Shown here piece by piece: positions 1 to 64,000 of a DNA stretch of 64,000 nt; the first letter of the stretch is position 1, and every line of letters starts with the position of its first letter. The notes under the pieces were generated by a model. The model worked only from the letters and a program-made list of their open reading frames with translations. It was not told the DNA's origin and searched no databases. The DNA comes from Utricularia gibba (lineage: Eukaryota > Streptophyta > Magnoliopsida > Lamiales > Lentibulariaceae). The DNA is taken from assembly GCA_002189035.1 (NCBI GenBank), contig CM007992.1:2728001-2792000 (forward strand), read 5' to 3'. The position numbers and the translations under genes were made by a program.

Positions 1-1963
1 AATTAATTAATTGTAATACTATACTACACAAGTTTTCATTAATAATTATTAGAATCAATAAAATTTTCAAATTTAATAATATTTTTTAATTTGTAATGTT
101 GTATTATATATAAAAATTAATCATGTTTATTATAGGTGAAACACAATAATATATATTATATGAAAATTAGGGTTGTAAATAAATAAATAAATATATATAT
201 ATATAATATAGTTATTTGGTCAATATTTACCAAATATGATTATTCAACAAATAAAAATTTTGCAATGAACTATTTTACTGATAATTCCGTAAAATACCAT
301 TTTCCTAACCTAGTTGTGAAGGCTCATGCTCAATTCAGTAAAATGTTTCAAAACCTGAAATATTATATGATGCATAAATTGTATATTATTATTATAAATA
401 TAAATAATTAAAAGTGTAATTACAAATATTAGTAACATAGTATTTTTAGTTTTCAATTTTATTAATAACTTTTATAAGTTATTTTTGTTTTATATTAATA
501 TGAGTACTTTGTAATGAGAAAAATAACTTGTTATAATATATAAAAGTTTTATAAATAATAAAATGTTATTTATTTAATTAATAAAAAAATAATAACGAAA
601 AAAATCTAGTTTACATTCTTACTTTATTATTATTCTTGTTTGATTATCTCTTTTTAAAATTTTCTTAAAGTCATGTGTAAAAAATAAATCTCCATTGTAC
701 TATTTGGTGTATATTATGAAATGATTTGATCAGTGACAAACTATGAGATATGTTCTAATCATGTTGAGTATATCTATAATACATATTCAAAAATATTTTA
801 TAATGATAAAATAAGACTTATACGATAAATTTACATGTAAAATAGAGATAATCTCTAAAGTAATTTTATAAATTCTCTCTATATGTCATTCACAGAAAAA
901 TGGTACCCATGGTTCTTTTTCACAAAACGTGTTAAGTATGACAAAATTTTTCACAATTGACATACATACAATTCATTGTTAAGTCTGATAGAAAAGGTCT
1001 CCATATTTTCCTAATGTATATTTCAAAGCTTGTTGTTTTTAATGTTCAACACTATGATAAGTTTACCTGCAATGTTTTTGTAGAATATTAGTGGATGGCA
1101 CATAATTGTGAATGTTGATGTGGTGTTTAGTGAGAAGTTGACTAAAAGGGTGTAAAAAGACCCTACGCATTTTGTTTGGTGTCTAAGAATTATTTTCTTT
1201 GATCATGGAAGTGAAAGGATTATCCACAAGTTCTTTATTGCCAATCATTGTAGCATTTTTTTGGACTTGCTTAACATTTGTTTATATTTTATGATTAAAA
1301 AAAAACATAAGAATAAAGTTAGAAACCAAAAACAATTTTATCATCGAAACAAACAATTTTATCATCTAACAAAATTGACTTAATTTTACATATTTTGTAG
1401 TATATTGATCTTTTCGAATTTTACAAGAACTATGATTATATCAATATTTTTCATGTATTGTGCACTTTATACCCACGTTTCAAAAAGTAGAAACCAATTT
1501 TACTTTGTTTTTAAATAATAGGAATGAACAATATAAATTTAAATCCCATTTTTATATTTAATTTGAAGCCTCGGGACTGTTGTGACTAATAACACAAATG
1601 TAAGTTGTATAATAGGGGTCACGTGCTACAGTGAAGCCACCGACAGCTCACATGCGATTAAAGGTGTGTCAGAATGATTAAATTATTGTTTTACGGTTTT
1701 TTTTAATTAAGAAAAATTAACTTACATTTGGCGTTTGATTCTGTTGCTCCCGGCGCGGTGACTGGGTTGTTCTTTCCTAAGCACAATTTCTTCCCAATCC
1801 ACTCTTGTGGCTCCATTTGAACTCTGGCCTCTCATTTAATTCATACAGCTGTTGGAGCTGTTGAATACTTCAGTGAAATTACAGGTCTTGAATGTATTCT
1901 CGTTTCCGGCGGTGGTTGGAATCCAGAGTAGAGTCTGCCTCTCTAATTATGAACTCTTGAGTA
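1..1963. other. AT-rich intergenic and 5' flank
   Basis: This stretch is AT-rich with many poly-A/T and TA-rich runs and no open reading frame resembling a protein. The only regulatory-looking motif is a perfect G-box (CACGTG) at 1620-1625, about 340 bp upstream of the glycosyltransferase start. The part from about 1740 on is less AT-rich and is probably the promoter and 5' leader of that gene. I see no transposon ends here. Confidence 0.6.
1620..1625. promoter_or_regulatory. G-box (CACGTG) upstream of the GT47 gene
   Basis: A perfect palindromic CACGTG lies in the proximal upstream region of the gene at 1964. G-boxes bind bZIP and bHLH factors in plants. A single 6-mer match can arise by chance, so a regulatory role is an inference. 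Confidence 0.3.
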
Positions 1964-4185
1964 ATGATGCATTTTATGGAAAACTTGTTCTGCAGTAGCA
2001 GAGTCAGAGGAAGCTGTAAAGATGCTGCATTTCCTATGTGTAAACTGATGGGAACCAAGAGATTTCTATGCCTTGTCGGGTTTCTGTTTTCATTAGTTAT
2101 ACTGCATCAGTATGTGGAATTTGGAAATGGGTATGTTTCCCCGTCTTCAATCTCCCTGCAAGAATCTCAGATTCAAGTACTGGCAGCTGTTTCCCCGTCT
2201 TCAAGCTTCGTTGAAGATTCCCATGTTCAAGTACTGGCAGCTGGAAACATTTTCAGTCAAGTGTTTGCTAACGATTCCACTGTCGTGAACTCTTCTGGTT
2301 TTATTGAATTGGAAGGTACTTCTCCATTTACAAGAGCCTTTTTGTTTTCTAGCACCAAACGTCTTTTTTCACACCATATGATTGAATCCAGGGGATCAAA
2401 AGCCTTCTGATGTTGAGAAGTATGCCACTGATTCGTCCCTTAATGTCGAAGGTGATTCGCCACTGGAGGAGGAATTGGCTTCAAATGAGGATTCAACAGG
2501 AGGTGGAACTACAAATTCTACGTCTTTGATTGAACCCAATATTGGAAAAAAGCTGCACCAAACACCAGCAGTAGACTCTCCGTCTCCCCTGTCATCCGTC
2601 CACAGTTTGATCGTGAAGAAGACTACAGAAAATGTGGCTCCACAGCCTCAAAACTGGAGCTCCATTTCCACTAATGCTTCTACACCCCCTCCTGTAAGAA
2701 AACGCAAATGGAATATGCCACCAACCAGAGTACTCTCATTGTCTGAAATGACTGATATGCTGCAAAGAGGCTATAGGTCCATGGTATGTGAGATTAACTT
2801 TATACCTTGCGCGTCAAATTACTTCATTTGATTTCATTGTTGCTTCCCTTGTTGTGATTGAAGAAACCCAAATGGCATTCACGAGCTAACAAAGAACTCC
2901 TTCATGCTAAGTCTCTGATACAAAGAGCAGAAACTCCGGGTAAAAGTAGTCGGATTGATTCGAGTGTCTACAGAAACTACTCTGCGTTCATGAGGTAGGT
3001 AGTGGCAAGAAAGCTGCATACTTCCAAGGGAAGTTCGCCTTTGTATCTCAACTTCCTGTAACTTTTTTCTTCTGCAGAAGCTATGAACTGATGGAGCAGA
3101 CACTAAAAATATATATTTACTCCGAAGGTGCAAAGCCAGTGTTCCATCAGCAGGAGCTCGGAGGAATATATGCTTCTGAAGGATGGTTCATGAAGCTGCT
3201 GGAGGAAAACAAGCATTTTGTTACTAAGAATGCTGAAGAAGCACATCTGTTTTACTTACCCTTCAGTTCACTTTTACTACAGAGAGCTTTATATGTTACG
3301 AATTCTCACAGTAGAGTCAACATGGTTCAGCATTTGGGTAGCTACATCGAGAACATCACAATGAAGTACCCTTTCTGGAATAGAACCAGGGGAGCTGATC
3401 ATTTTCTTGTAGCATGCCATGATTGGGTATGTATCGAGTGAAAAACTGATAATCTTCGTAAATGGGCACACACAGTACATTAAGTATTGCTGAACCTCTG
3501 ATTATCAGCTGACTCTTAACTTTTACAGGCACAAGTTGAAACAAGCAAGATCATGAAGAACTGTATTCGATCCTTGTGCAATGCAGAAGCGTTGAAAGGA
3601 TTCAGATTTGGGAAAGATGTGTCATTACCTGAAACATATGTGCGTCATCCAAAGTACCCTCTTCAAAGCCTAGGAGGTAAGCCTCCCAACAAAAGGCCAT
3701 TCCTAGTTTTCTTTGCTGGGAGTATGCACGGTTATCTGCGCCCGATTTTGCTTAAGCATTGGGAAAATAAGGATCCCGACATGAAAATCACTGGCGCCTT
3801 GCTTACAAACAAAGGAGCAATGAGCTACAAGGTGTACATGAAGAGTAGCAAGTACTGCATAAGTGCGAGGGGATATGAAGCCTTCAGTCCCAGAGTGGTG
3901 GAAGCGATTTTCTATGAGTGTGTACCCGTGATCTTAGCTGATAACTATGTGCCTCCGTTCTTCGAAACGCTGAATTGGGAATCATTTGCCGTTTTTGTGG
4001 CGGAGAAAGACATTCCAAACTTGAAGAAGATACTTCTATCCATACCTGAAAAGCAGTACCTTAGGATGCACCAGAGGGTTAAGATGGTTCAGAAGCATTT
4101 TCTTTGGCATAAGAACCCTGTAAAACAAGACATTTTTCATATGATACTGCACTCAGTATGGCACACAAGGGTTTCCCAGATGTGA
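1964..4185 (+). CDS. GT47 exostosin-family glycosyltransferase (At5g03795-like)
   Basis: Five exons fit GT-AG rules and codon phase: 1964-2315, 2392-2783, 2864-2994, 3078-3426 and 3529-4185 (TGA), giving 626 aa. The product resembles plant GT47 type II Golgi membrane enzymes that add sugars to cell-wall polymers. The substrate cannot be read from sequence. A hydrophobic signal anchor lies at residues 34-47 after a short cytosolic tail. Next comes a low-complexity Ser/Thr/Pro stem to about residue 240, then the exostosin domain from about residue 297. That domain contains EQTLKIYIYSEG, EGWFMKLLE, FFAGSMHGYLRP, ARGYEAFSPRVVEAIFYECV and DNYVPPFFETLNWESFAV, all typical of the family and uninterrupted. 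Length is slightly above the usual 450-620 aa. The stem holds an internal duplication (SPSS...QVLAA twice, about residues 59-92). The start could instead be the next ATG, one codon downstream, or Met29. The family is secure; the first-exon boundaries are a model. Confidence 0.88.
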
Positions 4186-4930
4186 ACTGGGAATGGAAAG
4201 TTGATCCAGAGGGCGAAAAAGGTAGGTTGCTCTATCCATGAAAGTTGTGCAAATTTGGAAAGAATAAGTTCATGTAAATGATACTTTCCCAAGTTAGCTC
4301 TGTATCTGCAACCTATCGTAACTCAAAGTAATCGTTCTCCTTTCGCTATACAAGTTTATATAAACTTCTTGTTTCTTCCTTCATGCCTTGTGTAGCAATA
4401 GCAAGAACTTGGAGAAGGAAAACAGGAGGCAATATGGAGAAACTTGTAGAATATAGGGGTGGGTTTTATAATCCATACTTAACCAACGGTTAATTTACAA
4501 AAGTTTCCAATCTTTGAGAATAGCAACCCATCTAATGGTCAAAATGAGCTAATCTCAAAGAGGGGTGTGGGGTTAACATTTCTTTGGACTCGAGTTGTAT
4601 CACTTGGAATCAAAATTATGGTTTGAACTGGAACCACGGTTTTGGTTCCAGTTCGATTCATGATTTTGAGTTTATGTGTGGTTTTGATTCTGAAACCATA
4701 ACTGTATAGTTCCAGGTTAGTATTTTTGAAACCGAAGGAATTAACAGTATGAACTTCGTAAATCATCGATTTCGATTTTAAATTTTAAAAATTTTAATTA
4801 AATATTAAAAAATCATCCAAATGTCTATTTTTTTAATAATAACAAAATTTAGAAAAACAAGGTAGGGGTAAGATCTTAGGTAGCCCAATTACCTTCTACT
4901 AGTACTTGTGTTTCATCCTAAGAAAATCTA
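4186..4930. repeat. 3' flank with a degenerate hAT-arm-like repeat
   Basis: After a presumed 3' UTR (to about 4440) the sequence holds a decayed block at about 4560-4745. It is rich in GGTTCCAGTTCG and GGAACCACGGTTTTGG motifs, the same motif family that forms the arms of the hAT element at 5480-7920. A TAGGGGTGGG-like tract at 4456-4465 resembles that element's terminus. I could not find matching ends or a target duplication, so this is recorded as a fragment. No gene is seen. Confidence 0.45.
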
Positions 4931-4949
4931 TAGCAGATATTTGAGGTTG

Positions 4950-5479
4950 GAGACTTTACACCCTACAATAGTGTGTCTAAGATGTAAGAGTTTATTTGAT
5001 TGATGGTCTAATATCCTTCTTCCTTCAAACTTCAAGGTAAATTGATATTGGATTTGTGGGATGGGTTCTAGTTATAGGTTTACCATATTAAGCAAATCAC
5101 CAAAATTTGAAGTGTTTTTCATGTGAAAGGCCTCTATTGTTTACCATAATATATAAATCAAGTCTTCACTATTTGATGTAAGCTATACATTTAGCACATT
5201 TGACATAATTTATGTGCATTGTTTAAAGTGCTTATTTGGACAATATCTCAAGTAAATTTGGATTGGATCGGTATTTAAGATGTTTATTTTTCTATCTTAA
5301 AAATCTACCATAAATATGATATTTAAATATTAGATTTGACACCCCACTATAGAGAACCTAAAATATAAGAGGTCTTTGATATGTGGTTTAACATCCTCCT
5401 TTCCCCAAGCCATGATGTAAATCAAGATTGGATTTGTAGAATGTGTCCATGTTATGGGTATTTAGTGTTCACCATCGTA
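4950..5479. repeat. Imperfect direct repeats, continuing at 7921-8060
   Basis: A block around 4950-5060 (containing ACCCTACAATAGTGTGTCTAA, then a later ATTGGATTTGTGGGATG) recurs in diverged form at about 5335-5455 (ACCCCACTATAGAGAACCTAA, ATTGGATTTGTAGAATG). The second copy is cut by the hAT element at 5480 and resumes at 7921. The segment at 5137-5165 (GTTTACCATAATATATAAAT) therefore acts as a related empty site for that insertion. No coding capacity is seen. Confidence 0.55.
5472..5479. repeat. Left 8-bp target-site duplication of hAT element
   Basis: CCATCGTA at 5472-5479 is repeated exactly at 7921-7928, directly flanking the inverted termini. An 8-bp duplication is the hallmark of hAT-superfamily insertion. 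Confidence 0.85.
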
Positions 5480-6134
5480 TAGAGGTGGGTTCGGTTCGGA
5501 ACTGTACGGTTCCAACAAACATCAGTTCCAAAACTGTGGTTTGTCATGGGCAACGGTTTTGGTTTCGATTTTGGTTCGGAATCGTATCTCCAGACCTTGA
5601 ACCGAACTGAAACCGGAATCGTACGGACGGTTTCAATTTTGAACCGAAACCAAAATTTACGAATCAAACCCTCACTAGAACCGATCGGTTACTGTTTACA
5701 GGTGTTTTCTAGATACCCATATGAATTGTTGTGGTTGTCTTGCATTGAAGTTTTTAATGATTATTAATTTTATATATTTTGATATTATCAAATGATATAT
5801 TTAACAATATTAATTTTTATATTTAGCTACATATATTATGTAATATACTATTTTAATTTATAAAATACCTTAATTTAAACTATTTGATAAAATATTCTAA
5901 TAAAGTATAATTAAAATCAATATAATTTGTGATTTAAATGAATTAAATGAATGATTAAAATAATTAAATTATTAGCATTTTAAAATAAATTTGATAAAAT
6001 TAAATTTTTTGAAACAAATACAATAACATTAAAAATCATATAAAATTTAATTTGTGACTTTTGTAAATATTGTGTATTTTTCAAATTAAAATCAAAATAT
6101 CATCTATTTTCATAAATAATGAAAACATTTTTTC

Positions 6135-6310
6135 AGAAACCCACATTGGTTTGTGAGTGTCTGGGAAGAATCTGACCAACCCACGTCTGCTCATGTAAGT
6201 GTCTCGTGAGAGCACCTGAAACCATTTTCTAGGCACCCACATCTCTGGTGAGTGTGTCTGGAAAAAGTTGTTTGATAAGATTTTTCAAGCATCCACTTCC
6301 CTCATTTGGG
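6135..6310. repeat. Irregular tandem repeats in the hAT element core
   Basis: Three to four diverged units of about 40-56 bp each begin with CCCAC or TCCAC and include GTGAGTGTCTGG or GTAAGTGTCTCG. They sit in the centre of the hAT element, the same position as the tandem array in the neighbouring 480-bp hAT MITE. Confidence 0.5.
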
Positions 6311-6574
6311 GATATGAGAAAATGAAATCATATACATTTATTTAATTTTTTTAATTTTTTAATTCGAATCATGTGGTTCACGGTTTGGAACCGTGAACAG
6401 TACGGTTCACATACAATTCGGAACCGTCGGTTCTACAATTCCCATTATGTCGAACCAAACCAAAACCGTGCGGTTCCTAAACCAAAACCATACGGTTCCA
6501 AAACCGAAACCGTACGGACATTGATTTCTTGGAATCGAACTGAAACTGGAACTGACAGTTTTGGTTCCAACCGC

Positions 6575-7886
6575 TGTTGTGTGTTGTTTCTTCAACAAAT
6601 TTTAAATATTTAAAACATATAACACCAACAAGCGTAGTACGAGTATCGATCACAGGGAGTTGTTTTTCGTGAAAAGTGCTTTGTAAGCAATTTCTACAAA
6701 ATGTCACGGTTTTGTAAAAGGGGGTTTTTAAGATGCAGAAATGAAAGATACAACCTAAGTGATGGGCCTTGATTACGAGACGTAGTTCCTGGGAATGAGA
6801 TTTCATCTCCTTCCTTTATCCGTCCTTGTCTCGGTTTTCATTGATTTCTTCCGAATAGCTAGTTATAGGAGCAAGGAATAGCCTACTCTCCCTTACACTC
6901 GGATTGATAAGGAGGCACGGGAATAGCCTCATGTGATTCCCCCTTGGACGATAGAGAAAACAAAAGGATTGCCTTCGATTGCCTTCAAAACCGAATTGCA
7001 CACGTGTGCCTAGCTATTGCCAATAGCCAGTGGCAGGTTCGAGGTCGCAACCTGTCCACTGTCGGGGTACCTAGGCCACAAACAATCCGCTACTTCTCTC
7101 GAATCGGCAGGGTTGGAGTTGATGCTCTTCACCTTGATCTTCACCAAAATCCACGAGAAGTGGACTGCTACTCATGGACCTTGACTAGGAGTCGTTACAG
7201 AAAAACTGTAATAAGATGCGTGGAAGTATGCAGAATCCGAAATCAATTCAGCTAAAAACCGAGTGTATTGCTCAGGACTTGGAAGGAAACTTCATCTACT
7301 TCCCAAAAACTAAAGGTTTTTAGTCACAAATGACCATCAAAACAGAAACGAAAAAGAAGTTAAGTATTCTTTCTCCCTTAGAGGAGAGGAAGAACATAAA
7401 AGTTCTAAATCCAGAAACAAAGGTTCAAAAGTCCCGAAACAAAGTGCTTCAAGTGGTTTTTATATGACTTCCCACGTGCATTAACTCCTTTGGGTCCCCT
7501 TCTCATCATTCCTTCTGTCTTGCATACGCCACCAGACTTTCTTTGCGTGCAAGTTTGCGCCCAATCATTGTTGCAAACTCTTACATGCCATAAGTCAGAG
7601 GCCTTGACTAGTGTCATTCCTCCTCCCATAATTATTCCAAGTTGCATACAAGGCATGAAAAGTCAGACTCTGACCACCTACAATACTCCTGCAATACTCT
7701 ATGGCAGTCTCCTGACATGTCTCGGTCAAAGTGTGAGAAAAAAGACATAAAATATATACAAAATTGGAAAATAAAGATTTTATAATAAAAATCAAATAAT
7801 TAATAATAAGACTCTTAATTTGGTGATTTAGTACTTAATTAATACATAATAATACCAAAATAATAACTAGAAAATGACACTTAACA
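6575..7886 (-). mobile_element. Solo LTR nested in the hAT element
   Basis: The 1312-bp segment starts TGTTGTGTG and ends CACTTAACA (TG...CA ends). It is flanked by an exact 5-bp duplication ACCGC (6570-6574 and 7887-7891), and removing it rejoins the hAT arm. It has no gag-pol, so it is a solo LTR left by LTR-LTR recombination. GTATCGATCACAGGGAG near 6644 resembles GGTCGATCACAAGGAG inside the Athila-like LTR of this window (about 37117), which suggests a related Ty3/gypsy lineage and minus orientation. The orientation is an inference. Confidence 0.8.
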
Positions 7887-8191
7887 ACCGCGGTTCCAAT
7901 TCGAACTAAACCCACCTCTACCATCGTATATAAATATCATCCTCAAGATTTGTTGAGAATTATATGTTTAGGCCCCTTAACATAATTGGTTTCCATTATT
8001 TGACATATTAAATATTATTGAACTTAATCAATGGATGATTTGGATGAAGTCTATGGAAGGATTGAGACAATCCACATATTTCCATATATAAAAAGTTACT
8101 AAAATAGATTATTTTGTAACTTTTTAACTATTTTTTTCTTGATTAAATAAAATGATCTATTTCAGATCTACAATTCTTGTTAACCTTTTGA

Positions 8192-8671
8192 TAGAGTTGG
8201 GCATGGGTCCAACTCGACGAGTCACGGGTCGAACCTACCAGATAAAAAATGAAATGTCTGACTCGATGGGTACGGGTAGATGGGTTGGACAGACTGAAGC
8301 ATCCCAGGTCACGGGTTGACACTGCAATGGCATGTTTGCAGTGTTAGAGAATATTGAAGGTAGTGTCTTCCAGGCATTGTAATTGTATGTTTGTGGTGCT
8401 TGAAGAACATTGAAGCCAATGTCTTACAGGCACTACAATTATATATTTCTGGTGCCTAGATAATATTGAAGCCAATGTCTTCCAAGCACTGCAATGACAT
8501 GTTTGCAGTGCTTGAAGAATATTGAAGCTAGTATCTTACAGGCCCATTTTGGTTGACCTATCGGGTCAACCTGTCCCATACTCGTTTTCGATGGTTATGG
8601 GTAATGGGTTGGACCCATCACGAGTCAACCCACTGAAGACACGGGTCAACACATATCCGTGTCTAGCTCGA
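8192..8671. mobile_element. 480-bp hAT MITE
   Basis: An exact 8-bp duplication CCTTTTGA (8184-8191 and 8672-8679) flanks termini TAGAGTTGGGCATGG and the inverse of TCGAGCTAGACACGG, which match at about 10 of 15 positions. Subterminal GGGTCCAACTCG and CGAGTCAACCCA arms are also inverted. There is no coding capacity. The centre is a four-copy tandem array. The duplication size and inverted ends place it in hAT. Confidence 0.8.
8320..8542. repeat. Four tandem ~56-bp units inside the hAT MITE
   Basis: Units run 8320-8374, 8375-8430, 8431-8486 and 8487-8542 (55, 56, 56, 56 bp). Each begins CACTGCAATG or a variant and ends TCTTACAGG, TCTTCCAGG or TCTTCCAAG. Units 1 and 4 open with a short inverted repeat (CACTGCA...TGCAGTG) that could form a hairpin. 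Confidence 0.85.
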
Positions 8672-8699
8672 CCTTTTGAGACTTTATCATGATATCAAA

Positions 8700-11600
8700 G
8701 CTTTCTCATGATGGGTGTGCGATGGGTTTGGGGCAGGTTTTAATGAACACATACCCGCCCCATCTTTTTTAAATCCAAATCCAAACCCTACCCTCTCCTC
8801 CTATTTTTTTTTTTATTTTTAAATTTATACTCAATTCATTAGGAAATCTACTCTACTTCAAGTATCCATTACACTAATTCTTCTATTGAAATAAAAATGT
8901 AAGTAAGCGATTTTGTGATTCAAAGGAACTATTATTAACTTGACATATATGATTTTGAAAGTCAAAAGTTTTACGACCTCCTCATCCCTTCAAAATTATG
9001 CATGAACTAATAATTAACATACCATAAGGTTGGACATAAAGAGTACATTAATAAGGGTTTAGAAATAATGTAAAAAGTTATACATTTCTTGATCTTCTTC
9101 TTCAAACTCTGAGATCTCTTCCTCGCCCTTCTCATCTTCTATCTAATGGAGTTAGCGCAATCATAAATACTGAAATTAAGTGATCCAATTATAATTATTC
9201 AATAATAAATAAAATAAAAAATAAATATTGACAATAAATAATTTAGAAAGTTACATATTTAACTCTATTTTTTTTCACCAATCCAATATAGCAAAATTTT
9301 CAGATAATGGCAAAGCATCATCATTCAAGTAGTTATCTAACTTTGAATTGAGGTTGGACTTGTTATTCTTTTTAGAGCTAACAAAGTTAGTATAAAATTT
9401 CGTGTATGAATCAACACTATAACTAAATCCTATAGTTGATGAAAAAATTTTCTTTGTATTTTCATAAACTTATCAAACATTTTACTTGTCATATCCATTG
9501 TCAACTCATCTGCATAATTAATTTGTTTGTTTAAGATCAATTTGATTTCACATAATTGGGGAAAGAATAAATTTGCAATAGGATAACAAGTTCTTACAAA
9601 AATTTATTAAATGTTAAATCAAAAAATCATGAGTATATAAAATTAAAAAATTAATTTTAATAAGATATAAGAACCTAAAAATAATTTTGAGGCTTCAAAG
9701 ATTCTCAACTTCTCACAAACTTTGGAAGTTAGCAACCAATCTTTTTCCAATAACCGAATTTTATATTTTGGATCTCTTTGCTCTAACCTATAAAAAACTT
9801 CATTATAGGAAATGATACTTTCAAGCATAAGAAATGTTGAGTTCCATCTAGTTTTTACATCTAATGATATTTTCTTAAATATTGATATTTTCAAATGACA
9901 CGCCGCCTCTTTAAATTTATCCTTTTTTTGTGTTGATGACCAATATACTACACCTTCACATAATTTTTCAATTTCTCTCCCAATAATAGTCATGTCATCT
10001 TGAACAATGAGATTTAAAATATGAGTTGCACATTGCATATGGATATAATCACCATCTAACAACAATGCTCTACTATCAAGTCAATTTTCTACGAATTCAA
10101 TTATCCCAATGTTCACTAAAAATTCAATGCATAAGTAATAGTACAAATATTTTTATCAACATTCCAATCTATTAAAGGTTGAGTAAATATTGTAATATGA
10201 TTTCTTTATCATGAGGGACCGGCACATAACGAAATTTTAATATGAAAAGATAAAATAGAATAAAATTATAATACAATAAATTAGTGTAACTTAAAATTTT
10301 ATATTGCAGCATCCAATTGTCATCAATATAGTGTGACGTTATTGACATAGATCCTTTGGCATGATGATTTGCTATTCAAATATCGAAATAGAAATTCTAA
10401 CTTCAAATACTTCCAAAATATTTATCACATCAACTCTTGTACATATTTTGAATATGTCTACAAAAAATTCTCTGACTTGACATCTTAAGTAAAGGCCATA
10501 AACTTGTTACGAAATTTCAGAACCCTTTGCGGTCAACCATAAAAAGTGAATACTCATTCAAGATAATCATCTTAACTAACTTTTTTCTAGAAATTTCCTG
10601 ATTAAACATACAAAAAGTCACCAAAGTTTTACCATCTTTTTTTCCTTTGTTTTACTCTAAACATTGCTTGAGAAATATCTGATTGATTGCCATGTTTTTT
10701 ATACTTTTGAAAATGTTGCTTCAAGTGTGAAGTTCGACTCTTTGATTCTGAAATAAGTGTTGATAAGCAATAATTGTATATTACCTTCCACTTTCCATCA
10801 ATTTGTGCCTTTTTGAAATGCTGTCAAATCTAATATGTCAATTTTATGTGATCATATTAATTATTCTACTCTATCTATTGATTATTTATTGAGGAAGTAC
10901 TAGATTGTTCTATATTTTTAGAGCATTGAACATCTGGACTAATGATAGAATTTTCGTCATTTGAAGATATACCACTAAAAATGAAAGTAAAAGCAACACA
11001 AAAAGCTCTAGAAGATATTGATAAATGAAATCTCTCTTTATGTCATTGGAAACAAAATTATGAAATTAATAAAAAAATATAAAAAAACTGTCAATTATGA
11101 AAAAGAAACTTATTCCATATTTCAATGATTATAAATTTGGATCCTTTTATGGATGAATTTAATGACCTAATCCATCAAAAAGCAATCAAGAAGAATTATT
11201 ATCATAACCTCCAAAACCTGATCCACAAGCAAAGAACAGGTAAGGAGGTGGGAAATTGAAAAAGGAAGATATATACATCATGAAAGTTGTTTATGATAGC
11301 CAAGTTCTCCGATCTCCATAATCCTCAACTTATCAATTTGCATTACAAGCTTCCTGCAACTTAACCTTTATTTTAAAACATTGTCTTCTTTTTAGAGAAA
11401 GAAAACTAGAAGTTAAAATGGAAAGGAAACACAACAATAGAAAAAGTATGAATTTTTAATAGAGTTGTTCATCATGTGACCTCATATTATGTTATTTTCA
11501 TACAAAATTTATTACAATTATTTTTTAAAAAAACATGTTTGTGAATTGGGTATGTACCATGAATTGTTTTTCTAAAAATCTATTCCCACCCCACCCTAGT

Positions 11601-11710
11601 AAGGGTTTAAGATTTTAAAATTTATATATATCCTTTATCCACTAAAAATCTTACCTTCACAGGTTGGATAGGGGCTGGTATCCAACAAGTTGGATTTTTT
11701 GCCCATTCTT
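8700..11710 (-). mobile_element. Decayed autonomous hAT element (boundaries tentative)
   Basis: G-rich subterminal sequence at about 8708-8770 (GATGGGTTTGGGGCAGG, then ACCCGCCCCATC) and its C-rich counterpart at about 11580-11700 (CCCACCCCACCC, GGATAGGGGCTGG, TTGCCCATTC) bracket a decayed hAT transposase read on the minus strand. These subterminal motifs are typical of Ac-like hAT ends. I could not identify a convincing 8-bp duplication, so both limits are approximate. Confidence 0.5.
9070..10870 (-). pseudogene. hAT transposase pseudogene (zf-BED / RICESLEEPER type)
   Basis: On the minus strand the BED-type zinc finger tail is visible at about 10690-10760 (SKSRTSHLKQHFQKYKKHG). Downstream, 9643-10065 encodes a stretch with MQCATHILNLIVQD, SLDVKTRWNSTFLML and LLEKDWLL, which are hallmarks of plant RICESLEEPER/DAYSLEEPER-like hAT transposases. 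An acidic coding tail is readable near 9080-9150. The frame is broken by stops and shifts between these islands and the dimerisation domain is not intact, so no functional protein is expected. Confidence 0.75.
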
Positions 11711-13260
11711 AGATGTAAGGATTTTGCCATGCAAGCAGTAGTAGCCAAAGCTACCAAGGACATTTTTGATGCCTTTGAGAAATCTCTTATGGCACTTCAA
11801 TCATAGAGTTTTGCTTCTAACCATTCATGGATCTTAGGGCATTCTTCAAATCTGTTTATACATTTTCCATGAGATCGAATTGTGTGAGCATAAATACGAT
11901 GAATGGGCTCAAGCAATTAGCAGCGTTGCGAGAAAAGAAAAAGTTTGGATTCGTGGATGAATCAATCTTTGAACCCATTGCTACCCTATCAATAGAGGGT
12001 TGAGAACTATTGAACTTCATAATGGTTTTATCGATTATCAACACAATAGAACTAGATCTTTGCTCAACATTGACAATCATGAATCTCGTCCAACCATTAC
12101 GAATGACTTGCAAGAAAGATTCTACATCAATAATGGATCACGCCCCCTCCAGATCAAGCATGATTTGGTAAGGTACTACTAGAGAGGGAGAAAGTATAGT
12201 ATAGTACTTTGGTCACATAAAGAAACTCTAGGATGAGTATGTTCTTCTTGATACCTTGGCATCGTGTACTTGTCATGCTACAAATGCAATATAAGCCAAG
12301 CCATCACTTAAAAAAGGAAGCAAGAAACGATTCACTAGTTCTGTATAGACCTCGATGATACATTATTCGTGATCGTTTACTCACAAATCTTGGTAAAGAA
12401 CCATTGAGATCTTTCAACCAGATATACAATTGTATAATTGGGGAAGAGCAATATCACAATATTAAATGACATGATGAGCCAAGAGGAGATGTTGTGGCTC
12501 TAGCAATTCACAGTTTTGACAATTGTCCCTCTCATTTTGTGAAAAGTCAAAAGCCATGTGACATTTGTGGTTTCCTTAGGTATGAAAAATTAGCTGCTTT
12601 GTTCATATAGATATCGCAATTGATAGGGAGATTGATTGTGTTTTGGTCTTAATGATAAAGGAGCTCTAGTGCAAATGAGCGGAGATGCTACACCATCCAC
12701 TATAGAGAATAGGAGGCACCGTGATCATAACCAAAGAAAGCAAACCAATCATTATGTTGGGAAAGGTGGAAATCAATGTTAGTAGATTCAAGATGAAAGT
12801 TTGAATATACCACTATTCTAGCAAAGTTTTTACTCTTATTTCTTTAAAAAATGACAATAAGAAACAAGCTCCCTTTCTAAATGACTCTCAATGAAAAACT
12901 ATCGGGTATGCTTTCCTTCAATTCTTGGATTTTGAATAGTGGGCCATCTAATCAAATGACTCACCAACCTGATCTATTGATCGATTTTTGTACAACACAT
13001 TCTTGCTTGATTACTGTTCCCAACGGTGCTTGAGAGGTCTCTAGCACGTCCAAAATAGTGACAATTAGGTGTACTTTTCTTCTTCACAATGTGTTTTATA
13101 TGCCCAATTTTAACTTCAACTTGATTTCCCTCTATTGGTTATTGCATGATCAATGTCATCTCATCTCTATATATGGGACTATTCATATTATTCAGGATTA
13201 GGCCTTGAACGCCAGATTGGGATTGGTGAGTCAATTGGCCATATTATCGACTCATTCTAG
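11711..13260 (+). pseudogene. Ty1/copia gag-protease remnant
   Basis: On the plus strand, with frameshifts, 11890-11970 reads KYDEWAQAI and then ALREKKKFGFVDESIFEP, and 12090-12175 reads LQERFYINNGSRPLQIKHDL. This is the plant copia gag (UBN2) signature. A possible zinc knuckle remnant (CDICGF) lies near 12560. A protease-like LNSGPSNQMTHQPDLLIDF is at about 12930-12990, followed by a GAG-pre-integrase-like LISLYWLLHDQCHLISI near 13115. No LTR was identified. Several stops make it non-functional. Confidence 0.65.
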
Positions 13261-13299
13261 TAATGTCTTCATTTTTGTGTTCTGAAAATATCACTGATG

Positions 13300-13700
13300 A
13301 CCCAAAGCACTTTGAGTAGATGTTTTTGCAAGAGTAAGTAACAAACCATGGACATAATGCTTCGTTTTTTTTTTCTATAACTCCATTTTGAGTTTCAAAG
13401 GCTGTGCAAAATTCTCCCCCATTGTGTGATCTTAGACACTTAGGAGATTGTGCTCATTTTATGCAAGTGTCTTGAAAAAATGAATCTAGCAAAAACAAGT
13501 GAAATGTTCAATGAAAGTTAAGAAGTAATTGTTGCCTCCTAAAGAGTTTACATTCATTGGGCTACATGTCTCCATGAACTAATGCTAGTTTAGAAGATGT
13601 ACCAAAACTAGTAAATTGGGGCAACAGACTCTATGCTAGTTTCCCTCTTGCACAAATAACACATGGTGTCTTAAGCTTGAGTTAAATGGGAAAACAGCTA
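13300..13700 (-). pseudogene. Ty1/copia integrase remnant on the opposite strand
   Basis: The minus strand reads CVICARGKLA, then FGTSSKLALVHGDM, NECKLF and RSHNGGEFCTAFETQNGV. These match the copia integrase zinc-binding region and the DDE-core segment normally written as LRSDNGGEF. Four stops interrupt the frame, and the usual Asp before NGGEF is His. It points opposite to the copia gag fragment beside it, so the two come from different insertions or a rearrangement. Confidence 0.7.
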
Positions 13701-15480
13701 ATGTCTGTAAAGATTTTTGGCAAAAAAACAAAGTTGGTTTACTATTTGCAAAATAACTGAGTTTTGGAACAGTATTTGCAAAGTAGCTATGATACATACA
13801 TGTGTGCATGTATAGATTTATATCCTCCTCAACGGTAATCCTTCTTTACCATCGAGCATAATTTTTTATAATAATGATTCAAAATTATCCAAAAGTCATT
13901 ATAACAATTTTTAATATTCGATATCAATATGTGAATAAAAATTCCAGAATATATATATATGATTGTTGTTTATGCGTGATCACTATTTAATATTAAATTA
14001 ATTAAAATTTGGATTTGACTATATGTTTCAATTTTGGTATATATGGCTTCTTTATATTTTAATTAACGAGATTTTTAATTAAATTTCAAAGATATATATT
14101 GAAGTTTTATTTTTATTCTATAAAATATAATACTGTATCGTACATATAAAAAGTAAGATTATTTGGCAAGTATCATATATTAAATATGATTATTGTGTAA
14201 AACTTTTGTGAAATAGGATATTATGCAGAAGTTTTTTTACAATGAGTTATTTTATTAAAAATTTCGACCTTTTTATTTGTTCTTTTAATTTTAATTATTG
14301 AAGTCTTTTGAATATGAATGTTGTGATTGAGTATAATCTTTTGAAAGTGTTTTGGTTTCACTTGAAGAAATACTTTAACTTCGATTAAGTGCATGGTTTT
14401 GAATAATGATATGTAATTTGATTTGTTTTTATCTACAATGCCCTAACTGTAGTGTGACATCCTTGAGATGACAACAAAGCGCACTAGTCTAGTTCCCGCT
14501 CTAATACCAACCGCAGGATCGTGTACGAGGATGTTTATAAGTGAATCATTGATTGGGAATTTCTGAATGTGAGTGCAACCTTCAAAGCTTATACAATTTG
14601 AAAAATGAGCCACAATGCTGATCAATAATAACGATGATGAAAATGATTTGCACCAGCAAGGAATAATTGGTTAATGACAGCAAGAGTTTAACAAATACTC
14701 TGACTCAAAGGCTTGACAGACTTGATGCAATAAAATGTAGAAAATAAGAAGTCTAAATACTCTAGAACCTTAACAAAACTAACTAAAGAAATAGAAGGTA
14801 TTATTAAAACAAACAATCTCACATCAAAATTTGAAAATGAAATGATCAAATATATAAGTATATCACTAATTATCGATTAGATCTAATTTTTTTTAATATA
14901 ATCCATATTTATTATGTATTTAAATTTCATATGTGATGATCAGACATATTAGATTATTAATTTCAACATGGATGAAATAAGACATGATGGCCATGCCTTC
15001 AAGGCTGATCCATGTTCCATTCATCATGCTCCAATCACATTCACCACGATGTGTAATAGCAAGAACCTCTCATGTTGTGCTTGAAGATGACCTCGTGTTG
15101 AGTTGGCTTCATCGTTATCCAACAAGCTCTAGGTGTGAATCACAGGTTACCAAATGTTAAACCTGGCCCATATGAAATCAATTCACCAACCCTAAGCCTG
15201 ATTGTAATTCACTCATTATTTTTCGGATTTTTTTATTTTATCTGTTAATTATTTTTTATGATTTTACTATAGATTTTATTCAAAAACCAGAATATTTCAT
15301 ATTGTACTATTTTTTAGGATAAAAAATGTATTTTTTATTAATAATATCCATGAAGCAAGTAAGCACTGTGATGCGTGATGCACGCCCGACAGCCCACTGG
15401 CTTATATTTATTATGGTGCTGGCGGATCCCAGCAGCTCCGCCCCATCAATAGACGACACACGCCGACACGGAACACAGTT
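13701..15480. other. AT-rich intergenic with a primer-binding-site remnant
   Basis: Mostly featureless AT-rich DNA. On the minus strand near 14500-14512 the sequence TTGGTATTAGAGC closely matches the initiator-Met tRNA primer-binding site of plant LTR retrotransposons (usually TGGTATCAGAGC), so a truncated element is likely. From about 15320 the sequence is probably the 3' UTR of the SHN gene (minus strand). Confidence 0.45.
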
Positions 15481-16467
15481 TCAAGCTGAAGATGAGCATC
15501 CGCCACTGCTTCGTGGTGCTTCGAAGTGGGACTCTTCATTGCCAATTCCAGATGCCTCATCATCGCTTGTACGTGAGACTACTGACCAGGCCCCGCTGTT
15601 GCAGTCCAGCAGCTCCTCCACCATCTGCACTGCGATCCTTTCCTCTTCATCGCTTGACGGCGACCCCTTCCAAAAAGATCGCGATAGCGTCATGATTTTG
15701 GTTAGTGTTTGTTTAATAGCTCAGGCTTCTGCAACACTTCTAAGCTTCGCAGACTCTACATTTATTGTGTGGATACCAGTTGTGGGTATCAGTTGGCAGC
15801 AATGAACGTTGGTTAAGTTGATTGTAAAGAGCATGCATTTCCTATACCACAGACTGCTTTTGTAAATTCAAGATACTGATGGATTGGATGGGGTGAGTGA
15901 TCCAAAGCAACGTGCTTTTGTAAACTAAGAGAATTTTGTTTTCGTTTTTGCGTGTAGAGGGGTGTGGTGGACAGAATACCTTGTTTTTTAGTTCCATTTT
16001 CATGACCCAATGGGAACCCGATTGCCTCCCGGCTCTCTTCTGCCAGACACCAATATTAGAATCGTCGGTGTCCAACCGAAGGCACGCTAATGAAGGCGCC
16101 GGATTCTTGCATGATTTCCTGAGCTTCGCTCCGAGAGTTGATGATAACGTTGACGCCGATGAGAATGCAGCAGTATTCATCTCGTCGTCCGGGAAGTTTG
16201 TCTTGGCACTGTGACCGCTCATGAGGACAGCCGCTTGATCGTAGGCCCTGGCAGCTGCCTCTGCTGTCTCAAAGGTACCCAACCATATCCTCTTCTTCCT
16301 GCAAAACCACGCACGCACGCAGAAAGGGTCACTGCATTTTTTCAATGCAATACAATACTTCCCTACTGTAAACCCGATGGAACATACAGCAGCGGGTGGC
16401 GGATTTCCGCAACCCACGACCCCCATTGGCGCTGCCTGACACCTCTGAACTTGGCTGACTGGACCAT
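15481..16467 (-). CDS. SHN1: AP2/ERF transcription factor, SHINE/WIN clade
   Basis: Three exons on the minus strand: 16388-16467 (ATG at 16465-16467), 15980-16298 and 15481-15666 (stop 15481-15483), phases consistent, 194 aa (Arabidopsis WIN1/SHN1 is about 199). SHN proteins are nuclear activators of cutin and wax genes. Exon 1 gives [20 protein letters not shown] and then EIRHPLL. Exon 2 completes the single AP2 domain ([20 protein letters not shown], residues about 6-63) and the clade-specific middle motif ([31 protein letters not shown]). Exon 3 carries the clade's C-terminal motif [15 protein letters not shown]. The first donor is GTATGT and the AP2 split matches SHN genes. The second intron (15667-15979) is inferred, because reading through exon 2 would give a 178-aa protein lacking the C-terminal motif. 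SHN proteins usually have RQRH; here it is RQRQ. Which SHN paralogue this is cannot be decided. Confidence 0.85.
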
Positions 16468-16571
16468 CGGAGAGCCCCAGCCGCAAAAGGGCTGAATGGA
16501 TGCACCTGTTAGCCTGCTGAATGTCAGAGAGATCTCCAGGAAGAGCTGTATAAAGGGAGGGTAGGTTTGCT

Positions 16572-16581
16572 TATTTATATA
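16572..16581 (-). promoter_or_regulatory. TATA box of the SHN gene
   Basis: On the minus strand TATATAAATA lies about 105 bp upstream of the SHN start codon, at a plausible core-promoter distance with a short leader. It is a good match to the plant TATA consensus. Confidence 0.55.
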
Positions 16582-16599
16582 GATAAATAAAAGAAAATA

Positions 16600-18839
16600 A
16601 AATTCTATAAATGTATTCTCATTCTCTTACATGGTGGAAAACTAGCCAAACAGAATCCTCATCAACCTACTCCCAGTAAATTCATTCACAAATTTTAATG
16701 CAGAACCCTAATTTCATTTCCTTAGATGATTCTAAAACTTAAGTACAATGAGATGATGGCTTCCACATGCTTCTGCCATTACTTGTTTGAAAGTGGAGTG
16801 AGTTTGAATGGATGCGGTATCTCTTGGGGCAGATAAGCTCCACGCTACCACCACACCTTTGGTTGGCTAGGGCATTTATTGTTGGGTTTGGGGAAAAAAA
16901 TATCCTCAAAATTAGGCGAGCTGAATCACCGACAAAGTTAGATCAGATCAACCCATATCTCCATCCCAACATCATTCTTTAAAAGGTTTTATTTTGGGAT
17001 CAACCCCGAGTTACATTGATGTAACGTGGCTGGATCTACTCCCCAGTTTGGACGAGTATCAAGTAATGTAATTGACTTATACAATGTGTACCATTTTGCG
17101 CTATGCAAATGCAATCCTGCCGATGCGTGTTTGTATACAGATGATTACTTTTATCACACACTCTATTAAAAGATGGCCTTTTTGTGCATCCTCCCGAATT
17201 TCTACTTGGTGCATTGATGTTTCCAAGATGCTCCCGAACACCCAACTTGGATTGGCCTAGATTACAACTTGGAAGGGAAGATCAACTCTTGATCTGGTGG
17301 TGTGTATTCAGCAAAAGTCATTCTGAATTTCTGAACTTTAAGGAAGCGAATCTAAACCAATTAGGAATTGGAGGTATATCGAAAATACTCTCATCCCAAC
17401 GGAGTGGAAGTTACACTACATTACGGGTAAGCATCGTGTGGGACATGGCCATGGGGTGCAATAAAGCCGGGTTATGGAGCATGTGCCGACCAGCTTTGAA
17501 AACTGAGCTCCCCCATTTAACTGACGCTTGAGCAACCACGTCAATAAACCAGATTTAAAAGGTTATCCATACCCTACAGGCCACAATTAGTAGACTCATG
17601 AGGGTCACGTTGCTCCCCACCCTCTCTCATCAAATAATAAGAATAATAATAATAATTTTTAAAATTAAATTGTCAAATTGGAAGTCCACATTGACTTTTG
17701 GAAATATTTCTATAATCAATCTCAAAATTCTTTTGTAAAATTTGTTTTTAAAATTATACAAATGATTCATTTCATAAATCAAGGTGTTTTATGATATATG
17801 TGATGATGATGGTGAAAATTTGTTAGGAGTGTTCTATGTCCAATGGCAAAAAAAAAAAAAAATCATAATTGTAATTTGTGAGAAGATCATTTGAATCCTC
17901 ATAAAAAAGTTGGAATAATTCAACAAGTTGTAAAAAAATACCTAGAAAAGTTATGCAAACTTCTCTTTAAAAGATGAATACATGTTGAGGAATCGAAACT
18001 CTATCGAGGGTTATTCTTAGTCATTCCAAACCCACATGGCGTTCCGCTCAACAACTATTTAGATTTCCGAATCTTAAGGAAAAACTATTGAATTCTTGAA
18101 GACTAATAAGATGAAAGAAGGAAGACTGATAAAATTGAGCAAGAGATGAAAAAAATATGTTGAATAGGCATTTTGATCATTTTTCACACTAAACCCCATT
18201 AATATCCATCCCATCGTTCCTCCCTTACTATAATACCTTACTAGACTTTTTGACTTGCGAAATTCACTAGCCTCTTTATAACCCAATAATTTTCGAAGAA
18301 AATTGGAAGAAAGTGATGCTTGTTAGCACTTGCCCACATCGGTATTCTAAACTTGGTATCAATTGTTTTACAACATGACAACCCACTCAGGATCTTCAAT
18401 ATATTTCAACTTTTCATAGGCTTGCTTATGACCATCTGATCACAATGGGGACTCTTTTCCCTATATCTACTTCAACAAGAATCAAGGAACATGGTGAGTC
18501 TTGTAGAGTGGTGCCCTTTGACCCATTAAGCTTCTTCACAGTTATCCTTTAATCCACCGAGGTTAATGGAGGAGGAGCATATCAATATGCTCCATATTCT
18601 ATTGCTGAAGGATGATGCATGACGGCAACAAGACCACAATCACTTGTAATCTAGTCAGCACAATGCCTATGTATAAAGATGACACTTCACCTCATGTCAT
18701 ATCCTACATCCATCTGTTGTACCTCAGGTGAGACAGGTCACTCGTCGTATACTATGCTCCCATTTGAGACATTATATCCATAGTGCATGGCCAGACAATA
18801 CTCATATCTTCATATCTTTCTTGTGTTGTGCTTTGTATA
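16600..18839. other. Intergenic, SHN upstream region and unclassified remnants
   Basis: About 16600-17600 is moderately GC DNA, probably the SHN promoter region, without recognisable coding sequence. From 17600 to 18300 it is AT-rich. From 18300 to 18840 it is repeat-like but I could not assign a family; it may be the 5' part of the copia element resumed at 18840. Short ORFs here have no recognisable motifs. Confidence 0.4.
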
Positions 18840-18934
18840 TTGTAGATTCAAATAAAACTTGAGTTTGAGGGAGATGAGCTCACAAAAGAGCTAGGCTCCC
18901 AAAGTAAGAACCAAACATGATGATAGAGGGATTG
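18840..18934 (+). pseudogene. Copia pol remnant, left of gypsy insertion
   Basis: Just before the gypsy LTR the plus strand reads APKVRTKHDDRG. After the gypsy element the sequence continues GVFIGYSQEVKDY. Together these give the copia post-integrase motif (K-x-DDRG...GVFIGYS), showing that one copia element was split. Confidence 0.6.
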
Positions 18935-19240
18935 TGTTGTGAACCTTACTCCTTGGATAGAACCTCTCACCTATTGCATGAGGAGTAAGCCCAATTCAAA
19001 TGCCAACCCTTAAGAGTGCACACCTTGCTAGCAAGAGAGACCACCTTTTGTTTTAGTGCAGAACACATAATTGAGTCTGGAGGTTGGGAGAACTTTGCCT
19101 GGAGGCCATCTCCTGCTTTCGTCCCTTATTCTTTTGTTTCCCTTTTTATTGAGGCTATGTTAAACCCTGTTCTTAACTAATGTTCTTCATTCTTATTGAA
19201 ATTGGGGCTTATTGCTCACTCGAAATCTAAGAACATAACA
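18935..19240 (+). repeat. 5' LTR of gypsy element
   Basis: 306 bp with TG...CA ends, clearly homologous to 23416-23719 along its length (shared CTTACTCCTTGGA, AACCCTTAAGAGTGCACACC, TGGAGGCCATCTCCT, AAGAACATAACA). Confidence 0.88.
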
Positions 19241-19259
19241 TCTTTGGCATTAGAAGGAG

Positions 19260-20300
19260 GGCTCTCATCCAGAAACACCATGGCTCATGCACAGGATGGT
19301 GTTGAGGCTTCTAATGAGGAAACCACTGTCCAGCATTTTAGTGGATGCCTGAACAACCTTGAGAACCACATTGGGGAAAGTTCATTGATTCTTCAAGCTT
19401 TGATGGTAGATATATTAGCAAAATTGGAAACAATCATGGCCCAACATTCACACCCTTCGCCAAACCTGCCGCCATCTTTCATCAATGTCTCAGCTAGAAA
19501 TACCTTTCCCTGGGGAAGAAGTTCCTCACCTTTGAATCTGACAGATCCCATTACCAAAGATAAGGTGGAGCTCCTTGAGTTTGACAGAACCTCAAATCTC
19601 ATTTTTTGGTTAAGCCATTGTGACTTTTTCTTTCAACTACACAAAATCCCAGACCATCATAAAATGGCTTATATCCCTTGCCACTTATCGGATAGAACTC
19701 AAGTCTGGTACATGATGCTTTTGCACAAATCTTAATCTCTCCTGGTCAGAGTTCTGAAATGCTTTTATTCAACAGTATTCTGATGCATCTGCCTCCCTAG
19801 AGTTAAGAGACCTCCTGCAAATTCAAAATACATCGTGCGATCTAGCCACCTATAATCTATCCTTTGAGAAGACCACATCCTTGATGAACTCTATTAATGA
19901 ATCAAACTTAGTGCAAGTCTACATACATGGGCTCTTAGAACCTTTATGTTAGGAAGTTGGACGTCTGAAACTCATCTCTCTCAATGAAGCGACGGCCTTA
20001 GCATGCAGCCTCCGACTTAAGTCCCATCTCATGGGCCCCTCTACCAGATTCATCGAGAAGTCAACAGCCCACTTGATTGCTCCCCTATAACTACCCATTA
20101 AAAAGAAGATGTCAAGCAAGGAAGTCATTGAACACTAGAGACTCAACCTATGCTTTCATTGTGATGAATAATATCGGCCCAGTCATCAGTGCAAACAACT
20201 CTTCTACGTTACTGTGTTTCATGGGTTGCAGGGTGAACTCCTTGTGGATGTTGAAAAAGTTGAGGAAGAGCCACTGTTATCTATCAATGTTGTTATTGAT
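19260..20300 (+). pseudogene. gypsy gag remnant
   Basis: The open segment to 19735 encodes a gag-like protein with ITKDKVELLEFDRTSNLIFW and HKMAYIPCHLSDRTQVWYMM, matching the plant retrotransposon gag core (normally ...FDG...W). Downstream frames to about 20300 continue with stops and shifts, and a Leu/Ser-rich stretch corresponds to the gag C-terminus. Confidence 0.65.
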
Positions 20301-23300
20301 CCTTGAATAGAGGTAAATGAGCTTGAATAGTTAATTATGGAGGGAATTATTACGAATCATATGATGCTTGTACCCATGACTTCCTCAAAAGAGAGACTGT
20401 AGCCGTCCTGGGATTAGATATTCATCCTCAAGCAAAACGCTCTATCTGACTGGCTACTAACAAAGCCAAAATCACCTCTTTCAAATGAGTAGAAGATGTT
20501 ATCTTACAACTAGGAGAATTTTAGGAGAAGTATGATTTCACAGTCATCGATAAGTTACACTGCGATGTTATTTTGGGAATTAAGTGTTAAATGAAGATGG
20601 TAGACGTGACCCTAAATTTTCAGAAGAAACGCATGATATTTGAGCAACAAGAAAGGAAATATACTTTGATTGGCATTCAGCAAGCCCTTCCCAAGCCTTC
20701 CTGTTTTTTCATGAACCTCATCATTGAGTTAGTGCAACAATATAATGAGATCTTTTAAGAGCCGATGTCACTTCCTCCCTCACATGCTTGTGATCATCGC
20801 ATTCTTATTGAACTAGGAGCCTTATTGATGGTTCTCTCACCTTAACTGATAGCTTACCTTATGAAACTGAAAATTGAAAAACAATGCCACAAGATGCTAG
20901 CTAAGGGCATCATCAGGCCTTCCTCTTTCTCCTTTGCCTCACCGATCACTTTAGTTGCCAAAGCTGAGGGGACTTGGAGGCTATGCGATTACTACCGCCG
21001 ACTAAATAAAATCACAGTCCATGTGAAGTTTTCAATCCCCATTATTGAGGAGCTTTTGAAGGAACTCAGAGGCACTAGATTCTTCTCTAAGCTAGACCTT
21101 CGTACGAGATTCCATCAAGTGAGAATGCCCATAGATTCTATCGAGAAGACGACCATATGCACCCATGCCGGTCATTTTGAGTATTTAGTGATGCCCTATG
21201 GGTTGATCAATGCACCCTCTATCTTTCAACACTTGATGAATGAGGTATTTCATGATATGCTGAGGAAATTTGTCCTAGTTTATTTCGATCACATCCTTGT
21301 CTACAGCCTCCCGTTCTTGAAGCACATGATGCACTTGGGAAAGGTGTTCCAACAGTTGAATGAGAGCCATCTGTATCTTAAGGGCTCCAAGTGTGCTTTC
21401 TTGAAATCTAAAGTTAAATATTTGAGGCATGTTGTATCCACTAGAGTAGTAGAGACAAATCTATCCAAGCTTGTGTCAGATCCGATCCCTCAGGATCTGA
21501 CCAAACTAAAATCATTCCTTAGTTTGCTAGCTACTACTGTAGATTTATTAAGAATTATGGATTAGTGGTCATGCCTCCCACAACACTATTGTGAAGAAAT
21601 AACTTTATTTGGAGTCCAGCAACCATTCAAGCTTTCGCACAGGTCAAGGAACTTCTAATATCAACACCCATTTTGATGCTTCCAGATTTCAATAGACTGT
21701 TTGTTATTGAGTGCGATGCATGAAATGTCGATTTAGGAGCTGTCTTAATGCAGGATGAACATCCTGTCTCTTATTTCAATCGGTCACTCCCTGAATCACA
21801 ATGAAGATTACCCACATATGAGAAGGAATTCGTTGCCTTAGCCAAAGCTATCCACCATTGGCGATCATATCTTTATGGGGACAAAATTCATTGTGTGAAT
21901 GGATCACTGCCCATTGAAATTTCTCCTGGATCAGCAGCTTCATATGCTGCCACAACAACATTGGGATACTCATTTACAATAGAGTATAAGGCTGGAAAGA
22001 CCAACCGAGAAGCAGATGCATTATCCTGAAAATGTGAAATTCTAGAAACCTCTGCAGCAATACTTTTTTTCACTATTCTTGATGCTCTACATGTAGCTCA
22101 TGAGGAACAGTAGAAATACCCTGAGTTCATCTCTCGTTTCCAACATAACCTGGTTAATGGGATACTATATTTTAAACGACTGGTTGCTTTACCCCCTAGT
22201 CAGAGTTGATCTCAACTCTCGTGACTCAGATGCACAATTTATATCATGAAGGCATTGGCAAAACTCTTCATGGACTCAAGCAGGATTATTATTCGAATGG
22301 CATGAAGAAAACTGTAATTGTGGTTGTGAAATCTTGTCTCAACTGTTAGCAAAATAATGTGGAAACCATGCAACTACTTGCCTTTTACAGCCCCTACCCA
22401 TCCCTTCCGCAATCTGGTTGAATATATCTATGGATTTAATTGTGGCGTTACCTAAATCTCAAGGGTTCTTCGTGATTATGGTAGTGATTGATAGACTATC
22501 TAAAATGCCATTTTATGGCCTTAAAACGAGGTTTCACGACAAAAAAAGCTACTCAAATTTTCTTCAACAATATCTTCAAACTACATGGTCTTGCCCAGGA
22601 AATTATCAATGACCATCTGGTTTTTACCTATTGATTTTGTTAAGAACTCTTCAAACTCAATGGTACTCGACTCCTTTTTGGCTCAACCTACCACCTGCAA
22701 TCGAATGGCCAGATGGAGGTCATGAATCATGTCATGAATCATGTCCTGAATCATGTCCTGAATCTTACCTCCAAGACTTCTCTAGTCTCAACCCTCATAA
22801 TTGGTGCTCTCGGCTATCCTAGGCATAATACGCCTATAATTCTAGCAACCACTACTCAATTCACATGTCACTTTTTGAGGCTGTTTATGGGAGAACACCC
22901 CTACTAGTCAACAATATCACTCGAAGGAGGCAACTTCTAAGGATTTGAATTTGTTGCTACACAAGAGATCTACTATGTTAGTCATCTTGAAACATCACAT
23001 TAAAGCTACTCAAGACTGCATGAGAGCTCCGCCTTCATCACCTGCATCAAATGTATGTCTGGGAGCAATCCCCATCCAAATTAGGACCATGCTATCATGG
23101 ATATTTTCAAGTGGAGGAGTGTGTCAGTGTTACTATTTACCGGCTGAAATTGCCACCAACCAACCGCATTCATCCCGTTTTCCATGTTTCTCTATTGAAA
23201 TTCTCAGGTACTCCCCTAGTGACTCACCTCCAATGGATCCCACCGATGTGTATTGCCCATAATCTATTCCCGATGCTCGATGCCAAGGAGCATGGATCAC

Positions 23301-23400
23301 ACTTTTGGTGTAGTGGAAAGGCTATTCTGTCCACTTGGGAGCGCCTCACCATGTTTGTGAATCCTTTCCCCTCTTTTCTAGAAGCTGATGCTCTACATTT
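20300..23400 (+). pseudogene. gypsy pol remnant (PR-RT-RH-IN)
   Basis: An aspartic-protease region lies at about 20330-20640. Reverse transcriptase is open at 20861-21565 with MLAKGIIRPSSFSFASPITL, LDLRTRFHQVRM and FEYLVMPYGLINAPSIFQ. The catalytic YxDD is YFDH (21281-21292), which abolishes an essential Asp. RNase H follows to about 22050. Integrase shows HNLYHEGIGKTLHGLKQDYY, VKSCLNC and [20 protein letters not shown]. The tail has YRLKLPPTNRIHPVFHVSLL and STWERLTMFVNPFPSF, resembling the chromodomain-type C-terminus. Many stops make it inactive. Confidence 0.8.
22721..22766 (+). repeat. 12-bp minisatellite inside the integrase remnant
   Basis: CATGAATCATGT is repeated almost exactly about 3.7 times (CATGAATCATGT, CATGAATCATGT, CCTGAATCATGT, CCTGAATC). 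It keeps the reading frame (period 12) at the site where integrases normally read SNGQTEVVNR. Confidence 0.8.
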
Positions 23401-23415
23401 AACGTGCCGAGGAGT

Positions 23416-23719
23416 TGTTGTGGACCTTACTCCTTGGACAAAAGCTCTCACCTATCGCACAAGGAGCAAGCTCAACCCAAATGCCAACCCTTAAGAGTGC
23501 ACACCTTGCCGACAGGAAGGACCACCTTTTGTTTTAACGCGAAACACATAACTGAGTCTGGAGGCTAGAGGAGGTGCGCCTGGAGGCCATCTCCTATTTC
23601 ATCCCCTATTCTTTCATTCCCTTTTTTTTGAAACTGCGTTAAACCTTGTTCTTAACTAGTGTTCTTCGTTCTTATTGAAACTAGGACGTATTACTCACTC
23701 GAAATCCAAGAACATAACA
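23416..23719 (+). repeat. 3' LTR of gypsy element
   Basis: 304 bp, pair of 18935-19240, preceded by a purine-rich tract (GCCGAGGAG) consistent with a polypurine tract. Confidence 0.88.
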
Positions 23720-25210
23720 GAGTGTTGGTGTGTTTATTGGTTACTCACAAGAGGTCAAGGATTATGAACCTATAATCCCCTGACAAAGAAATTATCGGTT
23801 GCATGCAATGTCAAATTTGACAAAGAATTGGAAATTTGACTATTCAAACAATTTGGTTTTTCAATCATCACCTAGAACGAAGGTAAGTCATCATGCATAT
23901 GAGTTAGACATACTAATCATCTAGGACTAGCGGAAAGATGAGGTTGATGATGAGCTACCAGGCTCTCAGTATAACAATGCTTCACATAGCTCAAATGAAG
24001 AATAAGAACTCATCACTTGGCTAATAACCACCTGATCAAAAATCTTCTACCTCTAAATTGCCTCTACTCCAAACCAGACTAGTTGCGAACATATATGAAC
24101 ATGCAAATTTGTGACAATTCTTGAAGCTTTATAGGTTCCTCACTAGAAATAGGTGATGCTAGATAAAATCAACATGATAGAGAACACATGACACATGGAC
24201 AATGGAGGATCAACCTAATGAAGCAAAAATCCAAAAATCCAATTTGATTGTATCAACTCCATTTTATAGATGTAGAAAATATGTTTATTAGCTAGGTAGT
24301 GTAGTTGGTCTAAAATGAATTTTCCAAATGAACACCAATATCGACAAAAGAGTTCAGAGGTATAAGATGAGACTTGTAGCTAAAGGATACTTCCAAGAAC
24401 ATGACATAGATTATTTCAGCACATTTGCTCCCTTGGCTAGGTTTGATACCATCTACCTCATTTTTTTCAATTACACCTCAAGAAAACTACACCATCTAGA
24501 AAATGGATGTGAAATCATCATTTCTCAATGGTGATTTATCATGGAATGCCAAGTTGTCAATACCCATCAAGTATTATTACTTCCAAAAGCATTGTGTGGT
24601 TTGAAATAGTCTCCAAAAGCCTAGTATTCAAAACTAGAAGCTGCTCTCCCAGACTTGCACTTTAAAAGGACAAAAAATGAGGTGACTCTCTTCACAAAAG
24701 TTACTGCAAACAACAAATTGGTGGTCATAATTTATGTCGATGATGTACATATAAAAAGGTCTTGATGAGAGCAGCATGTCTGAATTCAAGAAGTTAATGG
24801 ACTTCATATTTCATATGATCGATTTATGATGCATCCATCAGTTCTTAGGATTGGAGATTCATGATGTGTCAAACATTATTCTAGTTGCACAAACAAAGCA
24901 TCTGAAAAACATGTTGAAGAGGCTCGATATGGAAAAGTGTACTCCTGTGTTCCACTCCCTTGGTACCATGAACAAAGGCATTGGACTTTTGCTCAAGGTA
25001 GTTCACCAACTGGTACTTATTGATGTAGTAAACCTTTAGTGACCCAAAGGTAGATAGACACACAATGGCTACAATTCCTTCTAGTGATTTTGAGTTTTAT
25101 GTCAACCTTACGAGATGAAACAACAGAGCTCAGATCGACATTGATACATTTCTAGGACCATAGAATATCATTTTTTCTGGGTTTCCAGAGAAATTCGACA
25201 CCAGTTTACA
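23720..25210 (+). pseudogene. Ty1/copia pol remnant (post-integrase, RT)
   Basis: The sequence reads GVFIGYSQEVKDY, then KKLSVACNVKFDKELEI near 23785-23835. The RT follows: RYKMRLVAKGYFQEHDIDYF at 24355-24420, the intact active-site motif VIIYVDDVH at about 24725-24750, and FLGLEIHDVSNIILVAQTKH at 24843-24900 with LKNMLKRLDMEKCTPV. Stops and small shifts interrupt it. It continues the copia fragment left of 18935, so the gypsy element inserted into this older copia. The 3' LTR was not identified. Confidence 0.8.
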
Positions 25211-25336
25211 TATAATGTGAGTGACAAATCAAATCGAAGAAGGGTGGAATTGTTATCCAACATGGATAACAAGATGAGATGTTGGTTGGTGCATGTATGT
25301 ATGTACCTGATATACTCAATACACAAAAAGTGGAAG

Positions 25337-28300
25337 TTATCCAGCAGTGTGTTGCCTGCAACCCTTGGGACCGAAGTGCTCAGAACTGCGTTTCACCATC
25401 TTCCTACAGAGGTAGCAATGATGGTTCTGGCATGCCCAACAAAAAATGTGATTGTTGTTCCCCACCTGCATGCACCAAGGAAACAAGCAACAAGGCCCAT
25501 GTTACTGGAAACAAGTAACAGAGAACCACCGAGCACGTCCAAAATCAACCTAAAATTACATGAAGCACCGCATGACAGGTTTTTCTGAAAAGTAATGACC
25601 TTCAAATTTTGTTGGCCGCAAATGGGACAACGATGGCTCTGATCGGGAAACATGAGCGCCTGCATTTCGCCAATGATTTGGCGAGGATTCCTCTCCTCCC
25701 ACCTCTGGATTTCTTCAGGAGGGAAAAGCTCACAACTCCCATCTCTTCGGTGGGATACAAAGTGAATTAGCATTCGAAAAGTATCAGAACTTGTAGACTG
25801 TTGAAAAAACGCACACCTGAAATGCTCATATCCAGAAATAGTCTTATTGCAACGGTAGCAGAAGTACTGACCACAGTTTCCACACACTATCTTATTGCAA
25901 CCTTCAGTGCGGGAGATCGCCATCTTACATGATGGGCATAGTCTAGAGGTACCGCTTATCTCCTTGATACTGAGAAGTTGATTGATAATATCTCGCTCAC
26001 GACGCCTTTGCTCGCCGCCAATTGATGTGGAACTTTGTCTCTCCTAATGAGAAAACAGCCCAATGCATGTCAGATGTGAAAACCCAAGTAAGCATTTTCA
26101 GATGGGTCAACTGTCTGAAAATCTCCAAGACCCCCAAGGATACAATTTCAAAAATCGAACTTCAAGTGACAATTCTACGTGGCATCAAAGATTCATCACA
26201 CGAAATGGGAAAAACGTGAAGCCTAATCAGATGGATTTTTAAATCACTTTTCCTTCACACACAAGGATAGACAAGCTTGGTCTCTAGAATTAAGGTCCAA
26301 GTCACGGTATCTAAATCATCAGACTGGTATTGCTTATCAATTATGAAACCTCATTCAAAGTCTAGATTGAGGTGGCTGTACCTGCAAAATAACCAGTTTC
26401 ATCTCTGCTGTCATACAAGAAACTCCAACATGGCGACGATCAAGACAGAGGGTACAAAAACTATGGTAGCACTTTGAACATTGTGCATGATGATCTTCAT
26501 CCTCTAGACAGGCTGTTTCACACCTAGGGCAGTAAACCACATCAGGCATTGCTTCTAATGTCTTATGCAAAGTCAGCGTTTCCCAGCGCTCATATTCTTC
26601 CTTGCCAAGTAGTCTTCTAAGTGAGCCCACCGGAATCATGCCTTCACATTTTGATTCCGGACATTTAAGTTTGAAGACTGTTCCTTCTTGTACGTGCATG
26701 TGACAGAATGTCCTCATGCATTCTTCACAGAAAAAATGCTGACAAGATAGTCTGACGAACTCAGAACCTAAAAAAGAACAGCACGGCTAGTTTAGAATGT
26801 TAAATAAAATTATATACACATACCATAAAAGCTCTATAGTACATTGAGACAAACTTTCGGCCAATGATTCAACACAGATTTTAGATTTGTGTCATCAAGA
26901 TTAAAACAGAACAGCTAAATGATCTTACAATATCAATGGATTTCAGTAACATACCAAGGGCATTTCTGAAACAAATAGAGCATTCCTGGATTTTCCCACG
27001 AAATTCTTCATGGAGTCGCTCATCATTATAACTCTTTAACAAAGGAATATCAATCTCGGGAGAAACACAACCAGATATACCCCTCCTATCACCTTGACAC
27101 TGAACCTCATAAGGACCAAGAGATATTTTATCACTAAAACCAAGATAGGCGAGAGAATCATCATGCAACCACTGAATCCACTTGTATAAAATCTCATTAC
27201 CAGTCTGTTCTTCCCATATTGAATCAAGTTTGCTGCAGAGTTCACAGATTTTACACGAAGCCAGCCATTTACAAGCGATAGTAAAGTAAGGAGCAAAAGA
27301 ACTTGGGTATGATGGCGGTAACAGGCATGTCAGTATAATAGGAGGCAGATAGCTGACTGAGAAAGTGTACGAGAAATCTGACGTGTGGTCGTCTCTTTGG
27401 TCACCAGTATCAGATTTAAGTTGTGCAGTGATAAGGAGTTCACTAGAAAGTTGAAAATGAACACGTGCCTGCACAATAAAATTAGAAATAAATTTTCCTT
27501 AAAAAAAAACTTTCGGTCTTTTTTCGAGCGAAAAGTATAATCTGAATAACCGCAAAAATTGCACAAAGTTACATAAATGAAATGCTTGACTACCACTAAA
27601 CGCTTCATGCCATTTTCATCCTCTAGAATGGAAACGTTCTCCCCATAAATGGATTCCAGCGCTAGCAACTGCAGAAAATCAGATAGACAACCAAAACAGG
27701 TGAGAGGCAGAGTGAAGGAAATTCACTGAGGTTTTAACATCATCTAAAACTTTTTTAAAAGAAATAACTTCGGCATGATACTTTTCTCCTTTCCTTACAC
27801 TTTCATTTGTGCATACTGGACTGCCTCTTGCGTACTAAAAGAATTCAAGCAATTCATCGACAGCAAAGTCTTCTCTAATCATGCTGAGAGAATTCCAATC
27901 TACTTATAAAGAAATAAAAACACGGCACATAAAATGCATCAATTAAGGAAACTCCAAGGAAGCAACGCTGCTTGAAAATCCAGAAAGTTCGTCACTTTGT
28001 TCAACCATCACTAGAATACACTTCAGGAATCAAGAGATCCAAGAAAAATCAAAACATCCATAGATTCCCAGCTGCGGCAACCATATGGAGAAAAAGCAAT
28101 CACGATACCATAAGTGAAAACTACCTCATCCTCTTGAAGTTGTCTATTAATAGTGATCAATTCTTCTGACAATTGGGGCTGTTCAGCACTCAATTCAAGC
28201 TCATGCAATCTTTTCACACACTCATTCTGGCTCAAATTCAACTCATCCTCCCCACCATCTGCGCACCCGCTACCTTCACTGTTACTGGCGACAGCACTCA

Positions 28301-28373
28301 AGGTATCCGAATCAATTTTGGAGAAAGAAGAGTCATCGAAACCTTTTCGTTCCCGGGGTGTAAGATTGAACAT
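25337..28373 (-). CDS. RNF14-type RBR (RING-IBR-RING) E3 ubiquitin ligase
   Basis: Seven exons, all GT-AG with matching phases: 28125-28373, 27594-27668, 26955-27468, 26382-26767, 25817-26043, 25600-25744, 25337-25465. The product is 574 aa. Family knowledge: RBR ligases take ubiquitin from E2 onto a RING2 cysteine and then onto a substrate. An RWD domain spans exons 1-3 ([30 protein letters not shown]). RING1 is CSICF...[16 protein letters not shown]. The IBR is [10 protein letters not shown]...CPRCETAC...[16 protein letters not shown]2 is [19 protein letters not shown], with presumed catalytic Cys457. A C-terminal Cys-rich segment ([27 protein letters not shown]) ends the protein. RWD plus RBR is the RNF14 arrangement. 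Motifs appear intact. The start is the first in-frame ATG. Confidence 0.9.
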
Positions 28374-30702
28374 CTGGAGATGGTTGGGGTGTCGAATTTC
28401 GACAGAAAGGAGGACAACGGCCGCTCCGTCTTCAGGGTTTTGTGTAGTTTCTGAAACTAGTATGTATTTTTCTTGACATACATAAAATGGAGGTTACAGG
28501 TTTCACAAAATAACTTGTATTTTTTCAAGTCACTTCAATACAGTTTAAGTGCCTAAAAATAATGTCTACCTTTTGCATATGCAACACCCACACTAAAGCA
28601 CAGTGGCGTTTTTTAAATATATTATCTTTTTTAAAGCATAATGAAATTTAGTATTACTTGAATTAACATACATTTTTTGCTCCTAATACTTATTTTTTTA
28701 TTTAATATGTAACCATGAGCACTCTCCATATCAATAATCACATTGGTGTGATGCATGTTTCATTATCACTTTATTTTTTTCATATATTCATCCATAGCTT
28801 AATCTCATTCCTCCAAAAAACCATTTCTATCTTCTTTGCAAATGATATTCAAAATATTACTAATTTTTAGAGAATGATTTTATTCATTTCCATACTTCTC
28901 TACGCCGATGAACGAAACAAATACAAAATTTATTATTGATTTTATCTAGCATCTTGATCAATTCCATGGGAGTGCTTTGAAATTATTGTTAGTGAATAAT
29001 GTACATTTAAATGATGTGTCAAAAAACACGTGACTAATAGCATGAAACAATGTATTTCAGAGTTTACATTATTTTGTTAAATATATTTCAGTGATCGAAA
29101 AAACCATCTCTTATAAATACTTCCTCACAATATCAGTCATTGACACTTTAACATTTTTTTAGTGAATAAATAATACAATAATGAACCTATTAATAGATAC
29201 GAATTCTTACATACTTTAGGATAAGACTTCATGCTCTCATATTTTTATTTCCCTTTCAAATTACTGCAATCTTCAACTATAAACTCAATTGTGGCACTTT
29301 TATTAGACAGTAAATATTGTGCATAATACTTCTTAAATCGTTTAACATCGAAAAACCCATCATTATATGTTAATTTTTTCATTTTAACAATATGAGAAGA
29401 TATTTCTATAACAATTTCCCAACATTAAGTTAAGTTTTGGTGCATTAATTACTTTCTACATGACCTTTTCTTTCTAACACGATGGTTTAACTAAAGTATT
29501 TTTTAGATGTGGTCGAAAATTCTCAATATGTGGGTATTGATCATACACCCGTCAAAATTTATGATTCTCAAGTTTCACATGAGTTAATCAAGTGTATTCT
29601 CTATCCTTAATACCTAAGTACTTTATAATGAGTCTTGTTTCAATACTTTTTGTAAACTTATAGTGTATATCCTTCAAAACATAATAATTTTCAAGGGATT
29701 CATTCACTTGCCATTTATATTTCTATAGAACTCCTTCTCTATTAATAATAACAAATATCATTTATCAAAATTTCAAAAAAAAAAAGTCAATTACATAAAT
29801 TCTTGATTTGTCTGACCAAGATTCATATTAAAAAAGTTTCATTTCTCTCCACTTGACATTTGACGACCCTTCATGTAATATGTTCTTAAACTTTTAAGGT
29901 AATGTCATCATTAAGGGAGAAGAATTCCCAACATTATTAAGCTCAATTAGAAAATGTTTGTCAAGAATTTTACATATATTATCATCATTACTATCAAATC
30001 CCTCATTTTTGGCTCATGTACTGCCGAGTGTTAGGGAATGTGCACAAATGGAAGCTAAGAACCACGTGTTGGGAAGCTTCAAGACCGTTATCGAGTGTAA
30101 ATGCCCAAGAATAGTGTGGCAGTCAGTACCGGGTGTTGAGGAATGTTACCGAGTGTTGGGGTGCCTCAAGATGGGGATGAATTAGAAATATGACCATGTG
30201 TCTATAAGAAAAATGACCATACATTGTGCTTCAAAATCGAATGTCTGTATTCGAGTTATTTGTATATACGCTAGATGTCGAGATAACGCTCAATCTTGGA
30301 GTTAAAAGTCTTCTGCTTACACAGTTGTTATTAGGTATTAACTATTGCTAGCAAGTATAAGACATGTATTTAGTTTTAAATTCACTTGCGTAGTCTAGCA
30401 GATTGTTGATGAACATTCCTTCTTTCTGATCATAAGTTGCTTCTGCGAATGAATTGAGCCACCCGCTTTGATTTTGAGCAAGAAGGGTTGGCTCCTTGAT
30501 TAGGAATAATGTTACTTGTATAAGCATGAATCCAAGTAGCAGCCTTCTGCTCTGAGAAGTGATTTGACAGAAGCAGGAGCTGATGAAATTGATCAAACAA
30601 CATGGATGGAAGACACAACAAGGTAGTGATCCATCACAGAAGCAGCAAAAGACATTTGGTTTAAGAATCAGTAACTAGTGCGCCAAGGAGCTGTTTTACC
30701 AG
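28374..30702. other. AT-rich intergenic between the RBR and MAMYB genes
   Basis: About 28540-29950 is AT-rich and repeat-like. Broken minus-strand reading islands are visible, but none matches a family I recognise. At 30020-30170 short direct repeats (GCCGAGTGTTAGGGAATG, CGGGTGTTGAGGAATG, CCGAGTGTTGGGG) occur. An 82-codon minus-strand ORF at 30348-30596 has no recognisable domain and probably lies in the MAMYB 3' UTR. Confidence 0.5.
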
Positions 30703-31638
30703 TTAAGAAGTTTGGCCGGATGAGCCCTTCAAACTTCGAAAATTCTTCTTCAGTTCAGAGACTCTCTTCATACAGGCAGATTTCGTTTTCCCGGGTACAG
30801 AAGCAGCAATTTTCTCCCACCGTAGAGGGGCGTCCTTGGGAAATGCCTTGAGTGCATTCAGCAATGCTAAGTCCTCATTTGCGCACCACTCATCGCCCAT
30901 CTTTGTTTCTTCTGTTTCCTGATTCGTGTGTGTCTCAATTGGATCACTGCCTTGTTCTAGAAAGCGTTTGTCCACTGGCTTTCTTTGCTGCAGAAACTTC
31001 TTGTAAGAGTCTTCATCGTTTGGGTTCCTCGTGCCCAAATCTTTAGCCTTTTGCACCACGAACTCCACTTTGAATCTCCCGTTGAAACACCTAGCTATGT
31101 CCTCCCATCGCCCGGGTTTCCCAACTGGGTGTTTCTCCATTGATCTCTTAAGCAGCTTGTCGTCGGCTTCGCTCCATTCCTCAGATTTGTATTCAATCAA
31201 GGGTTCCTCGTTTCGGATTGACACGGAAGGAGTCGGATTCGCCGAGGATCCGCCAGATTCGGATGATTCGCTTTTAGCGGAGGGGTTTTGGGAGGATGAT
31301 GATTTCTTGGCTGATTTCCTCGTAGGTTTTTCATCCGGAAGAATGTCGGGTGTTTCCTTGTGTCTGAGAGGTGGGCCGATTCCGACACGTATGTCGCCGG
31401 CAGTGAGAGACGGCGGAGCAAATGGACCGAGAAGAAGTGAAACGGAGAGCCAGAGGAGAAGTGATTTGAAGGGCTCGGAGGTGTTGAAGACAAGACTTAG
31501 GATCAGCAGTGAGGAAGCGAGCGAAAAAAAGATAGTCGGCCGATGGAGAGGCGACGCCGGGCGTGGCGGCGCCGACGGCTTGGATTGCAGGAAGGCTCTC
31601 GACGGTCTCCCCACAAAGTCCTCATCAACGAACTCCAT
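30703..31638 (-). CDS. MAMYB: Membrane-anchored MYB transcription factor
   Basis: A single uninterrupted ORF of 311 aa, close to Arabidopsis maMYB (At5g45420). That protein is described as an ER-membrane-anchored R2R3-like MYB needed for root-hair growth, released to act in the nucleus. Two hydrophobic segments lie at residues 34-52 and 57-73, followed by a basic, Ser-rich linker (about 85-140). Two SANT/MYB repeats follow: 152-201 (EEWSEADDKLLKRSMEKHP, GRWEDIARCF) and 249-302 (EWCANEDLALLNALKAFP, RWEKIAASVPGKTKSACMKR). The second repeat has the DnaJC2/ZRF-like pattern seen in this family. The ATG used is the first in frame. No frame damage is seen. It lies about 430 bp from a MULE whose left end could influence its promoter. 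Confidence 0.9.
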   Translation of the reverse strand: MEFVDEDFVGRPSRAFLQSKPSAPPRPASPLHRPTIFFSLASSLLILSLVFNTSEPFKSLLLWLSVSLLLGPFAPPSLTAGDIRVGIGPPLRHKETPDILPDEKPTRKSAKKSSSSQNPSAKSESSESGGSSANPTPSVSIRNEEPLIEYKSEEWSEADDKLLKRSMEKHPVGKPGRWEDIARCFNGRFKVEFVVQKAKDLGTRNPNDEDSYKKFLQQRKPVDKRFLEQGSDPIETHTNQETEETKMGDEWCANEDLALLNALKAFPKDAPLRWEKIAASVPGKTKSACMKRVSELKKNFRSLKGSSGQTS

Positions 31639-32055
31639 TTCCCAAACAGGTAGCCGTTGCTAGTCTAGGTTACTTTTGTACTACATAAACCCTGAATTCT
31701 AAATATTTATTACTATTTAATAAAATCAAAATTCAAGGGGGTTAATATACAATATTGGACACTCGACTATCTAAATCCCCAAATTTTTTAAAATTGATAT
31801 GATTAGCCTTCAATATTTAATAAAAATGACATAAGTAGTCTTGATTGACATAGTTAGTTTCTAAGTTTTGACATACTAGATATATTAAATTCTCAACTTT
31901 GATATACCAAACATATTTAGTAGATGTTCTAATTTACTTTTTTTTTACTTTTACTTTCAAAAAAAAAAAAAAAACTAGAATGAAAAATAAATAAAAAACA
32001 ACATTCTACTTTATACTTCTAACTTATCAATTAATTCAATTTCTTACAAAATATA
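31639..32055. other. MAMYB upstream region
   Basis: AT-rich, 417 bp, with imperfect repeats of TTTGACATACTAGATATATTAAATTCTCAA and TTTGATATACCAAACATATT (about 31877-31925). It must contain the MAMYB promoter, though no clear core element stands out. Confidence 0.4.
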
Positions 32056-32066
32056 TTGAGTATGAT
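32056..32066. repeat. Left 11-bp target-site duplication of the MULE
   Basis: TTGAGTATGAT at 32056-32066 is identical to 40401-40411 and directly abuts the inverted termini at both ends. Mutator-like elements typically produce 9-11 bp duplications. Confidence 0.88.
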
Positions 32067-32260
32067 GAAAAAGCAATATAAATAATATTATTCACTAAAA
32101 TCATTATATTAATAATGTTATGCGCCACTAGTAATGACGCTTTGATATGCTCCATCATTGATGGTGCCTTAGATAAGACACTGTTCGTGATAGCGCTTTA
32201 AATTTGCTAAACTCATACTTCTCCTTCTATATATATCTTACATCTTCACAATTTTTTTCA
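32067..32260. repeat. Left terminal inverted repeat of the MULE
   Basis: About 194 bp. It pairs with the right arm through TAATATAAATAATATT, TAGTAATGACGC versus TAGTAATAGCG, CATCATTGATGGTGCC and the inner ACTCATACTTCTCC and TCTTACATCTTC. Contains a TATA-like TCTATATATAT at 32226-32236 that could drive the transposase. Confidence 0.8.
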
Positions 32261-32754
32261 TTCATCTACAAAGTTGAGTAGAATCGGAGTTGAAGAAAAT
32301 TTTGATAATATTGTTTCTTTATTTTATAATTTTTTATTTAATTTTTTTATATTTCATAATAATTATACAATAATTGATTACATATGTTTGTTTTACTATT
32401 TCAGAATGGATAAATACACTAATGATTTTTTTTATTTTTTAGGAATGTCATCCGATTTGCCTTACAATGAGGGTGAAAGTTTGCATACTCCTTCATGGCC
32501 TTGCACCAATATACCAAATGTCAATTATGGAGGTACTTATTTTATTACATATGTTAAGACTTATCCATTTTTTATATTTGTAATAATTAATTAAATTGGA
32601 GGTATATCTCCGAGTCTTCAATTATCATTATCTTTAAACCATGATAACAATCCAAGTGTGAACGTGGCTGAAGGATTCCCTATAGAAGGTAATTTTAGTG
32701 AGATTAAGTTTTAATATATGAAATTATTATTATTAATTTTTTTTTTAAGATATG

Positions 32755-34744
32755 GTCGACCTTGATGATGATGGTGGAGACACCCACTTGAGTGAGGATT
32801 CTGAAGCCCCACCAGCAAATGTTTGTGAGGACGAAGCACCAAAGACGGGAATTGAGGCACCTCGTGTAGTACAATTGCCCGGATCTCGCTCTTGATGATT
32901 CTCTAGGGTGTTTTGTGAGGGAGGAATACCCTCTATCCAAAACAATCCGGTAAACACTTTCGTATCCGAGGAATTTAAATATGGTGGCAAATATAGGCGA
33001 TACAATGAGAAGGTACATGTGCTGAATAAGGGAATCGCACTTGCTAGTAAAGTTCATTCCCAATATTATGTTGCCCACTATTATATAAAACGAGGATATG
33101 AATTCATCGTTCTTGTTAGTCAGCCCACATTATGGCAAGGCAAATGTGCTCGTGCTAACATGGATCCTAAGTGTTATTGACGTATAAAGATTATGCGATC
33201 TGTACATGATGGAGTTTGGCAAGTATCGATCTGTGACTTTCCACATACTTGCATGACATCGCAACCTTTCCGGTTTATTCATTGGATATGAACTTATGCA
33301 TACTGCACATAGAGAAGGAGGTATAGTTTAAATATTTCTTAATTTTTTTTACATAGTTTATGTTTTTAATAACTTTTCTTTGTTGTAGAGAGTAAGGTTG
33401 CATATGCTCGAAAATGTATTTTTGAAAAATATCAAAAGAAGATTACTTATGAACGTGCATGGTGCGGTGCTCAACTTGCTTTTGAGTTGGTCTATGGAAC
33501 ATGGGAATCATCAGTGCAAAAGCTACCTGCATTATTTTTGGCAATCACGCAAGCCAATCCGAGTACAGTGGTCTCATGAGACTGCTTTCCCACTATTGTA
33601 GAAGAGGATCATAAAATCATGCACTATGTTTTTTGGGCTTATGACCACAAGTTGCTCGTGACCAAAGGATCGAGGTAGTCACATTCTACCGTTAGCCTAT
33701 GCATTCATCGACGAGGAGAGTAGAGATGCATATCTTTGGTTTATTGATTTTCTAGATGAACATTTTTTTTTGTTGAGGCCAGGGTAGCATAATCTTGGAC
33801 AGAGCTGCAGGCATGCTTGCAACTGTGAGGAATTACGCTGGGTTTCAAGAAGTTTGGAAGCAAAATACTTAAGCAAATGGCTTATAATCCCGAAGCGACC
33901 TATGATCCAAGAAAGATGATGATGTACCCCGAAAGGATTCAAAAGAAAAATCCGATGGCCTATGCATGGTACTTTGAGCCGGAAAATGGTCCATATGAGA
34001 GATGGGCACTCTCATATGATTCAGGCAGATGCTACGAGAATCTAACTTCTAATGCAACAGAGATCATGAACAACGTTCTCAAGGTTTGTCGTCGGTTTCC
34101 CTCAGATACAATTGTTGAGACTACTTTGTGCAAGTCAGCTACCATCCTCCGCGAGCGTAAAGATTAGATCACCTCGATGACAAAAAACCACCAGGTATTA
34201 TGTTTGAGGTTACTTAATTTCAAGTATTTTTAATGTTTTATTATTTTACTTTATGTATAACACTTGTTATCTATGTATGCAAGCACTCTCAGATGAGGCA
34301 AAACATTTTTGGGAGAGAGCACGTGAACGAGCTAAGACACACAATGTACGTCAATTCGAGACGACGGATATGTCATTTCAGATTGAAGTCGTCAGTCGTG
34401 GGAAAGGGAGACGCTATCATTATAGAGTGATGCTTTGTGATCAGACTTGTAGTTGCGGAAAGTGGACTAAGTATGGTGTTCCATGTTCTCATGTTGTTAC
34501 TGTTGCTAAAAAGGTGAAGGTAAGTGCCGACGATCTCATGATTAGTCTTGATATATTGCATGCGTTGCGACAAACGTATAGTGAAGAGGTTTTTAACCCT
34601 ATTGACTCTGATACCTATGTCTCTTACTCAGGCTGGACCCTATACCATGATCCTACATGCCATCGGACTATTGTTGGCAGACAGCATCACACAAGAATAC
34701 ACAACGAGATGGATTGGGGAGTGAATCCACCACCAACAGAATAG
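32755..34744 (+). pseudogene. MuDR-type transposase pseudogene
   Basis: Islands on the plus strand appear in canonical order. The MuDR N-terminal domain is at 32960-33260 (KVHVLNKGIALASKVHSQYY, LWQGKC, VWQVSICDFPHTCMTSQ). A linker has GTWESSVQKLPALFLAI. Part of the DDE domain is at 33650-33770 (ILPLAYAFIDEESRDAYLWF). The C-terminal region is at 33880-34110 (NPMAYAWYFEPENGPYERWA, NLTSNATEIMNNVLKV). The SWIM zinc finger is at 34427-34500 (CSCGKWTKYGVPCSHV). The segment normally carrying the first catalytic Asp (VISIDGTHLYGKY-like) is deleted between FWAYDHKLLV and the SHILPLAYAF island. Several stops and a shifted reading frame confirm inactivity. At least two introns are retained. Confidence 0.85.
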
Positions 34745-35089
34745 TCTGATAAATTTGGTTTTTTCTGGTTTGAACTTTGATTAATTGCTAGTTGGAGTTA
34801 TTTATTTTGGATATTTTATTTATGGTTGTTTTCAAACTACTTTCATAAAAATAGCTTATTTGATAACAACAAAACACATTTACTCATGCCTATGTTGCCG
34901 TGATGATGATGGACGGGTCACATCATGTGGACCACTATATGACGGTGGAAATGGGAATCTCCAATACCCATGTCCCCTCCCAACACTAGACTGGCTCGAT
35001 CCTGCATGGGGCAATATGAACTCTAGGTAAGGAGGCGGCCAAGGATATGACGGAGTCATAGCCAAGAGTGGTGGTCGCACATAGGAAGA

Positions 35090-35094
35090 AGAAG
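35090..35094. repeat. Target-site duplication of the Athila-like element (imperfect)
   Basis: AGAAG at 35090-35094 and AGGAG at 38401-38405 flank the element with one mismatch of five. Confidence 0.55.
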
Positions 35095-35166
35095 TGATAA
35101 ACGGAAATTTTAGCATATCGTTGCAATAAAAGCAAACTTCCATATCAAATACATTTATAATCCCTA
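35095..35166 (-). repeat. 3' LTR remnant (terminal 72 bp)
   Basis: About 68 of 72 bases match the corresponding end of the 5' LTR at 36998-37069 (shared AAATTTTAGCATATC and AATAAAAGCAAACTTCC). It is the LTR's terminal end, with the remainder deleted. Confidence 0.85.
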
Positions 35167-36780
35167 ATATACTTCAAAAGATCAATTTCACCTTCCCCTT
35201 CTCTTTTACCTTTGGTTTTGACATACACAACTGCTTCAAATATTTGACACTCTTTGGGATAAGATCAATATACTCCAAAAGAGTCAAGTTCAATTAAGTG
35301 TTTCCCAATGCTTTCAACATTTTTTCTTTCTCAGTTTGCTCTTCTTTTGGCTTCAGCTTTCCTGGAAAAGAAGGCTGGGTCACCTTCATCGTGACAAGTT
35401 CTGGTAATATTTCAACTTCATCCTCACTCTATACAACAACTTCGTACTCCTCTGTCTCGTTCTCCTTAGTCTCAGTCTGGACTAATTCTCGTCCAGGCTA
35501 CTCATTTTCGCTCCTAAGTGTCATGGCACTGATGTTCGGCCCTCCACTGGAATTTGGATTTCGCTTGGGTCGAGATGGCAGACTCTCTTTCTGTTTCATG
35601 TCTCCAAGCTCTGCTGCCAACTGACTCACTTGAACCTTCAAATTCTGGATTGCTTGTTGATTTTCAGCTTGATTCTTGATTGATTGCACCATGAAAGTCT
35701 TCACCATTTCTTCCAATGAATTTCCAGAATTCAGTCCATCATTTCCTTGATTTGAGGCTTGAAATGGCTGCTGGGTGTGTTGATTTTGCCTTCGAAATGG
35801 AGGTGCCTGATAAGATCTTTACTCCTGAAAATTTTGCTGCCCCATGGTTGAGCTTTTTCCTTTGTAAGCATTTTCGTTGTTGCTCCAACGAAAATTTGGA
35901 TGATCCCTCCAGCCTGGGTTGTAAGTATTTGAATATGAATCATATTTCTTCCTCTGTTGAGGCTCCAAATATCCTTTAGCCTTAACATGCTCTTTTTCAA
36001 ATAAATCTGGACACTTGTCCACAACATGCCCTGTTTTGTGACAGTTTCTACATGGCATGTTCTTAGCCTAGAATAAGAATAGCTCCTTCATCATTTCAGA
36101 CATAGCAGCAACATTTTTCGTGAGTTCATTCTCTGAAATCCTAGACTTACCCTCCACTTCGTATACTCTCTTGTTTAAGGCTTGCTTCCAGATAATGTCT
36201 CGAATGCTCAGCCAACTCCTCAAGCAAGGAAAGAGCTTCGGTTGGTGTCTTTTTCCTTAAAAATCATCCCACCGCCAAATCTACCATGGCTCGGTCAGTG
36301 CATAGCAACCCATCATAGAAATACTTGACCAAAGCATTGGTCTGAAAACCATGGTGTGGGTAGGAACCCAAAAGATGATTAAATCTCTCCCAATATTCGT
36401 GCAATGATTCTCCACTCATTTGTTCAACATCACTAATTTCTTTTCTAATACCTTCAGCCTTGGAAGCTGGAAAATATTTGCTCAAAAACACTTTCTTCAT
36501 TCTAGCCCAATCAGTTATGCTTCTAGGCCTTAGTGAGTTAAACCACGTTTTGGCTCCTCTTACCAAAGTAAACTGGAAAGCTCTCAAACAAATTGAATCT
36601 TCAGTCATTCCAGCTCCCTTGAATGATGTGCATATTGCTATTACGTTGTCAAGATGCTCACGGGGTTCTCTCCAATTTTTCCATAAAATTTGGGCAAAAA
36701 GTTGATCATCGCCGGCTTCAGCTCATTTGCTCCATCCTCTGAAAATCTGATACATAGACCCCTGTAAGTATGATCAGCAA
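35167..36780 (-). pseudogene. Athila-like gag
   Basis: Minus-strand segments read LRAFQFTLVRGAKTWFNSLR, MKKVFLSKYFPASKAEGIRK and SGESLHEYWERFNHLLGSYP (36264-36608), the retrotransposon gag core. A CCHC zinc knuckle follows (CRNCHKTGHVVDKC, 36014-36055). An Athila-type gag tail has QVSQLAAELGDMKQKESLPS and NISAMTLRSENE (35498-35716). A few stops interrupt the frame. The coding sequence ends near 35170 at the deletion junction. Confidence 0.8.
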
Positions 36781-36976
36781 TATCTAATTCGTTCAAGGTC
36801 TTCTAAGGCTCTACCATTCTGAAATTATTGTTAGTCTCGGGTGGGAGCTGTCTCAATCTAGTTGCTTCCCTAACTCTAAACCTATTCTTGCTGATAGCTC
36901 TCTCAATTTCTGGAAGGAAAGTGAGATTACTTGCACCAGATGCATCAACTAAAAACACAAAACAATTAAACACCGC

Positions 36977-36994
36977 TCCCCGGCAACGGCGCCA
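36977..36994 (-). other. Primer-binding site, tRNA-Asp type
   Basis: The minus strand reads TGGCGCCGTTGCCGGGGA three bases after the LTR end. It is complementary to the 3' end of plant tRNA-Asp and is the site used by Athila elements. Confidence 0.88.
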
Positions 36995-36997
36995 ATT

Positions 36998-38400
36998 TGA
37001 TAAACGTAAATTTTAGCATATCCTTGCAATAAAAGCAAACTTCCGTATCAAATACATTTATAATCTCTAGTCCTAACAAAATACAAATTAATCACAAAGT
37101 GTACAATGAAATTCGGGGTCGATCACAAGGAGCTTGTGCTTGTCATGTATTTTAACAGATGCAGAATTCAAAGTAATGGTAAATTTTCGTCTAAGCTCAG
37201 ACCAACAGTGGTAAACAAGTTCGGTAAACAAGATCAGTAAACAATATCAGATCTTAACGCTAAGGTAACATGTACTAGTTCTAACTCAAAATAATACTAA
37301 GATGCCTTAAGGATCTACAGGTAGTGTGGTGCCAAAATTCCTAATTTAATCTGTCATGTTCCTACACTCACAACTTCAAATAACCTAAGTCTACCCAGGT
37401 CATTCATCATATTTTCGGCCAAGCTAGTCCTCCATATCATCACCAACCTTGCAATTAGGCTTACCCGCATGCAAAGCATATACATCTAGGTCTGCCCGGT
37501 TCTACTGGTTCTACCCCGAACTAACACCTACTGTTCCTGTCTTGATTTGTTGGCCTACCTCTAAATCAAGCATCTAAGTTGTAAAGTTATTTGTTACCCT
37601 CCTTAGGTCTACCTATGGTTTGATAGAAACAAGGGCTAAGAAACAATGATCAATTTTATTAAAACTCCTAAACCCACACCATCATGCTTCACCTTAAGAT
37701 ATTCCTAGGGTTTAGCTACTCATGCTTTGAAGGTAAAAAGTGATGGCATTAACATAAAACAATGAAAATGTTAAGAACATCGTGCAGAAGTTTGGTGCAG
37801 AAACTAAAGACATCAAAAAACTAAAAGAAAGCAGTAGAGTTCTGGTTTCCGTCTGCCACTGTTCACAGTCCGGAACAGTAGCACTGAACTGGGTCTTGAT
37901 CTTCTTCCTTCAAGCTGGAGGTTCTTCTCCAGAAAAAAAAAATCGATTTTCTTCCTCCTTCTCCTTCAATATTCTTTGTGTTCATGTTGAGGGAGAAACC
38001 CCCTTGTGTGTGTTCTGAAAATTCTGGGTGTCCTTTCCTTTTTGCGACTTCTCTCCTTCTCCTCTTTCTCTTGCCTCCCATTGTCCAATGCAAGTACATT
38101 CTTTAACAAATCTGCTGCTTCTGGCCCTGACTTGCAGACTGTCGCCATAACAGTGTACTCATTGCCCCCACAGCCTAGTGACTTACACGAAATTCAGATT
38201 TTTCCTTGATTCTTGGGTTGCTGCTAAACTCCAAAATCGGGTTAGATATGAGATGGGTTAAATCAAAGGATTTAGCCCACTAATCACACCAAAAATTATA
38301 AATTACATAAAAACATTTAAAAATATAAAATAAACACTTAAACATAATTAAAAATTTATGATTTTTCATATCCTAAAACATGAAAATTTGTGTGTTATCA
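36998..38400 (-). repeat. 5' LTR of the Athila-like element
   Basis: 1403 bp, ends TGATAA...TTATCA on the plus strand (TG...CA). It contains GGTCGATCACAAGGAG near 37117, also seen in the solo LTR at 6575-7886. No coding sequence. Confidence 0.85.
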
Positions 38401-40064
38401 AGGAGCCTCGCATGTTGATGGTCTACTTGTTGGTGCCGCATACTGCTGAAACAACTCTGCATTGAAATTCTCGTATGCTTGGTTCATGTGAACCTATGCA
38501 GGGTCATCATCACTAGGTAGCGGTGAGTGATGTGCCATGAGTGACTGGCTCAATCCAAGCTACTAGCTAAGACCCTCATATGCCTACATTGTTTCTTGAT
38601 CCCCAGCACGAAATCTATCTAGCTGTGCGATCTGAAAACAAACAAGATATTAGAAATAAGTTTGCACGATCTAACTCATATTTGCACAAAGGAGTATTTT
38701 ACCGCATAAGCTATCGGCTCTGTCTCCACCTCGATATCGACTCTCGTCTTCTTCCAAGATACAACAACGCGCACGGCCTATACCAAGTCATGTACGCCGC
38801 CTTAGACACTGTAGGGATGTCATGCATCTGGAGAATGTGAGTGTGCCTAGATGCCCACAAAGCTATACGTGCAACATGCTCCAACGTCCAATCAGTATCG
38901 TAGGAGTCTTTGGTAAACTTATGTTCTGCAGGATATCGATCTGGAGGGAGTGGAATAACACAGCCACATCCAAACTAACGAGAAACTCAATCAGAGCAAT
39001 GGGGCTCCACTTGAGATGCATATATCATCGGACCGGCATACTGCCAAAGCATACGATCACATTCTGGAACACACAGTAAATGTATATCCTCATAAGGAGT
39101 TCACTCAAACTGTCCGAAAAACAATGAAATGTGTGTCATGACAATATACACAGTTCAATGAAAAATAAATTTATATGATAACAACGTACCTCGTCATCCC
39201 CGCAAACCAAATCAAGTGTGTCATGGATTGGCTCTAACTTGTGGGAGACCACATTTGAGTCTTGAGCCAACCTTTGAACCTCCAACAATGAAGGTGTCTA
39301 AAAGCCAGTCATAATGAATTGTGAATCACCAACAATGAAGGTCTCCTTGGGCTCCCATCCAAACTATTCAACACATAGTTCGCATTTTGTGCAAGTGCGA
39401 ACCATCGATATACCGTCAATACGAAGACCCCACAACATAGAAACATCTTGGAGTGTGATCGTGGCCTCTCCACAAGGTAAGAAGAAGGTGTGCATCTCTT
39501 GACGCCATATCTCTACTAAAGCTGTGAGTAAATTGGGGTCTGGTTCTATTCATAATGTCTTAAGAATTCCATAAAAACCCCAATCATCGAGATATTTCAC
39601 AGTCCTCTCCACCCATGATCTGCCTGTCAAGAATTTGTAGGTGTGTTTGAATTGCATCGTTTTACGGTATGATCTATGTAATAGACCATAAGTAATGTGC
39701 TGCTGTTACATATCCAACAGGCTCGGATCCTCATGACCATAAACTCTTAAACGTGAGTATATGTCAATCTACAAAAAAAAACATTATATATTTAATAAGA
39801 AATAATATAATAAATTAAATATATTAGTCAATAATAAAACAATAATAAAAACATATTATTCATAAAAAAATCTTACGTCAATGTACAAAAAAAAATTAAA
39901 AACAAATTGATAAATATCATATATGTAATAAAAAAATTATGACAAATTAATAAACAAAATAATTAATTCAAAAAATTAAAATGTCAAAACTTACGAATAT
40001 AAAAAAATATAAAAAAATATAATAATTTTACCCTTGTAATCAAAATGTTTTTTTATCACAATTT

Positions 40065-40400
40065 TACACTTGTAAGATATGAAGAACGATGAGGGTATTT
40101 ATAAGGAGAATGTAATAATAGTATGAGTAAGCATGCTTGGGGAATGGGAGGGGAGCGTGGGCCATCATTGATGGTGCTACGCACCAAGGCACCATCAATG
40201 ATGGTGTGATTCTGTGTGGACTCAGAGGCACCATCATTGATGGTGTTCTCCAGCATACAGTTTTAAAGTACTATCATTAGTGGCATGTATTTCTAAAGTG
40301 GCATCAATGATAGCGTGATAGACAAAACGCTATTACTAATCGCGTATATTATTATTAATATATTATATTTATTAATCAATATTATTTATATTAATTTTTC
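40065..40400. repeat. Right terminal inverted repeat of the MULE, with amplified palindromes
   Basis: About 336 bp, pairing with 32067-32260 but longer. It holds repeated copies of a palindrome (CACCATCAATGATGGTG and variants near 40160, 40189, 40230, 40272 and 40302), whereas the left arm has one. A minus-strand TATA-like CTTATAAATAC at 40095-40105 would face the PMD gene. Confidence 0.8.
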
Positions 40401-40411
40401 TTGAGTATGAT
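40401..40411. repeat. Right 11-bp target-site duplication of the MULE
   Basis: TTGAGTATGAT, identical to 32056-32066. Confidence 0.88.
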
Positions 40412-41579
40412 AAGTAGCTTTTAGAATATGTTCTAACTTGTTAACTTTACTTCTTAAAAAAAGTAGAAGTAAAAATAAATAAGAATAATGCATGATTCTA
40501 CTAACTACTTCTAACTTTTTAATTAAAATTATGTTCTGAAAAAACTTTTGAAATCTTTTATTTTTCAAAAATAAAAATAATTTTGTTCTAAAACATATTT
40601 CTATAAAAAAAATACTTTTGAAATTGTACTACAAAAATTATTTTGAAAAAAGCAAGTAATAATTTAATTTTACTTCTTATTTCTACCTTTCTAAAATAAT
40701 TTTAAAAAATAAAAATAATTTCTAAAATTTTTTTAGAACATTACATAATTCTACTTCTTGCAAAATTTATTAAATATGAGAAGTAACTTACTTATTATTT
40801 CTAATTCTCATTGTAAATTTATAAGATTATACTTCATTACAAAAATATATTTAATATTTTATCCTATTTCCAATAATTCTCTTCCCTTGACAATGCTTTA
40901 AGGTTTAGGAATCACATACCTAATTGAGATTTCAATCTTGAAAATTGAACAATATGCTTCTTAGTAGTGACATTTGTTAGAGGTTCTTTGAAATTCGGAA
41001 GATAATAGCTATATTTTTGTTACTCCAATTCTATTTCATTTTTTCAATCGTAATCTTAATGAGGTTTTGAATTGGAATCCTTGCTTTTTAATCAGGCTAG
41101 AGAGAAAGTGGTGAATTATGGCTGAGTTTTTTTTTTAAATTGCATTTAAGGTTGCTACTTTTGTTTTCATTCTTCTTATTTTTCTTAATTAGGTTTTACA
41201 TTTATTTTGGAAAAGTACATATCTTGTTAGTCTTAGGATAGAATGTGATTTTAAATTGGAAACTTGTTGTATCAAGTACGTTGTACTACGTTGTAAAAGA
41301 CTGTTTTTTTCATGTATATATCTAATGAATATATAAATAATGTATATGACTTCTTGAAATTTGCTTTCAAAAAAAATTTCTGGGTTGTAATTTTACATTG
41401 TGGGATATTGCAAAAAATAACAAATAGTGTGACTTTTATGACTTCTTCTACGATTAATACTGTTGTAATTGTTTCTACATTAATTTATTTTCTTGTGTTA
41501 CTCCATTAATATGGATATTTCTTTAGCTGATTCTAACATATTTCCTTAATTTTTTCCTTTGTTTTGGTTTTGTAACGTA

Positions 41580-42490
41580 GTCATGGATAAGGGGGAAAAA
41601 GTGATGGAGATAATGATATTAACCAAAAAGATAGTATAAAATGAGAGCAGATTCCACAACTTTTTTTTTATTTCTCGAGATTTGCATGGCTGAGGTTTAT
41701 GGTGGGAATCAATCTACTACCTCATTCAACAAGATTGGTTGATTGAATATTCTCAACAAATTAATTAGCCAAATGGGAGATGAGTATTCAATGAAACAAA
41801 TCAAGAATAAATGGTGTGATCTTCAAGCATTGTGAACTTTGTGGATTCGACTTATGAATTGGATTGATATAGGTTGGGATATAACAAAAGACATGATACT
41901 TGCTAGTGATGAATGGTGGACAGAAATGCTTGTGGTAATTTATTCTTTAAGTTTGTTCATTCTATTTTCATGACCTAGATTATTGATTCTAATAGTATTT
42001 AATGTCTTCTATGTTGATTATTTGGTTATTGTTGTTTGGTTTTCTTGTTTGTAGGAGAATAACGAAGCTAAAAAGTTTTGAGATGGAGGATAACATTTTT
42101 TATTAGATATATGAACTTGTGGTTAATGACTTTGGTATACCACCTTCAATCTAGAGTATTACTTGTATATTTGATAATAGTCTATGAAAAGAACAACCAA
42201 GGAAACAAAAGAGTGGAAAGGGAAGTAACTTAGACATTATCGCAAATTTGATCTAGTAGATTGTTGAAAATAATGGAGGTCGGTTAATGAAGGATGATCC
42301 ATGACCTATAGAAGAGTGCGTTAAACTTTTGGATAATACCAAAGGGATCATTGGTAGTGATGCTTTATGGTGCAAGGGAATGCACCTCTGTGCCAAGATA
42401 GTGGAATCGTATTTTTTTAGCCACTGACATTGATCATGAACACACAGCATATTTGAAGAGTCACATGAGCACTTCCTAATCCTTAAACTA
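41580..42490 (+). pseudogene. Myb/SANT-like DNA-binding domain ORF, copy 1
   Basis: With several stops the plus strand reads TTSFNKIG, LNILNKLISQMGDEYSMKQI, KNKWCDLQAL, DITKDMILASDEWWTEMLV and, after an intron (about 41936-42055, GTAATT...TTGTAG), ENNEAKKF. This is the plant Myb/SANT-like domain (Myb_DNA-bind_3, often annotated as L10-interacting MYB), a family related to PIF/Harbinger ORF1 proteins. A C-terminal region follows (ECVKLLDNTKGIIGSDALWC-like). It is not functional. Confidence 0.65.
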
Positions 42491-43976
42491 CTTTCGATCT
42501 ATGGATGTTAGATCAAATACTAATTCACCACATAAGATTTGATGTTGTTATAATTTAGGACTAATGTGACATGTTTATTATGGATGAGTTGATAAACTCA
42601 ATCTGTAATGATCTGTGGAATATCTACCATGATCAAGATAACTCATAAAATAAAAAATATTCATTATAATTAATGTATTTTGATTGTGGTTTTCATTCAA
42701 GCAAAGAATTTATTTGTAATTTTTATTCTTCAACTTTAATATATTTATATATTTTATGTTGGACGATTTATTTGAATCAACTATATTCTTATTCTCATTT
42801 AATTTTTGTACTATCAATATTGATCTTATTTCATAAATGGATAAAAATGATAATTTATTTTTAATAGAAGTATAGATTTGAAATTTGACATAAAAGTGAG
42901 AATTAAAAATTAATACAAGAATTGAAACATCTTTTATAACTTTTCACAAAATAACTTCTCATTTCTACTTCTTTTTTTAACTTATACTTCTTATGAAGTA
43001 GAAGTTATGTTTTGAAAAGTAGGTTAAAACATGCCCTTAGTTACTTTGAACTTTTTATTTCTACTTCTTCATTGTAAATTTACATGTTTATCTCTTAAAA
43101 CAAAAATATATTCATTTATCATGTTCTTTTTATTAATTCTCTTTAAGACATCTGTATTTTGCTTTGTTATTCATCTCACACCCAAGTGCAATATCAGTCT
43201 CCAAATTTGAAGAATGGACTTCTTAAATGTGACATTGTAAAGGATGTTTTTCGGAATTCCAAAAATAAAATCTTTACATAATAAAATTAATATAACATAA
43301 TTTAATAAATTAGTAAGGATTAATTACATAAATCAAAATATTATTAATTTGCATAAATGTTATTGGTTATAGTTTAACCTACACCCATATTCAATTTCCC
43401 CCTTCCAATCCAAAACTAAATACGAGTGTGAGTTACAATTTAATTGACATCCATGTGGTATCGGGAGACCTGTGCATATTTATTAAAGACACACATGTCT
43501 GTGTGTATAAACTATGTGCATGTGTGTATGATAAAGCCATGCAAGCTTGGTTTTTGCATCCGATTCAAATAACACATAAGGACTAATTGATAATACAAAT
43601 TTAAAATAAAAAAAATATGCAAACGATCCAAACAATACACTCAATTTAAATAACACATAATAATCAAACGGCTTTTTTCCAACAATGTTCATCTCACACA
43701 CAAATACAATATTAGTCTTCAGATTCGAAGAATGAGCTTTTTAGGTGTGACATTATGCTAAGTATTTTTTGAAATTTCAAAGGTAAAAAGCTTTATTGCA
43801 TTGTATATTATTCCACTATGTGTGTCTTAGATGAATCAGATGTCAAAATCAAATCTTTGGGTTTTTTTATGTTCTACTACTTCGGATCTATTATCTTGTA
43901 TAAGTTTTTCATTTAATGGATTTTTAGTTTTATTTATTGAGGCTTTCCATTTGCTACTATTACTTTGTAATGTAGT

Positions 43977-45020
43977 GATGGATAAAGGGAAAAAATATTG
44001 GAGTTAGTGAATTGAACCAAAAGCATAGTGAAAAATGGGAGTAGATTCTTGAATGAGTTTCGTTGTTTCTTGAGGATTTTTCTAGCTAAAGTTTATTGTG
44101 GGAATTGACCTATTACCTCATTCAACAAAAATGAGTTGATTGAATATTCTCCATAAATTAATTAGCCATAAGGGATATAAGTATTTAATGAAGAAAATAA
44201 AAAATAAGTAGGGTGATCTTTGAGCATTGTCGACTTTCTGAATTCAGCTTGTAGATTGAACCAGCATAAGTTGGGGTATGAAGAAAAATACAATATTTTC
44301 TGATGATGAATGGTAGGTAAAAAGGATTGCACCAATTTATTTCTTTCAGTTTGTTCATTCCATTTTTACGACCTATATTCTTAGTTCCAGTAGTATTTGG
44401 CTTTTATGGTAATTATTTGGTTTTAGTTGTTTTTTTTTCTTATTTTTAGGAGAATAAGAATGTTAAAAAGTTTATTGATGAATCACTGCCATATAAAGAA
44501 CTCATGAAAGAGCTCTTTAATGATATCATTGACACTAATCAAAATAGCTACACATGTTTTGGAATTATACCATTGGCAATGGATGATGAAGTTGAATATA
44601 TCTTTGAGATAAAAGATAATACTTTTGATTAGACCTATGAACTTGTAGTTAATGACTTTAAAACACCACCTTTAAGTTAGAGTGTTATTCGTATATCTAA
44701 TAATGGTCTAAGAAAATAACAACCAAACAAATGAAAAAGTAGAAAGGAAAGTGTCAAATATTATCACCAAGTCAATTAAGCAGTTGCTAAACATAATGCA
44801 CGTTCGTTAATGAAGAATAATCTATAACTTATGGAAGAATGTGTCAAGGTTTTAAATAATACATAGGAGATCATTAATGGTAATGCTATATGATGCAAGG
44901 GACTGCATATCTTCACTAAGATAGTTAAACATCGTATATTTTTAGACATCAACATTGATGAAAAACACATAATATATCTAAAGAGTCACATGAACACTTC
45001 ATGATCCTCAAACTACTCTC
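43977..45020 (+). pseudogene. Myb/SANT-like DNA-binding domain ORF, copy 2
   Basis: Homologous to copy 1 over its whole length with the intron at the same place. After the intron it reads ENKNVKKFIDESLPYKELMK, then ELFNDIIDTNQNSYTCFG and, further on, KHRIFLDININDE. More stops and shifts are present in the N-terminal half than in copy 1. The repeated orientation suggests duplication of a larger element. Confidence 0.65.
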
Positions 45021-45552
45021 GATCTATAGATATTAGATCATAGGAGACTACCACAATCTACATGGTGTAACAATCTTTAAATAATCAAGTAATTAGTGTC
45101 TGATCTTTGCTTATCAATATGCTTAATAACTATAGTAATATAACATACAACTGTTTGGAGATGAATACTACCTTCTAAATAAACAATATAAACTATTAAC
45201 GCAATTTTCCTTTGTTATATTTTCATATATTATTCTTATTATTCGATTGAATTTTAGTAAATATTATTCAATTAATGGATTTCAGTTATCGATTGTTTAT
45301 AATCATTCAAACCAACCAGCCGTTTAAATGGTCCAGGTTCGATTAAGGAGTTGAAATCACAAGAACCGATTAGACTGAACAGTTAGTACCCACCCCCGAC
45401 TCCGACGCTTGCCCAGGCTTGGAAATAGAGCAGCTGCAAGCCACAAGGAGCTTCATCTATGCGACATCACAGGGCACGTTTCTACATGGAGGATAAGCAT
45501 TTGCTAAAGAATGTGTCTGGCGACATAGAGGTTAGGATGAGTTCCCCGGTCC

Positions 45553-56324
<10,772 letters not shown>

Positions 56325-57842
56325 ACTTCTTGTCTACATAGAAGAAACAAAACACCATGATTCACATTCATTCAAGTGGCAAGACCACAAACAAATCTCG
56401 ATCCTCCACAAAACCCAAAAGTACAAACACAGTTTAAGTTTACCTAGGAAACCCCAGGCAGAGAAGGAAGCGGACAGCTGCTACGTACGTCGCAGAATAC
56501 GAAACTAGAGAAACCGCGCAATTTGGGAACTGGGAAGCAGAAGGCAGCTAACACTGGAAACTAGAAAAGGGCGTCTCGTGCGCTGAATTCAATTCACTGG
56601 TATTAAAGAGCTTTTTTCTTTTATATAGCGTTCTTGTGTGTACTTATAACAAACTCAATATTTTAAACCGGCGGTTCACGGCTCATCGACGCACCCGGTT
56701 TAGCATTTTGAACTACGAAATAAATTATGCATTTGTCGATAAAAAAAATTACTTCAATGAATAACCGGAGAAATAGTTTTTAACTTATTTATTTTGAATT
56801 TTGGATGGAATTTTCAAAATTAAATCTTTATAAAAAAAAACTTATATTTCTAAAAAAATATTTCTAATAATTTTTTTATAAAATATGAAAACTAAAAAAA
56901 TAATATAAAAATATTTCTTACTTTACATTTTATAATAATTACTTTAAAGTATTTTATATCAAAATATGTGGTTTTTTTCTTTCAATAAAACTTGTAAAAC
57001 AGTTTGTTAAAGATAAACTTAATTAAGCAGTCGATACTATTAGTCTCCATTGTTTACTTTAATTGCAAAAATAATTCCCACTATTTGTAATATTCAATCC
57101 CACTATTTCATAGTTTAGGTTTGTTGGATTATGAGATTGGGGCAATAATGCTTCCCTTATGCTTAAACACTAAGTATTTTGCTTCATTTTTTTAATTTCG
57201 ACTTTTTATTTTTTAGGTTGAAAATGAATTACCTAGTGAACAACTTTTTTGTCCCAAAGGGTCTTGCGCGGCTCAAAGATAACTGACTCTTTGTCATTAG
57301 ACCCAACAACTATGACCCTTCCTTACTCTTTTTCTTTCCTTCTTATAGGTGAATCGCAGTGTATTTCACTTGATTGATTTTGCTCATATTTGGTTTGAAA
57401 TCGTGATGAAGGAAAGGCATAATGGTGCCAAGTATTTTAATGCACATTCAGCCTTTTTCAAATAGGTTGGTGATATTGTGTAGTTTTTTTGGAAATTTTT
57501 ACATTTTAGTTTCATCAGAAATGACTCAAAATACATGATTTTGATGATGAAATTATTTAAATTATATAATATCATGTTGTATGCAGATAAAGCACGAAAC
57601 TGTGTGATGAAGTGGGCTCGAGGATAGGAATATTATTTAGATTTAGGTATGAGTAAGGCAAGCCCATTTGGACTAGCATAGATTATTTAATTATTTTATT
57701 TGAGATAATTTTTGGGTAAAAAAAAGAGAAATTTATTACAATTAAAAAATAAGAAATTGACAAAACACTCTGTTCTACTTATAAAGACATCCATCATGGT
57801 CATCACCCTCTTAAACAAAAAGGTGGCTCAAGTTTTAGGGAA
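56325..57842. other. PKL 5' flank and intergenic
   Basis: About 56325-56600 is probably the PKL 5' UTR and core promoter. From 56640 the DNA is AT-rich with no recognised feature. Short ORFs here lack domains. Confidence 0.45.
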
Positions 57843-57844
57843 GA

Positions 57845-58135
57845 CAGCATCTTTACCTATTTTCAGAAATGCTGATGTGGCATTTCTCAAAACGGGATAA
57901 ATATTTTCAGAAATGAATAAATTTGTTTCTCATTTTTTTAGGAAACAAAAATAAGAAAACCTTGTTTCTTTCCATAAACTATTTGAAATATAGTTTAGAA
58001 TCTTTATTTTAATATTATTTTAAAATTACGACTTTCAAAAATGAATAAAAATATAAATAAAACTTAATAAAATAAACTTAATAACTTAATTTCTGGAAAT
58101 ACCATGTGAGCATTTCCAGAATTTGGTAAATATTC
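57845..58135. repeat. Left long inverted arm
   Basis: About 290 bp, inverse of 59480-59772. Reads AGCATCTTTACC at its outer end. Confidence 0.65.
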
Positions 58136-58835
58136 TCTTAGCTACAACCTCTAAAGCATGAATAATGAGTGTACGGTCCTCTGAACAACCTCATTGTTGC
58201 TACCCACTACTTCTTCCCTTTGTAAAAGGAGACCGTTCTTCCAAGGCGGCCTTCTTGAGAGTTGGCACTATTGAAATCCATTTCCTATCAATTACATTAG
58301 TATCATGGCCTACAAAAATAAACAAAAATATCTGTAGTGATAATTCCAAAGAAGAGCTCAGTGGAGGACTGGCCAATCTCACACATAGTGCCAAACGCTA
58401 CGAGGGTTTGAAGACTTAGACTATTTCTACAAGGATTTTCGTAACATTAGATGGCTTAGAGGTGATTTTGAGGAGAGTATAGAAAAAGACAAAGATTGAC
58501 AAGATGGGACTTCTTCTTTTTTGGCATACCTCTGTATCCTTATTTTTGTCAACGACTACATATTCCTCTATTTTAATAAAAGTAGTTGACTCTCAACAAA
58601 CAATATTGGAGTAGAAGAAGTTGTAGTTTTAGGACCTAATAAGGTGGTAAATATAAAAATGCATACCTGATTAGATAATGGGGGAAACTCCTTTCCCCTT
58701 GGGTTTCTTAGATTCTTTTGGATCGATATTTGAAATACAAACTTCTTGGAAAGTTTAAACCTCCTTGGGTGTTTGCATCCTAGTGTACTTACCAACTTTT
58801 TGCTCCTCGCATATTGAGTTATGTCCTCTGAACAT

Positions 58836-58980
58836 CACATTAGATGATATAAAAGAGTAACTTTATATCACATTGATTATAGTTGTATCTTGGATATACA
58901 AGGCGGCAACCTATTGTGAATACTAGGGGCAATCTAATATGATTAATCACATTAGATGATATACAAAAGTGACTTTATAT
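58836..58980. repeat. ~110-bp-spaced direct repeat
   Basis: CACATTAGATGATATAAAAG...CTTTATAT at about 58836-58868 recurs as CACATTAGATGATATACAAA...CTTTATAT at about 58947-58980, within the interior of the long-inverted-repeat element. Confidence 0.6.
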
Positions 58981-59199
58981 TACAACTATGTTCTAATATG
59001 ATTATAGAATATAGTTAGTATTTGCAAGTGTGACTTGAGTTTGATCCTTTTGAGTGGCTCCCAAGTTGATGCTCTAGACCACCATTTTGAGAATAGAGTG
59101 GATCGCATGGTAGATGACTCTCCTCTGGTTTGGCGATGGCATGGTCCATGTTCGCTAGTGGCCAACTTCAACTAGCATCCTGATGCTTGATGTTGGATT

Positions 59200-59330
59200 C
59201 ATCACATAGGAACTCAATGGGGGACATGTAGATTCCCATGCCAAATGTTATGAGGCTTTGATATTCTTCAATGTTTTTGATGATAACATTCTCAATTTAG
59301 TGACAAATTTGCAAAAAGCAATAAGAAGAC
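59200..59330 (-). other. Possible LTR-retroelement primer-binding site remnant
   Basis: On the minus strand near 59250-59265, ATATCAAAGCCT resembles TGGTATCAGAGCC (initiator-Met primer-binding site). Coding-like but stop-ridden sequence on the minus strand (58986-59171 region) could be a gag remnant. Weak evidence. Confidence 0.3.
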
Positions 59331-59479
59331 AAATACGTAGTAAATTGAAAAAAAAAGAGAAAAATCCAGAGAGCTACACAAAGAAAAACTTCAATGAGGA
59401 TCTCAAGGAAAAAGAAGGGATTTTATAAAGAAAACTAAAATCCTAATGAGGGGAACTCAGCCACCTTTAGAGGAATGCT

Positions 59480-59772
59480 TTTCCTCTAAAATCATCTTTA
59501 TCAATATCTAAAAATGCTAATATGATATTTTCGAAAATTGAGTTATTAATTTTTTTTATTAATTTTTTTTACATTTTTATTTATTTCCAAAAATCATAAT
59601 ATTAAAATAAACATTACAAATATATTTTAAATCATTTTCCAAAAGGAAACGGGGCTTTCTCATTTCTGTTTATGAAAGAAATGAGAAACAACTTTACTCC
59701 TTTCCAAAAACATTTACCCCATTTTTGAAAATATCATATCAACATTTTTAAAAATAAGTAAAGATGCTCTAA
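59480..59772. repeat. Right long inverted arm
   Basis: Inverse of 57845-58135. Its outer end on the plus strand reads AGTAAAGATGCTC. Confidence 0.65.
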
Positions 59773-59775
59773 GTT

Positions 59776-61578
59776 GGTATGTTCATTAAAAAGTTCACTA
59801 GAAAGACTACCTTCTCTTAGACTTCCATGTGGTATGTGCACCTGTATAAAGTTACTTGACAAAGCAAGCGCCTTAGGATGACTAGAATTCATAGAGAACA
59901 TTGGGTATGTATTTGTGTTAGACCTATTTCATTGGCAAAATGTCCGAGTTTGATATCATATTTATCATTTAGCTATATTTATATTTATGCCTTTATAAAA
60001 TATCTGAAGTTCAAAAATAAATTAATTTTTAAACTTCATTTAATATTTTCAGTTATTATTTTTTCTAATTTTAAACTATATTATATGCTATGAACTAAAT
60101 TTTTTTTTTGAAATTTATTTTTAATTATTATAATGAAGTTTAAATATATTTGAAACAATATATATTTTTTCAGAAATATATTTTCAAATATTTATAACAT
60201 AAATTAACAGTATTTCAAAATAATATATGTTTTTACAGTATTATATCTAATATTATAACAAAAATTAGTAATATTTCAAACTTTAATAATCCTATTATTG
60301 TGTTTGAATAAATTAAAAATTTTGAAATATTTTATAAAATTAAATATAAATTTTTTAACATAATACAATATTATTAAATACAAATTTTAATTAATAAAAC
60401 AAAATAAATGAGTGTAAATCATTTTTAAAATAAATGTAACATTTTTCAAAATATATTTTTAATATATATTTAAATGTATTAATTTCATATAAAATAAATT
60501 TTTGTTTTTTGGAAATAATAAAATAAATATTTTTATTATTTATAAAATATAAGTATATAATTTTTAAAATGAGAAGTAATATATGTTGCAAATTAAATAG
60601 TTAATTTATATATTTTTTAAAACAATTGAGGTATTTTTACAATATGCATATATGAGTTAAAGTATATCATAAATATTTTTACAAACTCAATCAGTTTTCC
60701 AATGATATGAGTCTGACATAAATAAATGGCAAATTTAGCTAGGTTTCTCCTTATCTAAGAGAAGAAGTCATCATCTACTGATTTAATAATACAATATCCC
60801 CTTCACTTCTTGTAGGGGAGATGGAAATATCTCACATATCCTTATGGGTGAGTTTTTACACTCATCAAGGCAAATCTTCCCTAATAGTTTTAGGGATGGA
60901 ACAAAATATTATTATATATGTAAATAATTTAAATTTTAAAAATATAAATTAATCAATATATATATAGTTATTTATTTATTTATATAAATCCATTTTTTGT
61001 ATCATTACTATTTCCAATCTACCAAACATAAAAATTATTTAAATCTAATTAAACATAAACCTATCAAATATCTCAAATAATTCTAACCCAGTTTATTCCT
61101 AGACTAATTACCAAACTGGCCCTTAAAGATTATTCATAACAAAAACAAATCAATGAAGAATTATAATACCAATCTTATTTAAAAATCAATTATGTCAAAT
61201 GTTAAAATAATAAAAATTACGTAAGCATAGTTAAAAAATAAAGATCAATTATATTCGATATTCAAAAAATAGAGATAAAAAATGTATAAAATTTAAAACT
61301 TTGGTACGTCCAATACGTCAAAATTTTGAAGATTTGCAATTCGTATTAAATTATAGGAATTTATCTTATTACGTTAAGCAGTATGGATTTTTGGCACAAC
61401 TAGCTCACACTCAAATCTCCTTCCAACAAGTAGCAGAAGGCCACGGAAAGCGAATGCAGTGGACAGCTTCCAGCACAGCTGTGGCTACTGCTCTTTGGGT
61501 TATTTGGCTTCAGAGAAGCGTGGAGGAGGAAAGGGGCCGGCCTTCTTATCATTGGAAAGAAGGACAGCGTGAGTGTGT
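59776..61578. other. AT-rich intergenic
   Basis: Extremely AT-rich with simple TA, ATT and TTTA tracts. No gene or element ends recognised. From about 61380 the sequence is likely the 3' UTR of the SYT5-like gene. Plus-strand ORFs at 61301-61834 are antisense to it. Confidence 0.5.
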
Positions 61579-63968
61579 TCATTCTTTGATGATGGTTTGT
61601 GGCGTCCACTTGAGATGCAAGTTCAAGATTGCAGATTCCGTTCCATCCACCCGAAAAACGTCGGTGAATTCTCCCTCCAGTATCGCCCGAGTTAGCGTCA
61701 TCGTGCAGCGCCCCATCTTGTCCTGGTTCCGGCACCATCTCTCCCAGTCAGTCTCACGGCATCATTTTCTTAAACAGAAGGTCTTTCTTTACAGGTTACC
61801 TGTCCGAAGGTGTCGTGGTCGAAGACATCCATGATCAGCAGCTCATGCAGCCCATCCTCCACTACGAAGTCAAACGTCTGATTCCACACAGGGTTCAGCG
61901 TGTCGTTCAGTACCTGCGTGGACACAGTTTTTGATCGATCGACTTTCAGAGGCATCTAGTGAGGATTCTGAGGAGTACCCTTGTCTTGTGCTTCTGCTCC
62001 GACTTCTTCATCAGCAGAACTACAAACGGGTCGGATTTACCCATAACATCAACGCTGGGTAACCCTTCCGCTGATATAACGTTCACAGAGAGAACCCCTC
62101 TGATTATGGCGTCCTTCTTCATTCTTGAACCGCATTTGCTGGTGTGTTTTAGCGTTTTCTCCAATGTCGTTAGTCTGAAGTCAGGATCAAATGGGTTCAT
62201 CAACAGGCTCTCAGTGCCGTGAGGGAAGTACAAGAGCTCTAAGTGAACCTACACCATTAGAGATTCACATGTGATCCAGCATACAAATGCGCATCGGAAT
62301 TTGAATGGTATGGGTTGACATCATACCCTTTTTTTCTAACAGTATAAGGTTCTAAGTTGAAGTGTGTAACCTGACCACGGTTCCTGGTGTCGCGCTGGAT
62401 GTCCAAATCCTTGACAAGCTTTAACCACACATCCTTAACTTTACCATGCTCGAGTTCACACAACGGTATCTGGGCGCAGCCGATTAGTTCAGCGGCCTGA
62501 ATGCCTTCATCGTCATATATCTTGATAGTCAAGCGTTGGGTGGATGCATCCTCCACTTCGAACTCGTAGTGCTCGTTCCATATTGGGTTTATTTGATTGT
62601 CCTAAAAACGATGAGCTGTTAGAAGCTCTACTGTGCTGAAAAAAAGAAGAAGAATGCGTACGATGGTTTTACTAGTCTTCATCCTGGCCGGCAGCGGACG
62701 CACATAGAGCTTCGCGAAGGGATCGGATTTGCCTATCAGATCTTTGTTTGTGAGCTCCTTTGCTTCTATTAGCTTCACCTCCAGAGTCCCTTCGACCTTC
62801 ATCTCCAAGTAACTGCATCATTATAAAAGCTCCAAAGTTGACAATAGAAGAACACACATGTTTTACTACAAGTTCAAGATCAAATATATGAAATAAACCT
62901 ATAATCTCCTGGGATGATGGGAATGACCGTACGCGCAGGCCACGTGATGGAGTCCTCAATGGCATCATGTATCGTTTCCTGTTTGAGCCGCCATTTCAAT
63001 GGTCATTGAGAAGATAAGATAAGGTGTAGCATACCTCAAGAGCATTTGATATTCCTGGAATTGATGAGATGTCACCACCCACCACCTTGAGGGTGAAACC
63101 AAATTTTCTCTGAGTTTAGGAGAGCATTTGAGAAGTTAGAGATTTTCGAGACCATGAGTTCAAATAGAGTGCTGCATTGCATGTTTTAGAAATTTAGGAT
63201 CGAATGCAAGTGCAAAAATGAACACTTCTAAACCGATTACTGCTAACCAACAAAATGTTTAGGTTTAGATATTGGATGACATGAGTGAATGCAACTTGCC
63301 TTTTCCTTCAGGGAAAAACAAATAGCTCCAAAACATGGGATCTCATTAACCAGTGGCTTCAAAATTACTCTAAAAACTCCAGTGAAACCGATGTTCTTCA
63401 CCTGAAGCACATCATAATTCAACCTTTTTACTCCATATGACAGAGTGGCTGTCACATATGCGAGGCGATCGCTTACCTGAATAGGAAGTGACACACCGAC
63501 TCTGGTCTTAATATCCAAAACGATCTTGGTATTTCCATCCCACTGCATGTCTAGTTCCATTATTATCTCTTTCGGATCGCTTTCAAGAACGCAAACTCCT
63601 GGTCCAAGCCAAAATATACGCTCTAAATACCAATCCGTTCAATTACGAGGGCCAAGTCTTAATAAAAAAAGAACATGCAAATAGGAGGATACAAAGACAA
63701 CCTGTGAACTGAGGTGCCACCGTACCCAAAGTCAAGGTGGAGAATTTCAAAGAATCCAAAATTGCTGGTTTGTATTGCGCCAGGATTGGCTCTACGGACT
63801 CTCTTATCAACTGGGACGCTGCCTATGAAACCCCGAATACAAGTTCCAAACTTGCCGATAAACATCCGTGCATTTTGCAGTTGTTTCGGGTGAAGAAATA
63901 TCATACTAGGAACCTACCTCATCCACGTAAGGCCATATTTTGTCCAAGTGATGGTTTAGCCAATGCAA
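61579..63968 (-). CDS. SYT5: Plant synaptotagmin, SYT5-like (5' end beyond window)
   Basis: Eleven exons are visible on the minus strand with consistent phases: 63918-63968, 63702-63822, 63477-63598, 63300-63401, 63035-63109, 62899-62978, 62662-62812, 62371-62601, 61979-62248, 61800-61913, 61579-61722 (stop 61579-61581), giving 486 aa. The N-terminal membrane anchor (about 75 aa) lies beyond 64000. Full-length SYT5 is about 560 aa. These proteins anchor ER membranes and bind lipids at plasma-membrane contact sites (family knowledge). The SMP domain covers the first visible exons (MELDMQWDGN, LDIKTRVGVSLPIQ, GFTGVFRVILKPLV). C2A starts at GTLEVKLIEAKELTNKDLIG with KSDPFAKLYV. C2B has RGVLSVNVISAEGLPSVDVM, GKSDPFVVLLM and FDHDTFGQ. 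The intron after the fourth visible exon has a GC donor. Motifs appear intact. Confidence 0.9.
63110..63299 (-). other. GC-AG intron in the SYT5-like gene
   Basis: The exon ends GAAGGAAAAG and the intron begins GCAAGT, the classic GC-donor consensus (AAG|GCAAGT). It ends CTCAG before the exon reading RKFGFTLKVVGGD. No nearby GT preserves the frame (FSLKEK/RKFGF, as in family FSLRQKKKLDF). Confidence 0.8.
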
Positions 63969-64000
63969 CTGAAATGACACAAGAAAATATACACATGTCG

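Follow-up and report, generated by a model that had tools for sequence, protein, structure and literature searches.

A degenerate MuDR-type MULE with a convergent plant mobile domain gene, and signs of selection on that gene across its family

Results

Structure of the locus

We analyzed a 64-kb stretch of DNA, referred to here as the window, in which a MULE lies between two copies of an 11-bp sequence. The 11-mer TTGAGTATGAT was found in the 64-kb window at just two places, 32056 to 32066 and 40401 to 40411, which confirms the target-site duplication claimed in an earlier note on this DNA, down to the exact coordinates. Adjoining these two copies, positions 32067 to 32144 pair in inverted orientation with positions 40323 to 40400 over 78 bp at 77% identity (blastn E 7e-10). 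The inverted termini that the note described are therefore real, and they pair well beyond the approximately 20 bp that had been set beforehand as the limit for failure. The features of the element are as follows.

32056 to 32066, no strand: target-site duplication, left copy TTGAGTATGAT, same letters as 40401 to 40411
32067 to 40400, no strand: MULE copy, nested retrotransposon remnant included
32067 to 32144, + strand: left terminal inverted repeat, the transposase arm (pairs with the right end; family matches)
32152 to 32164, + strand: subterminal dyad motif CCATCATTGATGG
32228 to 32234, + strand: TATA-like box of the transposase arm (consensus match only)
32749 to 33180, + strand: transposase remnant, N-terminal exon, limits approximate (tblastn against sister copies)
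33412 to 34194, + strand: transposase remnant, stretch corresponding to the MULE-domain exon, with a broken frame (sister L013 scores for PF10551)
34283 to 34741, + strand: open C-terminal exon of the transposase, including the SWIM finger (PF04434, E 6e-8)
34880 to 35094, − strand: last PMD exon, portion downstream of the nested element and ending at the stop (frames compared with sister L015)
35095 to 38400, − strand: truncated gypsy-type LTR-retrotransposon remnant (72-bp direct repeat, gag PF03732)
38401 to 38640, − strand: last PMD exon, upstream of the nested insertion, approximate (frames compared with sister L015)
38753 to 39258, − strand: plant mobile domain (PMD) remnant, middle exons (PF10536, E 3e-5)
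39295 to 39756, − strand: PMD remnant, part of the first exon, 4 stops (PF10536, E 3e-18)
40097 to 40103, − strand: TATA-like box of the PMD arm (consensus match only)
40162 to 40243, − strand: three subterminal dyad motifs, starting at 40162, 40192, and 40231
40323 to 40400, − strand: right terminal inverted repeat, the PMD arm (pairs with the left end; family matches)
40401 to 40411, no strand: target-site duplication, right copy, matching the left copy at 11 of 11 positions

The domain matches PF04434 and PF10536 bear out a SWIM transposase remnant on the + strand and a PMD gene on the − strand, as the note had it. The N-terminal exon of the transposase aligns to sister copies over 142 of 142 codons with 2 stops (tblastn). 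PF10551, the MULE transposase domain, reaches E 6e-13 in sister L013; in a domain search, it scores nothing in the window copy, where the transposase is too decayed. For the PMD gene, all four exon pieces are open in sister L015 (586 codons). A PDB search with one host PMD returned no relative of solved structure. We considered a mosaic origin of the window copy, with a transposase half more distant than the PMD half, and dropped it because the frameshifts crossed in the comparison inflate the distance.

The last PMD exon is broken by a retrotransposon remnant that the note overlooked, and the same exon is uninterrupted in sister L015. The remnant consists of one LTR of approximately 1.4 kb (36998 to 38400, TG...CA) and a gag domain on the − strand (PF03732, E 4e-20) adjoining the primer-site-like GGCGCCGTTGCCGGGG; the other LTR is reduced to a 72-bp stub (35095 to 35166). 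The direct repeat of 72 bp, at 35095 and 36998, is 94% identical, so that stub and full LTR differ by approximately 6%. This retrotransposon would have landed in the last PMD exon of the MULE. The 8.3-kb span given earlier for the MULE stands, but its size does not: once the 3.3-kb remnant (35095 to 38400) is subtracted, the MULE proper measures 5.0 kb, against 5.3 to 5.7 kb for full-size sisters, and portions of its PMD and transposase exons have been lost. Elsewhere in the window, positions 20861 to 21565 encode an RVT_1 reverse transcriptase of another retrotransposon.

The two genes end tail to tail, the transposase at 34741 and the PMD at 34880. Each does start from its own TATA-bearing arm, as had been proposed; both read inward from those arms, which makes them convergent rather than divergent. 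The transposase would be driven from one arm and the antisense, convergent PMD gene from the other. The family has the features of a MuDR-type MULE, namely a target-site duplication (11 bp in the window copy, against the 8 to 11 bp typical of the superfamily), terminal inverted repeats, PF10551 (in sister copy L013), and a SWIM finger. We are confident that positions 32067 to 40400 are a degenerate, two-gene, terminal inverted repeat-bearing MULE of the plant MuDR type with an antisense convergent PMD. A Pack-MULE, which has a host gene fragment inside and no transposase, does not fit, since a transposase remnant is present.

On the left side of the element, a Myb/SANT-domain gene occupies positions 30703 to 31638 on the − strand; its start is approximately 430 bp from the MULE, which occupies its upstream region. 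Insertion at this site, approximately 430 bp upstream of the gene, would have created the 11-bp duplication. The right flank (40450 to 40770) contains a MITE-like repeat with approximately 40 further copies at 72 to 83% identity, some matching both strands. The window also contains a piece of an exostosin GT47 gene at 3553 to 4185.

Copies in the host assembly

We searched the host assembly of approximately 100 Mb with the left arm, the right arm, the PMD, and the transposase C-terminus, and obtained 34, 29, 47, and 75 matches, respectively. The PMD loci comprised approximately 25 of the window family and approximately 6 of a related lineage, alongside 3 genic PMDs at low copy number and 1 unplaced match. 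The genome search suggested in the earlier note thus found the arms at many loci, with clean duplications of 10 to 12 bp at six sister copies and a match of 10/11 at three more. Two copies with intact duplications are shorter than the full-size sisters (L023, 2.7 kb; L025, 3.8 kb). Both genes were found in 21 copies; in 20 of these the PMD runs antisense to the transposase, and the exception, L038, is rearranged. Among the copies examined, none has both genes free of lesions; a family copy with an open PMD is located at C213:3313445-3319137. A search for a paralogous empty site with the joined flanks of the window copy matched only its own locus across the junction; the remaining matches were to the right-flank repeat. 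On the plastid contig C516 (L047), an accD frame beside rbcL ends early, at 204 codons, which may be an assembly frameshift or real. As for the host, rbcL gave no useful placement; plastid rpoC2 has its best score against PDB 8w9z, a tobacco structure, so that an asterid is probable.

The related lineage is a second, distant group of PMD-bearing MULEs (L031 to L035; G000 C244, C375, and C328), with MULE and PMD domains in the same antisense layout. Self-comparison found no terminal inverted repeats or ends in this second lineage. The two PMD-bearing lineages group together both in a transposase tree that includes 16 other MULE-type sequences (UFBoot 90) and in a PMD tree (UFBoot 99), and this grouping suggests one old association of PMD and transposase. 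An AU test did not reject independent PMD origins in the two lineages (p 0.41 to 0.44).

Selection on the two genes

We compared nonsynonymous and synonymous variants among copies according to how widely each variant is shared. For variants seen in one copy, N/S is near neutral in both genes (0.91 for the PMD, 1.05 for the transposase), as expected from decay after insertion. For variants common to at least three copies, most of which arose while the lineages were active, N/S is 0.50 for the PMD and 0.57 for the transposase. The difference between private and shared variants gives Fisher p values of 1.6e-5 for the PMD and 2.8e-5 for the transposase, which are indicative only, given that the copies are related. 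Median pairwise dN/dS (0.54 for the PMD, 0.60 for the transposase) is in line with the N/S of shared variants. These patterns argue that the PMD is a genuine gene of the element, under purifying selection similar to that on the transposase.

Decay of the window copy

A nucleotide tree built from the best-conserved pieces gives the window copy a terminal branch of 0.047 per site. Assuming that all of this divergence accrued after insertion, the probability of a perfect 11-bp duplication is approximately 0.36. Most stops in the family trace to one C>T or G>A change in a CGA, CAG, or TGG codon, and they recur in varying sets of copies. C>T rates are 0.19 at CG, 0.20 at CHG, and 0.08 at CHH sites, with transversions at approximately 0.04 to 0.05; the rate at CG and CHG sites is thus approximately 2.4 times that at CHH sites. 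Such an excess reads as the mark of methylated, silenced DNA, and the window copy was probably silenced and then decayed in place.

Subterminal motifs

In arms of 13 copies, 9.1 kb in all, the dyad CCATCANTGATGG was counted 24 times, and no occurrence was found in 59 kb of interiors, in 8 kb of flanks, or in shuffled arms. Its extended form CCATCAWTGATGGYGCCT has 21 occurrences in the assembly, comprising 19 in mapped family arms, 1 in a rearranged copy, and 1 unplaced, and the reversed control pattern has none in the whole assembly. Judged by this distribution, the dyad is a natural candidate binding site for a protein of the element. We also compared the arms with the Arabidopsis "DOWN" motif CATGCAGTTT (PMC9899485). 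The PMD arm of the window copy has CATACAGTTT, with one mismatch, and sister arms differ at two positions; we attribute the resemblance to chance.

Discussion

How the PMD gene entered the element

The MULE PMD and three genic PMDs have their first intron (LLQ|GT) at the same position, and with one of the genic PMDs the MULE PMD also seems to share the acceptor of the following intron. The comparison PMDs are probably host genes, judged by their open frames, their low copy number, and what is known of MAIL2 and MAIL3. In a tree with only these three genic PMDs, the one nearest to the MULE PMDs is C480 (L042). Because the intron position is common to MULE and genic PMDs, a retro-copied origin is unlikely; the simplest reading, and the most likely, is that the element took up its PMD directly from the genomic DNA of a host PMD gene containing introns. 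Capture would have preceded the split of the two PMD-bearing MULE lineages of this genome, and a single capture is favored by the bootstrap values but not by the AU test. Host-gene capture has been proposed for other PMD-bearing MULEs as well (PMC5418596).

Alternative explanations

The window copy on its own is ordinary and decayed, and its perfect 11-bp duplication next to two decayed genes could mean that it was already broken at insertion and moved in trans, as the earlier note thought probable. The deleted copies L023 and L025, whose duplications are intact, indicate either that trans-mobilization occurs in the family or that deletion came after insertion. We consider trans-mobilization of the window copy unlikely, as a duplication has an approximately 36% chance of staying intact at its private divergence (0.047 per site), and the stops stem from C>T-type changes that recur in differing sets of copies. 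The LTR stub, approximately 6% diverged from the full LTR, also points to a locus of some age, provided that the retrotransposon did not travel with the MULE. Decay in place would explain the window copy, and mobilization in trans is not needed.

As for the PMD gene, MULEs often capture host gene pieces, and the PMD might be a transduplicated fragment of this kind, a passenger of the Pack-MULE style with no role in the element. The intron position common to MULE PMD and host PMD genes would fit such a passenger, as would the broken state of the majority of copies, including the window copy. A passenger would not, however, account for the N/S of 0.50 among shared PMD variants against 0.91 among private ones, for the copy that keeps the whole PMD open, or for the place and orientation of the PMD, which are constant in 20 of 21 copies and recur in the second MULE lineage. 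Because the N/S of the PMD behaves like that of the transposase, we regard the passenger explanation as highly improbable. The same signal of purifying selection on PMD and transposase within one genome suggests instead that the PMD contributed to the spread of the element. One contribution, possible though in our view less likely than not, is that of a mudrB-like helper for transposition or integration rather than an anti-silencing factor. The PMD holds the same convergent position as mudrB of maize MuDR, and selection on it equals that on the transposase, whereas its relatives MAIN and MAIL1 are tied to TE silencing (PMC5418596, PMC7156037). mudrB has been cited as apparently required for integration (PMC6446971).

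Possible role of the PMD protein and comparison with known elements

The likeliest contribution of the PMD protein would be to help the element escape silencing, either through action on the MAIN/MAIL1-type PMD pathway or through competition with it. We hold this only tentatively, at somewhat less than even odds. Such putative anti-silencing would be comparable in effect to that of VANC in VANDAL elements. The Arabidopsis PMD proteins MAIN and MAIL1 have been linked to TE silencing (PMC5418596, PMC7156037), and VANC21 of VANDAL21 is associated with family-private motif arrays in the same orientation (PMC5735166). VANDAL/Hiun elements resemble the window family in being MULEs with an extra gene and a family-private noncoding motif array (PMC5735166), a resemblance to be taken as a lead only; in the window family, by contrast, the second gene is a PMD and the terminal inverted repeats are clear. 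We think it rather unlikely that the full combination holds, in which the PMD would be a VANC-like anti-silencing factor, derived from a captured gene of the MAIN/MAIL kind and aimed at the CCATCAWTGATGG dyads in both arms. The family-private arm motif nonetheless supplies a concrete candidate target and makes the anti-silencing idea directly testable.

In maize MuDR, mudrA and mudrB are convergent, each starting from a terminal inverted repeat. The window family has the same plan of two convergent genes, except that its second gene scores as a PMD. The link with PMD/MAIN biology that the earlier note drew is borne out, and the association of PMDs with MULEs is already published (PMC5418596, PMC6446971). 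Dupeyron et al. (2019) reported an antisense PMD in most MULEs of the MUDR clade, and several further clades in plants have one as well (PMC6446971). Their MUDR, MUDRAVI2, MDR, and MULE-Solanaceae_1 clades share with the window family a SWIM transposase, terminal inverted repeats (in most cases), a target-site duplication of approximately 9 to 10 bp, and an antisense PMD. An antisense PMD in a MuDR-clade MULE has therefore been known since 2019, and the evidence for a selected gene is the addition made here. Relative to those clades, our data describe a family copy by copy within one genome and add a signal of selection on its PMD, together with a private subterminal motif array. In grasses and Amborella, Ikeda et al. 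(2017) described MULEs whose PMD is fused to the transposase, and they speculated on anti-silencing without a test (PMC5418596). The PMD of these PMD-C MULEs is akin to MAIN/MAIL, and host capture was proposed for it, likewise as here; those elements encode transposase-PMD fusions, whereas the PMD of the window family is a separate convergent gene. Nicolau et al. (2020) stated that eudicots have mainly genic PMD-C (PMC7156037). In the genome analyzed here, that of a likely eudicot, MULE-borne PMDs outnumber genic PMDs.
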